Positions 1-64,000 of a DNA stretch of 64,000 nucleotides are shown here, in pieces. The DNA is from Spirochaetae bacterium HGW-Spirochaetae-3 (GTDB taxonomy: Bacteria > Spirochaetota > Spirochaetia > Treponematales > UBA12059): NCBI GenBank assembly GCA_002839315.1, contig PGXV01000002.1:1-64000 (forward strand), given 5' to 3'. The number at the start of each line of letters is the position of its first letter. The stretch's first letter is position 1. The notes beneath the pieces are model-generated. The model saw only the letters and a program-made list of their open reading frames with translations. It made no database searches and was not told the origin of the DNA. The translations under genes and the position numbers were made by a program.

Positions 1-797
1 CAACAGTTTTCACGTAGATGCAATAATACGTCGACACCTTCGGCAAAACCGTAACCGAATGGCCGTTTAGTCACGAATTTCGGCGGTGTTTTTAACAATG
101 CGGCATACTGCTCAACATTGGCGACTCCGCATGATAGCGGAAAGCGACCGAACATCGGCTCGTCGTTCGGCGAGTCCCCGAAGTACAGTACCGACGACGA
201 ATCGAGTAGCGTATCGAAACCGAATCGCCTGGAGAGAAAAAGCTCCGCCATCGACAGCTTGTCATAATCACCGAACCAAGCGTTCACGTGGATGGAGCTA
301 ACCTTCGCGACGGCGCCTTGCGCCTCGCAGAAAGCCTTCACCCGCACGGCGAAGTCCAGGTCGAACCGGGGCTCTTCCTCGGCGAAATCGAGCGCCACGT
401 CGAAAATTCGGTAGGGCTGATCCTTCGCGATCCTGAGGCCCGGGAAGGCATCTACCGCTCGACGGCCGAGATCCGACAGCCGCGCCCGAACGGAGCCCGG
501 ATCGGGGGCGGAACCGTGATACAGACCCTTGAGCCTACCGTCTTCTATATAGAAGGCGAACGCTCCGTTCTCCCCGACCACTCCCGCGACAGGCCATTGC
601 CTGGCTATCATGTCGCACCAACCGGCAGGCCGTCCCGTGACAGGGACGGTAGCGATACCGACTCGCGACAGGGACCAGATGGCGTCATAGGACTCCCGGA
701 GCAGGCGCCCGTCCTCGGTGATAGTATCGTCGATATCGAAGAGTACATATTTAACGCCGCGGGCTTCCGCGGCGTTAAGAGAATCGATGGGGCGCAT
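1..797 (-). CDS. HAD-superfamily (IIB-type) hydrolase, C-terminus outside window
   Basis: Predicted cytoplasmic HAD phosphatase; 265 codons are visible and no stop is reached before base 1, so the 3' end lies outside the window. HAD motif I is DIDDT near residues 21-25 (Asp nucleophile and Asp acid/base), motif II is VTGRP near 53-57, a GENGA segment follows near 75-79, and the acidic motif GDSPND appears near the C-terminus. The TGRP/ENGA pattern and C2-type cap fit the Cof/sucrose-phosphatase-like IIB subfamily; the substrate cannot be told. The ATG is 3 nt after the stop of the upstream CDP-alcohol phosphatidyltransferase gene, so the two are probably co-translated. A role in removing phosphate from a sugar or lipid head-group intermediate is only inference from this pairing. 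Confidence 0.85.
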   Translation of the reverse strand, partial: MRPIDSLNAAEARGVKYVLFDIDDTITEDGRLLRESYDAIWSLSRVGIATVPVTGRPAGWCDMIARQWPVAGVVGENGAFAFYIEDGRLKGLYHGSAPDPGSVRARLSDLGRRAVDAFPGLRIAKDQPYRIFDVALDFAEEEPRFDLDFAVRVKAFCEAQGAVAKVSSIHVNAWFGDYDKLSMAELFLSRRFGFDTLLDSSSVLYFGDSPNDEPMFGRFPLSCGVANVEQYAALLKTPPKFVTKRPFGYGFAEGVDVLLHLRENC

Positions 798-800
798 GGA

Positions 801-1385
801 TTAGCGCTGATTAGCGGTAATCTTCCTGAATTGCACGATGTAATCCAGGAAGGAACCCACCGACAATGCGGCGGCAATACAATAGAGAACAAGCACCGCA
901 ACGGCTAACCCGCCCTGGATATCGACGAACGCGCCGAGAGACCTGACGCTCCATAGCGACAGAGAAGCGGCGCCGGATATCATATAGAAGACGGCCTTGG
1001 TCTTACCGCCCTTCCTCGCGCCCATGGCGACGCCTTTTTCGGCGAGGAGCTGGCGAAGGAAGAGCTGGCAGAATTCCCTATACATGATGATAAGGAACAG
1101 CCACAACGGCATGATGCCCGTAAAGGCGAAGCATACGAAATACGTTAACCGAGCGAATACGTCGGCGAACGGATCGAACAGCTTGCCGAAGCTACTGACC
1201 GTCTTCATGGACCTGGCGGCCATACCGTCGAACAGGTCGGAAAGTTCCATCAGCGCGAACAGCGCCCATAGCACGGCGACTACGGCCGCCGCGGGGATCC
1301 CCATGGAATCTCCCCACATATATACGGTAAAAAAGACCGGAGCCATCACCAAGCGACTCGCGGTTAGTCCATCAGCAACATTCAT
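801..1385 (-). CDS. CDP-alcohol phosphatidyltransferase (PgsA-like)
   Basis: Integral membrane enzyme of about 194 aa that transfers a phosphatidyl group from CDP-diacylglycerol to an alcohol. The CDP-OH-P signature D-x2-DG-x2-AR-x8-G-x3-D-x3-D is complete: D50, D53-G54, A57-R58, G67, D71, D75. Hydrophobic segments flank it, and the length suits phosphatidylglycerophosphate synthase, but the acceptor alcohol is not proven. The start ATG at 1385 is chosen because family similarity begins there (ADGLTASRL) and because a promoter, not coding sequence, lies just upstream. It heads a unit with the HAD hydrolase and is divergent from a second phosphatidyltransferase. Confidence 0.87.
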   Translation of the reverse strand: MNVADGLTASRLVMAPVFFTVYMWGDSMGIPAAAVVAVLWALFALMELSDLFDGMAARSMKTVSSFGKLFDPFADVFARLTYFVCFAFTGIMPLWLFLIIMYREFCQLFLRQLLAEKGVAMGARKGGKTKAVFYMISGAASLSLWSVRSLGAFVDIQGGLAVAVLVLYCIAAALSVGSFLDYIVQFRKITANQR

Positions 1386-1391
1386 GGCTAA

Positions 1392-1421
1392 AGTATGTCT
1401 ATTTGACAGCGCCGGTGTCAA
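1392..1421 (-). promoter_or_regulatory. sigma70-type promoter, leaderless arrangement
   Basis: On the minus strand TTGACA (1421-1416), an 18-nt spacer and CATACT (1397-1392) lie upstream of the phosphatidyltransferase. Only 6 nt separate the -10 box from the ATG at 1385 and there is no Shine-Dalgarno site. Confidence 0.6.
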
Positions 1422-1516
1422 GGTTGTATCATACCGGTGGCCCGGATTACCGACGGAACGCATAATATTGTTGCAGACCGTCGCCCGATCCAACGAGCCG
1501 GCCACCAAGGACGCGT

Positions 1517-2386
1517 ATGCTCGCCGAACGACCCCGCTCCCCGAACGCCCTCAAAAGGCTCGATTCGTTATCGCGCAGCTTCATAAAGACGCTACTCCTC
1601 TACCAGTGCATCCAGTTCGCCATACTCGCGGCGTACGCGGTTCCGAAAGGATTCTTCGCGGCGTACGTCATTCCGTTCGCGGCCGTCTCGATCGCCTTCC
1701 ACGGGCTCATCTTCACCATGCTCTGCCTGTTCAAGGGCGATTTCGTCATCGTCCCTAGCGGCCGCGCGCTCGAACGCGTCAACACCGCCAACGCGATAAC
1801 CCTCTTCCGGGTCAGCACGCTGCCGACCATCCTCTTCGTCATACTCGCCAGCAAGAATTATCCGATACGCTATTCGCTGGTCGCCCTCGTCGCCATCGTA
1901 TTCGCGACCGACTTCCTCGACGGGTACGTCTCGCGAAAGAACAAGGAGACGACCCGAGTCGGCAAGATGATGGATTCCGCGAGCGATTACTCGTTGCTGT
2001 TTGTCATAACCATCGTCTATTATTATTTTCGTGTCATACCTGCCTGGTTATTCGGCCTGCTCGTGCTCAGGCTCGCGGGACAGGTCGCGATGGTCATCGT
2101 CGTCCTGGCGGTCAAGAAAAGGATCACCCCGAAGACTACGTTCCTCGGCAAGGCGACCGTGGCTTCCACGATGATCCTGTACGCGTTCGAGTTGCTTCGA
2201 TTCGTCGCCGATATACCTCTTGCCGCGTATTCGATACTCGAGTACGTGGTCGGTGCGATTATCGTTGCGTCGATCGTAGACAAGGTGCTGATCATGGCGC
2301 GCGACCTCAGGGCGCCGGCGCAGCCGTCATCCGGGCAGGGCCGGCTGAATCCTATTACTCATGGAGAAAACAATGGCTCTGATTAA
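1517..2386 (+). CDS. CDP-alcohol phosphatidyltransferase family membrane protein
   Basis: Second member of the CDP-alcohol phosphatidyltransferase family, 289 aa and longer than its divergent neighbour. The signature is complete: D132, D135-G136, S139-R140, G149, D153, D157. An N-terminal region of about 85 residues holds two extra hydrophobic stretches before the catalytic part (ANAITLFRVS), and more membrane segments follow. AAGGA lies 5 nt before the ATG at 1517. The extended N-terminus and the Ser in the AR/SR position suggest a different acceptor from the 801-1385 enzyme, for example serine, inositol or glycerol phosphate, but the sequence alone does not decide. It overlaps the next gene by 14 nt. 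Confidence 0.85.
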   Translation: MLAERPRSPNALKRLDSLSRSFIKTLLLYQCIQFAILAAYAVPKGFFAAYVIPFAAVSIAFHGLIFTMLCLFKGDFVIVPSGRALERVNTANAITLFRVSTLPTILFVILASKNYPIRYSLVALVAIVFATDFLDGYVSRKNKETTRVGKMMDSASDYSLLFVITIVYYYFRVIPAWLFGLLVLRLAGQVAMVIVVLAVKKRITPKTTFLGKATVASTMILYAFELLRFVADIPLAAYSILEYVVGAIIVASIVDKVLIMARDLRAPAQPSSGQGRLNPITHGENNGSD

Positions 2387-2990
2387 AAGCGCGCTCGAGA
2401 TAGCCCTCGAACGGACCAAGGACCTCAAGGTCGACCCCAAGGCCCTCGCGGCGAACGAGGCCAGGCTCGAAGGCAAGCGGCTAGCGGGGGAATTCCTGGC
2501 GAATCCCGCGGAAGTGGATTTCGCCGCCCGCTTCGCCGCTACGCCGAAAGACAAGAGAGAGGGCGTGCGCGAAGGCGCCTTCGAGGTATTCGCGGCCAGG
2601 ATACAATTGCCGAACAGCGCCATCGTCGATCCCGACGTCGAAACCGCGCCGCTGGCGATCGGATTCAAAACGCTTAACGTGGTCCCGTTCGGAGAAAAAA
2701 AAATCCAGGGCGCCATCGATCAGCTGGGCGTGTTCCTCAAGCAGTACCTCGACGATGCGAAGCGGGTCGACGAGGCGATACGAAAGCAGTTCGCCCCGAG
2801 GCTCAAGCAGAAGGAACAGGAGGCGTCCGCGAGAATGGGCCGGCCGGTCCGTCTCGACCCGATGAGCGACCCGGATTTCGCCGCCTTCTACAAGCAGAAC
2901 GTCGGACAGATGCGCGACCAGTACCAGGACGCGCTCGACAAGGCGAAGGCCGACCTGGCGTCCCTGTGCGGAATAAAGGACAAGGATTAG
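2373..2990 (+). CDS. hypothetical soluble protein, 205 aa
   Basis: Not assigned to a function. The protein is hydrophilic, predicted cytoplasmic and mostly alpha-helical, rich in Ala, Lys and Asp, with charged helical stretches at both ends (ALEIALERTKDL near residue 6; a long Lys/Glu/Asp-rich C-terminal helix). The start at 2373 is preferred over an in-frame ATG at 2361 because GGAG sits 6 nt before it. The start lies inside the 3' end of the phosphatidyltransferase gene, implying coupling, and the end overlaps the convergent mnmG stop by 4 nt. I suspect a lineage-conserved protein but cannot verify that here. Confidence 0.75.
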   Translation: MALIKSALEIALERTKDLKVDPKALAANEARLEGKRLAGEFLANPAEVDFAARFAATPKDKREGVREGAFEVFAARIQLPNSAIVDPDVETAPLAIGFKTLNVVPFGEKKIQGAIDQLGVFLKQYLDDAKRVDEAIRKQFAPRLKQKEQEASARMGRPVRLDPMSDPDFAAFYKQNVGQMRDQYQDALDKAKADLASLCGIKDKD

Positions 2991-4831
2991 CGCCGCGCGG
3001 CGATCCTGACCGCGAGCAACGCCACGTCGCTCGGCCTGACCCCGGGAATCCTCGAGGCCTGCCCGAGCGACAGCGGCCTGCAGGCCAGAAGCTTCTCCAC
3101 CGACTCCGAGGACAAGCCGGGCACCGTCGAGTAGTCGAAATCGGCAGCCAGCCGCGTCGCGTCCAGCTTGCCGAGCCTCGCCGATAGCCGCCCTTCCTTG
3201 GCGACGTATCCCTCGTACCTAAGATCGAGGATCACGCCCGTTACCCACTCCTCAGGATACGCCCCCGCGCCGGGCTCGATCGCCTCGACGTCCATCTCGG
3301 CGACGCGAGGATCGCGCAATGCCCTGGACAGGCCTTCGCCTACGTGGGGAGCGAAGACGGGATCGCGGGCCGCGTCCTCCTGCGATATGCGGCGCGCCCC
3401 GAGCAAGGCCCGTATCGCGTCCATCGCCTCGAGCTTGCGCCCGAAACGCTCGGCGCGCTCCGTCGACGCCAGACCGACGCGCATGCCTACGGGAGTCAGC
3501 CGACGGTCCGCCGTATCGTGTCGGAGCGCGAGCCGGCGTTCCGCCCGGCTCGTGAACATCCGGTACGGCTCCTTGGCGCCGAGCGTCACGATGTCGTCTA
3601 TCATCACCCCGATATACGACTCCGCCCGGGACAGTATCAAGGGAGGCTCGCCCGCGATCGCGAGCGCGGCGTTAATGCCCGCGACGATCCCCTGCGCCGC
3701 GGCTTCCTCGTACCCGGAGGTGCCGTTCGTCTGGCCCGCCATATAGAGCCCGGCCATGCGCTTGGACTCGAGGCTCGCGTACAGGTCGACGGGATCGACG
3801 TAGTCGTACTCCACCGCGTACCCGGGCCTGACCATGAAGGCCTCATCGAATCCGGGCATGGTCCTGATGAACTCGTCCTGCACCTCCTCGGGCAGCGAGG
3901 ACGACAGGCCGTTCAGATACAGCTCGTCGGTATAGAGACCCTCGGGCTCGACGAATATCTGGTGCCGGTCGCGATCGGGGAACTTGACGACCTTGTCCTC
4001 GATGCTAGGGCAGTACCGCGGCCCCTTGCCGGTGATATCGCCGGAGAACAGCGGAGACCTGCCGATATTGGCCCTGATGATCGCGTGCGTACGCTCGTTC
4101 GTATACGTGATGCGGCACGGTAGCTCCGGCCCCGTCGCCTCGTCGTTGAGGAACGAGAACGGCTTCCTGTCGGGATCACCGGCCTGAAGCTCCAAGGCTC
4201 CCAGATCGACGCTGGACGCCTTGACGCGCGCGGGCGTTCCGGTCTTCATGCGGCCGACGGGGAATCCGGCCGCGCGCAGCCACGAGCCGAGCCCGAGCGC
4301 CGCGGGCTCCCCGAGCCGTCCCGCGGCCGCCCGATGCTCGCCTATGAAAATGCGGCCTTCCATGAACGTGCCCGAGGCGATGACGACGGCGCGCGCGCCT
4401 ATGCGGCGGCCGCGCTCGGTAATCACTCCCTCGACGCGCGCGCCGTCGGCCGACGCGACCAGCCCTGTCACTGCGTCCATATAGACGCGGAGTCCCCGCT
4501 GGCCCTCGACGGAGGACCTCGCGGCGGCGGCGTAGGCGGACTTGTCCGCCTGCGCCCTCGGCGCCTGTACGGCCGGCCCCCGCGACCGGTTAAGGAGGCG
4601 GTACTGTATCGTCGTGGCGTCGATAAGCAGGCCCATCTGCCCGCCCAAGGCGTCGACCTCGCGCACGAGGTTTCCCTTTGAGAGCCCGCCTATGGCGGGA
4701 TTGCACGACATGCGGCCGATAGCGTCCGGGTTCTGCGTCACGAGCAGCGTCGACCGGCCGAGCCTCGCGGCGGCGAGCGCCGCCTCTATGCCGGCATGCC
4801 CGCCTCCCACGACGATGACATCGTAATCCAT
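2987..4831 (-). CDS. mnmG: tRNA uridine-5-carboxymethylaminomethyl modification enzyme MnmG (GidA)
   Basis: FAD-dependent partner of MnmE in forming 5-carboxymethylaminomethyl-uridine at the tRNA wobble position. The 614-aa length is normal. The N-terminal FAD fold carries VVGGGHAGIEAA, followed by SCNPAIGGLSKGNLVREVDA, which includes the conserved Cys of the family; the C-terminal region matches the GidA-associated domain. The ATG abuts the mnmE stop codon with no intervening base, so mnmE and mnmG form one translationally linked unit, in the same order as in many bacteria. Unlike the classical origin-proximal arrangement, no rnpA, yidC, rsmG or parAB is seen nearby. Confidence 0.97.
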   Translation of the reverse strand: MDYDVIVVGGGHAGIEAALAAARLGRSTLLVTQNPDAIGRMSCNPAIGGLSKGNLVREVDALGGQMGLLIDATTIQYRLLNRSRGPAVQAPRAQADKSAYAAAARSSVEGQRGLRVYMDAVTGLVASADGARVEGVITERGRRIGARAVVIASGTFMEGRIFIGEHRAAAGRLGEPAALGLGSWLRAAGFPVGRMKTGTPARVKASSVDLGALELQAGDPDRKPFSFLNDEATGPELPCRITYTNERTHAIIRANIGRSPLFSGDITGKGPRYCPSIEDKVVKFPDRDRHQIFVEPEGLYTDELYLNGLSSSLPEEVQDEFIRTMPGFDEAFMVRPGYAVEYDYVDPVDLYASLESKRMAGLYMAGQTNGTSGYEEAAAQGIVAGINAALAIAGEPPLILSRAESYIGVMIDDIVTLGAKEPYRMFTSRAERRLALRHDTADRRLTPVGMRVGLASTERAERFGRKLEAMDAIRALLGARRISQEDAARDPVFAPHVGEGLSRALRDPRVAEMDVEAIEPGAGAYPEEWVTGVILDLRYEGYVAKEGRLSARLGKLDATRLAADFDYSTVPGLSSESVEKLLACRPLSLGQASRIPGVRPSDVALLAVRIAARR

Positions 4832-6259
4832 TTATTTCCCCACGCAGAAGTTGGAAAAGAGCGACTCGAGGATATCCTCGCTCGTCGTCTCGCCGGTGAT
4901 CTCTCCGAGCGCCTCGAGAGCCGTGGCGACGTCGACCGCGGCCATGTCGACGGGTTCGCCCGATTCTATCGCGGCGATCGCGTCGCCGAGCGACGAGCCG
5001 GCCCTGATCAGCGCGTCGCGATGCCGAGCCGTTCCTATGCGCGCCGTCGCGGCGCCGTCGCTCTCCCGGCCGCCGAGGAGCGATGACCGGATAGAGGCGG
5101 CCAGGCCGGATTCGCCGAAGCCGGTAGCGGCCGATACGCCTATCCATCCGGCAGGGACGGGTCCCGCCTCCGGGGCGTCCACCTTGTTCCACGCCATGAC
5201 GGCGCCCGGATTCGCCGCGAGGAAGGCCTGGTCCTCGGCGGACAGTCCGACGGTCGCGTCGACGACGTAGACCACCGCGTCCGCTCCGTCGGCGACAAGC
5301 AAGGACCTGCGGACGCCCTCGGCCTCTACGGGGTCGACGCTGTCGCGAACGCCGGCGGTATCGACGAGGCGAACGGGCAGGCCGCCGAGATCGAGCTCCG
5401 CTTCCAGGTAATCGCGGGTCGTTCCGGGAGCGCTCGACACGATCGCCCGCTCTTCTTTTAAAAGCCTATTGAATAGCGACGATTTCCCGGCGTTGGTCCG
5501 GCCGGCCAGGGCGACGACGGCGCCATCGCGGAGAACCCGGCCTACGGTATAGCTATCGGCGAGGTCCTCGCACGCCGCGCGGGCCTTCGTCAGGATCGGC
5601 AGCTCTGCGACGATATCCTCGGGAGACTCGTCCTCCCCGTAGTCGAGGCGAAGGGCGAACGCCGCGGCGGCGCGCACGAGCATGGCCTTGATCGCCGAGA
5701 GCTCGCGGGAAAGGCCGCCCGATAGGCGCGAGAACGCGTCGGCCCTCGCCTCGGACGTCCTTGCGGAGACGAGCTCGCTTACCGCCTCGGCGCGCGATAG
5801 GTCCATCTTGCCGTTGTAGAACGCCCTGAAGGTGAACTCTCCGGGCAACGCGCCCCTGAAGCCGACAACTTCGAGAGCGTCCAGTACGTCCGCTACCGTC
5901 GCCTGGCCGCCATGGCACATCACGTCGACGCAGTCCTGTCCGGTATAGCTGGCGGGAGCCCTGAATACCAACGCGACGACCTCGTCCACGGCCCGTCCAT
6001 CGGCCCCGAGCATCCTGCCGTACGCAGCGGTATAACCGGCGGCCGCGCGCAGCGCGTCGGGTCGAGAGAACGCCCTCGCCAGCCTATCGACGCTACCCGG
6101 CCCCGTCGCGCGTACGACGGCGAGCGCCCCCGTTCCCGGCGGCGTAGCGAGCGCGGCGATATCGTCTTCGACATCCAGGTATCCTTTGGCCATGCCGGAA
6201 CGATAGCGCGCGAAGAGCCGCGGCGGCAAGGGCTCGAACGCGCGAACCGCGCTTGACAT
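4832..6259 (-). CDS. mnmE: tRNA modification GTPase MnmE (TrmE)
   Basis: GTPase that works with MnmG on U34 of tRNAs. The N-terminal folate-binding domain begins at DDIAALATPPGTGALAVVR, the G domain has G1 GRTNAGKSS, a DTAG-type G3 and NKVD as G4, and the protein ends in the diagnostic CVGK (CxGK motif). The family core would be satisfied by an internal ATG at 6193 (453 aa). I use the ATG at 6259 (475 aa) because a promoter with TTGTAT, 17 nt, TAAAAG ends 6 nt upstream of it and no ribosome site precedes 6193. The N-terminal extension is then about 22 residues and Arg/Pro-rich. Co-transcribed with mnmG and divergent from rex. Confidence 0.95.
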   Translation of the reverse strand: MSSAVRAFEPLPPRLFARYRSGMAKGYLDVEDDIAALATPPGTGALAVVRATGPGSVDRLARAFSRPDALRAAAGYTAAYGRMLGADGRAVDEVVALVFRAPASYTGQDCVDVMCHGGQATVADVLDALEVVGFRGALPGEFTFRAFYNGKMDLSRAEAVSELVSARTSEARADAFSRLSGGLSRELSAIKAMLVRAAAAFALRLDYGEDESPEDIVAELPILTKARAACEDLADSYTVGRVLRDGAVVALAGRTNAGKSSLFNRLLKEERAIVSSAPGTTRDYLEAELDLGGLPVRLVDTAGVRDSVDPVEAEGVRRSLLVADGADAVVYVVDATVGLSAEDQAFLAANPGAVMAWNKVDAPEAGPVPAGWIGVSAATGFGESGLAASIRSSLLGGRESDGAATARIGTARHRDALIRAGSSLGDAIAAIESGEPVDMAAVDVATALEALGEITGETTSEDILESLFSNFCVGK

Positions 6260-6265
6260 GGGCTG

Positions 6266-6294
6266 CTTTTATAAGTACTGTTTTATCGATACAA
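6266..6294 (-). promoter_or_regulatory. mnmE promoter, leaderless arrangement
   Basis: Minus-strand TTGTAT (6294-6289), 17-nt spacer, TAAAAG (6271-6266), then 6 nt to the ATG at 6259. The -10 match is modest (4 of 6); an alternative TATAAA lies 2 nt upstream with a 15-nt spacer. The small palindrome GATAC-AAT-GTATC at 6288-6300 overlaps the -35. Confidence 0.45.
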
Positions 6295-6315
6295 TGTATC
6301 TTATGTCGCCTCCAA

Positions 6316-6363
6316 AGAGGCCGCGCCGATCATCCCCCCGATCGACGCGGTCTCTTTTTTTTT
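6316..6363 (+). terminator. strong intrinsic terminator upstream of rex
   Basis: Two 16-nt arms (6316-6331 and 6340-6355) pair with only two mismatched or wobble positions around an 8-nt loop, and a run of nine T follows on the plus strand. The orientation is plus, yet the gene immediately to the left (mnmE) is on the minus strand. It must therefore end an antisense or short plus-strand transcript, or insulate rex. Confidence 0.75.
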
Positions 6364-6368
6364 ATCGA

Positions 6369-6398
6369 TTGCAATTTCGTTCGGGAAGATCCTATACT
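6369..6398 (+). promoter_or_regulatory. rex promoter, leaderless arrangement
   Basis: TTGCAA (6369-6374), 18-nt spacer, TATACT (6393-6398); the rex ATG follows after 7 nt and no Shine-Dalgarno site is present. Confidence 0.6.
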
Positions 6399-6405
6399 TA
6401 CGCCG

Positions 6406-7035
6406 ATGATAGAACCCATACGGATTTCGTTGCCGACCCTGAAGAGACTACCGCTATACAGACGCATCCTCGAGGAAAAAGCGGCCGCCGGAGAGACATG
6501 GATCAGCTCGGACAGCCTGGCCCGTCGCCTCGGGCAATGCGCCGTCCAGGTACGCAAGGACCTCGCCCAGGCCGGAATCGTAGGCAAGGCGAAATACGGG
6601 TTCCCGGTCGGCGATTCCATCAGCGCCATAGACGCCGCCCTGGGCGCCGACGAATCCCGCGACATCTTCGTCATCGGAGCGGGGCCCATGGCGGAGGCCG
6701 TGCTAGCGGACGAGGGCCTCGCGGCCCACGGCTTCAAGGCCGTCGCCGTATTCGAGCCGGATCCGTCGCTCGTCGGAACCTCGATAGGAGTCGCGGGGCT
6801 CAGGGCCCTGCCGATGTCCAAGCTCCCCGACCTCGCAAGGCGCATGGGCGTTCGCGTCGCCGTTCTCACCGTCGGGTCGCCATGGGCGCAGGTCGTAGCG
6901 GACGGGCTCGCGGGTAGCGGCATCATCGCCGTGCTCGACTTGTCGCCCGTCCATCCTGAGTTCCCAAACGGAGTGCGCTCCGCCAGGGCCGACTTCGGAG
7001 CCGCCATCGCGACGCTATCCGCCGGACTCGCGTAG
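6406..7035 (+). CDS. rex: redox-sensing transcriptional repressor Rex
   Basis: NADH/NAD+-responsive repressor of 209 aa. The N-terminal winged helix has the family pattern SLPTLKRLPLYRRIL, then a recognition region with AVQVRKDLAQAG. A Rossmann domain follows with VIGAGPMAEAVL near residues 90-100; the third Gly of the usual GxGxxG is Ala here. It is expected to control fermentation and respiratory genes by NADH level. Longer in-frame readings to the left cross a terminator and are rejected; ATG 6406 matches the family N-terminus. The gene appears to be transcribed from a promoter whose start point coincides with the start codon. A Rex-type TTGTGAA-N4-TTCACAA operator was not seen near it. 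Confidence 0.93.
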   Translation: MIEPIRISLPTLKRLPLYRRILEEKAAAGETWISSDSLARRLGQCAVQVRKDLAQAGIVGKAKYGFPVGDSISAIDAALGADESRDIFVIGAGPMAEAVLADEGLAAHGFKAVAVFEPDPSLVGTSIGVAGLRALPMSKLPDLARRMGVRVAVLTVGSPWAQVVADGLAGSGIIAVLDLSPVHPEFPNGVRSARADFGAAIATLSAGLA

Positions 7036-7061
7036 TAGCCGTCGACAGCGTCGTCCCGTAC

Positions 7062-7090
7062 TCGCAATATCGCCTTTCTTGTTCTATAAT
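7062..7090 (+). promoter_or_regulatory. promoter and leader of secreted-protein operon
   Basis: Consensus -10 TATAAT (7085-7090) with a weak -35 TCGCAA 17 nt upstream. In contrast to rex, a leader of about 30 nt and a full AGGAGG (7118-7123) precede the ATG at 7128. Confidence 0.55.
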
Positions 7091-7127
7091 AGCTGGCTAT
7101 AGCAATATTCTTGCTTCAGGAGGAATC

Positions 7128-8453
7128 ATGAAACGTATTTCTCGGGTAACGATCACCGCTATCCTTATCGTCTTCGGCTCGGCCCTCGCCTTCGCTCAGC
7201 CCCAGGTCAGCGAAAAGAAGGAAATCGCCATCTTCTCCCTGGGATTCTATGGATGGGATATCCCGCAGGAGACGCTCGGCACCATAGACGTCGACATCCA
7301 GCGCGTCTTCCTCGACCTGGGCAGGTTCACCATATTCGGCATGGAGAAGCGATTCTCGTCGGGAGACGTCGACCAGTTCATCACCGTGCTTAAGAAGATG
7401 AAGGAATCCACCTTCGTTCTTCCCGAGAAATACCAGTTCGGGGAGGCGTTCCTTACCGAGGCCGACTTCAACAAGCTCGTCGGCGCGTTCATCATCGCGG
7501 TTCCCGTCGTCACGAGCTATAACAGCCAGTACGTCGACGGCAAGGAATGGCGCACCGACATAAAGACGAACGTCAGCTTCATAGACGTCGCCGACGGCAC
7601 GATGATCGGTATCGCCAACGTGGAGACCCAGGGTACGAGCCGCGAGACCCAGTACAAGTCCATCCAGGACGCGATAGCGGGCATCCCGATGCAGCTGCAG
7701 TACGAGATCCGCAAGGTCCCGCAGTTCCAGAACGTCACGCGCGTCCTGGCATCAGGCTCCGGCGGCGTCGACATCCAGCTCGGCTCGAACATGGGCATCA
7801 AGAAGGGCGACGAGTACGCGATCATCGAGAGCGACGACCTCGAGGGCTTCGTCGACGAGCGCGAGGTCGGCCTCATCCTCATCAAGGAAGTCGGTACGAC
7901 GCGTTCCAAGGGCACGATCCTGTATTCCGGCATTCCCGTCGCCAAGGACGTCCAGCTCCGCGAGATACCGCGCCTCGGCGTCGACATGGCGGTGTACGCG
8001 CATTCGTATTCGTATTTCGACGAGAGCATGGGTTCCAGTCTCGTGCTCGGCGCGCGCGCCGAGGCGACGAGGGGCTTCTACAACGTCCGCCCGTTCGCCG
8101 CTTTCCAGGTTCTGCTCGACAGCGACATGGTATTCCCGCTCAACGTCATCGTCGGCGGCCAGTACAGCGTCTTCATGCGTAGGCTCGAGGCCGGCGGACG
8201 GCTCGGCGTCGCGGGCGGCACGAACGTCATCGTCAGGATACTCCAGGACGAATTCTCCGGCAACGACGACGAGTGGTTCACGCATTACGGCATCTCGGGC
8301 GGCGCCTATCTTTCTTACCTCATGAGCCGCGACCTCAAGGTCTTCGCCGAGGTCCAGGCCGATTATATGCTCGGCATCCTGGACTCCCTCGGGGGCGCCT
8401 TCGGTTCTTACGGCGGATACCAGATCGGTATCGGCGCGACCTTCAAGCTCTAG
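7128..8453 (+). CDS. secreted protein with CsgG/FlgT-like front and barrel-like C-terminus
   Basis: Predicted exported protein of 441 aa: signal peptide to about residue 24 (hydrophobic core then FAQ). The first 200 residues have an alternating alpha/beta pattern (EIAIFSLGFYGW; RFTIFGMEKRF) that recalls CsgG/TolB-like folds. Around residues 215-280 a segment with DIQLGSNMGIKKGDEYAII resembles the FlgT C-terminal type. From about 290 on it is beta-rich with alternating hydrophobics and ends in a Phe-containing strand (ATFKL), as in outer-membrane barrels. The assignments are by pattern only. Likely location is periplasm or outer membrane. A 157-aa coiled-coil gene starts 6 nt after its stop. 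Confidence 0.85.
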   Translation: MKRISRVTITAILIVFGSALAFAQPQVSEKKEIAIFSLGFYGWDIPQETLGTIDVDIQRVFLDLGRFTIFGMEKRFSSGDVDQFITVLKKMKESTFVLPEKYQFGEAFLTEADFNKLVGAFIIAVPVVTSYNSQYVDGKEWRTDIKTNVSFIDVADGTMIGIANVETQGTSRETQYKSIQDAIAGIPMQLQYEIRKVPQFQNVTRVLASGSGGVDIQLGSNMGIKKGDEYAIIESDDLEGFVDEREVGLILIKEVGTTRSKGTILYSGIPVAKDVQLREIPRLGVDMAVYAHSYSYFDESMGSSLVLGARAEATRGFYNVRPFAAFQVLLDSDMVFPLNVIVGGQYSVFMRRLEAGGRLGVAGGTNVIVRILQDEFSGNDDEWFTHYGISGGAYLSYLMSRDLKVFAEVQADYMLGILDSLGGAFGSYGGYQIGIGATFKL

Positions 8454-8459
8454 TCCGTC

Positions 8460-8933
8460 ATGGACGACACCGATATCCGGGGGCTTTCCGCCGAGGACGC
8501 CAAGGCGTACGCCCTCGAGTTCATGACGGCCCTCAAGGGCCTGGAACGCGACCTGGCGGTCCTCGGCGACGAGGCCGCGACCTGGGCCAAGCGCGTCGAG
8601 CTGGCCGCCGCCAAGGGGTCGGCCGAGCTCGAGGCGGCGGCCCGCGCCAAGCTAGACGAGCTTGCGGCGAAGCGAGCCGGCCTGGAGGCCGAGCGCGTCG
8701 ATCTGGCGGCCAAGGTCGCCCGCATCCGAGAGAAGCTGCCGATGGCCGGCGCCTCGGAGCGGTCCGTCGACCCCGACCTGCTACTGGCCAACCTCAGGAT
8801 GGCCACGGGGCAGGACCCGGACGACGAGGCGGGTCCGGGCACGGCGCGCCTCGAATCGGACATAGCGGCGCTGGGAGCCGACGACGCCCTGGCCGCTCTC
8901 AAGCGCAAGATCGAAGAAAAGAAAAGAGAGTAA
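8460..8933 (+). CDS. hypothetical coiled-coil protein, 157 aa
   Basis: No recognised family. The protein lacks a signal peptide and is nearly all helix, with heptad-like Ala/Leu/Glu/Arg patterns from about residue 20 to 100 (LDELAAKRAGLEAERVDLAA), a flexible acidic Gly/Pro segment, and a short charged tail. It starts 6 nt after the secreted barrel-like protein and is followed 5 nt later by a glycerophosphodiesterase, so it belongs to a three-gene unit. The Shine-Dalgarno site is weak and translation may depend on re-initiation. A scaffold or chaperone role is possible but unsupported. Confidence 0.78.
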   Translation: MDDTDIRGLSAEDAKAYALEFMTALKGLERDLAVLGDEAATWAKRVELAAAKGSAELEAAARAKLDELAAKRAGLEAERVDLAAKVARIREKLPMAGASERSVDPDLLLANLRMATGQDPDDEAGPGTARLESDIAALGADDALAALKRKIEEKKRE

Positions 8934-8938
8934 TCATC

Positions 8939-9721
8939 ATGGCTAGACTGGTACCACTTCCGGAGCGGGACAGGCCGCTCATATTCGCGCATCGAGGGCT
9001 ATCCAGCGAGGCTCCCGAGAATACGATGGCGGCCTTCCGCCTCGCCAAGGACGCGGGCGTCCCGGGCGTCGAGCTCGACATACACCTGACGGCGGACGGC
9101 CGGCTCGTCGTCATCCATGACCATACTACGGCGAGGGTATCGCCCGGCACATCGCTGAACGTCGAGGCCTCGACGATGACCCAGCTGAGGAGCGTCGACA
9201 TAGGCTCCTGGAAGGGCGACCGGTTCAAGGACGAGCGCCCGCCGTTGCTGTCCGAGCTTTTCGAGGAGCTCGGAGGCGACCTGTACTTCGATATAGAGAT
9301 AAAGAGCGCCAAGGCCGAGGACAAGGGACTGGAGGCGGCCTTCGCGAAGCTACTGGCGGATTTCAGGTTCGGAGCCGAGCGCATCGTCGTGTCCAGCTTC
9401 AATCCCATCGCGATCAAGCGCTTCAAGACGCTATGCCCCTCGGTACCCACGGCCATCATCTACTGCGTCGACGACGATGTACCCGCCTACCTGCGTCACG
9501 GAGAGGGGCGATGGATCGGACATACCGATTTCCTGAAACCGAAGCATACGCAGGCTACCAAGGCCGGGCTCGCGCTGGGAAGGCTCGTAGGAGGCCGAAA
9601 GGTCATCCCCTGGACGATAGACGACCCGGCGGTAGCCGCCCGCGTCCTTTCTATTGGATGCGACGGCGTCATATCCAATATGCCCCATAGGCTCGGCCTA
9701 CCGGGCTTCGCCAAGGCGTAA
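8939..9721 (+). CDS. glycerophosphodiester phosphodiesterase
   Basis: Hydrolyses glycerophosphodiesters to glycerol-3-phosphate and an alcohol. The 260-aa protein has GDPD motifs: AHRGLSSEAPENT near residues 16-28 (catalytic His, metal-binding Glu), ELDIHLTADGRLVVIHDHT (second catalytic His, metal Glu/Asp) and later EIKS. No signal peptide is seen, so it is likely cytoplasmic (UgpQ-like rather than periplasmic GlpQ). The ATG at 8939 begins the family homology; longer readings run into the previous gene. Its product could feed the GlpA-type dehydrogenase encoded at 16.8-18.2 kb. A strong terminator follows. Confidence 0.93.
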   Translation: MARLVPLPERDRPLIFAHRGLSSEAPENTMAAFRLAKDAGVPGVELDIHLTADGRLVVIHDHTTARVSPGTSLNVEASTMTQLRSVDIGSWKGDRFKDERPPLLSELFEELGGDLYFDIEIKSAKAEDKGLEAAFAKLLADFRFGAERIVVSSFNPIAIKRFKTLCPSVPTAIIYCVDDDVPAYLRHGEGRWIGHTDFLKPKHTQATKAGLALGRLVGGRKVIPWTIDDPAVAARVLSIGCDGVISNMPHRLGLPGFAKA

Positions 9722-9742
9722 ATCCCGACGCCCCGCTACAAG

Positions 9743-9769
9743 GCGCCGCCCGCCCGGGCGGCGCTTTTA
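9743..9769 (+). terminator. intrinsic terminator after glycerophosphodiesterase
   Basis: Perfect 10-bp inverted repeat (9743-9752 with 9755-9764, GC-only) followed by TTTT. Confidence 0.75.
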
Positions 9770-9851
9770 TTATCTCCCGCGCGGTTGTATATTCTTCACG
9801 CGGGCCACGGGTTTCGCTATACGGGTCCGCGCACCGATGAAAGGACGCAGT

Positions 9852-10379
9852 ATGAACCAAATCGATGGAGCCGAGCCCAGACCCGCCTCGCAGGGAGGCC
9901 CGAGGCAGAAGATATTCAACGCGGTCGGCTGGCTGGCGTTCGCGCTTCTCCTCCCGCCGGCGCTGGCGATGTTCGGCCTGCCGCAACTACAGACCGCGAT
10001 AGAGGCAAGGCTCGGGGGCTGGGGCTCGCCCATCGCGCTCGTCGTCTACTTCTACGTCGTGCTGTTCCTCCGCGTATTCTTCGGGTCCGATCAGCGCTAT
10101 ACCCCGGTCCTGCTGGGCTACGCGGTCAGTTTCATCTTTTTCTCCAACTCGCTCGACATAGGATTCATGCGCTGGCTACGAGACCTGAGCGCCGGCGTCC
10201 CGTTCCTGTCGTATCCGTTCATGAGCTTCATCGCCGGCATCGTGACGATATTCCTCTCCAACGCTCTTTCTGGAGCCCGGAAAGCCAACTGGGTCATCGA
10301 CGTCGTAGTCCTCGTCGCGCTGCCGGCCGGAGCGCTGGTCGCGGCCGGGATATACCTGCCGGGTCTATTGGGCTTCTAG
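9852..10379 (+). CDS. integral membrane protein of unknown function, 175 aa
   Basis: Unrecognised. After about 20 polar residues there are four to five hydrophobic segments: near 24-45, 60-75 (IALVVYFYVVLFLRVFF), 88-100, 118-135 and 145-170. Nothing catalytic is visible. AAAGGA lies 7 nt before the ATG at 9852; another in-frame ATG at 9837 would add five residues. It is followed after 5 nt by a TPR protein gene, so the pair is probably one operon. A membrane anchor or small channel-like role cannot be distinguished. Confidence 0.78.
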   Translation: MNQIDGAEPRPASQGGPRQKIFNAVGWLAFALLLPPALAMFGLPQLQTAIEARLGGWGSPIALVVYFYVVLFLRVFFGSDQRYTPVLLGYAVSFIFFSNSLDIGFMRWLRDLSAGVPFLSYPFMSFIAGIVTIFLSNALSGARKANWVIDVVVLVALPAGALVAAGIYLPGLLGF

Positions 10380-10384
10380 CGCCC

Positions 10385-10909
10385 ATGGCGGACGCGAGCT
10401 CCCTGGCGGCCGAGGGGATACGGTATCTCGAGGCCGCACGATACGAAGAGGCCTCGCTGGCGTTCATCGAGGCGCGGCGGCTCGACCCCGGCTCGGCCGA
10501 CCTGGCCTTCGACCTCGGCCTGGCGCGGCTGCGCGACGGCCGGGCTCGAGACGCCCGCGCGGCCTTCGAGGAAGCCCTAGCCCTGGGCGGAGAGAACGCC
10601 GACCTCCTGTGCGACCTCGGGCTAGCGCTCTACGAGCTCGGCAAGGAAGACGATGCGGAGCGACGCTATAGACGGGCGCTCGAGCTCGATCCGGGCCACG
10701 CCGAGGCGAACAACGACCTCGGGGTCCTCGAATTCGGTCGCGGAGCCTACGCCGAGGCGAGGTCGCTGTTCCGGCGCGCCGTAGAGTCCAGGGAACTTTA
10801 TTACGACGCGTGGTTCAACCTACGCGACGCCTGCGCCGAGCTGGGGCTCGAAGACGAGCGATACGCCGCGCAGGCCGTGCTCGACCGGCTGGATTCGGTT
10901 TCAGGCTAA
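10385..10909 (+). CDS. TPR-repeat protein, 174 aa
   Basis: Soluble protein built almost wholly of tetratricopeptide repeats. At least four 34-residue units can be aligned, with the typical W/L-x2-G/A-Y/L-A/F spacing: AARYEEASLAFIEARRLDPG, ARDARAAFEEALALGG, EDDAERRYRRALELDPG and YAEARSLFRRAVESRE. No signal peptide or membrane segment is present. TPR arrays are protein-binding scaffolds; the partner may be the membrane protein encoded 5 nt upstream. The start lacks a clear ribosome site, consistent with re-initiation after the upstream stop. Confidence 0.85.
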   Translation: MADASSLAAEGIRYLEAARYEEASLAFIEARRLDPGSADLAFDLGLARLRDGRARDARAAFEEALALGGENADLLCDLGLALYELGKEDDAERRYRRALELDPGHAEANNDLGVLEFGRGAYAEARSLFRRAVESRELYYDAWFNLRDACAELGLEDERYAAQAVLDRLDSVSG

Positions 10910-10950
10910 ACGTTTTTCATCTTTCGCTTCCTCGTTTGTCGCGCAGGGTA

Positions 10951-10983
10951 TATAATCTGTACCCCCTCCGGATAGCCGGGGGG
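10951..10983 (+). promoter_or_regulatory. promoter -10 and leader hairpin of nucleotidase gene
   Basis: Consensus TATAAT at 10951-10956 is followed in the leader by a hairpin: CCCCC-T-CCGG (10962-10971), loop ATAG, CCGG-GGGG (10976-10983). AAGGAGG then precedes the ATG at 11004. The hairpin sits at the predicted 5' end and may protect the mRNA. Confidence 0.5.
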
Positions 10984-11003
10984 AATAAGTCAAGGAGGAA
11001 CCC

Positions 11004-12881
11004 ATGCGAAAGACGTTCAAGACGATCCTCGCGGCTCTAGTCTCGTTGGCGATCGTATTCTCGATCGCCTCGTGCGCCCACCCGTTCGAGAAGTTCGCGG
11101 ACACGCCGCTCAAGCTCACCTTCATAGAGACCACCGATATTCACGGCGCGATCTTCCCGTACGATTTCATCACCGGCAAGACGCTGGACACCTCGATGGC
11201 GCAGGTCGCCACCCTCGTCGCCCAGAAGCGCGCGCAGGGCGAGGTCGTGCTGATGGACGACGGCGACGTGCTCCAGGGCCAGCCGACCGTCTATTACTAC
11301 AACTTCCAGAAGACCGATACGCCGCACATCTGGGGCGACGTCCTCAACTACCTCGGATACGACGTCGCGACGATGGGTAACCATGACGTCGAGGCGGGCC
11401 ATCCCGTCTACGACAAGCTGGCCAAGGAAGTCAAGGCGCCGATGATATGCGCCAACATCGTCAAGGAAGGCACCGACGAGCCGTACTTCCCGCCGTACGC
11501 CATCATCACCCGCCAGGGCGTCAAGATCGCGGTCCTCGGCCTTACCGAGCCAAAGATCACCGAGCAGCTCCCCAACGCCTTCTGGTCGGGCATGGACGTG
11601 CTCGACATGGTCGAGACGGCCAAGAAGTGGGTGCCGATCATCCAGGCCAAGGAGAAGCCCGACATGCTGATCGGCCTCTTCCACGCCGGCGTCGACTACA
11701 CCTACGGCGGGCAGACCGCCGACACCCCGTCAAACGAGAGCGCCAGCCAGCTCGTCGTCGAGCGCGTCGCCGGATTCGACTTTATCTTCGTCGGGCACGA
11801 CCACGCCGGATGGGAAGGCAAGGGCTACGATCCCGCCACCAAGTCCAAGAGCGTAGACGTCAAGGACCCTTCCGGCAAGATCGTACCGATATACGGCGGG
11901 CTCGCCGGCGCCTCCGCTATCCCGGTAGTCGAGGTCAGCCTCCAGTGGGACTCGGCCGCCAAGACCTGGAAGAAGGACGTCGCGGGTAGCCTCGTGCCGC
12001 TCAAGGGCGTCGCCGCCGACGCCGCGTTCCTCGCCAAGTTCGATCCCGCAAAGGCCGAGCTGATGGCCTGGGTAGAGCGACCGATCGGCAAGATGGTCGG
12101 CAAGATAACCAGCGACGAGGCGATGTTCGGCGATTCCGCCTTCGTCGACCTGATCAACCGCATCCAGCTCGAGCTCTGCGCCGACCCGACGATGGGCCTC
12201 AAGCCCGCCCAGATATCGATAGCCGCCCCTCTAGACCAGAACGCGTACCTGCCGACCACGGCCGACGGCACCATCAAGGTGCGCGACATGTTCAGCCTCT
12301 ACAAGTACGAGAATTTCATGTACACGATGGACCTGACGGGCGAGCAGATCGTCAAGTTCCTTGAATTCAACTACGGCAAGCAGTTCGCCACGATGACAGG
12401 CCCGAGCGACCAGCTCATCGCCTTCGTAATGGGTCCCGACGGCAAGCCCGTCTTCAACGCCAGGTACAACAGCTACGACACGGTAACGCGGGCGTATAAC
12501 TACGACGCCCTCGCCGGCATCAAGTACACGGTCGACGTATCCAAGCCGGCCGGCTCGCGCATCAAGGTCATATCGATGAGCGACGGCAAGCCGTTCGAGC
12601 TCGGCAGGACCTACTCGGTCGCGATCAACTCCTATCGCGGCTCGGGCGGCGGCGGACACCTGACCGCCGGCGTCGGCCTCCCCGCCGACAGGCTCAAGAA
12701 GCTGGAGCTCGTCACGTCCAGCACGACGAAGGACCTCCGCTTCTACATGCTCAAGTGGTTCGAGAAGCAGGTCGGCCCGATCGAGGTCAAGCGCGACGAC
12801 AACTGGAAGGTCATCCCCGAGGACTGGGCGGCAGCCGGCAAGGCGAATTCCTACCCCCTGATGTACCCGCCCAAGAAGTAA
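11004..12881 (+). CDS. lipoprotein 5'-nucleotidase / 2',3'-cyclic phosphodiesterase family
   Basis: Exported dimetal phosphoesterase of the UshA/CpdB family, 625 aa. A lipoprotein signal (SIASC, Cys near residue 24) anchors it. The metallophosphatase domain has TTDIHGAIFPYDF, DGDVLQGQP, GNHDVEAGHP and GHDHAG, giving the full set of metal ligands. The C-terminal 5'-nucleotidase domain (about residues 360-590) contains GSGGGGHLTAG near the end, the adenine/nucleotide-binding region. It should strip phosphate from extracytoplasmic nucleotides for salvage. Monocistronic by spacing, with its own TATAAT promoter and AAGGAGG site. Confidence 0.92.
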   Translation: MRKTFKTILAALVSLAIVFSIASCAHPFEKFADTPLKLTFIETTDIHGAIFPYDFITGKTLDTSMAQVATLVAQKRAQGEVVLMDDGDVLQGQPTVYYYNFQKTDTPHIWGDVLNYLGYDVATMGNHDVEAGHPVYDKLAKEVKAPMICANIVKEGTDEPYFPPYAIITRQGVKIAVLGLTEPKITEQLPNAFWSGMDVLDMVETAKKWVPIIQAKEKPDMLIGLFHAGVDYTYGGQTADTPSNESASQLVVERVAGFDFIFVGHDHAGWEGKGYDPATKSKSVDVKDPSGKIVPIYGGLAGASAIPVVEVSLQWDSAAKTWKKDVAGSLVPLKGVAADAAFLAKFDPAKAELMAWVERPIGKMVGKITSDEAMFGDSAFVDLINRIQLELCADPTMGLKPAQISIAAPLDQNAYLPTTADGTIKVRDMFSLYKYENFMYTMDLTGEQIVKFLEFNYGKQFATMTGPSDQLIAFVMGPDGKPVFNARYNSYDTVTRAYNYDALAGIKYTVDVSKPAGSRIKVISMSDGKPFELGRTYSVAINSYRGSGGGGHLTAGVGLPADRLKKLELVTSSTTKDLRFYMLKWFEKQVGPIEVKRDDNWKVIPEDWAAAGKANSYPLMYPPKK

Positions 12882-12907
12882 GCGAAAAGGCTATCGGCTA
12901 AAAGAAC

Positions 12908-12946
12908 GGGTCCGGGCTCCCGAGGAGGGGTCCGGGCTTGCTTTTT
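12908..12946 (+). terminator. possible terminator after nucleotidase gene
   Basis: Two direct copies of an 11-nt GC-rich word (12908-12918 and 12928-12938) enclose CTCC-CGA-GGAG, which can fold with CCGG/CCGG outside it; TTTTT follows. The fold is imperfect. Confidence 0.35.
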
Positions 12947-13048
12947 ACAGGTACCGTTCGTATCTTTTCTATATAGCGAACGCCCTTGGGTTCGCTACGG
13001 CCCGCTCCGTACGGAGGGGCATACGATACCGCCTTATGGGGGATTCCT

Positions 13049-13591
13049 ATGAAAGGCAACCGCATGTACGTCGACATCGGATCGATGCTCGACGAGATCT
13101 TCGACGCCGCCAAGACCTTCGGCGACCAGATGAAAGACAATTTCGGCCCGGGATTCGACGGCCACGCAGGGCCCAGGCCCAATCCGTGGTTCGGGAATAT
13201 GGACCAGGACGAGAATTCCGACTGGTACCCGAGCTTCTCCTACCCGCCTATGAACATCTTCCTTACCCAGGAACGTTCCATGGTATTCGAGCTGGCGCTG
13301 TCCGGCTTCGACGAGAAGGATATCAGCCTGTCGTTCCAGGGCGATTACATGGTCTTCTCCGCCCGCATCAGCCTGGAGGAGGCTCCCGAGGAAGACGTGC
13401 GCTACTTCAAGCGCCGACTCAAGCTCAAGGACATCGACAAGCAGAAGTACTACGTGCCCGCCGAGAAATTCGACCAGGCCGCCGTCAAGGCGGTCTTCAA
13501 GAACGGCATACTACGCGTCACGGTTCCGCCGAAGGAAACGGGCGAGCCTAACGAAGGCATAAAGATAGAGATCGTCAAGGAAGGCGATTGA
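13049..13591 (+). CDS. small heat-shock protein (Hsp20/alpha-crystallin family)
   Basis: ATP-independent holdase chaperone, 180 aa. The N-terminal arm is Met/Phe/Gly/Pro-rich. The alpha-crystallin domain runs from about residue 65 to 165, with FELALSGFDEKDISLSFQGD and the hallmark NGILRVTVPP near residue 150; a short charged tail follows. The start at 13049 (MKGNRMYVD) is chosen because GGGGGA lies 5 nt upstream; a longer in-frame reading from 12986 covers non-coding sequence. Stands alone, with a clean terminator 40 nt after the stop. Confidence 0.88.
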   Translation: MKGNRMYVDIGSMLDEIFDAAKTFGDQMKDNFGPGFDGHAGPRPNPWFGNMDQDENSDWYPSFSYPPMNIFLTQERSMVFELALSGFDEKDISLSFQGDYMVFSARISLEEAPEEDVRYFKRRLKLKDIDKQKYYVPAEKFDQAAVKAVFKNGILRVTVPPKETGEPNEGIKIEIVKEGD

Positions 13592-13628
13592 CGCGAAGGC
13601 CCGGCTGAACGGGTCGCGGAGCGAAAGG

Positions 13629-13654
13629 AAGGACGGGCGGAAGCCCGTCCTTTT
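13629..13654 (+). terminator. intrinsic terminator after Hsp20 gene
   Basis: Perfect 10-bp stem AAGGACGGGC / GCCCGTCCTT around the tetraloop GGAA, then T residues. It may also serve weakly for the convergent anti-sigma operon. Confidence 0.8.
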
Positions 13655-13671
13655 CATTCATAACGGTTAGA

Positions 13672-14136
13672 TCAAGCGGTACGGCGGCGCGGCGCGGAAC
13701 CGCGCTGCTTCAGGCGACAGGAGAACTCGTCGAGGTGGCTCATCACGAATACGCCCGCGTACAGGGTCACGAAGGAACCGAGGGCGAGCGACATCGGGAA
13801 GGTAAAGCCCGAACCGTACGCGGCCTTAAGCGCGTTGAATTCCCCCATCAGCGGAATGAGGGCGACGGAGGCGACTATGACGAATCCCGCTACGAGCCAA
13901 TCGCGCATCGATACCATGCGCCTCGGGGCGGGCGAGAAGGGAAGCAAGGCGGCGACCCTCGGCACGATGTCGGCGGACGAGGCGAGATCCGGCATCCGGT
14001 ATAGCGACACGGCCGCCTTGAGGGCGACGGCTTCCCGAGCGCAGGATGGACAGGCGCGGCTATGCAGTATCATGTCCATAGGCAAGGCCTCGTTGTCCAA
14101 TCCATCCAGGAGCGTCAAGAATCGATCGCAAGTCAT
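13672..14136 (-). CDS. zinc-finger (ZAS-type) transmembrane anti-sigma factor
   Basis: 154-aa anti-sigma factor for the sigma factor encoded directly upstream. The zinc anti-sigma motif H25-x3-C29-x2-C32 is present, and the N-terminal helix around it would bind the sigma factor. Two membrane helices follow (about 81-98 and 106-124), with a short basic cytoplasmic tail. The ATG at 14136 overlaps the sigma stop codon by 4 nt. Its signal (envelope or redox stress acting on the Cys pair) is unknown. Confidence 0.85.
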   Translation of the reverse strand: MTCDRFLTLLDGLDNEALPMDMILHSRACPSCAREAVALKAAVSLYRMPDLASSADIVPRVAALLPFSPAPRRMVSMRDWLVAGFVIVASVALIPLMGEFNALKAAYGSGFTFPMSLALGSFVTLYAGVFVMSHLDEFSCRLKQRGSAPRRRTA

Positions 14137-14690
14137 AGGGAACTCTCCTCGGCGCCGAGCGCCTTCCGCAAGTCGCGTTTCGCCCTGAAAACGTGCGACT
14201 TTATCGTGTTGACCGGAAACCCGGTCGCGATTCCTATATCCTCGTACTTCATGCCTTCCCTGAAGAACAGATCCAGGCATACGGCGTACTTCTCGGGGAG
14301 GGCGGCCATCGCCCGCCGGAGCGCCGCCGCCGTCTCGGAGCGTATATGCTCGTCCTCAGGGGACAGCGACCGGACATCGATAGGATCCGAATCCAGGGGC
14401 TCGTACCGGCCGGCCTTGCGCCTGGCGTTTATGCCCGCGTTGTAGGCGATACGGGTAAGCCAGGTAGAGAAGCTCGACCGGCCCTTGAAACCCGCGAGCC
14501 CTACGTACGCCTTTACGAACACGTCCTGCGCGAAATCCTCCGCCTCATCCGCGTCCTTGAAGAACCCGTAGCCCAAGCGCAGGATCCGGCGCTGATAGCG
14601 ATGCACCAACGCGCTGAACGCGTCGGTATCGCCGTCGAGCACGCGGGCAATAATATCCTCGTCGGCCGCCTCGGATCCGCTCGGGTTCAT
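14133..14690 (-). CDS. ECF-family RNA polymerase sigma factor
   Basis: Alternative sigma factor of 185 aa with only regions 2 and 4. Region 2 is FSALVHRYQRRILRLGYGF through DAEDFAQDVFVKAY and FKGRSSFSTWLTRIAYN; region 4 is LPEKYAVCLDLFFREGMKYEDIG followed by the helix-turn-helix TGFPVNTIKSHVFRAKRDLR. It starts inside the stop of an upstream membrane-protein gene (4-nt overlap) and overlaps the anti-sigma gene by 4 nt, the usual sigma/anti-sigma pairing. Region 4 carries an extra Cys. Target promoters are not identifiable in this window. Confidence 0.95.
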   Translation of the reverse strand: MNPSGSEAADEDIIARVLDGDTDAFSALVHRYQRRILRLGYGFFKDADEAEDFAQDVFVKAYVGLAGFKGRSSFSTWLTRIAYNAGINARRKAGRYEPLDSDPIDVRSLSPEDEHIRSETAAALRRAMAALPEKYAVCLDLFFREGMKYEDIGIATGFPVNTIKSHVFRAKRDLRKALGAEESSL

Positions 14691-15037
14691 TTCGCGCGAT
14701 TAATGGCGCGCAACGTATAGAAGACCAGGAAACCGACGCCTACGGATAAAGGGATGAGCCCGCCGAGCAGGGTATATCCGGTCGAGGCTGCGACGAGGAA
14801 GAACAAGGTCAAGGTAAGCCCGACCGCCACGAGCAGTATCCCCGCCAGCAAGGCGAACGTATCGATGTCGACGGGTCTCGGCGCATACGTCCCCTTGTTG
14901 ATCATCAGCATACGCTCGCGATGATTCCACAGAATGTAAAAGAATACGACGGTGCAACCCATCACGATCCCGACTATAGGGATTATCGACAAGATAACCT
15001 TCGACGCTCCCGCTAATTGCGATGCTACGTTTTCCAT
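14687..15037 (-). CDS. small membrane protein (DUF6249-like), first gene of sigma operon
   Basis: 116-aa protein with three to four hydrophobic helices: about 14-36, 60-85 and 88-108. The segment FFYILWNHRERMLMINKG resembles a family commonly found beside ECF sigma/anti-sigma pairs and often called DUF6249; that label is from memory of the pattern and not checked. GGAG lies 7-8 nt before the ATG and TATACT further up. Leading the operon and overlapping the sigma gene by 4 nt, it could be a third component of the signalling circuit. Confidence 0.8.
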   Translation of the reverse strand: MENVASQLAGASKVILSIIPIVGIVMGCTVVFFYILWNHRERMLMINKGTYAPRPVDIDTFALLAGILLVAVGLTLTLFFLVAASTGYTLLGGLIPLSVGVGFLVFYTLRAINRAK

Positions 15038-15128
15038 TTATGCTCCGCTTCGTAGTATACTCTATAAAGCCCGCTCTGTACGGGGCACTACCGTTTAGAC
15101 AAGGGAAATGACGCGCGGTTGCGAGTAA

Positions 15129-15509
15129 TCACTTCATGGTTCTCGTCGCAATGACGTCGACGCCCGATCCCTTGTAATCCTCTATGAGGACGTCTCCGCG
15201 GCTCACGGGCAGGCGGACGCGTAGCGCGTAGATAGCCGCGAGGAGCTCGGGAACGTCCTGCTTCGGATAGGCCGCGGTGCTCCTGACCGGCAGGCGGGAT
15301 ACCTCGCCCAGCGCACGCTCCCCGGCGCCGTCGTCCTGGATGGTCGCGGTGGCGCTTACGACTCGCTTCGGGGCCAGCAATTCCTCGTTCGCGTATTTTA
15401 TACCTCGGGGACAGCGGTTGCCGGTCACCGCGAGGCTACCGTCCTGCTGCCTGTCCACGGTCAGCCGGCAACCCATCGGGCAGGTAATGCATATCAATTC
15501 TTCGCTCAC
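15129..15509 (-). CDS. DUF1667-family protein with Cys motifs
   Basis: 126-aa protein with CITCPMGC near residues 7-14 and a further Cys in NRCPRG, followed by a domain with PKRVVSATATI and a C-terminal VDVIATR. This is the DUF1667 pattern; the family is usually encoded directly after GlpA-type and FAD/NAD oxidoreductase genes, as here. It probably forms an electron-transfer or metal-binding subunit of an anaerobic glycerol-3-phosphate dehydrogenase-like complex. It is the last gene of the operon, 24 nt after the preceding stop. Confidence 0.88.
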   Translation of the reverse strand: MSEELICITCPMGCRLTVDRQQDGSLAVTGNRCPRGIKYANEELLAPKRVVSATATIQDDGAGERALGEVSRLPVRSTAAYPKQDVPELLAAIYALRVRLPVSRGDVLIEDYKGSGVDVIATRTMK

Positions 15510-15533
15510 GATGTCCTCCTCATTCCGCCCGGC

Positions 15534-16790
15534 TCAGGTGACGGAGATCTCGACGACCGGCTCCGGAGTTCCGACGGCCGACGCCAGGTCCTTCGGCCCC
15601 AATTCGAGCGCTATCATCTCCGACGGCTGGATATGGTTCTTCTTGACGCTCTTGACGACCCGGTTGTTCACCTTGACCTCGAGCACGGCGTCGTTCTTGA
15701 CGATGAGCGTCCTCATGTAGAGCTTGTTGACCGCGTCGAGGTCGACGCGTCCCGGCGCAGAATACCGGATGTTCGGCCCCGCCTTTATCCTCGCCTCGGC
15801 CTTGGGCCGCTCGCCCTTGAGCCAGCGGGCCGCGTGCCCGCCCGCCCGCCGGGCCTCCTCGACGACGTAGTCGACCAGGTCGTGCACGTGCAGTACGTTG
15901 CCGCACGCGAACACGCCGGGGACGTTGGTCATCAGCATGGAATCGACGTTCGGGCCGTTCGTCATCGGGTTGAGCTCGACCCCGGCCATCTTTGACAGCT
16001 CGTTCTCCGGGACGAGCCCCACGGAGAGGAGCACGGTGTCGCACGGGATGACGAAGGCCTTCTCGTGCTGCATCGCGCCGTTCTCGATGGGCGTTATCTC
16101 TACGCCCTCCACGCGGTCCTTGCCGATGATGTTGGTGGTCAGGTGGGACAGGTACAGCGGTATGCCGAAATCGTGCAGGCACTGCACGATATTGCGCGTC
16201 AGCCCCGACGGGTACGGCAGTATCTCGACGACCGCGTGCACCTTGCAGCCGACCCAGCTCATGCGCCGGGCCATGATGAGACCGATGTCCCCCGACCCTA
16301 TGATGACCACGTCCTTGCCGGGGACCATGCCCTCGATATTGACGAGCCGCTGGGCGAGGCCGGCGGTATACACGCCGGCGGGCCTGTCCCCGGGGATGCG
16401 GATGTTGCCGCGGTTGCGCTCCCGGCAGCCCATCGCCAGCACGACGACGCGCCCGCTCAGGCGCATGACGCCGTACTTGCCCGAATAGCAGTACAGCGTC
16501 TTGACGTCGCCGGACGCGTCCAGCTCCATCACCGTGGAGCCCGTGAAGGACTTGATGCCGGTACCCGCCAGCCGTTCCTCTATCTTCTCGGCGAACTCGG
16601 GGCCGGACAGCTCCTCGTTGAACTCTATCAGTCCGAAGCCGTTATGGATGCACTGGGTGAGGATACCGCCGAGGGATTCCTCGCGCTCGACGATAGCGCA
16701 CGAGAAGCCCGCCTTGTCTAGCTCCAGGGCCGCGGCCATACCGGCCGCCCCGCCGCCTATCACTATGGAATCGAAGCTGAGGTCCTTCAT
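15534..16790 (-). CDS. NAD(P)/FAD-dependent oxidoreductase, glp operon second subunit
   Basis: 418-aa pyridine nucleotide-disulphide-type flavoprotein. An N-terminal FAD motif is IVIGGGAAGMAAALELDKAG, a Cys follows in GGILTQCIHNGFG, and a second nucleotide-binding motif is VVIIGSGDIGLIMARR near residue 155. The C-terminal part has the family GNVLHVHDLVDYVV. The start ATG (16790) overlaps the glpA-like stop by 4 nt. With its neighbours it parallels the three-gene GlpA/flavoprotein/DUF1667 arrangement known from Thermotoga. It likely passes electrons from glycerol-3-phosphate oxidation to a pyridine nucleotide or other carrier. Confidence 0.9.
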   Translation of the reverse strand: MKDLSFDSIVIGGGAAGMAAALELDKAGFSCAIVEREESLGGILTQCIHNGFGLIEFNEELSGPEFAEKIEERLAGTGIKSFTGSTVMELDASGDVKTLYCYSGKYGVMRLSGRVVVLAMGCRERNRGNIRIPGDRPAGVYTAGLAQRLVNIEGMVPGKDVVIIGSGDIGLIMARRMSWVGCKVHAVVEILPYPSGLTRNIVQCLHDFGIPLYLSHLTTNIIGKDRVEGVEITPIENGAMQHEKAFVIPCDTVLLSVGLVPENELSKMAGVELNPMTNGPNVDSMLMTNVPGVFACGNVLHVHDLVDYVVEEARRAGGHAARWLKGERPKAEARIKAGPNIRYSAPGRVDLDAVNKLYMRTLIVKNDAVLEVKVNNRVVKSVKKNHIQPSEMIALELGPKDLASAVGTPEPVVEISVT

Positions 16791-18226
16791 AAGACGTCCT
16801 TGAGTACGCGGCTCGCGCCGCCGTTCTTGGTTATCTCGTCCCACGAGAGGCCGGTCTCGCGCATGATGATCTTGATGATCTTGTAGGTGCAGAAACCACC
16901 CTGGCACCGGCCCATCTGGGCCCTGGTGAAGTACTTGATACCGTCCAGCGTCGTGTGGCCGGCCTTGATGGCCTGGACGATCTCCGCCTCGGATACCTTC
17001 TCGCAGCGGCAGACCATGTTGGCGTAGGTCGGGTCGGCCTTGGCGAGCTCGTCGACGTCGAACGGCGTCAGGTCCTTGACGTGCGGGCGCTTGCCGACGA
17101 AAGGATCGTAATCGGGCTTCTCCGAGAGGCGGAGGCCTTCCTTCTTCAGGAGGTCCTTCACGTATTCGCCTATCGCGGGGCTGGCGGTGAGTCCGGGGGA
17201 CTGGATGCCGGCTACCTGTATCAGCGCGGGCGCCTTGGCGCTCGGGGCGATGTAGAAATCCTCTTCGAGGGTCGGGCGGAGCCCGGCGAAACTCGTTATA
17301 ACGTCGTACTCCGATATCGAAGGCACCATCGTCCGGGCCGACGACAGTATCTTCTCGAGCTGGTCGCGCGTCGTCGCCAGGTCGGTCTTATCGTCGACGG
17401 CCTCCGCGGTCGGGCCGATCAGCACGGTCCCCTCGACGGTCGGTATGACGAGCATGCCCTTGGAGACGCTCGTAGGCACCGGGAAGATGACGCGATCCGG
17501 CTTGGCCTTGGTCAGTCGGTCGAGGAGGTAGTACTCGCCCTTGCGCGGCTTTATCTCGAAGTCCTCGGCGCCGAACACCCTGGATACTTCGTCGGCGTAC
17601 AGGCCCGCCGCGTTGACGACGTAACGCGCCTTCACGGAACGGCCGTCGGAGGAGCGAACGGTCCACTCGTCGCCCGCGCGCACCGCGTGCTCGACCTTGA
17701 AGCCGGTCAGGATCTCTACGCCGTTCTTCCTGGCGCTCTCGACGAGCGCGAACACGAAGCGATACGGCTCGACGATGCCGCCTCCGGGGACCCAGAGCCC
17801 GCCGAGCGTGTCGGGGTTGAGCTTGGGCTCGAGTTCCAGCATCCGTTCCCTCGAGCACATCTCTATGCCGATGACGCCGTTGTCGACGCCCTGCATGTAC
17901 AATTGCTCGATGGCGCGCATCTCGTCCTCGTGCAGAGCCGCGACGACGATGCCGCAACGCCTGAACGGGAAGTCCAGCTCCTGCTGTAGGCGGTCGAACA
18001 TCATCATGCCCTGGAGCTCGAGCCTGGCCTTCAGATGCTTCTTGTTATGGTGGAACCCGCCGTGCACGATGCCCGAGTTGGCCTTGGAGGTCCCGAACGA
18101 GACGTCGGCCTCCTTCTCGACGAGAACTACGTCAAGCTCGTAGGCGGACAGGCGGCGCGCGATATTGGCGCCGCAGACGCCGGCGCCGACGATACAGACG
18201 TCATATCGACTCGATCCAGTTTTCAC
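16787..18226 (-). CDS. glpA: glycerol-3-phosphate dehydrogenase-type FAD oxidoreductase (GlpA-like)
   Basis: 479-aa FAD enzyme of the GlpA/DadA fold expected to oxidise sn-glycerol-3-phosphate to dihydroxyacetone phosphate under low oxygen. The N-terminus has CIVGAGVCGANIARRLS; NSGIVHGGFHH lines the substrate side. The C-terminal 90 residues form a BFD-like domain with four Cys (VCRCEKVSEAE, then GRCQGGFC) suited to a [2Fe-2S] or similar centre. GTG at 18226 is preferred because AAGGGGG lies 5 nt before it; GTG at 18244 is an alternative. First gene of a three-gene operon with a good promoter. No glpK or glpF is present in the window. Confidence 0.92.
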   Translation of the reverse strand: MKTGSSRYDVCIVGAGVCGANIARRLSAYELDVVLVEKEADVSFGTSKANSGIVHGGFHHNKKHLKARLELQGMMMFDRLQQELDFPFRRCGIVVAALHEDEMRAIEQLYMQGVDNGVIGIEMCSRERMLELEPKLNPDTLGGLWVPGGGIVEPYRFVFALVESARKNGVEILTGFKVEHAVRAGDEWTVRSSDGRSVKARYVVNAAGLYADEVSRVFGAEDFEIKPRKGEYYLLDRLTKAKPDRVIFPVPTSVSKGMLVIPTVEGTVLIGPTAEAVDDKTDLATTRDQLEKILSSARTMVPSISEYDVITSFAGLRPTLEEDFYIAPSAKAPALIQVAGIQSPGLTASPAIGEYVKDLLKKEGLRLSEKPDYDPFVGKRPHVKDLTPFDVDELAKADPTYANMVCRCEKVSEAEIVQAIKAGHTTLDGIKYFTRAQMGRCQGGFCTYKIIKIIMRETGLSWDEITKNGGASRVLKDVL

Positions 18227-18249
18227 CGTTGCCCCCTTGTTCACTCACT

Positions 18250-18277
18250 ATTATAAAGGCGCTTCCTACTCCGACAA
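18250..18277 (-). promoter_or_regulatory. glpA operon promoter
   Basis: Minus-strand TTGTCG (18277-18272), 16-nt spacer, TATAAT (18255-18250). It is divergent from the promoter of the DUF4143 gene about 70 bp away. Confidence 0.6.
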
Positions 18278-18323
18278 GTGACTATTCTTCGAAAATGAGC
18301 TTTTATAGCCGCAATTTAAATTC

Positions 18324-18329
18324 TATACT
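18324..18329 (+). promoter_or_regulatory. -10 element of DUF4143 gene, leaderless arrangement
   Basis: TATACT ends 8 nt before the GTG start at 18338 in an AT-rich stretch; no convincing -35 and no ribosome site. Confidence 0.4.
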
Positions 18330-18337
18330 ACTATTTA

Positions 18338-19501
18338 GTGGCACTAATATATCGTGGAATCATAAGATCGATAAGCGGGCTTCTCTCCGAACGTCCCGTC
18401 GTCCTCGTGCAGGGGCCTCCCCGTTGCGGTCTCAGCACGATAGCGCGACAATTGGCCGCCGGCTCGCCCGCCGGAGCCGTGCTCGCCGACGCACGGCTCC
18501 TAGAGGGCCGCGCCATACTGGCGGCGCCGGGGGACCAATCCGCCGCGAGGCCGATCATCCTGGATAACGCAGGCCCATCCGACGCCGCCGAGCTGTCAGA
18601 CTGGGCTGGAAGGATCCGGCGCAACGGAGGCCAGATCGGCCTGACGCCCCGATTCGTGCTCGTAGGAGGGCCGTTCGACGCGGACGGAGCGATCCCGGTA
18701 CTCGAGGCAGGTCCTTTCAACCTGTTCGAGGCGGGGCGGGCATCGACGAGGCGGCTATGGCTACGGGGCGGATACCCGGAGGCCTATGGCGCCGCTAGCG
18801 ACGAGGCGGCCGCCGAATGGCTTGAATGCCACGCAGCGGACCTCGCGTACGGAGCGCTGGCGTCCAGCGGATTGCCCCGCGAACCGAGGCTGATCGCCGG
18901 CTTGCTGGAAGCGGTGGCGGCGACGCATGGCGACGGCCTAAACGAAAACGCCGTCGCTCGAGCTCTCGGCATTTCCAGGCCGACCGTCGTACGCTACGTC
19001 GGCCTCCTTGAGCGCGCCGGAATTCTCTTCTCCGTACCATCGTTACCGGTAGCCCTACCGTCAGTAGCTCGTTCTACGCGATCGCGGGCTCTCTACGTGC
19101 GCGATTCCGGCCTGCTGCACGCGCTCGTCGGAATACGCTCCCCGGATGACCTGGCGATGAAGCCCGGCCTAGCCGCTGCATCCTGGGCGGGATTCGTCGT
19201 CGAGCAGGCTCGGGAGGGGCTACCGCCGGGCGTCGCGCTGTACCGATACGCCAGCGCGGACGGCGCCGCCCTCGATCTAGTCGCGACGAAGAATGGGAAA
19301 CCGTTCCTGGCGGCCGCCGCGAGGCGGCATCGGCCGACCTCCGTGGAGCGGTCGATATCGTACGCGGCGCGGGCGATCCTCGGCGACGGGGGCAGCAGGG
19401 ACAGGCTTATAGTCGCGCCGGACGGCGACGGCGCCGCATTGACCGGTGGGTTCGCGGTCACGAACCTGGGCGCGTTCCTGGATCGGCTGGCGGGCGCTTG
19501 A
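18338..19501 (+). CDS. AAA/DUF4143-family protein with degenerate ATPase motifs
   Basis: 387-aa protein with the fold order AAA_14, winged helix, DUF4143. The P-loop position reads VVLVQGPPRCGLST, where the catalytic Lys of Gx4GK[ST] is Leu. The Walker B position reads PIILDNAG, where the usual DEIQ acidic pair is lost. The central helix-turn-helix (LNENAVARALGISRPTVVRYVGLLE) is well kept, and DUF4143 is recognisable at YVRDSGLLHALVG. The nuclease-like EVDF/ExK positions (here ALDL and AAAAR) are also changed. It is therefore probably a non-hydrolysing DNA-binding relative. Start is GTG at 18338. Function unknown; family members are often strain-variable. Confidence 0.85.
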   Translation: MALIYRGIIRSISGLLSERPVVLVQGPPRCGLSTIARQLAAGSPAGAVLADARLLEGRAILAAPGDQSAARPIILDNAGPSDAAELSDWAGRIRRNGGQIGLTPRFVLVGGPFDADGAIPVLEAGPFNLFEAGRASTRRLWLRGGYPEAYGAASDEAAAEWLECHAADLAYGALASSGLPREPRLIAGLLEAVAATHGDGLNENAVARALGISRPTVVRYVGLLERAGILFSVPSLPVALPSVARSTRSRALYVRDSGLLHALVGIRSPDDLAMKPGLAAASWAGFVVEQAREGLPPGVALYRYASADGAALDLVATKNGKPFLAAAARRHRPTSVERSISYAARAILGDGGSRDRLIVAPDGDGAALTGGFAVTNLGAFLDRLAGA

Positions 19502-19557
19502 CCCGTTCGCCTACAGACGACTCGCGAGCCGATGCCTCGCATGAATGATCCTTCTGC

Positions 19558-19586
19558 TTGCGGAATAACGGTTTCGCCTCTACTAT
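19558..19586 (+). promoter_or_regulatory. TetR gene promoter, leaderless arrangement
   Basis: TTGCGG (19558-19563), 17-nt spacer, TACTAT (19581-19586), then 9 nt to the ATG at 19596 with no ribosome site. Confidence 0.55.
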
Positions 19587-19595
19587 GATGCCCCT

Positions 19596-20234
19596 ATGGG
19601 AACGATAGAACGGCGCCTTAGGGAGCGCAAGAATAGAATAGAAGAGATCATCGAGTCGGCGAAGCATATCTTCAGGCTCAAGGGGTTCTCGAATACCTCC
19701 ATGCACGACATCGCGACCAATTCCGAGCTGAGCAGACGAACCCTGTACCTCTATTTCAAGAGCAAGGACGAACTCGCGGTCGCCGTAGCCGCGGCGGGCC
19801 TGGAGAAGCTGGCCTCGGACGTGGATTCCGTAGCCGGAGGGGGAGGAAACGCGTTTACGCGCCTCAACTGCATCCTCGGCCTCTACCTCGAGCTATACCA
19901 TTCGGATCCCTCGGCGTTCCTGATGATCCTGGGATTCAACGAGAGCGTCCGGGAGATAGGCATAGAGCACGAGCTGACCAAGCGATGCTATCGGGCTATC
20001 GGGCGAATATGCGATTCCGTCGCCAGGCTATTAACCGAAGGAAGCGCCGACGGCTCCGTCCGCGCGTTCCCGGCGCCTAACCTGAGCGCTACCACGATGA
20101 TAACCCTTATACACGGTATCCTGCACACGGCCGTTACCAACGGCGACATCATCCAGGGCGCGACCGCTATCGACTCGAGCGCCTTGCTCGACGAAGCCTT
20201 CGAGCTGGTAACCCACTATATAGAGCCGAACTGA
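19596..20234 (+). CDS. TetR/AcrR-family transcriptional regulator
   Basis: 212-aa one-component regulator. The N-terminal helix-turn-helix is typical: IIESAKHIFRLKGFSNTSMH, then DIATNSELSRRTLYLYFKSK. The C-terminal ligand/dimer domain is variable and not diagnostic. It stands directly upstream, in the same direction, of a small lipoprotein, an MMPL-type exporter, a LolA-like protein and a porin, so it is probably their local repressor. Two inverted repeats in the following intergenic regions (20313-20327, 20705-20721) are candidate operators. Confidence 0.93.
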   Translation: MGTIERRLRERKNRIEEIIESAKHIFRLKGFSNTSMHDIATNSELSRRTLYLYFKSKDELAVAVAAAGLEKLASDVDSVAGGGGNAFTRLNCILGLYLELYHSDPSAFLMILGFNESVREIGIEHELTKRCYRAIGRICDSVARLLTEGSADGSVRAFPAPNLSATTMITLIHGILHTAVTNGDIIQGATAIDSSALLDEAFELVTHYIEPN

Positions 20235-20264
20235 ACGCTACCGTAGATTTTCCGCTTCGCTTTG

Positions 20265-20293
20265 TTGACTGTTTATTTTTTTACTACTACATT
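20265..20293 (+). promoter_or_regulatory. promoter P1 upstream of small lipoprotein
   Basis: TTGACT (20265-20270), 17-nt T-rich spacer, TACATT (20288-20293), in an AT-rich stretch unlike the surrounding genes. Confidence 0.5.
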
Positions 20294-20297
20294 ACAC

Positions 20298-20327
20298 TTG
20301 CTGTGTATATGTTACTCATTTAGAGTA
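20298..20327 (+). promoter_or_regulatory. promoter P2 with inverted repeat over -10
   Basis: TTGCTG (20298-20303), 17-nt spacer, TAGAGT (20321-20326). The perfect inverted repeat TACTC-ATTTA-GAGTA (20313-20327) covers the -10, a good place for a repressor such as the adjacent TetR protein. Confidence 0.45.
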
Positions 20328-20456
20328 TTTAATGCACATCTTGCGACTAGAGTAATCAGCCGCAGACTACGGCACGTAGCGATTCGTCGAATCACCGCGT
20401 GCCGCACGGCGAGCGAGCTTACTCGGCTCGCGAGACACTTGATTCTGGGAGGTTAT

Positions 20457-20594
20457 ATGAAACGGATCGCAGTACTCCTATCGGCCATAGCGGTGGCTCT
20501 CATCCTGGCAGGCTGCTCGTCCCTCAAGCCCTTTACGCAGGACGAACTGGATCGCCTTTCGTGCGCGGAAGCGACGTCGGTCCTTCTCGGCTAA
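20457..20594 (+). CDS. small lipoprotein, 45 aa
   Basis: A 45-residue product with a complete lipoprotein signal: Lys-Arg start, hydrophobic core, then LILAGCSS with the lipobox Cys near residue 20. Only about 25 residues remain after processing, acidic and polar with one more Cys. GGGAGG lies 6 nt before the ATG. It sits between the TetR gene and the exporter gene, behind two candidate promoters. It may be a genuine small entericidin-like or accessory lipoprotein, or the remnant of a longer gene. A reading from 20262 is AT-rich promoter DNA and is rejected. Confidence 0.6.
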   Translation: MKRIAVLLSAIAVALILAGCSSLKPFTQDELDRLSCAEATSVLLG

Positions 20595-20666
20595 GTCGTA
20601 GCCGCTTCACAGGAGCGTAGCGCTCGGCGCTCGTCCAAGAACTCGAGCGTCGAGCGGAGACGGCTA

Positions 20667-20690
20667 TCAGTAGCTGATTTTTTTTACCTG
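20667..20690 (+). terminator. weak terminator or attenuator before exporter gene
   Basis: The short stem ATCAG-TAG-CTGAT is followed by eight T. It lies between the small lipoprotein and the exporter, after other GC-rich inverted segments (20613-20660), so it could attenuate read-through. Confidence 0.4.
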
Positions 20691-20704
20691 TTTATTGCAC
20701 GCAA

Positions 20705-20721
20705 TGTGTACTCAATACACA
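20705..20721. promoter_or_regulatory. inverted repeat, candidate operator for exporter operon
   Basis: Perfect TGTGTA-CTCAA-TACACA, 38 bp before the exporter ATG. A possible -35 TTTACC with TGTACT 18 nt later would place the repeat on the promoter. The length and symmetry suit TetR-family binding. Confidence 0.4.
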
Positions 20722-20758
20722 GATTGATTTTCTTTACGAACGAATTGAGGTAGCTTAA

Positions 20759-23437
20759 ATGGAACGCTTTTTCAAGAAGCCGTGGCTTATCATCGCCGTC
20801 ATCGTCGCGGCGACGGCGGTCTTCTCCGTCTTCATACCGAAGATAATCCTCGACAACGAGGTCAAGGCCTATTTCCCGCACGATCACGCCTCCTATCAGC
20901 TGATGGAAAAGCTCGACGACGTCTACGGTAGCCAGATCATCATGGACATAGCCATAGAGACGTCCGAGGCGTCGGTACTGACGGCGCCGACCATAGAGAC
21001 TATCCGCCGATTCACGACCGACGTAGAGGGGCTACCCCGCGTAGATCGCGTGCAATCGCTGACGAACCTGGATTATATTTCGGCCGTCGACGGCGGCCTG
21101 AGCGCCGAGACCCTGGTACCCGCCGATTTCGGCGGCTCGCCGGAAGAGCTCGAGGCCCTAAGACGGCGCGTGGTCGACTGGCGGGATATGTATAACCGCG
21201 TAGCGATCTCCGACGATTTCAAGGCGACCCAGGTCCTCGTCACGATCGACGAGGACATCACGCCGGACGAGATGGATACGCTCTACGACGCCATCGTCGC
21301 TACCGTCGACGCGTACGAGGGCGCGCCGCTCTCCTTCAGGCTCGCCGGGGATCCGGTGCTCAACGCCGTCGCCAAGGCCTATATGCGCAGCGACCTCGTG
21401 CGGCTCATCCCCCTCGTCATCCTCGTCGTCCTCCTCTGCCTGTACTTCTCGTTCAGGACGCTCGAAGGCATGATACTCCCGCTCCTGTCCGTCGCGATAA
21501 GCACGATATGGACGGTAGGGTTCATGGCGCTGACGGGAGCCCATTTCACCGTCGTGTCCAGCTGCCTGCCCGTCGTACTCATCGCGGTCGGCTCGGCGTA
21601 CGGCATTCACGTCATCAACCATTATTACGACGACATGAAGGCCGAATCCGGCGAGCTGACGGCTGACAGGCACAGGGACCTCGTGCTCGATTCGCTCAGG
21701 AAGGTCGCGAAACCGGTATTCCTGGCCGGGCTGACGACCGTCGCCGGCTTCGCGTCGAACCTGACGAGCCCGATAACGCCGCTCAAGACCTTCTCGATCT
21801 TCAGCTCGTTCGGCGTGAGCGTCGCGCTGCTCCTGTCCCTGACGCTCATACCCGCGCTGCTCATCGTCAAGCCCCGGGGAAAGAACGCGTACCGGGCCGG
21901 CAAGCGGGCCGCCGTGGCCAAGGACGACGCGAAGGCGGACGGGAAGGCCTATTCGGGCTTCGTCGACTCCCTCTTCACGTCGGTCACGGCCCGACGCGCC
22001 GCGCTCGTCGCGATCACCGCCGCCATCGTCGCCATCTCGACCTGGGGATTCACCAGGCTCAATATAGAATCGTCGCTGATCACGTACTTCCCCGCCGACT
22101 CCCAGCTTCGGGCCGACGTCGACTACATCGACCGCCGCTTCGCCGGATCCAACTCGATGAGCCTGCTCGTATCCGGACCCGAGAAGGGCGACATGACCGA
22201 CCCCGGGGCGCTCGCCGCGATGGACGAGCTCGCCGATCACCTACTGGCGGGACATCCGGAGATAGGCAAGATCGTATCGTTCTCCGATTTCGTGCGGCGC
22301 ATGAACAAGGTGCTGCACGTACCCGTCCCAGCCGGCGCCGATAATGCCGAGCCTCGGGGCGGGGATAGCGGCGGCGACGTCTCGAGCTTCTTCGACGACG
22401 CGGGAAGCGACGCCGGCGGCTGTTTCGACGATGAAGCGGCGGACGCCCCCATCGCGGCGGCGGATTCGGAAGCCGCTACGCTGAGCGCCCCGGCGAGCAT
22501 GGCCGACGCGCTCGCGCTGTTCGACAAGGCGTTCGCGACCCTGGGCGGAGGCGAGGTCAGCGCTGACCGGCTGCTCGACGCGGTGAAGCGCGAGCTGAAC
22601 TACGACGGAGCGGCCTACGACGAGCTCCCCGTCGACCCGGTCAAGTACGGCGTCACGGACGAGTCAGAGCTCAAGAACCTGGTATCGCAGTACCTCCTCC
22701 TCTACTCCGGCTCGCTCGACCAGTTCGCGAACGATCCGCTCCAGCCATCCGAGGTCCGCATGTCCGTCCAGCTACGCAGCCACTCGACGAAGGTGACAGC
22801 CTCCGTCCTCGAGGACGCCGAGGCCTTCGCCGCCGCCCGTTTCCCGGAAGGCTATACGCTCAAGGCGGCCGGCATCGCGGAACTCGAGAACTCGCTGAGC
22901 GACATGATCATAGGCAGCCAGATATCGAGCATCGTCGTCGCCGAGGCGGCCGTATTCATCATCCTGGCGATCTTCTTCCGATCGCTGATCGCGGGACTGA
23001 TCGGATCGGTACCCTTGCTCGTGTCCATCGTCATCAACTACGGCATCATGGGATTCGCCGGCATCAACCTCGACATGGTGACGAGCCTCATAAGCTCGAT
23101 CGCGATAGGAATCGGCATCGACTATACGATCCACCTCCTGAGCAATTACCACCAGGAACGGCTGAAGAGCGACGACCTATCCGCGGTTACGCGGCAGACG
23201 CTCAGGGTTTCCGGCAAGGCGGTCGTCGTGAACGCCGTATCCGTGGGCCTGGGCTTCCTCGTGCTCTGCCTGTCCAAGTTCGTCGTCCTCCGCTACATAG
23301 GGCTCCTCGTGGCGGTCGTGATGCTCACGAGCTCCGTCTCGGCGCTCGTGATACTCCCGCTGATGCTCAACATATTCAAGCCCGCTTTCATATCGCGTCC
23401 CGCCAAGGCCCCCAAGGGCATCAGCGGAAAGCGCTGA
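20759..23437 (+). CDS. RND-superfamily exporter, MMPL type
   Basis: 892-aa inner-membrane exporter with the two-fold RND/MMPL plan. There is one N-terminal helix (about 9-29), a first periplasmic domain to about 210, then six helices (218-385); a second helix near 405, a periplasmic domain with an acidic Ser/Asp/Gly-rich insert (about 530-580), and six more helices (715-880). The segments AVGSAYGIHVINHYY and SIAIGIGIDYTIHLLSNYHQ are the equivalent proton-relay helices of each half. GAGG lies 8 nt before the ATG. Followed by LolA-like and porin genes, suggesting lipid or hydrophobic-substrate export across the envelope. Confidence 0.93.
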   Translation: MERFFKKPWLIIAVIVAATAVFSVFIPKIILDNEVKAYFPHDHASYQLMEKLDDVYGSQIIMDIAIETSEASVLTAPTIETIRRFTTDVEGLPRVDRVQSLTNLDYISAVDGGLSAETLVPADFGGSPEELEALRRRVVDWRDMYNRVAISDDFKATQVLVTIDEDITPDEMDTLYDAIVATVDAYEGAPLSFRLAGDPVLNAVAKAYMRSDLVRLIPLVILVVLLCLYFSFRTLEGMILPLLSVAISTIWTVGFMALTGAHFTVVSSCLPVVLIAVGSAYGIHVINHYYDDMKAESGELTADRHRDLVLDSLRKVAKPVFLAGLTTVAGFASNLTSPITPLKTFSIFSSFGVSVALLLSLTLIPALLIVKPRGKNAYRAGKRAAVAKDDAKADGKAYSGFVDSLFTSVTARRAALVAITAAIVAISTWGFTRLNIESSLITYFPADSQLRADVDYIDRRFAGSNSMSLLVSGPEKGDMTDPGALAAMDELADHLLAGHPEIGKIVSFSDFVRRMNKVLHVPVPAGADNAEPRGGDSGGDVSSFFDDAGSDAGGCFDDEAADAPIAAADSEAATLSAPASMADALALFDKAFATLGGGEVSADRLLDAVKRELNYDGAAYDELPVDPVKYGVTDESELKNLVSQYLLLYSGSLDQFANDPLQPSEVRMSVQLRSHSTKVTASVLEDAEAFAAARFPEGYTLKAAGIAELENSLSDMIIGSQISSIVVAEAAVFIILAIFFRSLIAGLIGSVPLLVSIVINYGIMGFAGINLDMVTSLISSIAIGIGIDYTIHLLSNYHQERLKSDDLSAVTRQTLRVSGKAVVVNAVSVGLGFLVLCLSKFVVLRYIGLLVAVVMLTSSVSALVILPLMLNIFKPAFISRPAKAPKGISGKR

Positions 23438-23458
23438 GAGCGCGTACCCATAACTATA

Positions 23459-23476
23459 GGCGCGCGCGAGCGCGCC
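23459..23476 (+). other. intercistronic hairpin with GCGA tetraloop
   Basis: Perfect stem GGCGCGC / GCGCGCC closing a GCGA (GNRA-type) loop between the exporter and LolA-like genes, with no T-run. It is more likely an mRNA stability or processing element than a terminator. Confidence 0.5.
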
Positions 23477-23493
23477 GGAAAACGGAGATTCAC

Positions 23494-24270
23494 ATGAACC
23501 AGCACAAGAAGACGGCGCTAGCCGTATCGTTACTGGCCTTCGCGGCCTCGGCGTTCGCCATAGACGGCAGGACCGTCATGCAGAACGCGTTCGACGTCAA
23601 GGAACCGGCGTTCTCGCACTCAGCGGTCAGGATGGACCTGATAGCAGCCGACGGCTCGACGGAGACGAGGCAGATAGAGGAATGGGGACGGGACGTCGAA
23701 GGGCTCAAGTCCGTCGTCATGGCGTTCCAGAGCCCCGCGTCCGTCAAGGGCACCCGCTTCCTGCAGGTCGCCAACGACGGAAGGGCCGACGACAAGTGGA
23801 TATTCCTCCCCGCCCTCCGATCGACGCGGCGCGTCGCCTCCAGCGAAGGCAGCAAGTCGTTCATGGGCACCGACGCCAGCTACGACGACCTGAGCTCGCG
23901 CGACGTCGACCTGGACGATCACGTGATCACAGGCGAGGAAACGGTCAACGGCTTCGACTGCTACGTCATCAAGTCCACCGCGAAGAAGGCGGAGGACTCC
24001 CAGTACGCGTACAAGGTCTCCTATATCGACAAGAAGTCATGGGTGCCCGTCAAGGCCGAGATGTACGACAAGAAGAGCGGCGAGCTGCAGAAGACGCTCG
24101 TCGTAGAGAAACTCGAGCAGGTATCGGGCTACTGGATCCCGACGAGCTCCCTGCTCAGGAACGTGCAGACCGGCCACTCGACGCGCCTGGTAATCGTCAA
24201 GATCGAGGTGGACAAGCCGCTGAGCGACAAGCTGTTCACCACGAACTTCCTCAGCACCGGCCGCATTTAG
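23494..24270 (+). CDS. outer-membrane lipoprotein-sorting (LolA-like) protein
   Basis: 258-aa periplasmic protein with a signal peptide ending near SAFA (residue 22). The rest is the beta-rich LolA/LolB-like fold seen in proteins encoded beside MMPL exporters: DDKWIFLPALRSTRRV, DLSSRDVDLDDH and YKVSYIDKKSWVPVKAEMYD. Family members carry hydrophobic cargo between membranes. It starts 56 nt after the exporter stop and is followed 9 nt later by a porin-like gene, so the three probably form one trans-envelope route. AACGGAG is a moderate ribosome site. Confidence 0.9.
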   Translation: MNQHKKTALAVSLLAFAASAFAIDGRTVMQNAFDVKEPAFSHSAVRMDLIAADGSTETRQIEEWGRDVEGLKSVVMAFQSPASVKGTRFLQVANDGRADDKWIFLPALRSTRRVASSEGSKSFMGTDASYDDLSSRDVDLDDHVITGEETVNGFDCYVIKSTAKKAEDSQYAYKVSYIDKKSWVPVKAEMYDKKSGELQKTLVVEKLEQVSGYWIPTSSLLRNVQTGHSTRLVIVKIEVDKPLSDKLFTTNFLSTGRI

Positions 24271-24279
24271 GAAGCGAAT

Positions 24280-25749
24280 ATGAAGAACAGCAAAAAGCTA
24301 TCGGCGACGCTCGCCGCGGCGCTGCTCTGCGCCGGCGCGGCGTGGGGCCAGGACTCATGGGGAGACGACGGCGCGTGGGGCGACGAGTCCGCTCCCTCCG
24401 TAGGGATCAGCGGCAGCGCCTCGATGGCGGGCCGGTTCTACACGGCGGACGACGACGAGGCGATAACCGCCCTGCCGTCGTTCCAGCTCGACCTCTCGTA
24501 CGCCGGCGCCTCGTCGGAACTCGCCGCGACGCTCCTGCTCGACGAGGAGACGCTCGGCGAGAACCCCGAGGACGTCCTCGCGGAGCTGCGTTTCGGCGCG
24601 TTCATCGGCGATTTCGGCATCGAGGCCGGCAAGATGAAGGCGGTATGGGGTAAGGGAGACAAGCTCCACGTCGTCGACCTCTTCAACGCCAACGATTACA
24701 CGGACTTCCTCTTCCCCGATTACATAGACAGGCGACTCGGCGAGGAGATGGTCCGCGTCACATGGAACGCCCCCTCCGGCGGTCGTATCGAGGCTATCTG
24801 GACGCCGACCATGACGGCCGACCGCGTACCCCTGAGCGGCCGCTGGACGCCGGCCTCGGCCACGAGCCTCGTCGCCGCGGCCACGTCGTACGTCAGCAAC
24901 CTGGCGGCTACGGCCTCGACGACGGCGTACGCGACTACCTATACCGCGATACAAGCAGACGGGACCTGGAATCCCGCGGCGGCCGCCGCCGCCGATGCGG
25001 CGTCGCTCGCCGCGGCGCAGGCCGTGCTGAGCGAGTTCGGCGACGCTTCGGACCTGCTACCCGACACGAGCACCCTCGACTACGGCCAGTACGGCGTCGG
25101 CTATACGACAACGATGGGCGGCGTCGACCTCGGGCTCCTCTACTACCTCGGCCACTACAAGACGCCCTCGGTTACGGTAGGCTACGGCGTTAACGGATTG
25201 GGACGGACCGTGGTAACGAGCCTCTCCATCGCCTACGACCGATTCCAGTCGTTCGGCGCGGAGGCGGCAATGGCCGTAGGACCGCTCAACCTGCGCGGCG
25301 AGGCGGCGTACTACCTCGGAGCCGATCGCGACGGCGACGACCCGGCGGTCAAGAACGACAGCGTCAACTGGGTCGCCGGCTTCGACATCGGCCTTCCCCT
25401 GGGCGAGCTGAACCTCAACGTGCAGACCATAGGCCGCTACGTCATGGGCAACGACGGCATCGCCGGCGCCTCCGACGTCGACTACGATAGCGACGGCGTC
25501 TACACGAACGACAAGATCGTCGTCAGCCTCTCGGACAGCTTCGCCCACGAGAAGGTCCAGCCCAAGATAGACGCGACATGGGACATAGAGCGCGGCGACG
25601 TCGTCCTCATGCCCAAGCTGACGATAGCCGTCCGCGACGACATGAACGTTGAGCTATACGGCGCCGCGTTCCTCTGCGACGACGACGGCGAATTCGCCGC
25701 GTACGAGGACAACGACTTCGTCGGGCTGAAGCTAGACTACTCTTTCTAG
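24280..25749 (+). CDS. outer-membrane beta-barrel (DUF1302-like) protein
   Basis: 489-aa predicted outer-membrane protein. A signal peptide ends near AAWG (residue 23); a Trp/Asp/Gly-rich acidic segment follows, then alternating amphipathic strands to the C-terminus, which ends LKLDYSF with a terminal Phe, the classical barrel signal. AGKMKAVWGKGDKLHVVDLF resembles DUF1302-type barrels linked to RND exporters. An Ala/Thr-rich low-complexity insert lies near residues 195-250 and probably forms an external loop. Last gene of the exporter operon; a strong hairpin follows. Confidence 0.85.
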   Translation: MKNSKKLSATLAAALLCAGAAWGQDSWGDDGAWGDESAPSVGISGSASMAGRFYTADDDEAITALPSFQLDLSYAGASSELAATLLLDEETLGENPEDVLAELRFGAFIGDFGIEAGKMKAVWGKGDKLHVVDLFNANDYTDFLFPDYIDRRLGEEMVRVTWNAPSGGRIEAIWTPTMTADRVPLSGRWTPASATSLVAAATSYVSNLAATASTTAYATTYTAIQADGTWNPAAAAAADAASLAAAQAVLSEFGDASDLLPDTSTLDYGQYGVGYTTTMGGVDLGLLYYLGHYKTPSVTVGYGVNGLGRTVVTSLSIAYDRFQSFGAEAAMAVGPLNLRGEAAYYLGADRDGDDPAVKNDSVNWVAGFDIGLPLGELNLNVQTIGRYVMGNDGIAGASDVDYDSDGVYTNDKIVVSLSDSFAHEKVQPKIDATWDIERGDVVLMPKLTIAVRDDMNVELYGAAFLCDDDGEFAAYEDNDFVGLKLDYSF

Positions 25750-25756
25750 ACCCTAG

Positions 25757-25787
25757 GGCGACGGCGGCCCTGCCCGCCGTCGCCTTT
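25757..25787. terminator. terminator between porin and GH2 genes
   Basis: Perfect 11-bp stem (25757-25767 with 25774-25784), 6-nt loop, TTT on the plus strand. It lies between convergent genes and may act both ways. Confidence 0.65.
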
Positions 25788-25803
25788 CCCGTAACGCATT
25801 CCG

Positions 25804-27660
25804 TCAGGCTTTTCCCCGCCCTAAGCGCCCGAACGCGGCGTATAATTCCTCGTTGAGAGCGCGCACGACGGCGGCGTCGTACTTGAGCACCTTACGGTCG
25901 TAGGTATAGAAGCCGTTGCTCTCTATCTCCACGTCCGAGACCTGGGTATAGACCGCGGCCCGCAGGCCCCGGTCGACGAGGGGAATCAGCTGGTCGCGCA
26001 CGAGGCGCGAATAGCCTTCCCGGAGCGAGGGGCCGTCGTCGTAGAATTTATAGCCGAACCGGGCCGCGTCGTCCCACATATGCCCGGGTACCGCCAGGTT
26101 GTAGCCGCCGTATTCCGATATGAAGTACGGTCGGCGGTCGCGGCGGGGCGGCTTACGTAGCTTGACGATATACGTGTGGCGGCTACGGAAATCGCCCGCG
26201 CCGCGATCGTGCCAGCCCGAGACCGCGTCGACGAGGCGTGACGGATCGGCGGAGCGAAGCCTATCGGCGACGCGGGCCGACTCGAACTGCCCCCACGACT
26301 CGTTGAAGATCGTCCACATGACGATGGACGGATGATTACGCAATAAGGCGACCATTCCGAAGAGATCGGCCTCGAACTCGTCGCGATCGGCCTTCTCCGC
26401 CCTGCCCGCCCCGTGCAGGGCGAACGCCGATCGGTCCTCCGCGGGCACGCCGAGAATCATCGCGGCGGCTATCCTCGCGGTGCCGGCCGCCCGGTTGCGC
26501 CCGCCCGATACGGCGTCCTGGATTACGAGCATGCCCAGCCGATCGGCGTGCCAGTAGAAGCGCCGCGACTCCACCTTCACGTGCTTCCGCAGGCCGTTGA
26601 AGCCGAGCGCCCGCATAGACTCGATATCGAAGACGAGGGCCTCGTCGGCCGGCGGCGTCATGCCGCTCTCAGGCCAGTAGCCCTGGTCGAGCGGCGCGTT
26701 CACGAATATCGGCTCGCCGTTGAGCCGTATGACGGACCGTTCCCCGTCGGGCGCGCCGGGAAGGGGACCCAGGTCGACTCGCCGCAGGGCGAAGTACGAG
26801 TCGACGGAATCGACGGCGGCGCCTGATACGTCGAGAATCTCCGCCCGGAACGCGTACAGGTACGGGTCGGCCGGCGACCACGGCCGCGGGGACGGTACGA
26901 TCGCCGCGATCGACTCGCCCGACCGGCCCCGGACGTCCAGAATCCCGCCGCCGGGAAGCATGATGCGTATCGCGACGTCGGCCGGGCGCTCGGTCTCCAC
27001 GACGACGTCCGCGCCGCCCAAGTCTGCGCGCGTCTCTATCCTGAAGCCCAGGATGGCGTTCGCGGCGGGGACGGGCTCGAGCCAGACGGTCTGCCAGACG
27101 CCGCTGGTCGGAGTATAGAGAATACCCGCGGGCTTCAGGGCCTGCTTGCCCCGCTGCTGGAGGCCGGCGTCGCTCGGGTCGCGGACGGCGACGACGAGCT
27201 CATGCTCGGTTACTCCGTCGCCGGCAGGCAGCTCGAAGGCGAACGGCAGGTATCCTCCGCGATGCTCGCCCAGGAGCGCGCCGTCTACGAACACGGCCGC
27301 AAGGTAATCCACCGCCTCGAACCGCAGCATGACGCGACGGCCCGCCCAGGCCGCGGGCAGGATGATCGAGCGGCGGTACCAGAGCGTCTCGGTCGGGGCC
27401 AAGGTCTTGCCGACCCCGGATAATGCGCACTCGGGCGCGAACGGCACGATGATACGGCCGCGGCGATCCGCGGGTCCGAAGTCGGGGGCTACTTCGTCGG
27501 CCAGGGCGCCCGGACCGGACTCGCGTATCGCGTATTCCCATGGACCGTTGAGCGACAGCCAGTCGGGCCTAACCATATCGGGCCTCGGGTATTCCGGCAA
27601 CGGAGAATCGGCATCGACGCTCGCGCTCCAGGGCGAGGAAAGTTCCATTATAGCGGGCAC
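25804..27660 (-). CDS. glycoside hydrolase family 2 (beta-galactosidase/glucuronidase-like)
   Basis: 618-aa retaining glycosidase without a signal peptide. The order is that of GH2: N-terminal sugar-binding jelly-roll (LNGPWEYAIRE; RVMLRFEAVDYLAAVFVDG), an Ig-like middle domain, and a TIM barrel. The acid/base Glu is in WTIFNESWGQ and the nucleophile in YFISEYGG. The C-terminal extra domains of LacZ are absent, so it is a short GH2. Start is GTG at 27660 with AAGGAG 5 nt upstream. Substrate is open (beta-galactoside, glucuronide or mannoside). Divergent from a WYL regulator. Confidence 0.9.
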   Translation of the reverse strand: MPAIMELSSPWSASVDADSPLPEYPRPDMVRPDWLSLNGPWEYAIRESGPGALADEVAPDFGPADRRGRIIVPFAPECALSGVGKTLAPTETLWYRRSIILPAAWAGRRVMLRFEAVDYLAAVFVDGALLGEHRGGYLPFAFELPAGDGVTEHELVVAVRDPSDAGLQQRGKQALKPAGILYTPTSGVWQTVWLEPVPAANAILGFRIETRADLGGADVVVETERPADVAIRIMLPGGGILDVRGRSGESIAAIVPSPRPWSPADPYLYAFRAEILDVSGAAVDSVDSYFALRRVDLGPLPGAPDGERSVIRLNGEPIFVNAPLDQGYWPESGMTPPADEALVFDIESMRALGFNGLRKHVKVESRRFYWHADRLGMLVIQDAVSGGRNRAAGTARIAAAMILGVPAEDRSAFALHGAGRAEKADRDEFEADLFGMVALLRNHPSIVMWTIFNESWGQFESARVADRLRSADPSRLVDAVSGWHDRGAGDFRSRHTYIVKLRKPPRRDRRPYFISEYGGYNLAVPGHMWDDAARFGYKFYDDGPSLREGYSRLVRDQLIPLVDRGLRAAVYTQVSDVEIESNGFYTYDRKVLKYDAAVVRALNEELYAAFGRLGRGKA

Positions 27661-27728
27661 GGTAGCTCCTTATTAATAATGATCACAGGATCCTACAGCC
27701 CTGGCGGGAAACGGTCAACGAAACATGC

Positions 27729-27734
27729 TATCAT
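27729..27734 (+). promoter_or_regulatory. -10 of WYL regulator gene, leaderless arrangement
   Basis: TATCAT preceded by TG-like context ends 6 nt before the ATG at 27741; the -35 is poor and there is no ribosome site. Confidence 0.4.
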
Positions 27735-27740
27735 CGGGCG

Positions 27741-28673
27741 ATGAAGAACGAGCGGCTGATAGCGTTACTGGATCGCCTCCTCAACGAAGGTCGCGCTACG
27801 GCGGCGGATCTCGCCAGGCGTTTCGAGGTCTCGGAGCGCACGATCTACCGCGACATCGATTCATTGTGCATGGCCGGCGTACCGATCGTCGCCGAGGCGG
27901 GCGCGGGCGGCGGCTACTCGATAGATCCAGGCTACCGCGTAGACCGGAGCTTCCTCACGAAGGACGAGGTCGCCGACCTCTCCGCGCTTTTGCGCGGTAT
28001 GCCAGAAGCGCTGAAGGACGGCAATATAGAGCGCTCCCTCGGCAAGATTTCTTCGCTCGGGACTCCCCGGGACGGAGAAGGATGCGAAAACGCCCCGCCG
28101 CCGTTCATGGCTACGCTGTCGCCATGGGGCGGGCCCGGACCAGACCCCGCGATAGTCATAGCCCTGCGCGAGGCTATAGCCGACAAGCGCCCCGTATCGT
28201 TCGAGTATGTCGACGGCGAGGGCAGGGGCAGCGAGCGCCTCGTCGAGCCGTTCTCCATCGTCATAGGCGGAGCCGTCTGGTACCTGCACGGCTACTGCCG
28301 GCTCCGTTCGGATTGGAGGCTTTTCAAGCTATCCCGTATCCGGTCGCTCCGAAGGCGAGCCGAGCGCTTCGACCCGGCGGAGCGGCTTCCGGCGCCCCAC
28401 CCCTTCCGCTCGGGGGACGAGCCGCTCGTCGACGTCGAGCTAGAGGCCGCGCCGCGTCTCGTCCAGGCCATGGACGAGGCCTTCCCCGGTTGCGGGGCGG
28501 ACTACCTCGCCGACGGTTCCGCGATCTTCGCGTTCCAGTATCCGGAAGGCGCCTGGCTCGTTCGCTTCCTCCTGTCCTTCGGCCCCGGTCTCGTCGTGAG
28601 GAAGCCCGAGAGCATTCGCGCGGCTCTCGTCGAAGCCGCCATAAAAATCGCCGAAGCGAACAGGAAACCCTGA
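27741..28673 (+). CDS. YafY-type regulator, HTH_11 plus WYL domain
   Basis: 310-aa transcription factor. The N-terminal winged helix is RLIALLDRLLNEGRATAADL then FEVSERTIYRDIDSLCMAG; the GGGYSIDPGYR wing follows. The WYL domain spans about residues 145-220, with its conserved Trp-Tyr-Leu seen as VWYLHGYCRLR, and a C-terminal extension ends near residue 305. WYL proteins sense nucleic-acid or other ligands. A DUF3795 gene follows in the same direction, and an inverted repeat overlaps this gene's stop codon. The neighbouring GH2 is divergent, so it is another possible target. Confidence 0.93.
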   Translation: MKNERLIALLDRLLNEGRATAADLARRFEVSERTIYRDIDSLCMAGVPIVAEAGAGGGYSIDPGYRVDRSFLTKDEVADLSALLRGMPEALKDGNIERSLGKISSLGTPRDGEGCENAPPPFMATLSPWGGPGPDPAIVIALREAIADKRPVSFEYVDGEGRGSERLVEPFSIVIGGAVWYLHGYCRLRSDWRLFKLSRIRSLRRRAERFDPAERLPAPHPFRSGDEPLVDVELEAAPRLVQAMDEAFPGCGADYLADGSAIFAFQYPEGAWLVRFLLSFGPGLVVRKPESIRAALVEAAIKIAEANRKP

Positions 28674-28688
28674 CGCGAACTGTCAGGG
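28668..28688. promoter_or_regulatory. inverted repeat, candidate WYL-regulator operator
   Basis: CCCTGAC-GCGAACT-GTCAGGG is perfect and overlaps the WYL gene stop. The -10-like TAGTAT (28698-28703) of the DUF3795 gene begins 9 nt later, so the repeat covers the -35 region. Confidence 0.4.
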
Positions 28689-28731
28689 ATAGCGCGCTAG
28701 TATCGTCTCATCACGTTTCAAGGAGACGACT

Positions 28732-29070
28732 ATGGACAGCTTGATTGCGTATTGCGGGCTCGACTGCGCCGAATGCCCCGCGAGGATAGCCCTGATCGAC
28801 GACGACGACGCTCTCAGGGCGAAGACGGCCGAATCGTGGACGAAGGCGTTCGGATTCCAATTCTCCAAGGAGATGATCAACTGTACCGGCTGCAAGGAAC
28901 CCGGCGTCAAGATCGGGCATTGCGCGGAATGCGGGCTACGGGCCTGCGGACAGGCCAAGGGCGTCGCCGACTGCGGCGCCTGCGCCGACTACAGCGGATG
29001 CGCGAAGATCAAGGCGTTCATTGCCCAGGCGCCAGAGGTCAAGGCTAACCTCGAGCGGGCACGCGCGTAG
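28732..29070 (+). CDS. DUF3795 Cys-rich protein
   Basis: 112-aa soluble protein with eleven or so Cys in paired motifs: YCGLDCAECPA at the N-terminus, NCTGCKEPG in the middle, then HCAECGLRAC, DCGACADY and GCAKI. This is the DUF3795 layout, probably binding zinc or an Fe-S centre; the biochemical role is unknown. AAGGAG lies 5-6 nt before the ATG. It follows the WYL regulator gene and may be its target. Confidence 0.9.
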   Translation: MDSLIAYCGLDCAECPARIALIDDDDALRAKTAESWTKAFGFQFSKEMINCTGCKEPGVKIGHCAECGLRACGQAKGVADCGACADYSGCAKIKAFIAQAPEVKANLERARA

Positions 29071-29084
29071 CGGCACCGATCAGC

Positions 29085-29128
29085 GGGCGCCCCGGGCCTC
29101 ACGGGCCCGTCCGCCGATCGGGGCGCCC
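29085..29128. repeat. nested GC inverted repeat between convergent genes
   Basis: GGGCGCCCCG (29085-29094) pairs perfectly with 29119-29128 and encloses a smaller GGGCC/GGCCC stem. There is no T-run; it may be a Rho-independent-like block for both convergent genes. Confidence 0.5.
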
Positions 29129-29131
29129 TCA

Positions 29132-29839
29132 TCAGGCCCGATCATAACCGTTCGAGTACGGGCACGCGGTTCTACACGCATGGCACTTTATTCGCCATTC
29201 CCCGCCGCCCTCTCTCCCGAAAGCGTATTCCCAGCACGTCCCTTGCCTCATGAATGCGCTTCCGTCGATGGCTCCGACGGGGCAACTGTCTATGCACATC
29301 CTGCACGCCTCGTTGCACGGCCCGTCTTCCAGTAGCCGGTCGGGCTCCAGGCTGAGCGACGTGATAACTGCGCCGAGCCATACCATGTTTCCGTACTCGG
29401 GCGTTATGAGGAGCGTATTCTTCCCTATAACCCCCAGTCCCGCCTGACGGGCCGCGTTCTTCAACGAGATCAAGCCCATCGTCCTGCCCGTCTCCTCGTC
29501 GTAATTGCACGGCTCGATGGCGCCGGTCGGGATCGCCGCATAGCCTCGATCCTCGATGGCGCCGGCCAATCCTATCGTTATCTCGTCGACGGCCCTGCTC
29601 AGGCCGTTCCTGATAATGGTATAGGGAATGGCGCTCGCCGAGCGTATCGAGCTCCTCAGGAACTTCTTCGCTACGACGATCACGGATCTCGCGCCGCGCA
29701 GTATCTCGCCAGGGTTCGACATGGCGGGCATATCCAGGAAACGGTCGACTGACGCTATGCCGCATAGGTCGCAACCCGATCCATAGGCGAATTCCTTTAT
29801 CGCTCTGGCCGTCAGGCTGCCCGCAAGCTCGTTACCCAT
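29132..29839 (-). CDS. QueG-like 4Fe-4S protein
   Basis: 235-aa iron-sulphur protein resembling epoxyqueuosine reductase and related reductases. The N-terminal half has GCDLCGIASVDRF and ARSVIVVAKKFL; the middle has AARQAGLGVIGKNTLLITPEYG, a QueG-type signature. The C-terminal ferredoxin-like part has CRMCIDSCPVGAI and CHACRTACPYSN, giving ligands for two clusters. It is shorter than typical QueG (about 350 aa), lacking the C-terminal HEAT-like part, so true queuosine function is doubtful. GGAGGG precedes the ATG. Monocistronic. Confidence 0.85.
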   Translation of the reverse strand: MGNELAGSLTARAIKEFAYGSGCDLCGIASVDRFLDMPAMSNPGEILRGARSVIVVAKKFLRSSIRSASAIPYTIIRNGLSRAVDEITIGLAGAIEDRGYAAIPTGAIEPCNYDEETGRTMGLISLKNAARQAGLGVIGKNTLLITPEYGNMVWLGAVITSLSLEPDRLLEDGPCNEACRMCIDSCPVGAIDGSAFMRQGTCWEYAFGREGGGEWRIKCHACRTACPYSNGYDRA

Positions 29840-29910
29840 CGTATCCCTCCTCGTGCTACCCTACGGTAGCGGACGACAGGGACAACTCGTGTCATATATT
29901 AGCAGAAATT

Positions 29911-29943
29911 CCCGAGGAAGCGGACGGCGTCCCGCTCCTCGGG
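29911..29943 (-). terminator. terminator after glgP
   Basis: The arms 29911-29923 and 29932-29943 pair with one bulged base; on the minus strand a short AATTT follows. Confidence 0.6.
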
Positions 29944-29951
29944 CGACGAGC

Positions 29952-32489
29952 CTACGCCCAGCGGACCAGCCCCGGTATGAAGGGGTGAACGAGGCCCTCG
30001 TGGCAGGGTAGCACGCGCACCGAGTAGCCGTGCTGGCCGGTCGACTCGCAGGCGACCTCTACCGAGTACTCGTACGCGCCGCCCTGGGACTTGCCCGCCT
30101 TCATCTCGGCCCGCGCCGGATCGTATATATCCCCGGTGCTCGATACGGGGCCGTGGTATAGCTCGACGAGGACCTGCTCGGGTCGTAGCGCGCCTATCCT
30201 GACGCGGGCCTCGACCCGCACCTTATCGCCGCGCTCCATTACCGGCTTGGCCGTCGACCGCACGTCCTCTATGGCGACGTTAGCCCATTCACGGCGCGCC
30301 GCGTCCAGGTAATCCGCCACCGCCTTGGCTCGCTCGTAGCCGCCGGAGCCGAGCTCGCGCGCGTTTGCCAAGGCCGGCAGGTAGTAGCGATCCGTATATT
30401 CCATAAGCGTGCGATGGAACGAGAATCGCTTGCCGACGTCATGGATCGACGCCTTCATCATCTTGATCCAGTCGCGAGGCAGACCGTCGCGACCCCTCTC
30501 GTAGAAGGTCGGGAGTATCTCCCGCTCGAGCAGGTCGTAGAGCGCCTTCGACTCGATCTCGTCCTGAAGCTCGGTATCCGCGTACTCCTCGCCCTTGCCT
30601 ATGGCCCAGCCGCATTCGGGGGTATAGCCCTCCGCCCACCAGCCGTCGAGCACGGAGCAGTTGAGGACGCCGTTCATCCCGGCCTTCATTCCGCTGGTGC
30701 CGGAGGCCTCGAGGGGGCGACGCGGCGTATTAAGCCAGACGTCGGAGCCGCTCGTCATATAGCGGGCCATCGTCATATCGTAGTCCTCGAGGAACACGAT
30801 ACGTCCGGCCACGTCGTCACGGCGGGAGAAATGGACGAGTTCCTTTATTATTTCCTTGCCTGGCATGTCGTGCGGGTGCGCCTTGCCGGCGAAGATGATC
30901 TGTAGCGGCCTGTCCTTGTCGGACAGCAGGCGCAGTAGCCTGTCGGGATCGGACAGGAGCAGGTTGCCGCGCTTGTAGGTCGCGAAGCGCCTGGCGAAGC
31001 TGATGGTCAGCGCGGACGGCGAAAGCGCGTCGTCGGCACGCGCCAGCCCCTTCTCGGAGACGCCCATACGGCGCATCTCCTTCTTGAGCCTATCCCGCGC
31101 GAACACGACGAGCCGCTCGCGGCGACGCTCGTGCGTCCGCCACAGCTCGTCGTCGCTTATCCGGTCTATCCGGTCCCAGATATCCAGGTTGGTCGGCTCC
31201 TCGGCGAAGCGGGGCCCGAAGTAGCGGTCCAGCACCTCGAGCAGGGTGTAGGGTATCCAGGTACGGGGATGGACGCCGTTGGTAACGTAGCCGATCGGCA
31301 CTTCGTTGGTCGGAAGGCCGGGCCAGATTTCCTTCCACATATCGCGGGACACGTGGCCGTGCAGTTCGGACACGCCGTTAGCATAGGCGGACAGCTTGAG
31401 CGCCAGCACCGTCATGCAGAACGGCTCGGCGTCGTCGTTCGGTCGTTCGCGGCCGAGCGAGAGGAAGGCCTTCCAGTCCAGTCCGAGCGAGGCGAGCCAT
31501 CCTCGGAAGTACTTGTCCATCAGGTCTATGCCGAAGCGCTCGTTGCCCGCGGGGACCGGCGTATGCGTCGTGAAGATATTGGTCGCCCACAGCGCTTGAG
31601 CCGCCTGCGCGAACGACAGGCCCTTCTCAGCCATGGTTTCGCGTATACGTTCCAGACCGAGGAACGCCGCGTGGCCTTCGTTCATATGGGCAACGACAGG
31701 ATTAATGCCGACCGCCTTAAGCGCCCGGATGCCGCCTATTCCCAGGAGTATCTCCTGTCGGATACGCGTTTCCTTATCGCCGCCGTATAGCGTCGCGGTG
31801 ATGGTCCGGTTCGACGGCGCGTTCTCGTCGATATTGGTATCGAGCAGATAGAGCGACGCGCGGCCGACCTTGACTTCCCAGACCTGGGCGACTATCTGCT
31901 CGCCGGCCATGTCCACCGTTATCTTGACCGGTTGGCCCTCGGCGTCCTCGCAGCGGCGGACCGGCATATTGTACCAGTCGTTCTCCGGGTACTCTTCCTG
32001 CTGGAATCCGTCGGCGTTCAGGTACTGCCTGAAATATCCCTGCCTATAGAGAAGGCCGACGCCGACGAGCGGCAAGCCGAGATCGGAGCTCGTCTTCATA
32101 TGGTCGCCGGACAGAATGCCGAGGCCGCCGGAATAGATCGGGAGCGACGAATCCATGCCGTATTCCATGGAGAAATACGCTATGGAATCCTGGTACCCGC
32201 CCTTGTACCATGGTTGCGCATTCTTGTAAGCCTCGAACTTGCCATAGACCTCGCGTAGCGCGGCCAGGAACGAGTCGTCCGTCGCGACCTCTTCGAAGCG
32301 TTCCTGCGAGACCATACCGAGCATCTTGGCGGGATTCTGCCGGGAAAGGGCCCATACGTCGTAGTCGAGGCGTATGAAGAGCATGATCGCGTCGAAGTTC
32401 CACGATATCCACAGGTTATGGGCCATCTCCTCGAGAGGAGCCAAGGCCTCGGGAATCTTCGGCTTTATCGTATGGGTCAGGATTTTCAT
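29952..32489 (-). CDS. glgP: alpha-glucan (glycogen) phosphorylase
   Basis: 845-aa PLP enzyme that releases glucose-1-phosphate from glycogen or maltodextrin. The N-terminus (EEMAHNLWISWNFDAI) and the spacing place it in the short bacterial/archaeal alpha-glucan phosphorylase branch. The PLP-Lys region is EASGTSGMKAGMNGVLN near residue 595, and MNEGHAAF and FTTHTPVPAGNERF are family blocks. GGCGGTGA lies shortly before the ATG. It is not in an operon: the nagB stop is 265 nt upstream, with a duplicated hairpin element in between. Expected role is mobilising stored polysaccharide. Confidence 0.95.
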   Translation of the reverse strand: MKILTHTIKPKIPEALAPLEEMAHNLWISWNFDAIMLFIRLDYDVWALSRQNPAKMLGMVSQERFEEVATDDSFLAALREVYGKFEAYKNAQPWYKGGYQDSIAYFSMEYGMDSSLPIYSGGLGILSGDHMKTSSDLGLPLVGVGLLYRQGYFRQYLNADGFQQEEYPENDWYNMPVRRCEDAEGQPVKITVDMAGEQIVAQVWEVKVGRASLYLLDTNIDENAPSNRTITATLYGGDKETRIRQEILLGIGGIRALKAVGINPVVAHMNEGHAAFLGLERIRETMAEKGLSFAQAAQALWATNIFTTHTPVPAGNERFGIDLMDKYFRGWLASLGLDWKAFLSLGRERPNDDAEPFCMTVLALKLSAYANGVSELHGHVSRDMWKEIWPGLPTNEVPIGYVTNGVHPRTWIPYTLLEVLDRYFGPRFAEEPTNLDIWDRIDRISDDELWRTHERRRERLVVFARDRLKKEMRRMGVSEKGLARADDALSPSALTISFARRFATYKRGNLLLSDPDRLLRLLSDKDRPLQIIFAGKAHPHDMPGKEIIKELVHFSRRDDVAGRIVFLEDYDMTMARYMTSGSDVWLNTPRRPLEASGTSGMKAGMNGVLNCSVLDGWWAEGYTPECGWAIGKGEEYADTELQDEIESKALYDLLEREILPTFYERGRDGLPRDWIKMMKASIHDVGKRFSFHRTLMEYTDRYYLPALANARELGSGGYERAKAVADYLDAARREWANVAIEDVRSTAKPVMERGDKVRVEARVRIGALRPEQVLVELYHGPVSSTGDIYDPARAEMKAGKSQGGAYEYSVEVACESTGQHGYSVRVLPCHEGLVHPFIPGLVRWA

Positions 32490-32583
32490 CGTTCACCGCC
32501 GGTAGATTACGGGATAGCGCTACAGCACAAGGAAGCGCCTTACGAATCATAATCGACCGGGGGACCATACGCAATGCGGCGAT

Positions 32584-32733
32584 CGCGGGCCGGTAGGCCG
32601 CGATCGCCAGCCGTCGTTCGACCCGACTCGCTTCTCTCGCGGGTCAACGACGGCGCGGGCCGGTAGGCCGCGATCGCCGGCCGTCGTTCGACCCGACTCG
32701 CTTCTCTCGCGGGTCAACGACGGCGCGGGCCGG
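32584..32733. repeat. tandem 70-bp hairpin repeat, about 2.1 copies
   Basis: Copy 1 (32584-32653) and copy 2 (32654-32723) differ at one base (A at 32609, G at 32679); a 10-bp third start follows. Each unit contains two inverted repeats: a CGCG(A)TC-type stem (from 32581, GATCGCGG with CCGCGATC) and GCCGTCGTT-C-GACCCG with CGGGTC-AACGACGGC around a 14-nt loop. It resembles a BIME/REP-like element between nagB and glgP and could also terminate the nag operon. The rest of 32490-32754 shows nothing else. Confidence 0.85.
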
Positions 32734-32754
32734 CGGATTGACGCCGGAGGCGTA

Positions 32755-33549
32755 TCAATCGATCGCGTTGTCGAAGTTGAGCGCCTCGATCTCGTTGAAG
32801 TAGCGCACGGTACCGACCTTAAGCTCGTCGGTCGCCCGCTCGTCGCATACGACGACGACCCTGGGGTGAAGCTGGAGGCAGGAGAAGGTCCACAGGTGGT
32901 TGACGCCCTCCTCGATCGCGTGGCGCAGGGCGCGGGCCTTGTTGGCGCCGGATACCAGGATGAGCACCTCGCGCGCGTCCATGATCGTGCCCACTCCGAC
33001 GGTCAGCGCGGTAGCGGGCACGGCCGCGGAGTCGCCGCCGAAGAAACGGGAATTGACCGACCTGGTCTCCCGGGTAAGCGTCTTGACCCTCGTCCTCGAG
33101 CTTAAAGACGAGCCTGGCTCGTTGAAGGCGATGTGCCCGTCCTCCCCCACGCCGCCGATGAAGAGGTCTATGCCGCCCGAGTCCTTTATGGAACGCTCGT
33201 AGCGGGCGCATTCGGCGTCCAGGTCGGCGGCGTTGCCGTTCAGGATGTTCGTATTGGCGGCGGGGATATCGACCTTGGAGAACAGGTTGTCGCGCATGAA
33301 GCTGTGGTAGCTCTGCGGATGGTCCTCGGGAAGGCCGACGTACTCGTCCATGTTGAAGGTGACGACATCGCGGAAAGACAGCGCCCCGCGGGCGTAGAGG
33401 GTCGCGAGTCGCTCGTACATGCCTATCGGGGACGATCCCGTGGGCAGACCGAGCACGAAGCGGCCGCGAGCCGCCAGGACGCGCCTGGCGACGTAGTTGG
33501 CGGACCATTCCGACACGGCGTCGTAGTCCTTGCGAATGATAAGGCGCAT
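32755..33549 (-). CDS. nagB: glucosamine-6-phosphate deaminase
   Basis: Converts glucosamine-6-phosphate to fructose-6-phosphate and ammonia, the last step of GlcNAc use. The 264-aa length is typical. Seen: [15 protein letters not shown] (phosphate loop), [20 protein letters not shown] (catalytic Asp), [18 protein letters not shown] (Asp/His/Glu relay) and a C-terminal region with [10 protein letters not shown]. Last gene of the nagZ-nagA-nagB operon, 34 nt after nagA. Confidence 0.96.
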
Positions 33550-33583
33550 GGCGCTCTCCTTGAGGGGCTCGGCCGAAGCCGTC

Positions 33584-34756
33584 TCAGCCCAGTTCGTTCT
33601 TGATGAAGCGCCCCGCGACCATTGAGGCCAATACCGAGTAATCCTTGCCGAAGACGACCAGGTCGGCCTCGTAGCCGGGCACGAGCAGTCCGCGCTTACC
33701 GAGGCCTATGATGCGCGCCGGGTTGCTCGCGGCCATCTCGACGGCGGCCTCCACGGGGATACCCCACGAGGCGAGGTTGCGGACGCCGTCCATCATCGTC
33801 AGGCACGATCCCGCTATGACGCCGTCCGACTTCCTGTGGAACACCCCGTCCTCGAGGATCACTTCCTCACGGTTGGCGTATAAGGGGCAACGCGCCTGCT
33901 CCGTCGGCTTCAGCGCGTCGGTGACCAGTACGACCTTGCTCTGCGGCTTGTCACGCAAGAGGAGCCGGATCAGGTCGGGATGCACGTGCTTGCCGTCGGC
34001 TATGATCTCGCACGAGAGCTCTGGGTTGATGAGTATGGCCCCGACGGCGCCGGGATCCCTGTGGTGCAGTCGGCTCATCGCGTTGAAGAAGTGCGTGGAA
34101 TGGAGAATGCCCGCCTGCATGCCCTCCATCATGTTCTCGTAGGTGGCGTCGGTATGGCCGGCCTGGAGCACGATATTGCGCGACAGGCAGTACAGGGCCA
34201 ATTCGCGCATGCCCTTGAGCTCGGGAGCGACGGTCATATTCGTGATATGGCCCCGGCCGGCGGCGTACAGGCGCTCCATCACCTCGATGTCGACGGGGCG
34301 CACGTACTCGGGCTTCTGCACGCCGAGGCGGGCCGGCGATACGAAGGGTCCCTCGAGGTGCACGCCCATGACGCGCGCGCCGGTCTCCTTGCCCATGGCC
34401 CCGACGCAGGCCTCGATGGACCTGACCATATCGTTCAGCTCCATAGGGTATATGGTCGGGCAGAAAGCGGTAACGCCGTAGGATCCCAATCGGTCGGACA
34501 TAGCGACGATCGCGTCCACAGACATGTCTTCGGTGCCGAATCCCGCGAAGCCGTGGATATGCGTATCTATGAAGCCGGGAGCGACGAAGGCTCCGCCGGC
34601 GTCGAAGATGCGAGCGTCGGAGGGGAAACGCTTCTGGGCGAAACGCTTCTCGGAAAAGACGTCTTGTATTTTTCCATCCTCCACGAGTACGGAGCAGGAC
34701 TCCATCTTCGCATAACCGGCGAGTATCGTGGCGTTGTGTATACAAGTCATGGGCAT
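33584..34756 (-). CDS. nagA: N-acetylglucosamine-6-phosphate deacetylase
   Basis: Removes acetate from GlcNAc-6-phosphate to feed NagB. 390 aa, amidohydrolase fold. Metal and catalytic residues are visible: [22 protein letters not shown] (Glu), [11 protein letters not shown] (His), STHFFNAMS (His) and the catalytic Asp in LVTDALKP. Two starts are possible, ATG 34756 with AGGAG 10 nt upstream or ATG 34750 with AAGG 7 nt upstream; the difference is two residues. It lies 60 nt after nagZ and 34 nt before nagB, so flow is from muropeptide or chitin sugars to fructose-6-phosphate. Confidence 0.96.
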
Positions 34757-34816
34757 ACCTTAGTTTCTCCTAAAGACAATATCTCCACAAGGGGCGAGCC
34801 GGTCAAACGGTCCGGA

Positions 34817-36430
34817 TCAGACGGCCTTGACCGGGCAAGCGCCGGACGCCGGGACCCTGCCGGAGAAGACCCTCGCGACGGCGAGCAGCGAAAGCTCGGT
34901 ATGCTCGTAGGCGCAGACGACCGTACGCTCCCGTCCGCCGAACGCCGCCAAGTCCGCGGCGTCGTAGGGGTCGCGCATGGCGGCGAAGGAGAGCGGGGCG
35001 CCGGACGCGTCGCAGGCCGCCGCGACGGCCGACGCCAAGTCGGCCTGCCGGGGATGCTTGCCGTAGGCGTACGCGCCTACGACGACGGGCCCCGCCCCTA
35101 TTCGGGCCACGGCGCGGGCTACGTCGGCCGGATCGGGATCCACCGGAAGCTCGACGACCTCGAACGACGCCCCGACCGCCAGCGCGGCGGCGGACATGGA
35201 AGGCATCGACTCCCGAGCGTCCTCGACGCCGGTCTGGAGCTCGGGGCGGACATCTATATAGAGGCCCGCGGGCGCGCCGGACGGGCTCCGCCCGCTTACG
35301 AGGCTAATAGAGGCGTCGGAGAGGAGGCCGGCCAGCTCGATCCCCGCCGGCGACCGGAGCGAGGCGAAAGCCCGTTCCTTGTCGGGAGGCGCGGCCTCGG
35401 CGGCTACCGCGGCCTTGGCAGCGAGCACGCGCCTGACGGATTCGTCTATACGCGCCTCCGGGATGACGCCGGTCCGCACGGCGGCGAGCAGGGCGTCGAA
35501 CGCCTCCTCCTGCAGGGACGCGGTATGGCTTACGCATAGTACGTCCGCCCCGGCGAGCACGGCGCGCACGGCGACGTCGTCGTACCGGCCGTGCACGGCC
35601 TTCATCTCCAGGCAGTCGGTCACGACGACGCCCCCGAAGCCGAGCCGCTCGCGCAGCAGCCCGGTAAGCGCCCGCCTGGAGAGCGTCGCCGGGATCGCTT
35701 CCGGCTCTACCGCGGGGAACAGCGCGTGGGCGCTCATGACGGCGGCGACGCCCTCGGCTATCAGCCGCCTGAACGGTACGAGCTCCACCGCGTCCAGTCG
35801 CTCGAGGTCCGCGTCCACGACGGGCAGTCCCAGGTGCGAATCGACGTTCGTATCGCCGTGGCCGGGAAAATGCTTCGCGGTGGCCGCGACGCCGGCCCTC
35901 GCCAGGCCGCGCGCGTACGCCGACGCCAGGTCGGCGACCGCGCCCGGGTCCTCTCCGAAGGAGCGCACCCCGATGACGGGATTATCCCTGTTGACGTTGA
36001 TGTCGACGACGGGCGCCAGGTTCCAGTCGATGCCCATAGCCTTCAGCTCGGAACCCGCGACGAACGCCATGGCCTCGACGCCGTCGAGGCTGGCGCCGCC
36101 GCCGGCCACGGCGGCCGCCATCGCCATCGCGCCGGGCAACGGGGTGAACCCGTCCTTGAGCCGCGTCACGATACCGCCCTCCTGGTCCAGGGCGACGAGG
36201 GGATCGACCCCGCTACGGTCGCGCACGAGGGATCGGACCTCGCCGAGATGGTCGTACAGGGCGTCGGGCGGCGCCCCGTTCCGCGAGAACAGTATGATGT
36301 TGCCGAAGGGCCTACGCCCGACGAGACCGCGCAGGATATCCATGCCGGCTCGACCCGCGGGATATCCGACGAGTAGCATCTGGCCGATTTTCTCTTCCAA
36401 CGACAGTGTCTTCAGGGTTGCCATTGTCAT
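34817..36430 (-). CDS. nagZ: beta-N-acetylhexosaminidase, GH3 (NagZ family)
   Basis: Cleaves terminal beta-N-acetylglucosamine from muropeptides or chito-oligosaccharides. The 537-aa protein has no signal peptide. The GH3 N-domain has the NagZ hallmark AKHFPGHGDTNVDSHLGLP, with the His/Asp acid-base loop, and VVTDCLEMKAV near the nucleophile Asp. A C-terminal GH3-C-like domain of about 170 residues makes it longer than E. coli NagZ and closer to YbbD-type enzymes. ATG 36430 is followed by ATG 36424; a promoter ends 6 nt upstream. First gene of the nag operon, divergent from an RpiR regulator. Confidence 0.93.
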   Translation of the reverse strand: MTMATLKTLSLEEKIGQMLLVGYPAGRAGMDILRGLVGRRPFGNIILFSRNGAPPDALYDHLGEVRSLVRDRSGVDPLVALDQEGGIVTRLKDGFTPLPGAMAMAAAVAGGGASLDGVEAMAFVAGSELKAMGIDWNLAPVVDINVNRDNPVIGVRSFGEDPGAVADLASAYARGLARAGVAATAKHFPGHGDTNVDSHLGLPVVDADLERLDAVELVPFRRLIAEGVAAVMSAHALFPAVEPEAIPATLSRRALTGLLRERLGFGGVVVTDCLEMKAVHGRYDDVAVRAVLAGADVLCVSHTASLQEEAFDALLAAVRTGVIPEARIDESVRRVLAAKAAVAAEAAPPDKERAFASLRSPAGIELAGLLSDASISLVSGRSPSGAPAGLYIDVRPELQTGVEDARESMPSMSAAALAVGASFEVVELPVDPDPADVARAVARIGAGPVVVGAYAYGKHPRQADLASAVAAACDASGAPLSFAAMRDPYDAADLAAFGGRERTVVCAYEHTELSLLAVARVFSGRVPASGACPVKAV

Positions 36431-36436
36431 GGCCGC

Positions 36437-36465
36437 ATTATGATTTATACAGGAGATTATCGCAA
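36437..36465 (-). promoter_or_regulatory. nag operon promoter, leaderless arrangement
   Basis: Minus-strand TTGCGA (36465-36460), 17-nt spacer, CATAAT (36442-36437), then 6 nt to ATG 36430; no ribosome site. Confidence 0.6.
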
Positions 36466-36493
36466 CAATATATTACGGAAATCCCGCCCGCCA

Positions 36494-36522
36494 GGAAATT
36501 ATATTCCACGACTGAAATTCGC
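36494..36522 (+). promoter_or_regulatory. RpiR gene promoter with GGAA-N6-TTCC palindrome
   Basis: TATACT (36517-36522) preceded by TGC acts as an extended -10. The partial palindrome GGAA-N6-TTCC (36494-36507) occupies the -35 region and lies between the divergent nag and rpiR promoters, a plausible RpiR operator. Confidence 0.4.
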
Positions 36523-36576
36523 GTGCTATACTTCGCGCGAGGTCGGCTTACATCCATCAGCAAGGACGGAACCGCG

Positions 36577-37455
36577 ATGACGGGCGGAGTAGCGCTTCTA
36601 CGAGAGATCATCGATTCCTGCACCGACTCCGAGAGGAAGATAGCCGAATACCTCGTAAGCAATCCGAAGACGGCCGTATTCTGCACGATAGCCGAGCTGG
36701 CCCGCCAGGCCGACACGAACCCTCCCGCTATCATACGGCTGTGCAAGCGGGCCAACCTCTCGGGGTATCGAGAGCTGCAGATACTGCTGACGCGAGACCT
36801 GTACTCGGCTCCCGGCTATGAGGCGGAGGCTCCGTCGCCGGCCTTAGAGCTCGATTCGGGCCAATCGGTCGAGGCCATAGCCAAGACGGTCGTATCGAGG
36901 ACGACCGCCGCCATAGAACGCGTACTGTCGCTCATCAACGCCGCCGCCGTGGAGGACGCTACGGCCGCCCTGCTCGGCGCCAGGTCCGTGGCTATCTTCG
37001 GCGTCGGAGCCTCGGCCAACGTGGCGTACGACCTGTACCAGAAGCTCTCCGGGATAGGCATACCGTGCTCGTTCGCGTTCGACGCCGACGTACAGATAAG
37101 CGTAGCCTGCGGCATGACCCCGGACGACGCCGCGATCGCGGTATCGTATTCCGGCAAGTCGACGCATACGGTAGCGATAGCGGAAGAAGCCAAGCGCTCC
37201 GGAGCCAGGCTCATCGGCCTGACCCGCGTCGGCCAGAGCGCGCTATCGAAGCTCGCCGACATCGTCCTCAGCGTACCGGCCACGGAACCCATAGTACGGA
37301 CGAGCTCTTCGCTATCGCGGGCCACCCAGCTCGTCATGGTGGATATACTGTACGCGACCGTCATATGCCGAAGCATAGAGCGGTCGGTCCCCCTCCTCGA
37401 ACGCAGCCTGAAGGCCGTCCACGAGCAGGACGCGAAGCGCGATGCCGAGAATTGA
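36577..37455 (+). CDS. MurR/RpiR-family regulator with SIS domain
   Basis: 292-aa sugar-phosphate-responsive regulator. The N-terminal HTH_6 domain has DSERKIAEYLVSNP, then TIAELARQADTNPPAIIRLC. The SIS domain (about residues 125-260) has VAIFGVGASANVAYDLYQKL and AIAVSYSGKSTHTV, the sugar-phosphate site. Divergent from nagZ-nagA-nagB and upstream of a GNAT gene and a GlcNAc-type kinase gene, it is very likely the local regulator responding to MurNAc-6P, GlcNAc-6P or glucosamine-6P. The ATG at 36577 has AAGGACGG upstream; an earlier reading is promoter DNA. Confidence 0.93.
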   Translation: MTGGVALLREIIDSCTDSERKIAEYLVSNPKTAVFCTIAELARQADTNPPAIIRLCKRANLSGYRELQILLTRDLYSAPGYEAEAPSPALELDSGQSVEAIAKTVVSRTTAAIERVLSLINAAAVEDATAALLGARSVAIFGVGASANVAYDLYQKLSGIGIPCSFAFDADVQISVACGMTPDDAAIAVSYSGKSTHTVAIAEEAKRSGARLIGLTRVGQSALSKLADIVLSVPATEPIVRTSSSLSRATQLVMVDILYATVICRSIERSVPLLERSLKAVHEQDAKRDAEN

Positions 37456-38452
37456 CGCGGCCGACGGGGCCGAGGTCATGGAACCGATGGACGAGGTCGG
37501 GCTACTAGGCCTCTGGAACGAGGCGATGGGCGACGAATTCCCGCTGGACGGACGCCTCCTGTCCCAGCAGCTGGCCCTCGATACCGATCCCAGGCGCTTC
37601 TTCGCGTACCGGGACGATTCCGGCCGCCTCATAGCCGCCGCGCTCGCGAAGATGGCCGCGAGGCCGGGACCGTCGGGCGCGCCGCCGGAGAAAGGCTACC
37701 TAAGCTTCATCGTCGTGGATCGCGCGCTACGGCGTAGGGGACTAGGTTCCCGGCTCCTGGCCGCGGCCGAGGACTGGCTCGCGGGCCTCGGGGCGGAGAG
37801 CGTCTGCCTCGGGCAGGACCACTACCACTTCTTCCCGGGGCTGCCCGTAGGCGGGGCCTTCGAGGCCGCCGGAGCGTTCGCCGCGGCGAGGGGTTTCCGC
37901 GCCGAGGGCGAAGAATGCGACATGATAGCGGATCTACGGGATACGCGCGCAGACGCGGCGCTCGCGACGCCGCCCGCCGGGTACGAGTACCGCTACTATC
38001 GCCGGTCGGACGACGCGGCCCTGGCGAGCTTCGCCGAACGCTGTTTCCCGGGGCGCTGGGCCGAAGAGCTGCGGGAGGCTATAGCCGCGGGCCTGAGACC
38101 CGCCGACCTCGTCCTCGCCGTAGAGGAGGATAGCGGCGCCGTCGTCGGTTTCTCCAGAATATACGACGAGTCGAGTCCGGTGCTCGGCCCCGGGCTGTAT
38201 TGGCGCGGCCTCCTCGGCCCCGATCCCGGCGCCCTGGGCCCGATCGGCGTCGACGCCTCCCGGCGCGGACTGGGCCTCGGCATGGGACTGCTGCGGTTCT
38301 GCGTCGGCGGGCTCAAGGCGCGCGGCGTCAAGAACATGGTAATAGACTGGACCGACCTGCTCGGCTTCTACGGCAAGATGGGTTTTACCGAATGGAAACG
38401 GTACACGACGATGAGCGCGCCGCTAGGGCAGCCGCGGGCCGCCTTCCCTTGA
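37442..38452 (+). CDS. protein with two GNAT acetyltransferase domains
   Basis: 336-aa protein with tandem GNAT folds. The first domain (about 1-165) has the acetyl-CoA loop RALRRRGLGSRLLAAAEDW; the second (about 180-330) has DASRRGLGLGMGLLRFC and ends with LLGFYGKMGFTEWKRY, a typical GNAT C-terminal strand. Both loops look intact. It overlaps the RpiR gene by 14 nt and precedes a GlcNAc-type kinase, so it belongs to the amino-sugar cluster; acetylation of an amino sugar or peptide is conceivable but unproven. Similar double-GNAT genes occur next to nagZ/murR-type loci. Confidence 0.87.
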   Translation: MPRIDAADGAEVMEPMDEVGLLGLWNEAMGDEFPLDGRLLSQQLALDTDPRRFFAYRDDSGRLIAAALAKMAARPGPSGAPPEKGYLSFIVVDRALRRRGLGSRLLAAAEDWLAGLGAESVCLGQDHYHFFPGLPVGGAFEAAGAFAAARGFRAEGEECDMIADLRDTRADAALATPPAGYEYRYYRRSDDAALASFAERCFPGRWAEELREAIAAGLRPADLVLAVEEDSGAVVGFSRIYDESSPVLGPGLYWRGLLGPDPGALGPIGVDASRRGLGLGMGLLRFCVGGLKARGVKNMVIDWTDLLGFYGKMGFTEWKRYTTMSAPLGQPRAAFP

Positions 38453-38477
38453 CGAATTACGCGGGCGCGGCCATATT
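38449..38477 (+). promoter_or_regulatory. promoter of kinase gene
   Basis: TTGACG (38449-38454, overlapping the GNAT stop), 17-nt spacer, CATATT (38472-38477). It gives a leader with GGGGGAG before the ATG at 38533. Confidence 0.5.
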
Positions 38478-38532
38478 CTCGCTATTCTAAGCGGACGCCG
38501 AGCGCGCCGTCGACGCGGGGGAGCTCTCTATA

Positions 38533-39483
38533 ATGAACGAATGGATTTTCGGCATAGACGGAGGCGGTACGAGCTCGCGCATACGGGTCGAGGAACTGAC
38601 GGACGGGCGAAAGCCGCTCTACGAAGCCCGCGGAGGCAGCACGAATCCAAATTGCATTGAGGCGAAGGTCGTCGCCGACGTCCTGCGCGGGCTCGTCGAA
38701 GGCGCCCTCGCGAGCGGGCTGGAGCCGGCCGGCTGCAAGGCCGGGTTCATAGGATCGGCCGGCGTCGACAGGCCCGAGGACCGCGTGACGATGGCCGCCG
38801 CGCTGCGTACCGCTTTCAAGGAAGCCGGTCGCCGGACCGACGGCCCGCTTCCGGCGTTAGCCGCGGGCAACGACGCGGAGCCGGCGCTCGTCGGGGCCGT
38901 CGGCGACGTCGAGGGCTTCCTGCTGATAGCGGGTACGGGCTCCATAGCGCTGGGTCGTACGCGCTCGGGAGAAAGCGTACGGTCGGGCGGCTGGGGACAT
39001 TTCCTCGGAGACGAGGGCTCGGCGTTCTGGATCGCCTTCGAGGCGATCAAGCGGGGCATACGCTCCAGGGAGCTCAGGGACAAGCCGAGCGCCCTGCTGG
39101 AGGCGGCGATAGAACACTTCGGATTGCCGGACGAGCTGGCCTTCTTCCCGTTCACCTACCAGAACTTCAGCAAGTCGGGGATAGCGTCGTTCGCGCCGCG
39201 GGTCGCGGCCCTGGCCGAAGGCGGCGACGAGCTGGCGCTTTCCATCATGGACTCGGCCGCGACGGAACTCGCCGCTCTCGCCGCGTCGGTCTATAAGAGG
39301 CTGGCGCCGCGCGTGACGAACAGGCGCCTGGCGCTTTACGGCGGACTCCTGGAACGCAACCGGCCGCTCAACTCGGCGGTCTCGTCGAGAATAGCGGCCG
39401 CCTTCCCGGAGATAGTCGTAATCGAGCCGGCGGGCGACGCCCAGGCAGGCGCGTGCAGGTTGGCGCGCGAGCTCCTGAACTAA
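38533..39483 (+). CDS. N-acetylglucosamine kinase-like (BadF/BadG/BcrA/BcrD ATPase family)
   Basis: 316-aa sugar kinase-like ATPase. Phosphate-1 motif is FGIDGGGTSSR near residue 6, STNPN follows, phosphate-2 is LIAGTGSIALG near 135, then SGGWGHFLGDEGSAFWI, as in bacterial GlcNAc kinases. The C-terminal LYGGLLERNRPL matches the adenosine motif region. In this setting it probably makes GlcNAc-6-phosphate from the GlcNAc freed by NagZ, feeding NagA. It has its own promoter and ribosome site. Its stop overlaps the convergent cyclase gene by 4 nt. Confidence 0.9.
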   Translation: MNEWIFGIDGGGTSSRIRVEELTDGRKPLYEARGGSTNPNCIEAKVVADVLRGLVEGALASGLEPAGCKAGFIGSAGVDRPEDRVTMAAALRTAFKEAGRRTDGPLPALAAGNDAEPALVGAVGDVEGFLLIAGTGSIALGRTRSGESVRSGGWGHFLGDEGSAFWIAFEAIKRGIRSRELRDKPSALLEAAIEHFGLPDELAFFPFTYQNFSKSGIASFAPRVAALAEGGDELALSIMDSAATELAALAASVYKRLAPRVTNRRLALYGGLLERNRPLNSAVSSRIAAAFPEIVVIEPAGDAQAGACRLARELLN

Positions 39484-42400
39484 GCCTCGGCTCCGAGCGC
39501 CGCTATCTCCGCCGCCATCTCCGGCTCCAGCGTCGTAGCGTCGAGGCCGGCCGCGAGCCTCCGGCATCCCGCGAGGTCCCCGGCGTCCCGTAGCGATAGC
39601 GCCTCCTCGAGGAGAGCCTTGGCGGCCGGATACGGTAACGGTCGCCCCGGGCCGTCCCGATAGACGACATACGAGCTCTGTACCGAGCCTTTGCCCTTTA
39701 CCTGGCGCCGAGGCCGCCTGAGCAGCTGGAATTTCGAACCGAGGCCGAGCGCGGTGACTGCAGAGACGGTCAAACCCATCGGCGCCGTCATCGCCTCGAG
39801 CCTGAACGCGGTATTGACCGTGTCGCCGAAGACATCGAAAATATATTTCTTGATACCGACGACGCCGCCTACTATGGGGCCGGAATCGACGCCTATCTTG
39901 ATGCGCAGGCCGCGGGACTGGCCGGTCGTCCTCGTCTCGGCGAAGCGGAGCATGTCGATGGCGGCCGAGACCATGCGGGCTCCGTGGTCGACGGACGCCG
40001 CGCCGAGGCCCGAGCAGGCCAGGTACCCGTCGCCTATCGTCTTGATGCGCTCGCAATTCCAGCGGTCCATGATATCGTCGAATCCGGTGAACAGGGCGTT
40101 AAGCTCCTCGATGATAGCGTCCGGCGGCATGGAGGCGGACCATTCGGTAAAGCCGACGATGTCGGCGAACAGTACGGTCGCGTCGGGATAGACCCGGGGG
40201 CGAGCCCTTCCGGCGCTCTTCAGCTCGTCGGTTACCGATTGCGGCAGGATATTCCTGAGGAGACCGTCGCTCTTCTCCTTCTCGTCGGCCAATTCGCTCG
40301 TCCGTTCGGAAACGAGGGCGTCAAGCTCGTTCGCTCGCCGCCTGAGGCGTATGACGCGCAGGTACGCGACGAGGAATCCGGCGCCGACGAGCGAGGCCGC
40401 GAGGGCGACGAAGAACGGTAGGGTCTGATAGAAGAACGGTTCCTTCTCGAGGGTCGTCGAGGCGCCCTCTACGTTGACGACGCCGTCGTTATTGGTCGCG
40501 CGCACCCTGAACGTATAGGTACCCGGCGGCAGGTTCGTGTAACCGATCTGGCGATCGGTGCCGGCGGGTATCCAGTCGGCGTCGAATCCCTCGAGCATGT
40601 ACTGGAACCGGACGCGCTGGGGAACGGTATAGCTGAGCGCCGTATAGCCTAAGGTCACGCGCTTGGACCCGGCGGGTACGACGATCCGGCCGTCTCTCGG
40701 CGCGACGACGGTCCCGTCGACCTCGACGCGCTCGATCATGACGGGCGGAGGCAATGTATTGACCGCGGCGGATTGAGGATTAAACGTGGACAGCCCCTTG
40801 AGGGTCGGCAGGTAGACGACTCCCCCGTCGTTGACGTAGGCCCAGGCGTTGGCGGATAGCTGCCCGGCCAGTCCGTCGAGCCTGTCGTAGACGCGCGCGC
40901 CCGCGGCCCTGGCGCCGACCGACGCGGCCTTCGCCAGGGAGTCCGCGTCGACGACGATTACCTTACGGCCCGTCACGATCCAGAGTCGGCCCGCCGCGTC
41001 CTCCAGGACCTCGAATACGCTCTCGCCCGATAGGCCCGCGGCCGCGTCGGCGGACGTAAAGGCGTCATTGTCGTACAGCGACAGCCCTTCCGAGGTACAG
41101 AACCAGAGTCGGCCCGCGGCATCGTCGACGATGCGGAATACCACGTCGCCGGCCAGGCCGTCCGCCTTCGTATATATCTTCGTCACGCGGGGGAGGGACC
41201 CGGGCGCCACGACGGCGACGCCGCCGCCGTCGGTACCCAGCCATATGGAGCCTCGGGAATCTTCCTCGGCGCACAGGATGAACAGGTTCGGCAGACCCGA
41301 GCCTTCCCCGAGCGCGGTCGCCTTGCCGGCGGATACGACGGCCGGGCCGGCGGTCGTGCCTATCCACAGCGCCCCGGACGTCGAGCGGTACGAGAAGCGC
41401 ACGCGGTTATTAGGCAGTCCGTCAGCCTTGGTCAGCGTCTCGACGGAGCCGTCGGCCCTCAGGACGACGAGACCCCGCTCTGAATACGTCGCGAACCAGA
41501 GGCTACCGTCGGGCTCGGCCCGTACCTGGCGAACGCGCACGCCTCGCAGACTCTCGACGAAGCCGTCGAGCGAGGCCCTGCGCTCGTCGTCGACGTAGTA
41601 GGTATCGGCGTCCGACGGGAAAAGGGACACGCCGTCATCGGTCGCTACCCACAGGCTACCTTGCCCGTCCTCGACGGCGGCGTTGACGGCGTCGCTGACG
41701 AGGCCGTCCGCCTTGTCCGTATTGACGAATTTACCCGGGCTGAATTTGACGAGGCCGCCGCGCTCGGTACCTACCCACAGGTTGCCCTCGCGGTCGCGGC
41801 AGAGCGCCGAGACGACGTTGCTCGGCAGGCCGTCGGCCTCGGAATAGCGCTCTAACGAAGACCCGCGGCGCGATACGACTCCGCGGTCGGTCGCTATCCA
41901 CATCGTCCCGGAGGAATCCGCGCTGAACGAGTTGACGCTAGCCCCGCGGAGCTCGTCGAGGCTTATCGTCTCGGTTATCTCGTTGTTCCGGACCAGCACG
42001 ATACGCCCCGAGCTACTACCCAGCCACAGCCCGCCCGAGCCGTCAAGGAACGCGGACGAGAACGAATACGCCTCGAGCCCCTGGCCGGGAAGGAACGTCT
42101 CTACGCCCCTGGAGCCTATCAGCGACAGCCCTGGCAGGTTGGAGCCGACGAGGACGGTGCCATCCGGTAGCGGTAGCACGAAATTAGCTATACCCAGGGT
42201 CCTCGATCCTTCGTTGACGGCGGAAACGACGCCATCCCCGGCTATCTTGGAAACGCCGTCAGCGGTTCCGACCCAGACGGCGCCGCCTGCGTCGAAGGCG
42301 ATGGAACGTACGGAAAGATCGGTCAAGCCTTCCTCGAGGCCGAAGCGGACGAAGGCGCCGTCGCGATACCGGTAGAGCCCGGCGGAATTGGATCCGATCC

Positions 42401-42725
42401 AGAGCGCCCCGTCCGGCCCGACGGCCAATACGCGCGCCGAGCGTCCGACGAAGCCGCCGAGCTCGGGCGTCATCGTCGTGAACGTCTCTCCGTCGAACCG
42501 GACCAGGCCCTCGTACGTTCCCAGCCAGATATAACCGTCGCGGTCCTGGGCCACGTCCAGGACCGTATTGGACGGCAATCCCTCGCGGTCGGACCAGACG
42601 GTCATGATCGTCTGCGAGAGTCCTCCGTCGCCCGGGGAGGCGAACGGCGCCGCCGCCGCAATAAGGAAAGCGACCAAGAACACTACCCGAATGAAGTCTC
42701 CGCTACGATTCGATCCATTAAACAT
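39480..42725 (-). CDS. propeller-sensor class III adenylate cyclase
   Basis: 1081-aa membrane signalling protein. Order: signal/anchor (about 10-30); two-component-regulator beta-propeller repeats (about 40-640) with recurring GLPSN, GxLWIGT and GGLVKF-type blades; a Y_Y_Y domain ending in PPGTYTFRVRATNNDG; one membrane helix (about 770-790); a coiled linker; and a class III cyclase domain (about 845-1015). Metal Asp855 and Asp899, adenine-selecting Lys895 and Asp964, and transition-state Asn971 and Arg975 are all present with the mammalian-type 7 and 4 residue spacing, so it should make cAMP. A short TPR-like tail follows. The ligand sensed in the periplasm is unknown. Confidence 0.93.
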   Translation of the reverse strand: MFNGSNRSGDFIRVVFLVAFLIAAAAPFASPGDGGLSQTIMTVWSDREGLPSNTVLDVAQDRDGYIWLGTYEGLVRFDGETFTTMTPELGGFVGRSARVLAVGPDGALWIGSNSAGLYRYRDGAFVRFGLEEGLTDLSVRSIAFDAGGAVWVGTADGVSKIAGDGVVSAVNEGSRTLGIANFVLPLPDGTVLVGSNLPGLSLIGSRGVETFLPGQGLEAYSFSSAFLDGSGGLWLGSSSGRIVLVRNNEITETISLDELRGASVNSFSADSSGTMWIATDRGVVSRRGSSLERYSEADGLPSNVVSALCRDREGNLWVGTERGGLVKFSPGKFVNTDKADGLVSDAVNAAVEDGQGSLWVATDDGVSLFPSDADTYYVDDERRASLDGFVESLRGVRVRQVRAEPDGSLWFATYSERGLVVLRADGSVETLTKADGLPNNRVRFSYRSTSGALWIGTTAGPAVVSAGKATALGEGSGLPNLFILCAEEDSRGSIWLGTDGGGVAVVAPGSLPRVTKIYTKADGLAGDVVFRIVDDAAGRLWFCTSEGLSLYDNDAFTSADAAAGLSGESVFEVLEDAAGRLWIVTGRKVIVVDADSLAKAASVGARAAGARVYDRLDGLAGQLSANAWAYVNDGGVVYLPTLKGLSTFNPQSAAVNTLPPPVMIERVEVDGTVVAPRDGRIVVPAGSKRVTLGYTALSYTVPQRVRFQYMLEGFDADWIPAGTDRQIGYTNLPPGTYTFRVRATNNDGVVNVEGASTTLEKEPFFYQTLPFFVALAASLVGAGFLVAYLRVIRLRRRANELDALVSERTSELADEKEKSDGLLRNILPQSVTDELKSAGRARPRVYPDATVLFADIVGFTEWSASMPPDAIIEELNALFTGFDDIMDRWNCERIKTIGDGYLACSGLGAASVDHGARMVSAAIDMLRFAETRTTGQSRGLRIKIGVDSGPIVGGVVGIKKYIFDVFGDTVNTAFRLEAMTAPMGLTVSAVTALGLGSKFQLLRRPRRQVKGKGSVQSSYVVYRDGPGRPLPYPAAKALLEEALSLRDAGDLAGCRRLAAGLDATTLEPEMAAEIAALGAEA

Positions 42726-42731
42726 TCGCCG

Positions 42732-42760
42732 ATTGTAGGGGAGCCCTCGGGTTTCGGCAA
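42732..42760 (-). promoter_or_regulatory. cyclase gene promoter, leaderless arrangement
   Basis: Minus-strand TTGCCG (42760-42755), 17-nt spacer, TACAAT (42737-42732), then 6 nt to ATG 42725. Confidence 0.6.
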
Positions 42761-42785
42761 GCTCGAAGGGAGGACCGCTTTTTCA

Positions 42786-43271
42786 TTAAAGCCTCTTCGC
42801 CCAGTACCCTACGTCGAGCCAGCGCCCCATCTTATAACCTACCTCGGGGAAGAGCGCGACGCGCTCGAAACCGAGGGCCTCGTGCAGGCCCACGCTACGC
42901 TCGTTAGGCAGGGTAATTCCGCCCATCACGGCGTGAACCCCCTTTTCGGAGAGACGATCGAGAAGCGCCGAATACAACAGTCGCCCCAGGCCCCGACCGG
43001 TCGATCGCTCATCGACATAGACCGTCGACTCAGCCGAGAAGCGATACGCCGACCGCGCCTTCCATTTCGACGCGTACGCGTATCCGAGCACGCGCCCTCC
43101 TTCTTCATGGACGAGCCAGGCGAAGTCGTGGCCGTTCACGGCTATCCGTTCCCGCATCTCGTCCGCCCCTACTGGCGTTTCCTCGAAGGTGATCGTCGTA
43201 CCGACTACATATGGATTGTAGATCCCGATTATCGCCTCGGCATCGGAGGCCATAGCATCTCGTATAGGCAT
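42786..43271 (-). CDS. phosphinothricin acetyltransferase-type GNAT (ArsN1-like?)
   Basis: 161-aa GNAT protein. The acetyl-CoA loop is STGRGLGRLLYSALL, and the C-terminal block LPNERSVGLHEALGFE with GYKMGRWLDVGYW is the pattern of phosphinothricin (PAT/Bar) acetyltransferases. ArsN1 enzymes, which acetylate arsinothricin, belong to the same group and are found in arsenic operons. Here the gene is third in a MarR/permease/GNAT unit, 25 nt after the permease, which favours the ArsN1 reading but does not prove it. AAAGG precedes the ATG. Confidence 0.88.
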   Translation of the reverse strand: MPIRDAMASDAEAIIGIYNPYVVGTTITFEETPVGADEMRERIAVNGHDFAWLVHEEGGRVLGYAYASKWKARSAYRFSAESTVYVDERSTGRGLGRLLYSALLDRLSEKGVHAVMGGITLPNERSVGLHEALGFERVALFPEVGYKMGRWLDVGYWAKRL

Positions 43272-43296
43272 TGCAGCGAACCTTTCCAGGAACGAA

Positions 43297-44391
43297 TCAG
43301 AAGAATGACCAGAGTAGCCCGGAGGCTAGCGCGGCGATTACGGCCGATCCGAGGTACACGGCGAACACTCGCGGCTTGGCGATACCGAACACCGCCGACA
43401 TCGCGGGTAGCGTCGTCGTGGCGCCGCCGATAAGGAATGAAAGAGCGGCGCCCTCGCTCATACCCTTACCGAGCAGGCCGCCGATCATTCCGAGCGCCTG
43501 GGCGTTCGTCGTATAGAACGGTATACCGACGAGAACCGCGATCGGCACCGCGAAGATATTTTCGGCGCCGAGCGCGGCCCTTATCCACGCTTCGGGTACA
43601 TAGAACTTGATCGCCGCCTCGAGCGCGAACGCGACGGCCATGAACTTACCGACGAAGAGCACGCTCGACAGGAGCTCCTCGCCGAATCGCCTGGCAAGTC
43701 GGCCGGCCCGTCCCCGCTCGTCCGATATCCCCGCGGCTGGAGCCGGCAGGCGGGGCTTCAAGCCCGACGTCGCCGTAGCCGAGCCGCCAGGTACGGCCGA
43801 GAACAGGTTCGCGGACGTCGCCCCGGCGGATCCCGAGCAGGCGCAACGCGGAGCGATCGGGGCGGGCGCCATCGCCGGAACGGCGGAGGAACAGGCGCAC
43901 CCGGGCTGTTCGCGCCCGCCGGATTCGCGTAGCACGCCGCCCGAGAAATAGCCGCGACGATCCAGGGCTATCGCGAGGAGGCCGCCTCCGAGGCTCATCA
44001 GCGTCGCGGCGGCGAAACGGGCTATCGCGAGGGGCCAGCCTATCGTCGAAACGGACAGGAAGAATATCTCGGGATCCATCGAGGGCGAGGCCAGCCAGAA
44101 AGCCATGACCGGCGCGATCGGCACGCCGGCCGACAAGAGCGAGAATATTACCGGTATGACCGAACAGGAGCACAGCGGGCTAAAGGCGCCGAACAGGGTC
44201 GCCGCCACGACGGCGGCGACCGGTTTCATCGACATGACGCGCTTGAGCCTGCCCGAGAGCGGACTCATCCTGACAGCCGCGGCCAAGGGTATGCTGACGG
44301 CCCATAGCGGCCAGGTGCGCGCGAAGGCGCCGCCGATAAAACCGAGTATACGTACGCCCTCGCGGGCGACTATCGATATAAGTTCTGTCAT
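43297..44391 (-). CDS. DUF318-type permease with Cys-rich linker (ArsP or metal-efflux-like)
   Basis: 364-aa membrane protein with two blocks of about four helices each, separated by a 90-residue hydrophilic linker. The first block has FGAFSPLCSCSVIPVIFSLL, the CSCS-x2-P motif of the DUF318/ArsP permeases; the second has PFYTTNAQALGMIGGLL and FLIGGATTTLPAMSAVF. The linker carries CACSS and CACSGSAG, suggesting metal or metalloid binding. Homologues export trivalent organoarsenicals (ArsP) or Cu/Zn (SO_0444 type). The start overlaps the marR stop by one base (TGATG). Confidence 0.88.
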   Translation of the reverse strand: MTELISIVAREGVRILGFIGGAFARTWPLWAVSIPLAAAVRMSPLSGRLKRVMSMKPVAAVVAATLFGAFSPLCSCSVIPVIFSLLSAGVPIAPVMAFWLASPSMDPEIFFLSVSTIGWPLAIARFAAATLMSLGGGLLAIALDRRGYFSGGVLRESGGREQPGCACSSAVPAMAPAPIAPRCACSGSAGATSANLFSAVPGGSATATSGLKPRLPAPAAGISDERGRAGRLARRFGEELLSSVLFVGKFMAVAFALEAAIKFYVPEAWIRAALGAENIFAVPIAVLVGIPFYTTNAQALGMIGGLLGKGMSEGAALSFLIGGATTTLPAMSAVFGIAKPRVFAVYLGSAVIAALASGLLWSFF

Positions 44392-44837
44392 CAGGGGTTT
44401 CCGCAGCGGCAGGTCGCCGCCATAGAGGAAAGCGCTACGGAGAGCAACTCGAGCGCCTTACGGACGCCGGCTCGCTCGGACTCTGGTATCGACGCCATCA
44501 CGCTCGCCGCCTGAGAATTAAGCGCCTCTTCGAGCGCTTCGTAGCGCGCCTTTCCGGCCTCGGTGAACGCGACGTCGTACATGCGCGCGTCGGCGCAGCA
44601 CTTCCGCCGCTCTACGAGGCCGTCGCGCTCCAGCGAGTCTATGGCTCGCGACACCCAGCTCTTCTCGAGGCCTAACCTTGCGCTCAATTCCGCCTGAGGC
44701 ACGGTTCCCTCATCCCCGATGGCGCAGAGAACCTGGCATTGGGTCGTCGTGATACCGCAGCATCTGGCCTGTAGCCGCTGAGCCTGCGCGTATACGCGCG
44801 TAACGATCCTCAATAGCTCGTCTTCTGTCTTTTCCAT
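44391..44837 (-). CDS. MarR-family regulator, Cys-rich
   Basis: 148-aa winged-helix repressor. The DNA-binding part is VPQAELSARLGLEKSWVSRA, then LVERRKCCADARMYDVAFT. It contains eight Cys (C26, C27, C34, C38, C80, C81, C143, C145), with a final CRC, unusual for MarR and suited to sensing a metal, metalloid or thiol-reactive compound. It heads the permease/GNAT operon and probably represses it. The palindrome TGTTAACA lies immediately downstream of the -10. GGAG precedes the ATG. Confidence 0.92.
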   Translation of the reverse strand: MEKTEDELLRIVTRVYAQAQRLQARCCGITTTQCQVLCAIGDEGTVPQAELSARLGLEKSWVSRAIDSLERDGLVERRKCCADARMYDVAFTEAGKARYEALEEALNSQAASVMASIPESERAGVRKALELLSVALSSMAATCRCGNP

Positions 44838-44859
44838 ACTGAACGCTCCATACTATTGC

Positions 44860-44896
44860 TGTTAACAACTATATGCACATTCATAGCCGTTGTCAA
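44860..44896 (-). promoter_or_regulatory. marR operon promoter and candidate operator
   Basis: Minus-strand consensus TTGACA (44896-44891), 17-nt spacer, TATAGT (44873-44868), directly followed by the palindrome TGTTAACA (44867-44860). CTATTG-type words flank both sides. The operator would cover the transcription start. Confidence 0.6.
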
Positions 44897-45010
44897 TAGC
44901 AACATTAAGCGTTCGCCGAGCTATCTAAGCCAACGGCGGATCGTGCGTCCATACGGGAAGTAAAGACGTAGAGCTCCGAGACCGGGGACGCATAGCCTAT
45001 GAACGCCCCG

Positions 45011-45064
45011 AAAAATGCGGACAACGCCGGCGCGAAGGCCTGGAAGGCCATTCGGCGTGGCGTT
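45011..45064 (-). terminator. possible terminator after DEAD-like gene
   Basis: Nested inverted repeats (AACGCC/GGCGTT outside, GGCC/GGCC inside) with five T on the minus strand 7 nt further. The remainder of 44897-45109 shows no convincing gene. Confidence 0.45.
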
Positions 45065-45109
45065 TACCGATAGGGTACCGGAACGGCGACTACGGTCGAT
45101 CGAAGAGAC

Positions 45110-46855
45110 CTACTCGCCTTTTTTGCCGAAGAGATCCTTTATCGCGCCGAAGATGCCCTTGGGCGACGACGGAGCGGGGCCCTTATCGGCGGGAGCGGGC
45201 CTCGGCTCGGGGCGCTTCCGTTCCTGCGCGGACCGAGGGTGCGTCGGGGACGAAGCCTTTCCGCGAGAGGGCTTTCCGCCCGCGGGCCTGGGGCTCCCGG
45301 CCTTCGGCGCCTTCGCGGGCTCGCCGGTCGCGCCATATCGTTCGCGATACAGGCGAAGCCGCTCCTCCATGCTGACGGAATACGGATCAGAAAGCCGCTG
45401 AGGATTACCTCCCCGCGATCCGCGGGACGGCGCGCGGGACGTCTCGCCGCCGCGCTTACCGCGGTCGCCCGCGGTCGCCTCGGCGGGTCGGCCCTGACCA
45501 GGCTTCGTAGCCGATCCGCGCCCCTTCTTCCCGCGCTTCTTCCCGGGCTTCGCCGAGTCGGATGACGATTTATCCGGCGGCGACGCGACCGAGACGGGTC
45601 TTCCGCCGGTGATCGCGGCGATATCGGCCTGAATCGCGCGAACGTTTCGGCCGTCGTACTGGCCTCCCCTGTCGCTCCGATCACGGCGGTCGTCGGGGCG
45701 CCGGCGTTCCGAGCCTTTATCGGGCGCCCGTCCGGCCGGCGGCCGCACGGAAGGAACCGGTCCGGCGGGAGTCATCATCGACTCGTCGGCCGGAACGGGC
45801 GCCAGGCGAGAACCGAGCATACGCTCTATGGCCGGTATACCGAATGAATAGCGCTCGCAGGCGAAATTATAGACGCCGGCGCCGTTCCTGGCAGCGTCCA
45901 GGAACTCTAGCCGAGCTACGTACGGTTCGCCTTCGAGCGGTAGGTCCCAGTTGACGAGCGTCGCGGCCCACGATCCGGGCAGCCCGGACGCACCCTCGTC
46001 GGTGAGCACGAGGACATCGTAGTCGCCCGCGATCACCGAATCGAGTACCGCGCGCTTCCTCGGCAGGTTGCCGAGTACGTATTCGGTGCTTATGCCGCGC
46101 GATCGTAGCATCTTGGCGGTCGCCTCCGCGGTATCTCGAAGGTCGCAGAACACGGCGACGGGTTTGGCGGCGCCCGACGAGAGGAGCCCGAGCAACAACC
46201 GGGGCTTGTCTTCCGCGCGGACGGAATAGGTCGAGCTCGGAGCGTTCCTCGCGCGCTCGCCCTCGGCTTCAAGGTCAAGCTCGACGACGGGGCCGCCCAG
46301 GTCGCGGGCAATCGCGAGATGCGCGGGTCCGGGTTCAGCGGAGAAGGCCACGCAACGACGCTTGCCGGAGGCCGTACCGAACGCGTTGCGGAGCATAGCG
46401 GCGTTCGCGAAGTCGGCCATGCCGTCCAGATCGCTCAGGGCGAGTAGCCCGTACGAGCGCGTATCGAGGGTCTTCGCCGCCGCCCGGGAAGCGATAGCGT
46501 CCAGGGAGCCGACGGCCACGATGGCGTCCTCAACGGCGCCGTCACGGCCGATCGTAGAGCACGAGAGTCCGAGATCGGCGCCGATCGAGTCGAACGCGGC
46601 CTTCAGCCCCGCGACGTCGCGATCGCCCGGAGCCACGACGAGGGCCTTGAGGCCGGGCTCCGCCAGGATCCTGGCGGCGACCGCGGCCATCAGCACCGCG
46701 TCGCGTCCGGCGCCTAGCCGCACGCTGGCGACGGCGCTTCCTTCGGCCAGCCTGGCCGCGAGGGTCTTCGCGGCGACGGGAGAACCCTTACCCGCGAGAG
46801 CCGCGGTTATCCGTTTATCGAATTCAATAACGTCATTATTCATCTGCGATCCCAT
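45110..46855 (-). CDS. degenerate DEAD-box (RhlB-like) protein with basic disordered tail
   Basis: About 581 aa. Residues 10-200 follow the RecA-1 fold of DEAD-box helicases, but the P-loop is replaced by SVRLGAGRDAV and the DEAD box by ALSDLDGMAD. Residues 210-345 match RecA-2 of RhlB-like proteins (VAVFCDLRDTAEATAKMLRS; DYDVLVLTDEGASGL; FACERYSFGIPAIERMLGS), yet motif VI HRxGRxxR reads ARLEFLDAARNG. ATP hydrolysis is thus unlikely. The final 230 residues are Arg/Lys/Gly/Pro/Ser-rich and disordered, suited to RNA or ribonucleoprotein binding. Start ATG 46855 follows a TAAAAT by 7 nt; ATG 46843 is an alternative. Confidence 0.85.
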   Translation of the reverse strand: MGSQMNNDVIEFDKRITAALAGKGSPVAAKTLAARLAEGSAVASVRLGAGRDAVLMAAVAARILAEPGLKALVVAPGDRDVAGLKAAFDSIGADLGLSCSTIGRDGAVEDAIVAVGSLDAIASRAAAKTLDTRSYGLLALSDLDGMADFANAAMLRNAFGTASGKRRCVAFSAEPGPAHLAIARDLGGPVVELDLEAEGERARNAPSSTYSVRAEDKPRLLLGLLSSGAAKPVAVFCDLRDTAEATAKMLRSRGISTEYVLGNLPRKRAVLDSVIAGDYDVLVLTDEGASGLPGSWAATLVNWDLPLEGEPYVARLEFLDAARNGAGVYNFACERYSFGIPAIERMLGSRLAPVPADESMMTPAGPVPSVRPPAGRAPDKGSERRRPDDRRDRSDRGGQYDGRNVRAIQADIAAITGGRPVSVASPPDKSSSDSAKPGKKRGKKGRGSATKPGQGRPAEATAGDRGKRGGETSRAPSRGSRGGNPQRLSDPYSVSMEERLRLYRERYGATGEPAKAPKAGSPRPAGGKPSRGKASSPTHPRSAQERKRPEPRPAPADKGPAPSSPKGIFGAIKDLFGKKGE

Positions 46856-46862
46856 TGTATCG

Positions 46863-46868
46863 ATTTTA
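46863..46868 (-). promoter_or_regulatory. -10 of DEAD-like gene, leaderless arrangement
   Basis: Minus-strand TAAAAT ends 7 nt before ATG 46855; the -35 is weak. Confidence 0.35.
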
Positions 46869-46960
46869 TCCAGCGGCGTCCGGCCTCGACCGAACGCCGG
46901 CGTCGTCAGGATTGCACTATACAATGCACAGAACGCGTTGTGAAGGCATGGGCGGGAGCC

Positions 46961-46989
46961 TTGTCCCTCGCGCGGCTAATGGATAGAGT
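46961..46989 (+). promoter_or_regulatory. carboxypeptidase gene promoter, leaderless arrangement
   Basis: TTGTCC (46961-46966), 17-nt spacer, TAGAGT (46984-46989), then 6 nt to ATG 46996; no ribosome site. Confidence 0.5.
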
Positions 46990-46995
46990 CGGATC

Positions 46996-47823
46996 ATGCG
47001 AAGGAACATCATTTCCATGCTACTGGTCTCTATGGTTATCGCGGCGTCTTGCGGCGCCGAACGACAGGCCGATCCTTCCGCCGAGACAGGAGAGGATACG
47101 CGGATCGCCATGGCGGTATCGGCGCTCGTATCGTTACCGCCGGAGGCGGCGCTGGCGGTAGAGGCAGCGATACGCGCAGCCCCGGACGCCTTCTTCGAGA
47201 CGCTCGAGGCCGCCGAATCGGAATCCGCGGCGTCGGGGGATCTGCTGGTCCTCGTCGACAAGAAGAGGGCGCTACCCGACGGATACGAGCCCGACGACCT
47301 CGTATCGCTCAACGGATATCCGCTCGCCGTGACGAGGAGCGACCTACGACTCAGGAAAGCCGTCATGGGCGCGGTACTGGACATGAGCGCGGCCGCTGAA
47401 GCCGACGGCGTCAAGCTGGTTTACGCGTCGTCGTACCGCTCGTACGAGTACCAGGACGGGCTCTTCAGGCGATACGTAGCATCCCATGGCGAGGCGGAAG
47501 CATCCAGGTTCTCGGCGCGACCGGGAACCTCACAGCACCAACTGGGGACGGCGGTCGATTTCGACCCTATAGACGAGGCGTTCGCAGAGACGAAGGCCGG
47601 CGCATGGATGGCCGCCAACGCGCGGCGCTTCGGCTTTTCGATGTCTTTCCCGCGGGATATGGAAGCCGTTACCGGCTATATATGGGAAAGCTGGCACTTC
47701 CGCTATATAACGAAGCCCGGCGCCGCCCTGGAACGGGATTACTTCGGCGGCGTCCAGCAATACCTCATGGAATTCCTGGACGCCTACCGAAGAGTCGTCG
47801 GGCAAGCCGCCGTCGTCGACTAA
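46996..47823 (+). CDS. lipoprotein D,D-carboxypeptidase, peptidase M15B (VanY-like)
   Basis: 275-aa zinc peptidase acting on peptidoglycan stem peptides in the periplasm. The lipoprotein signal ends at IAASC (Cys about residue 19). After a variable helical region, the M15B core shows YASSYRSYEYQ, then RPGTSQHQLGTAVDFDP (zinc His and Asp in SxHxxGxAxDF), and ESWHFRY with the second zinc His and the catalytic Glu region. Trimming D-Ala-D-Ala is the family reaction. It is divergent from the DEAD-like gene and convergent with the HDOD gene. Confidence 0.92.
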   Translation: MRRNIISMLLVSMVIAASCGAERQADPSAETGEDTRIAMAVSALVSLPPEAALAVEAAIRAAPDAFFETLEAAESESAASGDLLVLVDKKRALPDGYEPDDLVSLNGYPLAVTRSDLRLRKAVMGAVLDMSAAAEADGVKLVYASSYRSYEYQDGLFRRYVASHGEAEASRFSARPGTSQHQLGTAVDFDPIDEAFAETKAGAWMAANARRFGFSMSFPRDMEAVTGYIWESWHFRYITKPGAALERDYFGGVQQYLMEFLDAYRRVVGQAAVVD

Positions 47824-47831
47824 GCGGGCGG

Positions 47832-49358
47832 CTATCGCTTGGCGGTAGCCGTCTCGCGCTGCTTGATCGATTCCTGCCGGAATCCCTCGGCGAACTGCTC
47901 CACCGTCTTACCGAACTGCTTGTCGCTCAGGAATCCGAAGTCCTGGAGCACGCCCTTGTCGATCTGGTCGTAGCTTATGCTCCCGATCTCGTATTCGCAG
48001 AATACGTTGGCCAGGTACACCGTGAAGACCACGTCCTTGAAATCGGTCGTCATCAAGGCCGGCTCGTGGTGGAACCGTATAGCCGCTACGAGCGACTCGG
48101 GGAAATTCCATTTCTCGGCGACGCGCGCGCCTATCTCGGCATGGTTCATGCCTCCAGCCAGGTCCTCGAAGGTGGCCCTCTCGATTCCCTTGGCGTCGCA
48201 GAATGCCTTGATATGGTCGAGCAGTTCCGGATGGACGGAGGAGAAGATGATCTTGCCCATGTCGTGGAGCATGCCGCCGACGTAGGCGTCGTCCTGTAGC
48301 GCCCGGTTACCCGGCTTGAAGTTCTTGGCGAGGTTATAAGAATAGTAGGCGCAGCGATAGCTATGGTCCCACAGGGAACGTTGGTCGCCCCCGCGCTCGT
48401 CAGCGAGGATCTTCTGCGAACCGTAGGAGTACAGGAGGTTCTTGATGCCTCGGAGCCCTACGAGCTTTACGGCGTCGACGATGTTATCCACCCGGCGGGG
48501 CAGCATGAACTGGGCCGAGTTGACGAGCTTCAACAGGTCGGCGGTCATCGACGGGTCGGTGGAAATATTCCTGGCAATATCGACCATCTCGCTCTTCGGA
48601 TCCGCTATCAGCCGCTGGATCGTCAGGATGTTCTCGGGGAAATGGGGCAGGCTGGTTATCTGCCGTACCAGCTCGTCGGTCAGCGACGAGAGACTCTCTA
48701 TCTTGGCCGCCGCCACCGGCACGGTGATGCGCGCGACGGTCTCTCCGTTATCGGTATGGATATCGAAGCATTCCTCGTCCAGGCTCATCTTCTTGAGCAT
48801 CAGCACGAGGATTACCAGGCCCAACCCGGCGCCTTCCGACGCGTCGAGTATCTGCGACATCGCTTCCTCCAGCGTATCGTACTTCCTCGAATGGGCCAGC
48901 TTGTCCTGTATACGTAGATACTCGGTCCTGGTCAGCTCGGCGTTGTTCCGCACCTCGAGTACGACGTTGGAGCCGCGAGCCTGGAATATTATCTTGATAT
49001 AATACTGTTTTTCCTTCTGCTTCTGGAGGTAGTAGGAGATATTCTCCATAGTATCGGCCTTGAAGGAACGCATGCCTTCCTCGTACTCGGAGGGGTCCTT
49101 GAGATCCAGGCCCTTCGACTCGAAGTACACGCGCTTCGTATTGGCCTTCTTGGCGTTGACGGCAAGTTCGCGAAGGCAATAGACGAGATAATCCTTGATC
49201 CTCGCCTGACCGAGCTCGCCGAGGAAGACCTCGAGGACTTCTTCAATATAGACTTCTATTTCGTGGGGTAGCGTATACGTCGTAATGGTTAGCGGGATAG
49301 CGCTATGCGCCGCCTTCTTGATCTTCGTGACGTCTACGACCAACTCATTGCCTGCCAT
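47832..49358 (-). CDS. HATPase-like plus HDOD signalling protein
   Basis: 508-aa cytoplasmic protein with two parts. Residues about 45-215 look like a GHKL ATPase: an N-box-like LRELAVNAKKAN and a G-box-like SEGAGLGLVILVLMLKKM. Residues about 225-430 form an HDOD domain with LVNSAQFMLPRRVDNIVDAVKLVG-type helices, and HDMGKIIFSSVHPE and MNHAEIGARVAEKW retained. HDOD proteins lack HD phosphodiesterase activity and act as scaffolds. The combination may link an ATP-dependent switch to regulated protein assembly. GGATGGAG precedes the ATG. No transmitter His domain is visible. Confidence 0.9.
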   Translation of the reverse strand: MAGNELVVDVTKIKKAAHSAIPLTITTYTLPHEIEVYIEEVLEVFLGELGQARIKDYLVYCLRELAVNAKKANTKRVYFESKGLDLKDPSEYEEGMRSFKADTMENISYYLQKQKEKQYYIKIIFQARGSNVVLEVRNNAELTRTEYLRIQDKLAHSRKYDTLEEAMSQILDASEGAGLGLVILVLMLKKMSLDEECFDIHTDNGETVARITVPVAAAKIESLSSLTDELVRQITSLPHFPENILTIQRLIADPKSEMVDIARNISTDPSMTADLLKLVNSAQFMLPRRVDNIVDAVKLVGLRGIKNLLYSYGSQKILADERGGDQRSLWDHSYRCAYYSYNLAKNFKPGNRALQDDAYVGGMLHDMGKIIFSSVHPELLDHIKAFCDAKGIERATFEDLAGGMNHAEIGARVAEKWNFPESLVAAIRFHHEPALMTTDFKDVVFTVYLANVFCEYEIGSISYDQIDKGVLQDFGFLSDKQFGKTVEQFAEGFRQESIKQRETATAKR

Positions 49359-49486
49359 CGCGTCTCCATCCTTTTTTTTACGAATCGAAGGTATCCAGTA
49401 TAGATTACTTTAATCAGGCCCGACGCGCAACAGTAATGCACAGGCGAGCCCATACGGATATTATCGGCATAATCGCTTACAGATCA

Positions 49487-49513
49487 TTGACAGGCTTCTC
49501 CAATGACTAGACT
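49487..49513 (+). promoter_or_regulatory. promoter of sigma54-activator gene, leaderless arrangement
   Basis: Consensus TTGACA (49487-49492) and TAGACT (49508-49513) with a short 15-nt spacer; 8 nt to ATG 49522. Confidence 0.4.
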
Positions 49514-49521
49514 TAGTTACC

Positions 49522-50703
49522 ATGCGATCAATAATAATAGTAGACGGGAACGCCGATGACAGGAGGACCGCCGAAGCCCTCCTTTCAGGCCGATTCGAGA
49601 CGCGGAGCTGTTCTTCGATCGCCGAGGCGATCTCGATGGCCGACGATCGGAAGCCGGATCTGCTGATCATCGACGCAGGATGCCGCGGAATAGACGGCTC
49701 GCGCGGGCCGCCGAGTTTCGGAGAAGCGACGGGCTCGAATCCCGCGATTGTATATTTGGCGCGGAAAGGCCGCTCGGCCGCCGGTTCGGAACAGGCCGAG
49801 CCCTCCGCATGCCTGGAAAAACCGTACAGAGCGGAGGCGCTGTTCTGCGCGATCAGGACGGCGATAGCCGAATCCGCGGCGGAGTCGGTAGCCGAGCGCC
49901 CTCGTCCCGGCTTCCGCGGCGGGCAACCGGAGCGCCCGGGGAACGCCCGTAAGCTGCTAGGCGATTGCCCCGCGCTCCGTGACGTCGCCGCGCGTATAAC
50001 GCTATACGCGAAGAACGACGCGCCGGTCCTGATTCTAGGCGAAAGCGGTACCGGCAAGGAACTCGCGGCCGCCGCCATTCATAGGGCCTCCAGGCGCCGC
50101 ATGAAACGCTTCCTGCCCGTGGACTGCGCCGCCATTCCGGAGACGCTCGCCGAAAGCACTTTGTTCGGTACCGTCAAGGGCGCCTACACCGACGCGAAGG
50201 AGACGAGGGGCGCGTTCGAATCCGCGTGCGGCGGCACCTTGTTCCTGGACGAGATAGGCGAGCTGTCGCTTTCCACGCAGGCCAAGTTCCTACGGACGCT
50301 CGAAACGAGCTCCGGTTCCCGAGTCGGTTCGATCGATACGGTCGCCTACGACGTGCGTATCCTGTCGGCCACGAACGCGACGCTGTCCGGCGATCGCAGG
50401 AGATTCCGGCCCGAGCTGATGCATCGGATCGACACGCTGGTGCTGAGAATGCCGGCGCTCAGGGATCACAAGGGCGACATCCCGGTACTGACGGAATCAT
50501 TCCTGGCGGAATTCAGCCCCGGCAAGCGCCTGAACGGAGCGGCGTTATCCAAGCTGATGACGTGGGACTGGCCGGGCAACGTCAGGGAACTCAGGAACGT
50601 CGTCCGAAGGGCGGGCGTCCTGTCCGGCCCCCGCGACGAGATATCGCCCGTCGACATAGAGGTCGACGGCGCGGGCAAGGGCTGGCAGGCGTCGCTTTTC
50701 TGA
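49522..50703 (+). CDS. receiver plus sigma54-activator AAA+ protein lacking HTH
   Basis: 393-aa NtrC-like protein. The receiver domain (1-115) keeps an acidic patch ([10 protein letters not shown]), the phospho-acceptor Asp in [10 protein letters not shown] and the Lys in LEKPYR. The AAA+ domain (about 145-370) has Walker A GESGTGKE, Walker [13 protein letters not shown], and an Arg-finger region [12 protein letters not shown]. The sigma54-contact loop reads GAYTDA instead of GAFTGA. The protein stops soon after the AAA C-subdomain ([16 protein letters not shown]), so no Fis-type helix-turn-helix exists. It may act from solution or through a partner. Convergent with a small secreted-protein gene at zero distance. 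Confidence 0.92.
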
Positions 50704-51168
50704 CTAGAAGATGGGGCGAACGGAGATCACGTCCAGGTATACGTCCCTTGCGCCGTCCGGGCTCGTCCTGAAGGTCGCGTCGCGGGCGATAACCACCGTT
50801 CGCCTGCCCGAAGAGCCGTCAAGGAATTCACGGAAGTCCTCACCCCGGAACACGAGGAAGACGCGATGCAGCACGATCTTGGACGTGCCGATCCACTCGC
50901 CCTCAAGGAACTCGGCGACCGCCTCGTAGGGTTCCTCGCTGCCTATAGATGGACGCGACAGCGTACCGAACAGTAGCAGCGCGTCTTCGCCCGATATACG
51001 GGCCAAGGCCTCGGTGTCATCGGCGCGGGCCATCTCCGCAAGGCGGGCTATGCCGATCGAAAGGTCGATCCGGCCTACGAAGGACGGAGCGCCGATCGGG
51101 GCGCCCTGGGCGGCGACGGCGGACACGAGCGCGATAGCCATAGCGATGGCGCAGAACGTTCTTTTCAT
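50704..51168 (-). CDS. secreted protein of unknown function, 154 aa
   Basis: Exported protein with a clear signal peptide (MKRTFCAIAMAIALVSAVAA, cleaved near AQG). The mature part is a compact alpha/beta domain: helices around residues 30-55, then strands including KIVLHRVFLVFRGEDFREFL, TVVIARDATFR and DVYLDVISVRPIF. No family is recognised. GGAGGA sits 4-5 nt before the ATG at 51168. It starts 22 nt after the trmJ stop and is probably co-transcribed with it, though a functional link is not evident. Confidence 0.82.
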   Translation of the reverse strand: MKRTFCAIAMAIALVSAVAAQGAPIGAPSFVGRIDLSIGIARLAEMARADDTEALARISGEDALLLFGTLSRPSIGSEEPYEAVAEFLEGEWIGTSKIVLHRVFLVFRGEDFREFLDGSSGRRTVVIARDATFRTSPDGARDVYLDVISVRPIF

Positions 51169-51190
51169 ATCGTCCTCCAATGGGAGCCTA

Positions 51191-51937
51191 CTATCGTACC
51201 GGCCCGCGGTCAAGCGAACTCGCCGATAATGCCCCGAGCTTCACGAACAACGACGAGAATCGCTCCAGCTCCGACTCGGAAAGCCCGGCTCGCGCGACGA
51301 CGCTCCGCAGGAACGTCTCCGCTTCCGGTCGCCCAGCGATCTTGAAGAATCCGACGGCCTGAAGGGCGTCGGCGATATCCCGAGAGGCCCGTTCCGCCGA
51401 AGTCCTGGGGGCGCAAGCCCTGCCGCCCGGCTCGGCACTCCCGCGAAAGCTCTTGCGGAGTTCCCAGCAGGCTATCTGCACCGCGTGCGACAGATTAAGC
51501 GACGGAAAAAGCTCGGAGCTACCTATACCGACCGCCTCGTCGCACAGGGCGAGCTCCGCGTCGGACAGGCCGTCGCGCTCGTTGCCGAACACGAGCGCGA
51601 CTGAACCGGCGCCGCGCCCCGGCACCGCCGCGGCGAATTCCTCCACGGATACGTTTTCCTTTCGCCGCTGGCCGACGCGCCGGGTGAATCCCGCGGCGAG
51701 GCCGAATCCCGACAGGGCGTCGCGCAGGTTCGGGTAACGTTCGGCCGACTCGTACAGGTCGAAGGCCTGCAGCGCGTACGTCCTCACCGCGACCTCGTCG
51801 TAATCGGGGCATCCCGCGAACGTCAGCCGGGTGATGCCCATAGCCTTCATGGCGCGACAGACCGCGCCTACGTTTACCGGGCCGTCGACGCGGCACAGTA
51901 CGACGGCGACGTCATCGAGCCCGAACCCGCAATCCAT
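51191..51937 (-). CDS. trmJ: tRNA/rRNA 2'-O-methyltransferase (TrmJ-like, SPOUT)
   Basis: 248-aa SPOUT methyltransferase expected to use S-adenosylmethionine on a nucleotide ribose in tRNA. The three family motifs are clear: VNVGAVCRAMKAMG, ALVFGNERDGLSDAEL and FPSLNLSHAVQIACWEL, the last two forming the trefoil knot. A C-terminal extension of about 80 residues matches TrmJ length. GGGAGGA precedes the ATG by a few bases. First gene of a two-gene unit, divergent from an SDR gene. Confidence 0.9.
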   Translation of the reverse strand: MDCGFGLDDVAVVLCRVDGPVNVGAVCRAMKAMGITRLTFAGCPDYDEVAVRTYALQAFDLYESAERYPNLRDALSGFGLAAGFTRRVGQRRKENVSVEEFAAAVPGRGAGSVALVFGNERDGLSDAELALCDEAVGIGSSELFPSLNLSHAVQIACWELRKSFRGSAEPGGRACAPRTSAERASRDIADALQAVGFFKIAGRPEAETFLRSVVARAGLSESELERFSSLFVKLGALSASSLDRGPVR

Positions 51938-51972
51938 ACAGTCCTCCCGAGTCGATCCCGCATCGCGGACGG

Positions 51973-52001
51973 TTTACTCCGTTCGACGAGGGGACTATAG
52001 T
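51973..52001 (+). promoter_or_regulatory. SDR operon promoter, near-leaderless
   Basis: TTTACT (51973-51978), 17-nt spacer, TATAGT (51996-52001), then 10 nt to ATG 52012; no ribosome site. Confidence 0.55.
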
Positions 52002-52011
52002 AGATGCTCTG

Positions 52012-52764
52012 ATGACAGACAATACGGGTACGCATGGAAAACTAAAAGGACTGAAGGCCCTGATCGTCGGCGCGACCGGCGGCATAGGCCTCTCCGTAGC
52101 AAGGGCCGTCGCGGCCGCCGGAGCCGATATCGTCGCGCACGGCAGGGACGAGATACGCCTCGCGGCCGCGGCGGCTGAACTGCGCGCCCTCGGCGCCGTA
52201 GTCTCGACGATTTGCGCGGATCTATCCGATGGCGAAGCGCCAGAACCCGTACTCTCGGCCGCCTCGAGCTGCGATATCGTCGTCGTCGCCTACGGACCAT
52301 TCGTACAGAAACCGCTAGCGGCGACGACGAGCGCCGACTGGAGGATGACGGCGCTCTCCTGTCTCGCCTTGCCCGGCGCTATCGCTACCGAGGCGGCTAC
52401 CGGGATGGCTGTCAGGGGCTTCGGGCGCATCCTGCTATTCGGGGGAACGAGGACGGACGCGATCAGGGGCTTCAGGTCGAACGCCGCGTACGCCGCCGCT
52501 AAAACGGGACTGGGAGTGCTCGCTAAATCCATCGCGGCGGAATTCGCCGGGCGCGGCGTCTCGTGCGCCGTACTCTGCCCAGGGTTCATCGACACGGAAT
52601 ACCTCTCTACACAGACGAAGGAACGCCTCGCGTCCGCGTCTCCTCGAGGAGGTCTGATACCGGCGGCGGAGCTAGCGGAGTTCGCCTTGCACCTCGTTTC
52701 CGGCGGGATGGACCTTGCCAACGGCTCGATTATTGTAACCGACAGGGGGCTATACGCATTATGA
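52012..52764 (+). CDS. short-chain dehydrogenase/reductase
   Basis: 250-aa SDR with the classical Rossmann motif IVGATGGIGLSVARAV near residue 18 and the catalytic YAAAK near residue 165. The usual catalytic Ser about 13 residues before the Tyr is replaced in the segment LFGGTRTDAIRG, where Thr may substitute. The NNAG-equivalent region reads VVVAYGPFVQKPL, not canonical. PGFIDTEYL follows as in classical SDRs. The substrate is unknown. First gene of a six-gene operon; its stop overlaps the next start by ATGA. Confidence 0.9.
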   Translation: MTDNTGTHGKLKGLKALIVGATGGIGLSVARAVAAAGADIVAHGRDEIRLAAAAAELRALGAVVSTICADLSDGEAPEPVLSAASSCDIVVVAYGPFVQKPLAATTSADWRMTALSCLALPGAIATEAATGMAVRGFGRILLFGGTRTDAIRGFRSNAAYAAAKTGLGVLAKSIAAEFAGRGVSCAVLCPGFIDTEYLSTQTKERLASASPRGGLIPAAELAEFALHLVSGGMDLANGSIIVTDRGLYAL

Positions 52765-52922
52765 TCGAGTTACCGATTAAAATGGGGCTTACAAAAGCGA
52801 CCGGAATAGCCGAAAATAACGTCGAACGGGTAACAAGATCGCATAATGTCGTTAATCAAGCACAGTATCAATTTGACAAGGCATTGACGACAGCCTATGA
52901 TGATCATAGAATTGACCGTTAG
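52761..52922 (+). CDS. 53-aa hypothetical protein
   Basis: Short gene whose ATG overlaps the SDR stop by 4 nt, a strong sign of translational coupling. The 53-residue product is hydrophilic with a probable amphipathic helix (NNVERVTRSHNVVNQAQYQF), has no Cys and no signal peptide, and ends in a His/Asp/Arg-rich tail. Its DNA is more AT-rich than the genes before it, as is the following STAS gene. No family recognised; it may be a small regulator of the STAS/PspA proteins downstream. Confidence 0.6.
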   Translation: MIELPIKMGLTKATGIAENNVERVTRSHNVVNQAQYQFDKALTTAYDDHRIDR

Positions 52923-52957
52923 TAATCGAAAAGACCTCACGATGGAAGAGGAGTACC

Positions 52958-53509
52958 ATGCCAAATAACGATATCGTTCCTGGCTTCGACGACGAGAAGG
53001 ACGATAGCCTGAAAATTCGGCTCCAAAAAATCGATCATGTTGAGAACTGCTTAGCCCTTTTCTTGACGGGCTATATCGATACGTATAATTCTAATTTTTT
53101 CCAAAAACGTGTCGGCAAAGCCATCGACTCGGGCTTCTCTCGCCTCATCTTCAATTGCGGCGGCCTCAACTATGTATCATCGACGGGCATAGGATCGTTT
53201 ACAGCGTTCCTCAAGGCGGTAAAGCCCCGCTCGGGCGATATCGTCCTACTGGAGATTCAGCCGAAAGTCTACGAGGTATTCCAGCTTCTCGGTTTCTCGC
53301 AGTTCTTCAACATCAAGGACAACCTTGAAGAAGCTACCGCGTATTTCCATCAGGGCTCGCAGGTGAACTCCAAGACGGTATTCCCGAAGATCTTCTCCTG
53401 CCCGATATGCACTAAGAAGCTGAAGGCCGCCAAGCCCGGGCGATTCCGCTGCTCGGAATGCAAGACGATCCTTGCCATAGACAATTCCGGCCAGGTATTC
53501 TTGGGATAG
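52958..53509 (+). CDS. STAS-domain anti-sigma antagonist with zinc ribbon
   Basis: 183-aa protein. The STAS domain (about 18-125) resembles SpoIIAA/RsbV, with LFLTGYIDTYNS and the phospho-site loop LNYVSSTGIGSF (S74/S75). The C-terminal 45 residues form a zinc ribbon: FSCPICTKKL and FRCSECKTIL. STAS proteins switch partners by Ser phosphorylation. No serine kinase of the RsbW type is encoded in this operon, although the HATPase-HDOD gene lies 3.6 kb away. GAGGAG precedes the ATG by 5 nt. Confidence 0.9.
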   Translation: MPNNDIVPGFDDEKDDSLKIRLQKIDHVENCLALFLTGYIDTYNSNFFQKRVGKAIDSGFSRLIFNCGGLNYVSSTGIGSFTAFLKAVKPRSGDIVLLEIQPKVYEVFQLLGFSQFFNIKDNLEEATAYFHQGSQVNSKTVFPKIFSCPICTKKLKAAKPGRFRCSECKTILAIDNSGQVFLG

Positions 53510-53558
53510 CTTCGGCGAAGCGCCGAATATTTCCGCACGTCCCAACGAGGAGGAAGCG

Positions 53559-53942
53559 ATGGCAGGAATGACCAAGGTCGAATCCTATCTGATCGATCTC
53601 GATATCTCGTACGAGGAAGTATCGTCGTCCGCGTTCTATATAGAGGACCAGGAAAAAGGGCTTCCCGGCATTACGATCACGCTTGAAGACCCTATCGTAA
53701 TCGTGCGCGCCCGCGTGATGAAGGTCCCGCCCGTCAAGCGCGAGGAGCTCTTCGAGAAGCTCCTGCGCCTTAACGGGACGGACATGGTGCACGGGGCCTA
53801 CGGCCTCGACGGCGACGATATCGTACTCATCGACACGCTCGAATACGACACGATGGACAAGCCCGAATTCGAGGCGACTCTCGATTCTATCGGATTGGCC
53901 CTGTCCAGGCACTACAGCGTCCTCGGCGCGTTCCGGGTTTGA
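53559..53942 (+). CDS. YbjN-domain protein
   Basis: 127-aa cytoplasmic protein with the YbjN/type III secretion chaperone-like alpha-beta fold: an N-terminal helix VESYLIDLDISYEEV, a beta-sheet with GITITLEDPIVIVRARVM, then EELFEKLLRLNGTDMVHG and LALSRHYSVLG. YbjN proteins are linked to stress tolerance and often lie beside pspA, as here: the PspA gene begins 19 nt later. GAGGAGG precedes the ATG. Confidence 0.87.
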   Translation: MAGMTKVESYLIDLDISYEEVSSSAFYIEDQEKGLPGITITLEDPIVIVRARVMKVPPVKREELFEKLLRLNGTDMVHGAYGLDGDDIVLIDTLEYDTMDKPEFEATLDSIGLALSRHYSVLGAFRV

Positions 53943-53961
53943 ACACAGGAGGCTAACGACC

Positions 53962-54669
53962 ATGGGAATATTCGACAGGATGAAGACGGTTGTTTCATCC
54001 AACATCAACGACATGATCAACAAGGCCGAGAATCCCGAGAAGATGCTCAACCAGCTGGTCGTCGACATGAACCAGCAGATGATCGAGTCGAAGAAGGCCG
54101 TCGCGATGGCGATAGCCGACGAGAAGAAGATAGAACGCGAGCTGCTCGAGCAGAAGCGCGTATCAGAGGACTGGGAACGCAAGGCCGTCATCGCCGTCAA
54201 GGCGGGCCGGGACGATCTGGCCAAGGAAGCTCTGATACGGAAGCAGGAGGCCGAAACCTATTTCCTTCAGCTCAAGCCGCAGTGGGAAGCGCAGAAATCG
54301 TCCGTAGAAAAGCTCAAGGAGACGCTCAGGCAGCTCCAGAACAAGATAGACGAGGCGTCGCGCAAGAAGAACATCCTCGTGGCCCGCGCCAAGAGGGCCG
54401 AGGCCCAGCAGAAGATACAGAAGACGCTCGCGAGCGTTTCGGGCAATACCAGCGCCTTCGACACCTTCGACCGCATGGCCAAGAAAGTCGACGAGCTCGA
54501 AGCCAGGGCCGACGCTCAGGCCGAGCTCGCCGACCTGTCCCAGTCGACGTCGCTCGATAAGGAATTCGCCAAGCTCGAGTCGTCGGGAGCGGGCGCGGAC
54601 ATCCTCCTCGAGGAGCTGAAGCGCAAGATGATAGGCGACGGCGGTACCGAACCGGCCGGACAGGCCTAG
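53962..54669 (+). CDS. pspA: PspA/IM30-family membrane-stress protein
   Basis: 235-aa coiled-coil protein that binds stressed membranes and forms ESCRT-III-like assemblies. It has an amphipathic N-terminal helix (MGIFDRMKTVVSSNINDMI), then PEKMLNQLVVDMNQQMIES, and long heptad-rich helices to about residue 190, followed by an acidic tail with ADILLEELKRKM. Length and sequence pattern are typical. AGGAGG lies about 8 nt before the ATG. The YbjN and winged-helix genes around it suggest a local envelope-stress module; no pspB, pspC or pspF is seen. Confidence 0.94.
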   Translation: MGIFDRMKTVVSSNINDMINKAENPEKMLNQLVVDMNQQMIESKKAVAMAIADEKKIERELLEQKRVSEDWERKAVIAVKAGRDDLAKEALIRKQEAETYFLQLKPQWEAQKSSVEKLKETLRQLQNKIDEASRKKNILVARAKRAEAQQKIQKTLASVSGNTSAFDTFDRMAKKVDELEARADAQAELADLSQSTSLDKEFAKLESSGAGADILLEELKRKMIGDGGTEPAGQA

Positions 54670-54670
54670 A

Positions 54671-55276
54671 GTGCGAATCCTCTTCGTCGGCGACGAAGGG
54701 GAATACGATAAAGCGATAATCGAAAGGGAGGACGACACGCCGTTCTCCCTTTTCTTTTGCCCGGCGCTATCGGGAGACATAGACCAAACCCGCTTCGATG
54801 CCATGCTCGTACCGTCGTTGCGGTTCCTGGCATCTCCCCCCGCAGCGAGAATCATTCCCCTGATAGTAACCGGCCCCGCGGAAATAGCCGCGGAGTGCTT
54901 CGACTCAGGGTGCCAGGACTTCATACGAGAACCGTGGACCGCAGGCGAACTCCTCGCCCGAGCCGCGTACCATTCGCGGAAACGCCTCAGCCTAGGGTCG
55001 AACGATGTCGCTATCGTCGGCAAGACGCTTACGGGACCCTCCGGCTCGGTCGAATTGAGCGACGACGCATACGGCATACTACTGCTTCTGAACGGCAACC
55101 GGGGACGCCCGGTACCCCGTTCCGCCATCGCCGCTACGATAGGTTCCGATGCCGCTATCGGCCGCTCCATCGATATGAGAATTTCCCGTCTACGCGCGAC
55201 GCTACGAAGCGTCGGCGCCGTCGATATCGCTCGCGCGCTACGCTGCGACCAAGGCGGATATCGATTATTCGCGTGA
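54671..55276 (+). CDS. OmpR-type winged-helix protein with pseudo-receiver
   Basis: 201-aa protein. The first 105 residues have receiver-like alpha/beta order (MRILFVGDEG; DAMLVPSLRFL; SGCQDFIREPW) but the phospho-acceptor Asp and its acidic pocket are not in place. The C-terminal 90 residues match the trans_reg_C winged helix: ELSDDAYGILLLLNGNRGRPV, RSIDMRISRLRATL and ending CDQGGYRLFA. It is therefore probably a phosphorylation-independent DNA-binding regulator. Start is GTG at 54671, one base after the pspA stop. Last gene of the operon and a candidate operon autoregulator. Confidence 0.87.
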   Translation: MRILFVGDEGEYDKAIIEREDDTPFSLFFCPALSGDIDQTRFDAMLVPSLRFLASPPAARIIPLIVTGPAEIAAECFDSGCQDFIREPWTAGELLARAAYHSRKRLSLGSNDVAIVGKTLTGPSGSVELSDDAYGILLLLNGNRGRPVPRSAIAATIGSDAAIGRSIDMRISRLRATLRSVGAVDIARALRCDQGGYRLFA

Positions 55277-55617
55277 AACAAGGTTATTTTTTGCCAGCGT
55301 CTCGATCTTGTGGATAACCTGTTCATTCTTTGTGATGAAGCCAATAACAAGTATTCTGATCGTATAAAAAAACGTACAGCTCTGTATCATTTTGCATCAC
55401 GAAAGTAACACGGTTTTTAATTACTTTTATAATATAGATTTATATTTCATAATATGGAATTAGGATATGCGATATTCAGCCGAAGCTCCAAAAGCTCAAA
55501 AATGAGTACAGCCATTTTCGTCGAGCTCTTGTGCATAAGTTGTGCACATAGGGTGCTAGCTACTGGGTATACCATTCGGCTTGTCAAGCGCAATGACGCA
55601 TGCTACAGTTTTCACCG
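55277..55617. other. AT-rich intergenic region with DnaA-box-like sites
   Basis: 341 bp without a gene, far more AT-rich than its surroundings (densest at about 55415-55470). It contains a perfect DnaA box TGTGGATAA (55309-55317, complement of TTATCCACA), a variant TGTGCATAA (55530-55538, complement of TTATGCACA) and, next to it, the palindrome TGTGCACA (55541-55548). Its right end holds the promoter of the following gene. It may be a regulatory region, a DnaA titration site or an origin-like segment; the gene setting does not include dnaA or dnaN. Confidence 0.6.
55581..55609 (+). promoter_or_regulatory. promoter of membrane-protein gene, leaderless arrangement
   Basis: TTGTCA (55581-55586), 17-nt spacer, TACAGT (55604-55609), then 8 nt to ATG 55618. 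Confidence 0.6.
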
Positions 55618-56304
55618 ATGAAAAATTACGCGTCCGCCGTCCTCCGGTTCCTACTCTGGTTCGGCGTTACGTCGCTGTGCGTATCTACCGTATGGATGGC
55701 CGACGCGATGCTCCGTAACGACGTAGATGGCTCATGGAACATGCTCTACGGCATAGCCGCCGCATCTATTCCGGTGTCGATAGTCATAGCCGCCTTCATA
55801 ACGTTCTTTCTATTGAACAGGACGGTTTCTTCCCGCGCGCTCGGCCATCTGGTCATCATGCCATTGGCCGCCTCGACACTGGCCGGAATCGCGCTTCTCC
55901 TTCGATTCTACGATATACCGACCACGCCGGGGCTCGCCGCATTGCCAACGGCCTACAGGCATATCGGGCAATGGCTGACCGACGTCGCGAACGCGCCGTG
56001 GCTGGATTTCGGGGGTGGATTGGCATCGTTCGCGGCCTTCGTCTCGGCTTTCTGGGGTTGTACGCGCCTCTCGAGAGGCAGGCCGCTCCTTGGAGCCTTT
56101 ATCGCTCCCTGCGCGGCCCTGATCGCGATATACCTCTTCACCCTGTACCTCTCGGGGCCGGCCGACGCATTATTCGGACTTCTTGGCTTCTCCGTGCCCA
56201 AGATGCTATCCACGACTATCCTGACGGGAGGCAGCGCGCTCGCGCTGTTGCTTTTCGATATGCTTCTCGCGAGAAAACCGAACGGAGGACGCCGGGATGC
56301 CTGA
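55618..56304 (+). CDS. integral membrane protein of unknown function, 228 aa
   Basis: Unrecognised. Six or so hydrophobic helices: about 6-27, 40-65, 78-95, 130-150, 155-178 and 192-215, joined by short loops. No catalytic or ligand motif is obvious. ATG 55618 is chosen over 55600 because the latter lies within the -10 region of the promoter. The stop overlaps the next membrane-protein gene by 8 nt; the two probably work together. Confidence 0.78.
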   Translation: MKNYASAVLRFLLWFGVTSLCVSTVWMADAMLRNDVDGSWNMLYGIAAASIPVSIVIAAFITFFLLNRTVSSRALGHLVIMPLAASTLAGIALLLRFYDIPTTPGLAALPTAYRHIGQWLTDVANAPWLDFGGGLASFAAFVSAFWGCTRLSRGRPLLGAFIAPCAALIAIYLFTLYLSGPADALFGLLGFSVPKMLSTTILTGGSALALLLFDMLLARKPNGGRRDA

Positions 56305-57982
56305 CAAAAAACCAGGATTCATGGCATCCGCCGCGGCGCTGATCGCATTGTCGTTCGCGGTCGGGTTTTTCGTATCGCTCGCGTCTATCGGCCGAGCGGA
56401 CATCCTGTATAAATTCGCGATATCGTGGGAGCTGACGAAGGCGCTTCTGTACGTGGCGCAGTGGGCTCCGGCCATACTGCTCGTCGCGTCGGCGATATCG
56501 ATGGAATCATCGGACGCGAGCGATAACTTTTCCGGCGCGGCGTACAAGGTCCTGATGCCGGCCTTCGCCATGGCGGCGATCGTTTCTATTTTCTACCTGC
56601 TCATCGTTCCAGGGCTTGAAGGGCGCAAGAATCGCCTTGAAAGCCAAAGCCAGCTATTCATAGACTCGATCCGGGTGGCGGATACGGCCCTGCGAGAGGG
56701 CAGGCTGGCCGATGCCCAACGCGCCCTTATCACCGGAGCGGCGATAGACCAGCTGGACGAGCGCTATTCGTCGCTATACGACCGCGTAGAATCGGCGTCT
56801 ATCCGCGCGCAGGCTACCGCGGGGGAGACGTCCGAAGTACCGCTAGCCCGACAGGAAGACGCCGCCTGGCTCGCGGGCAACCGCTTCTACCTCGAGGCTA
56901 TCGAGGCTCGGAAGGCGGGACGCATCTTCGACGCGCATTACCTGGCGAAACGCTCAGCGGCCGTCTACTCGAAACGGCCCGAAGTCAGGCGGCTCGTAGA
57001 CGAGACGTGGAGAGACCTTCAGAGGCTCGGCCCCTCCGCGGAGGAGAAGGCCGCAGCCGCCTTCTACAAAAGGAAGCTCGAGGGCTACGCGCGCTTCCAG
57101 GAAGGCGACTACCTGGAGGCGTACAGGATATACTCCGAGCTGGCGGCCGATAACGGGGCGGACGAGGACGTAAAGACCTACATGGCGAGGAGCGCCGAAG
57201 GCCTTTCGACCATAGCGTTCTTCATCGAGGAGGACGAACGGGCGTTCTCGCGCTCAGACGAGAAGCCTTTCTCGATCACCCTGAAAGAGCCAGGCGGCGC
57301 TACCGCATCCGTATCTGCTTCGCGCGCCGCCTCATCGGAGGAAGCCGTCTATTTCAGGGATCTTTCGCTCGTCCTGGACGGCGACCCGGACATTCGGGTC
57401 AAGGCGCCGTTCGCCCGTCTCCACGGCCGAACGCTCGTCCTCAAGGCCGTCGACAGGCTCAGGCCGGATCTCGTCTGGGAGCCCCGGTATACGTCGTCCG
57501 GAGGGCTCGGAGACGATCCGGGATACGCTATAACCGTTCCTTTCGACCAGGAAGACGCTTCGATGGCGCTACGACTCTCGGGCGCACCGGAGGACATAGA
57601 CCTCGCGCTCTTGGCGACGGGGATAGACGACGCCGAACGCTTGGGCATGGACGGAAAGCCGCTTCGCGCGGAGCTCGCCGGAAGGGCGGCCTACCCGTTC
57701 GCCGTGCTGATGCTCGTGCTGATAGGCGCCGGGCTCGGTATACGATTCAAGCCGACGGAGCCGGTGGGAGCAACGGCGAGGTACCTGACCGCGCCTATTC
57801 TCGTCGCTCTCGCCATCCCGCCGTTACGAGTCGTCGCCGGCGCGGAAGTGATTGCGGCCAGGGCCTTCGCTACGTGGATACCGAGCGGCTTCTTCATGGC
57901 AGCCTGGCTAGGATTCCTCGGCCTGTGCGTCGTCGTCAGCCTCTTCGCCGCGGCCCGTATAGCCGGCCGCGGCGCCCGCTAG
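56297..57982 (+). CDS. membrane protein with central TPR-like region, 561 aa
   Basis: Not assigned to a family. Two to four helices occupy the first 115 residues. A long extracytoplasmic or cytoplasmic helical region (about 120-330) has repeated ADAQRALITGAAID- and GDYLEAYRIYSELAAD-like TPR units. Residues 340-460 are beta-rich (VYFRDLSLVLDGDPDIRV), and three helices end the protein (about 475-555). The plan of flanking membrane bundles around a soluble insert is reminiscent of LptF/LptG permeases, but the insert and helix count differ, so no name is given. It overlaps its upstream partner by 8 nt and converges with murA after 5 nt. Confidence 0.8.
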   Translation: MPDKKPGFMASAAALIALSFAVGFFVSLASIGRADILYKFAISWELTKALLYVAQWAPAILLVASAISMESSDASDNFSGAAYKVLMPAFAMAAIVSIFYLLIVPGLEGRKNRLESQSQLFIDSIRVADTALREGRLADAQRALITGAAIDQLDERYSSLYDRVESASIRAQATAGETSEVPLARQEDAAWLAGNRFYLEAIEARKAGRIFDAHYLAKRSAAVYSKRPEVRRLVDETWRDLQRLGPSAEEKAAAAFYKRKLEGYARFQEGDYLEAYRIYSELAADNGADEDVKTYMARSAEGLSTIAFFIEEDERAFSRSDEKPFSITLKEPGGATASVSASRAASSEEAVYFRDLSLVLDGDPDIRVKAPFARLHGRTLVLKAVDRLRPDLVWEPRYTSSGGLGDDPGYAITVPFDQEDASMALRLSGAPEDIDLALLATGIDDAERLGMDGKPLRAELAGRAAYPFAVLMLVLIGAGLGIRFKPTEPVGATARYLTAPILVALAIPPLRVVAGAEVIAARAFATWIPSGFFMAAWLGFLGLCVVVSLFAAARIAGRGAR

Positions 57983-57987
57983 CGGTA

Positions 57988-59268
57988 TTAGCCGTCGGAA
58001 CGCTCGATCACGGCGCCGAGGGCCTGTAGACGCTCGGCGATCCTCTCGTATCCGCGTTCTATCTGGTAGACGTTCCTTATGACGCTCGTGCCTTCCGCGC
58101 ACAGCGCAGCGATGACGAGGGCCATGCCGGCGCGCACGTCGGGAGACGTCAGGGAATCGCCGCGGAGCCTCGCCGGCCCCGATACGACGGCGCGGTGCGG
58201 GTCGCACAGCACGATACGCGCGCCCATGCCTATGAGCTTGTCCACCCAGAACATACGCGACTCGAACATCTTCTCGTGTATAAGCACGGTACCCTCCGCC
58301 TGAGTCGCGACGACGGTCATGATCGACGTGAGGTCGGGCGGGAATCCCGGCCACGGCGCGTCGTCTATCTTGGGTATCTGCCCCCCCAGATCGGGCACGA
58401 CGCGCATGGTCTGGCCCGAATGTACCGAAAGCGCGTCTCCGTCAAGGCTCCAGCTGATACCGAGTCGGCCGAACGCTATCTTCATCATGCGGAGGTCGTC
58501 GGGGGCGACGCCGTCGATGACGACGTCGCTACGGGTTACGGCGGCCAGTCCGATGAACGAGCCCACCTCCATGAAATCGGGGCCTATGGAGAAATCGGCT
58601 CCGTGCAAGGCGGCGACACCGTCGATGGTCAGGATGTTCGAGCCTATGCCCGAGACGGACGCCCCCATGGCGAGAAGGAGCCTGCACACGTCCTGCACGT
58701 GGGGCTCGCTAGCCGCGTTGCGGATGACCGTACGCCCCTCCGCGAGCGACGCTGCCATCACGGCGTTCTCGGTAGCGGTCACCGAGGCCTCGTCGAGGAA
58801 GAGATCCGCGCCCTTGAGCTTGTTGGCCGTGAACTGGAAGGTCCCGTCCACCTCGATGCGGGCGCCGAGTTCCTCGAGCGCGAGGAAATGCGTGTCCAGC
58901 CGCCTGCGGCCGATGACGTCGCCGCCGGGAGGCGGAAGGGTGACCTTGCCGAACCTCGCGAGCAGCGGCCCCGCGAACAGGATCGACGCGCGCACCCTGG
59001 CGGCGAGACCGGCCGGTATATCGGCGGCCTTGACGGCGGAGCCGTCTATCCTCCAGGCGTTCCTGTCGAGCTTTTCTACCGTGGCGCCGAGCGCCCTGCA
59101 GATATCGAGCATCACGAGGACGTCCTCTATCTCGGGGACGTTGCGTAAGGTTACAGGCTCCTCCGAAAGGAGGGCCGCGGCTATGCACGGGAGCGCGGCG
59201 TTCTTGTTGCCGCTCGCGCGGATCCTTCCCTTGAGGGGGTGGCCGCCTTCGATACGGTATTGGTTCAT
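57988..59268 (-). CDS. murA: UDP-N-acetylglucosamine 1-carboxyvinyltransferase with Asp active site
   Basis: First committed enzyme of peptidoglycan synthesis, moving enolpyruvate from PEP to UDP-GlcNAc. 426 aa, full EPSP-synthase-type fold. SGNKNAAL with Lys22 and the RVRAS region are conserved. The active-site loop reads PPPGGDVIGRRRLDTH, so the residue equivalent to E. coli Cys115 is Asp117. Cys-to-Asp MurA enzymes (Mycobacterium, Chlamydia, Borrelia) are active and insensitive to fosfomycin, so natural resistance is expected. A promoter with -10 TAGGAT ends 6 nt before the ATG; AGGA overlaps it. Confidence 0.95.
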   Translation of the reverse strand: MNQYRIEGGHPLKGRIRASGNKNAALPCIAAALLSEEPVTLRNVPEIEDVLVMLDICRALGATVEKLDRNAWRIDGSAVKAADIPAGLAARVRASILFAGPLLARFGKVTLPPPGGDVIGRRRLDTHFLALEELGARIEVDGTFQFTANKLKGADLFLDEASVTATENAVMAASLAEGRTVIRNAASEPHVQDVCRLLLAMGASVSGIGSNILTIDGVAALHGADFSIGPDFMEVGSFIGLAAVTRSDVVIDGVAPDDLRMMKIAFGRLGISWSLDGDALSVHSGQTMRVVPDLGGQIPKIDDAPWPGFPPDLTSIMTVVATQAEGTVLIHEKMFESRMFWVDKLIGMGARIVLCDPHRAVVSGPARLRGDSLTSPDVRAGMALVIAALCAEGTSVIRNVYQIERGYERIAERLQALGAVIERSDG

Positions 59269-59274
59269 GACGGC

Positions 59275-59304
59275 ATCCTAACCGGGAGGGCGAGGTATCG
59301 TCAA
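59275..59304 (-). promoter_or_regulatory. murA promoter, leaderless arrangement
   Basis: Minus-strand TTGACG (59304-59299), 18-nt spacer, TAGGAT (59280-59275), 6 nt to ATG 59268. The AGGA inside the -10 could instead be a ribosome site of a longer transcript. Confidence 0.45.
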
Positions 59305-59426
59305 CGTGGACGCCGAACAAGCCATAGTATAGCCGTAATCGCGTTTGACCTCGCTCGGCCAAGACGCTACCATTATATCCGCTGGTCGATCCGTTCGGAT
59401 CATGGCCGATCATTACAGGAGGCAAT

Positions 59427-61190
59427 ATGTCGATAGAGAGAAAATCCCCCGTCCCGAGCGACATCGAGATAGCGCAGGCCGCGACGATACGGCCGATAGT
59501 CCAGGTAGCCGAGAATTACGGCATATGCGACGAGTGCATCGACCACTTCGGCAAGTACAAGGCCAAGGTCCGCCTCGAATTCCTCAAGCAGAACGCGGAC
59601 GCGCCGAAGCGGGCGAAATATATAGACGTAACGGCGATAAGCCCGACCCCGCTCGGCGAGGGCAAGACCACGACGACGGTCGGCCTGACCCAGGGTCTCG
59701 GGCGCATAGGGAAGAAGGCGATCGCGGCGATACGCCAACCGTCTATGGGTCCGACCTTCGGCATCAAGGGCGGCGCGGCCGGCGGCGGGTATAGCCAGAT
59801 CGTGCCGATGGAGGACTTCAACCTGCACCTGACAGGCGACATACACGCGGTCGCCGCCGCCCACAACCTCTGCGCGACGGCGCTGGACGCCCGGATGTAC
59901 CACGAAGGCCGCTGGTCCGACGCGTTCTTCGCCAAGCAGGGCATGACCAAGCTCGACATCGACCCCTATCAGGTACTATGGCGCCGAGTCGTAGACATGA
60001 ACGACAGGCCGCTCCGCGATATCGTGCTCGGGATAGGCGGCGTCGACAACGGCCCGCTCCGTCAGAGCGGCTTCGACATCGCCGTCGCCAGCGAGGTAAT
60101 GGCGATACTAGCGCTCGCGAAGGACCTCAAGGACCTGCGCGAGCGCATGGGCAGGATAGTCCTCGCGATAGACAAGAAGGGCAAGGCCGTCACTACCGAG
60201 GACCTCGGCGTCGCCGGCGCCATGACGATACTCCTCAAGGACGCCATCAAGCCGAACATACTGCAGACCCTGGAAGAGCAGCTGGCCTTCGTGCACGCGG
60301 GGCCGTTCGCCAACATCGCGCACGGCAACTCGTCGGTCATCGCCGACCTGATAGCCACGAAGATAGGCGACTACGTGGTTACCGAGAGCGGCTTCGGCGC
60401 CGACATGGGGTTCGAGAAATTCGTCGACATCAAGTGCAGGACCTCGGGCATCTTCCCGGACGCCGTGGTGCTTGTCGCGACGGTACGGGCGCTCAAGATG
60501 CACGGGGGCGGCCCCAAGGTATCGCCGGGCAAGCCGCTGGGAAAGGCCTACGTCGAGGAGGACATCGAGCTCGTCAGGAAGGGCCTGTCCAACCTGATCG
60601 CCCATCTCGGCATCGTACGCAAATTCGGCGTTCCGGCCGTCGTAGCGATAAACGCGTTCCCGACGGACACCGAGGCCGAATGGAACGTCATCAAGGATGC
60701 GGCGCTGAAGGCGGGCGCGATGGACGCGGTAGTAACGAAGAACTGGGCGGAAGGAGGCGACGGCGCCGTCGAGCTGGCCGAGGCCGTGGTCAAGGCCGCG
60801 AATCGCCCTAGCAACGTCGAGCCGTTCTATCCGCTCGAGCTTTCGATAAAGGAGAAGATCGAGCGCATCGCCCGGGAGGTCTACGGCGCCGAGCACGTCG
60901 CGTACTCCGCCGAGGCGGATAAGGCCATCGACAAGTTCGGCGAGCTCGGCTACGGCCAGCTACCCATATGCATGGCCAAGACCCAGTACTCCCTGTCGCA
61001 CGACCCGGCGTTGAAGGGAGCGCCGAAGGGTTTCATCTTCCCGATCAACGACGTGCGCATCGCGGCCGGCGCCGGCTTCATATACCCGCTCTCCGGGGAG
61101 ATCAACACGATGCCCGGACTCTCCAGCAAGCCCGGATACATGGGCATGGACATAGACGTGGAGACCGGGAGGATTATCGGGCTGTCGTAA
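59427..61190 (+). CDS. fhs: formate--tetrahydrofolate ligase
   Basis: ATP-dependent formation of 10-formyl-tetrahydrofolate from formate, the entry of formate into one-carbon metabolism (including the methyl branch of acetogenesis). 587 aa, slightly longer than the usual 555-560. Present: P-loop SPTPLGEGKTTTTVGL near residues 71-86, RQPSMGPTFGIKGGAAGGG, LTGDIHAVAAAHNLCA, and a C-terminal FIYPLSGEINTMPGL. AGGAGG lies 5 nt before the ATG. Monocistronic. An accompanying acetogenesis gene set is not seen in the window. Confidence 0.97.
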   Translation: MSIERKSPVPSDIEIAQAATIRPIVQVAENYGICDECIDHFGKYKAKVRLEFLKQNADAPKRAKYIDVTAISPTPLGEGKTTTTVGLTQGLGRIGKKAIAAIRQPSMGPTFGIKGGAAGGGYSQIVPMEDFNLHLTGDIHAVAAAHNLCATALDARMYHEGRWSDAFFAKQGMTKLDIDPYQVLWRRVVDMNDRPLRDIVLGIGGVDNGPLRQSGFDIAVASEVMAILALAKDLKDLRERMGRIVLAIDKKGKAVTTEDLGVAGAMTILLKDAIKPNILQTLEEQLAFVHAGPFANIAHGNSSVIADLIATKIGDYVVTESGFGADMGFEKFVDIKCRTSGIFPDAVVLVATVRALKMHGGGPKVSPGKPLGKAYVEEDIELVRKGLSNLIAHLGIVRKFGVPAVVAINAFPTDTEAEWNVIKDAALKAGAMDAVVTKNWAEGGDGAVELAEAVVKAANRPSNVEPFYPLELSIKEKIERIAREVYGAEHVAYSAEADKAIDKFGELGYGQLPICMAKTQYSLSHDPALKGAPKGFIFPINDVRIAAGAGFIYPLSGEINTMPGLSSKPGYMGMDIDVETGRIIGLS

Positions 61191-61197
61191 TAAGAAG

Positions 61198-61223
61198 TGA
61201 TCTGTGATCTGTGATCTGTGATC
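61198..61223. repeat. 7-bp tandem repeat TGATCTG, 3.7 copies
   Basis: Starts 7 bp after the fhs stop. The last unit pairs with GATCACA 28 nt further on (TGTGATC/GATCACA), so it may be part of a slippage-prone hairpin. No T-run. Confidence 0.75.
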
Positions 61224-61263
61224 AAGATAGCGTATCTTCCACTGATTACGGATCACATCCCCG

Positions 61264-61839
61264 CTAGGCCAGCAGGTGCTCGAATATGATCTTCAGGCCT
61301 ATGCCTACGAGGACTATCCCGCCGGCGAGCTCGGCCCAGCGTTCCAGGCGCGAGCCGATACGCTTGCCGAATTCGCAACCGACGAGGCAGAGCGCGAAGG
61401 TTATGGCCCCGATGATCGATGCCGCGATCCATATAGGCGCGCGGATTACGCTATAGCTTACGCCCACGGCGAGCGCGTCTATGCTCGTGGCCACGGACAG
61501 GACGATCAGCACGCGTACGTCGCGGACGTCGAGCCTGCGCCGGTCCTCGTCGCTGCACGACGCCTCGTTCCCCGCCTTGAAGGAATCGGCGATCATCTTG
61601 CCCCCGACGACGGCGAGCAGGCCGAACGCGAGCCAATGATCCCATGACGCTATGAACGGGGCGAAGGCGGAGCCCGCGGCGTAACCGAGTAGCGGCATCG
61701 CGAACTGGAAGAGTCCGAACGCGAAGGCGGTACGAGCCGCGTAGGCGAGGCTCAGCCCGGGAACGCAGATGCCGCTGGAAACCGATACCGCGAACGCGTC
61801 CATCGACAGGGCGAATCCGGCTAGAACGTAGGTAAGCAT
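61264..61839 (-). CDS. mntP: manganese efflux pump MntP
   Basis: 191-aa inner-membrane exporter with six helices in two inverted halves. Each half has the metal motif: GFALSMDAFAVS near the N-terminus and SVATSIDALAVGVS in the middle, with the Asp needed for Mn2+ transport; a hydrophilic Cys/Asp/Arg-rich loop (about 90-108) joins the halves. AAGGA precedes the ATG, which is 9 nt after the polyprenyl synthase stop. No yybP-ykoY-type Mn riboswitch is possible in so short a gap, and none was recognised upstream of the operon. Confidence 0.95.
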   Translation of the reverse strand: MLTYVLAGFALSMDAFAVSVSSGICVPGLSLAYAARTAFAFGLFQFAMPLLGYAAGSAFAPFIASWDHWLAFGLLAVVGGKMIADSFKAGNEASCSDEDRRRLDVRDVRVLIVLSVATSIDALAVGVSYSVIRAPIWIAASIIGAITFALCLVGCEFGKRIGSRLERWAELAGGIVLVGIGLKIIFEHLLA

Positions 61840-61848
61840 GGATGATCC

Positions 61849-62811
61849 TTAGAATGTACGGGTAAGCAGGCGTTCTATAGTAGTATGGAGCTCGTCGCGC
61901 GCGGCGCCCCGCGGTAGCCGCTGGATCTCTCGCATCGCGCGTTCCGTATAGACGGCCGCGCGCGACCGTGCGGCGTCCATCGCCCCCGATTCCCTGACGA
62001 CGGCGACGATGGCTTCCGTCGTCGCGTCATCGGGCTTATTCGGGCCGAGTAGCGGTTCGATACGCCCGGGACAGGCCCGGACGGCGAGTATCAGGGGAAG
62101 CGTGCACAGGCCTTCGCGCACGTCCTTTGCGACGGGCTTTCGCATCGCGCCTTGGCTCGATTCATAATCGAGGACGTCGTCCATTATTTGGAAGGCCATG
62201 CCGGCGGCGTATCCCGCGCGGGTCAGGGCGGCGATATTCGATAGCGAGGCCTTGGTCTCTACGGCGCCCGCGCGGAGGGAGAGCGAGAACAGGGCGGCGG
62301 TCTTGCCGGCTATCTTCCGCAGGTAATTCCGCTCGCTCCTCGGCCAGGCGCAACGCTCGAGATCCTGGTGGATCTCCTCGGAGCACAGCGCCCCGATGAG
62401 CGCGGCTAGCAGCCTGGCGTTCTCCGGGCTCGAGCTGTCGGACGCGAGGCGGAAGCAGCGGGAAAACAGCCAGTCGCCCGCGAGCACGGCGTGCTTGGAT
62501 CCGTATTCGGAGTGGACCGTCGACACGCCCCTCCTGGTATCGGATTCGTCTATCACGTCGTCGTGTATGAGCGTCGCGATATGGAGGAGCTCCACCGCCG
62601 CGGCCAGGTCGGTCAGGTCCTTGGGACGCCTCCCGAAGCGACCCGCCATCAACAGGAACGCGGGCCTGAGCATCTTGCCTTTAGCGTCTATGAGGCGTTG
62701 GATAGCGTCCGCGAGGGGGAAGCCGTCCGATCCGACGACCGTCTTCATCCGGTCGCGGACCGCGTCGAGCCTCTCGGACATTTCGGGTATACCGTTCCAG
62801 AAATCTGTCAT
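61849..62811 (-). CDS. trans-polyprenyl diphosphate synthase
   Basis: 320-aa all-helical prenyltransferase that elongates allylic diphosphates with IPP for quinone or carrier-lipid side chains. The first Asp-rich motif is IHDDVIDESDTRRG near residues 79-92; the second is FQIMDDVLDYES near residue 210. The N-terminal AKGKMLRPAFLLMAG is also conserved. Small residues before the first Asp-rich motif suit a long chain (C35-C45), but length is not certain. AGGA occurs about 25 nt before the ATG. It leads an operon with mntP, an association without obvious meaning, and lies 100 nt after an NDH-2-like gene. Confidence 0.93.
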   Translation of the reverse strand: MTDFWNGIPEMSERLDAVRDRMKTVVGSDGFPLADAIQRLIDAKGKMLRPAFLLMAGRFGRRPKDLTDLAAAVELLHIATLIHDDVIDESDTRRGVSTVHSEYGSKHAVLAGDWLFSRCFRLASDSSSPENARLLAALIGALCSEEIHQDLERCAWPRSERNYLRKIAGKTAALFSLSLRAGAVETKASLSNIAALTRAGYAAGMAFQIMDDVLDYESSQGAMRKPVAKDVREGLCTLPLILAVRACPGRIEPLLGPNKPDDATTEAIVAVVRESGAMDAARSRAAVYTERAMREIQRLPRGAARDELHTTIERLLTRTF

Positions 62812-62860
62812 CGTCGCTTGAGCTCGTCTTCCTGGTCTATTAGGGTCGGTCGGAAAATAC

Positions 62861-62890
62861 CGCCGCGAGGCGCGTCATGCCCCCGCGGCG
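62861..62890 (-). terminator. possible terminator after FAD-DoxX fusion gene
   Basis: Perfect 7-bp stem (CGCCGCG/CGCGGCG) with a 16-nt loop; on the minus strand GTATTTTCC follows. Confidence 0.4.
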
Positions 62891-62911
62891 AAGCCAACTC
62901 GTATCTAGTCT

Positions 62912-64000
62912 CTATTTCGTCGGATCGTCGGCGTAGAAATGCCACTTGCGGGCGAACTTCGTGCCGTTCCACCACTTCTTGAAGCAGGGGACGCTCCAGT
63001 AGTCCATGCCGAACGAGCGGCCGGCGCCGCCGAGCATCAGGATACCGGCGAACACGAACCATAGCTGGTCCCACGCGAACATTCCGGACAGCGTGAACAC
63101 GAGGCACATGCCGATGCTCGCCACCGCGGCCCACCAGGTAAAGAAGCCGCCGAACAACGCGAGACCGATAGCGATCTCCATCACGACTATCATCGTCTGG
63201 AACCCCTGGTACGGCAGGTAGGCGAAGATCCCGTCCATGAAGGTGGTCCGGAACCAGGTGCTCACCGCTCCGTTGAAGTTGAAGATCGGCAGGGTCAGGT
63301 CCCAGACCTTGCCGAACGCCCGCGCGGTCGTTTCGGCGACGGCCGCTGCGGTATCCGCGACGGCGCCGGAAGCTGCGGAGACGGCCTCGACGGCCGTTTC
63401 GGCGACGGCGCCGGACGCGGCGGTCACGACCTCGGCTACGGGTTCCGCGGAGGACCAATCGCCGGTCGCGCTGGCCGCGCTGACGGCCTCGGCTACCTGT
63501 ACGCCCTTCTGCACGACGCCCGAGCTGAACATCCAGCCGCTCTTGGAACCGGCGCTCCACGCGAGCCATCCCTCGCCGATCTTGTTAACGCCTTCCATGA
63601 CCCACATGAGGCCGAGCCACATACGAAGCAGGAGGGGCCAATATCCGCGGACCTTCCAGGTCGCGAAGCCGCCGATGAACGAGCGCCTGTTCTGGATATC
63701 GAGGAATTCGTGCTTGACGTACTCCCAGACCTGGTTCAGGCCGGCGATGTTGAGGAGGTACCACATGTTTATCATGTGCTTCATCGCCATCGCTATGAAG
63801 CCGTGGCTCTTCATGCCGCCGGCGTTGGCTACGCCGAAGCGCCCGCCGAGCGATACCATGAAGCCGTGGAAGTTGGACTTGAACTGGTGCCGCTCCGTCG
63901 CGCCCTCGATATCGGCGATGATGTTCTTGGCGGCGACCTCGGCGGTCTGGTGGGCGCCCTCGACGATCTGCGGGACCGGCTTGCCGTTCTCCAGGAAGAA
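62912..64000 (-). CDS. NDH-2-type FAD oxidoreductase fused to DoxX-like membrane domain, N-terminus outside window
   Basis: 362 residues of a longer protein; the reading frame is open to the right edge, so the internal ATG at 63859 is not the start. The visible N-terminal part (PVPQIVEGAHQTAEVAAKNI, then FMVSLGGRFGVANAGG) is the C-terminal end of a type-II NADH dehydrogenase/FAD-disulphide fold. After it come about six hydrophobic helices in two groups with features of DoxX-like proteins, interrupted by an Ala/Val/Glu repeat region (SAASGAVAETAVEAVSAASG type) of about 65 residues. It probably moves electrons from NADH to membrane quinone; the polyprenyl synthase next door could supply the quinone tail. 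Confidence 0.85.
   Translation of the reverse strand, partial: FFLENGKPVPQIVEGAHQTAEVAAKNIIADIEGATERHQFKSNFHGFMVSLGGRFGVANAGGMKSHGFIAMAMKHMINMWYLLNIAGLNQVWEYVKHEFLDIQNRRSFIGGFATWKVRGYWPLLLRMWLGLMWVMEGVNKIGEGWLAWSAGSKSGWMFSSGVVQKGVQVAEAVSAASATGDWSSAEPVAEVVTAASGAVAETAVEAVSAASGAVADTAAAVAETTARAFGKVWDLTLPIFNFNGAVSTWFRTTFMDGIFAYLPYQGFQTMIVVMEIAIGLALFGGFFTWWAAVASIGMCLVFTLSGMFAWDQLWFVFAGILMLGGAGRSFGMDYWSVPCFKKWWNGTKFARKWHFYADDPTK

Follow-up and report, generated by a model that had tools for sequence, protein, structure and literature searches.

Pseudokinases and pseudophosphatases are well known. Proposed pseudohelicases numbered only two in the count given in a 2022 paper on Utp25 (PMC9539457), and a search of the open-licence literature for bacterial pseudohelicases of the DEAD-box type brought up no paper. 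Utp25 (Def) is a pseudohelicase of the SSU processome of yeast and human, with vestigial motifs, an inferred origin by duplication and a proposed role as scaffold or helicase cofactor (PMC9539457). In bacteria, PriA of D. radiodurans has lost motifs I and II, with a Walker lysine-to-arginine change that is conserved across a group (PMC4504706). CshA of B. subtilis and S. aureus is an active ATPase, and a passage of PMC6178137, citing Lehnik-Habrink 2010, states that its C-terminal end suffices for the interaction with RNase Y in B. subtilis.

The spirochaete protein described here resembles Utp25 in its predicted DEAD-box-derived fold of two RecA-like lobes, its vestigial motifs, its duplication origin, its disordered extension and a proposed scaffold or cofactor role. 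However, Utp25 acts in eukaryotic ribosome assembly and its disordered region is N-terminal, whereas the spirochaete family is bacterial, has a tail at the C-terminus that it shares with a living paralogue, and is of separate origin by tree position. The likeness to D. radiodurans PriA lies in the loss of motifs I and II, including the same lysine-to-arginine change, in a bacterial protein and across a group; PriA differs in being a DNA replication-restart helicase, not of the DEAD-box type, that was changed in place with no active paralogue alongside. CshA is the best sequence match in the PDB (5ivl, 3.2e-10) and is among the top fold matches of the predicted model, although RNase Y is only a candidate partner for the spirochaete proteins. 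The nearest relative is in the same genome: an intact paralogue (L003, contig C17) from the parent clade, of the same length and tail charge and with two of the same tail helices, which differs in having all catalytic motifs intact, a predicted closed conformation and no helix h1.

The gene is located in the window, that is, the whole 64,000-nucleotide stretch of contig PGXV01000002.1 that was analysed, in a genome of 3.88 Mb; the named orthologues of the protein are all from Spirochaetota MAGs. The open reading frame is unbroken, giving 604 residues from an upstream TTG, 581 from the ATG at 46855 or 577 from the ATG at 46843. Sigma-70-like promoter consensus matches number four in the region versus 0.5 expected, and the candidate upstream of the gene (Table 1) suggests that it may have a promoter of its own.

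As judged by profile scores, the homology of the 581-residue protein to DEAD-box helicases is beyond chance. The best NCBIfam match is CsdA (5.9e-20), followed by RhlB (2.5e-15), with DbpA and CshA also near; in Pfam, Helicase_C is barely at the cut-off and there is no DEAD match. A defence-system helicase was considered and rejected, as the PADLOC matches were marginal and covered only the generic Helicase_C part of the protein (BrxHI being the best, at 5.6e-4). The earlier note had recognised the RecA-like halves of an RhlB-type helicase with motif I, the DEAD box and motif VI all replaced. The RhlB profile match and a tree position within an RhlB-like clade bear this out, and so does alignment with the intact paralogue, in which TGTGKT, DEAD, SAT and HRIGRTAR stand opposite LGAGRD, SDLD, SAE and ARLEFLDA of the dead protein. 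Motifs Q, Ia, GG and Ib are likewise gone, so that no working Q, I, Ia, Ib, II, III or VI is left.

The losses are common to the family. Over 35–37 orthologues, the Walker lysine is never found and is mostly arginine (Table 1); the Q motif glutamine is absent from all 35, the DEAD glutamate and the SAT threonine are each present in 1/35, and the second arginine of motif VI in 0/36. The catalytic motif residues are invariant across 28 intact paralogues. Degeneration in the dead protein extends to the RNA-contact elements Ia (PTREL), GG and Ib (TPGR) and to the arginines of QxxR and motif V. What the family keeps are the motif V threonine (36/37) and aspartate (37/37), the first arginine of motif VI (37/37) and, in 18–20 of 35 members, the motif I glycines. 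On this alignment the protein has lost the catalytic and the core RNA-contact motifs of an active DEAD-box RNA helicase, and it retains the two-lobe fold in prediction.

Table 1. Features of the pseudohelicase gene and its product (positions in the window; residues of the 581-residue protein)
Feature	Position	Strand	Remarks
Whole pseudohelicase gene	45110..46855	(-)	581 codons and stop; alternative ATG at 46843
Sigma-70-like promoter candidate, TTCACA-17-TATAGT	46916..46944	(-)	consensus match only
RecA-like lobe 1, residues 8-200	46256..46834	(-)	catalytically dead; mean pairwise column identity ~0.31
RecA-like lobe 2, residues 201-360	45776..46255	(-)	better conserved (0.44); holds the invariant core residues of the family
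Former motif I / Walker A, GAGRD, residues 48-52	46700..46714	(-)	K to R; K in 0/35, R in 28/35
Former motif II / DEAD box, SDLD, residues 141-144	46424..46435	(-)	Glu position is E in 1/35
Former motif III, SAE (for SAT), residues 172-174	46334..46342	(-)	from alignment
Motif V remnant, TDEGASGL, residues 285-292	45980..46003	(-)	T 36/37, D 37/37; Arg degenerate
Former motif VI, ARLEFLDA, residues 314-321	45893..45916	(-)	second Arg lost in all; first Arg (R315) invariant
Basic, mostly disordered tail, residues 366-581	45113..45760	(-)	net charge +27; length and charge as in the intact paralogue
Tail helix h1, residues 402-418, RAIQADIAAITGG	45602..45652	(-)	in most dead members; most intact paralogues are without it
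Tail helix h2, residues 489-511, DPYSVSMEERLRLYRERYG	45323..45391	(-)	most conserved segment of the dead family; within the genome, confined to this protein and the intact paralogue
C-terminal amphipathic helix h3, residues 564-581, GIFGAIKDLFGKK	45113..45166	(-)	shared with the intact paralogue alone

Structure prediction supports a retained fold. In the AlphaFold2 model both lobes (residues 10–360) have pLDDT mostly above 90, and the model matches DEAD-box structures with Z scores of 22–27. It lies 8.4 A from RNA-bound DbpA and is nearest to the half-open Dbp5-Gle1 (5.2 A) and DDX6-CNOT1 (6.1 A) structures, whereas a control model of the intact paralogue, obtained by the same procedure, is closed and superimposes on DbpA bound to RNA and ADP-BeF3 with 2.4 A over 370 residues. 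This difference fits a core that no longer closes, although the way in which AlphaFold2 orients the lobes counts as weak evidence.

The tail had been described in the earlier note as a 230-residue basic extension attached to the helicase. Its basic character is confirmed; its length is 216 residues, and "attached" is wrong, since the intact paralogue bears a tail of matching length (215 residues) and the same net charge (+27), from which we conclude that it was inherited from the parent helicase. AlphaFold2 places helices at residues 402–416, 496–511 and 568–576, corresponding to three conserved segments with the consensus IxADIAAITGG (h1), DPYxxSMEERMxLYREKYG (h2) and GLxGxIKxLFGKK (h3). Profiles of h2 and h3 run against the whole genome recovered two proteins only, the dead one and its intact paralogue (h2, 2.9e-14 and 2.8e-12; h3, 2.8e-7 and 4.4e-6, with the next match at E 0.76). 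Over 59 relatives the h2 profile gave one or two matches per genome in 47, mapping to helicase loci, and a comparison of h2 with solved structures gave no convincing match. Helix h3 is amphipathic (moment 0.63, shuffle p 0.007), and therefore docking to a membrane or to a protein would both be possible. The h1 profile found no convincing match among the other proteins of the genome. Two RhlE-like helicases of the same group, L001 (G000, contig C18) and L124 (G010), end in DVRSVIDEITG and DVRSAIDAITG, which look h1-like by eye; kinship with these ends is not claimed, as the h1 profile did not recover them. One dead orthologue, L015 (G016), stops about 30 residues past h2, without h3, and has one in-frame TGA within its match, so that a frameshift may lie behind the short end, or the C-terminal helix may really have been lost.

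The distribution of conservation differs between the two paralogues. In the dead family, h2 has a mean pairwise column identity of 0.60 and h1 one of 0.48, with the two lobes lower still (Table 1); in the intact paralogues the values are 0.46 and 0.25 for h2 and h1 and 0.70 and 0.73 for lobes 2 and 1. By this measure, constraint in the dead family has shifted from the motor core to the tail docking helices.

In a maximum-likelihood tree all dead sequences form one clade (100/100, in all bootstrap trees) on a stem of 1.38 changes per column. The clade sits beside the intact RhlB-like helicases of two families, within a spirochaete RhlB-like clade, and a second tree agrees. The trees show that the dead protein arose when an ancestor common to two spirochaete families, here f1 and f4, duplicated its RhlB/CshA-like helicase. 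In a survey of 294 genomes of the order, in which the dead family was split from intact relatives by score and counted per family by hand, it was found in 17/23 f1 genomes and 15/30 f4 genomes (one f4 case, G092, by score and coverage only), and in 0 of about 240 genomes of f2, f3 and f5. A sparser, phylum-wide survey of 296 genomes showed it only in f1 among the matches listed, the f4 carriers not being among them. Six of the 23 f1 genomes have no dead copy (G005, G009, G010, G011, G013 and G018), several of them more than 90% complete; since several genomes of both families are without it, the gene is dispensable in some lineages and is occasionally lost.

Where it is present, it is maintained. 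The order NDH-2-type dehydrogenase, dead gene, alpha-glucan phosphorylase is kept in both families (f4 members and f1 genus g8), with the flanking assignments read from their sequences. Pairwise core dN/dS is 0.12–0.36 for the dead copy versus 0.05–0.13 for the intact copy; the dead copy is constrained, though about two to three times less than the intact one. These ratios indicate that it is kept under purifying selection, with degenerate motifs common to every orthologue inspected. The earlier suggestion of a pseudo-helicase thus stands, on the shared motif loss, the monophyletic clade and the selection; intact motifs in close orthologues, which would have pointed to recent decay in this genome, were looked for in the 35–37 orthologues and not found. 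We regard the pseudohelicase status (catalytic residues lost, the loss being fixed in orthologues, in a gene that is retained and whose fold is predicted to be kept) as strongly supported.

The intact and the dead copy do not always occur together. Seven f4 genomes hold an orthologue of the active helicase (63–73% identity), and none was found in eight f4 genomes of one branch, where the best matches were at most 38% identical and belonged to other DEAD-box subfamilies. These eight genomes (G033, G038, G047, G053, G062, G089, G092 and G104), all keeping the dead copy, are 76–95% complete; incompleteness could account for one such case, but hardly for eight. In this branch h2 and h3 are kept and the motif I glycines are gone, and the branch stem is long, at 0.96 changes per column. 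Two of its members, L057 (G033) and L029 (G053), have less basic tails, +3 and +10 versus about +20 to +40 in most others, and one role of the tail may therefore have weakened there.

What could such a protein do? The alignments show that the catalytic, ATP-binding and core RNA-contact motifs were lost and that the docking tail of the parent was kept, together with the predicted two-lobe fold. The reading we favour, with a probability of roughly one half, is that it is a bacterial DEAD-box pseudohelicase working as an adaptor or scaffold through the docking tail of its parent. Helices h2 and h3 would bind the partner, or the partner and membrane, that the tail of the active helicase binds; lobe 2 would provide a protein-binding surface, and the lobes would no longer close on ATP and RNA. 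The likeliest setting would be RNA turnover or ribosome assembly. RNase Y scored over the curated cut-off in five of the seven genomes tested (of the remaining two, it was fragmented in one and absent in one), and RNase E/G was not found in these seven; for this reason, and given the precedent of the CshA tail in B. subtilis, a membrane-anchored RNase Y assembly is the first candidate partner. That the dead protein works in an RNase Y degradosome is a candidate reading only. In the parent-less branch the dead copy may have taken over the docking role after loss of the active parent. The fuller proposal, that a dead paralogue with the docking helices of an active helicase replaced that helicase in one branch, and that selection has kept docking or scaffolding and not unwinding, is put forward more tentatively, at somewhat less than even odds. 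Counted against a scaffold is the gene neighbourhood, which is metabolic and without an RNA link.

The main rival, which we consider rather unlikely, is that the dead copy is a competitive or heterodimeric regulator, taking the docking site of the active paralogue or pairing with the active helicase and so limiting or tuning its activity. Both paralogues bear the same two docking helices, which occur nowhere else in the genome. According to a passage of PMC6178137, chimeras in B. subtilis with a foreign helicase core on the tail of another helicase interfere with growth, and it is argued there that competition with the paralogue would follow if the core changed and the tail did not. The dead family resembles this arrangement in nature, which is why competition ranks first among the alternatives; by analogy with those chimeras, one would expect competition from a dead core joined to the same tail. 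However, competition cannot be the sole function in the eight genomes that have the dead copy and no detected orthologue of the active parent, and the protein is thus not merely a regulator of its parent.

The earlier note had itself proposed an RNA-binding scaffold; in the form weighed here, the helicase core would hold RNA without ATP. The scaffold part is plausible and has gained support from the highly conserved tail helices shared with the parent. For the core, the basic tail and the retained threonine and aspartate of motif V and first arginine of motif VI are in favour, but the degenerate Ia, GG, Ib, QxxR arginine and motif V arginine and the acidic charge of the core (-7 for this protein, and between about -5 and -18 for relatives whose N-terminus is complete) make this reading improbable. 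Because the core contacts are lost and the core is acidic, any RNA binding should more likely lie in the tail.

Less probable still is a cryptic nucleotide-binding protein, sensing ATP or another nucleotide through non-standard residues. The predicted fold of lobe 1 and the motif I glycines of about half the members would allow it; on the other hand, the motif I lysine and threonine, the Q glutamine and the acidic residues of motif II are lost with no consistent replacement, the parent-less branch is also without the motif I glycines, and a Walker K-to-R change abolishes ATPase activity in E. coli PriA (PMC4504706). A decaying pseudogene or assembly artefact, to which only the accelerated evolution on the family stem might point, is ruled out: frames are open in about 30 separate genomes, the motif loss is shared, dN/dS is clearly below 1, synteny is kept and the tail motifs are highly conserved.

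If our preferred reading of a docking pseudohelicase is correct, these spirochaetes separate the catalytic from the docking role of a DEAD-box helicase in nature: the family has dozens of bacterial members, an active paralogue beside most of them and one dead-only branch, and the roles of a helicase besides unwinding become directly testable. Two related families of environmental spirochaetes keep this dead helicase intact, and an annotation of Helicase_C or RhlB in them can label a protein that is unable to be a helicase.

As possible operon partners, neither the own-genome neighbours nor the conserved flanking genes gave an RNA link. In this genome the neighbours are a MarR regulator, an ArsP permease, a VanY peptidase and an HDOD protein. 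The ArsP-type permease and the adjoining MarR-family regulator (window 43297–44837, minus strand) follow a near-consensus promoter, TTGACA-17-TATAGT, at 44896–44868, and are perhaps a metal or metalloid export pair. At 39480–42725 on the same strand, the window codes for a 1081-residue protein with two-component regulator propeller repeats, a Y_Y_Y domain and an adenylate/guanylate cyclase domain by Pfam.
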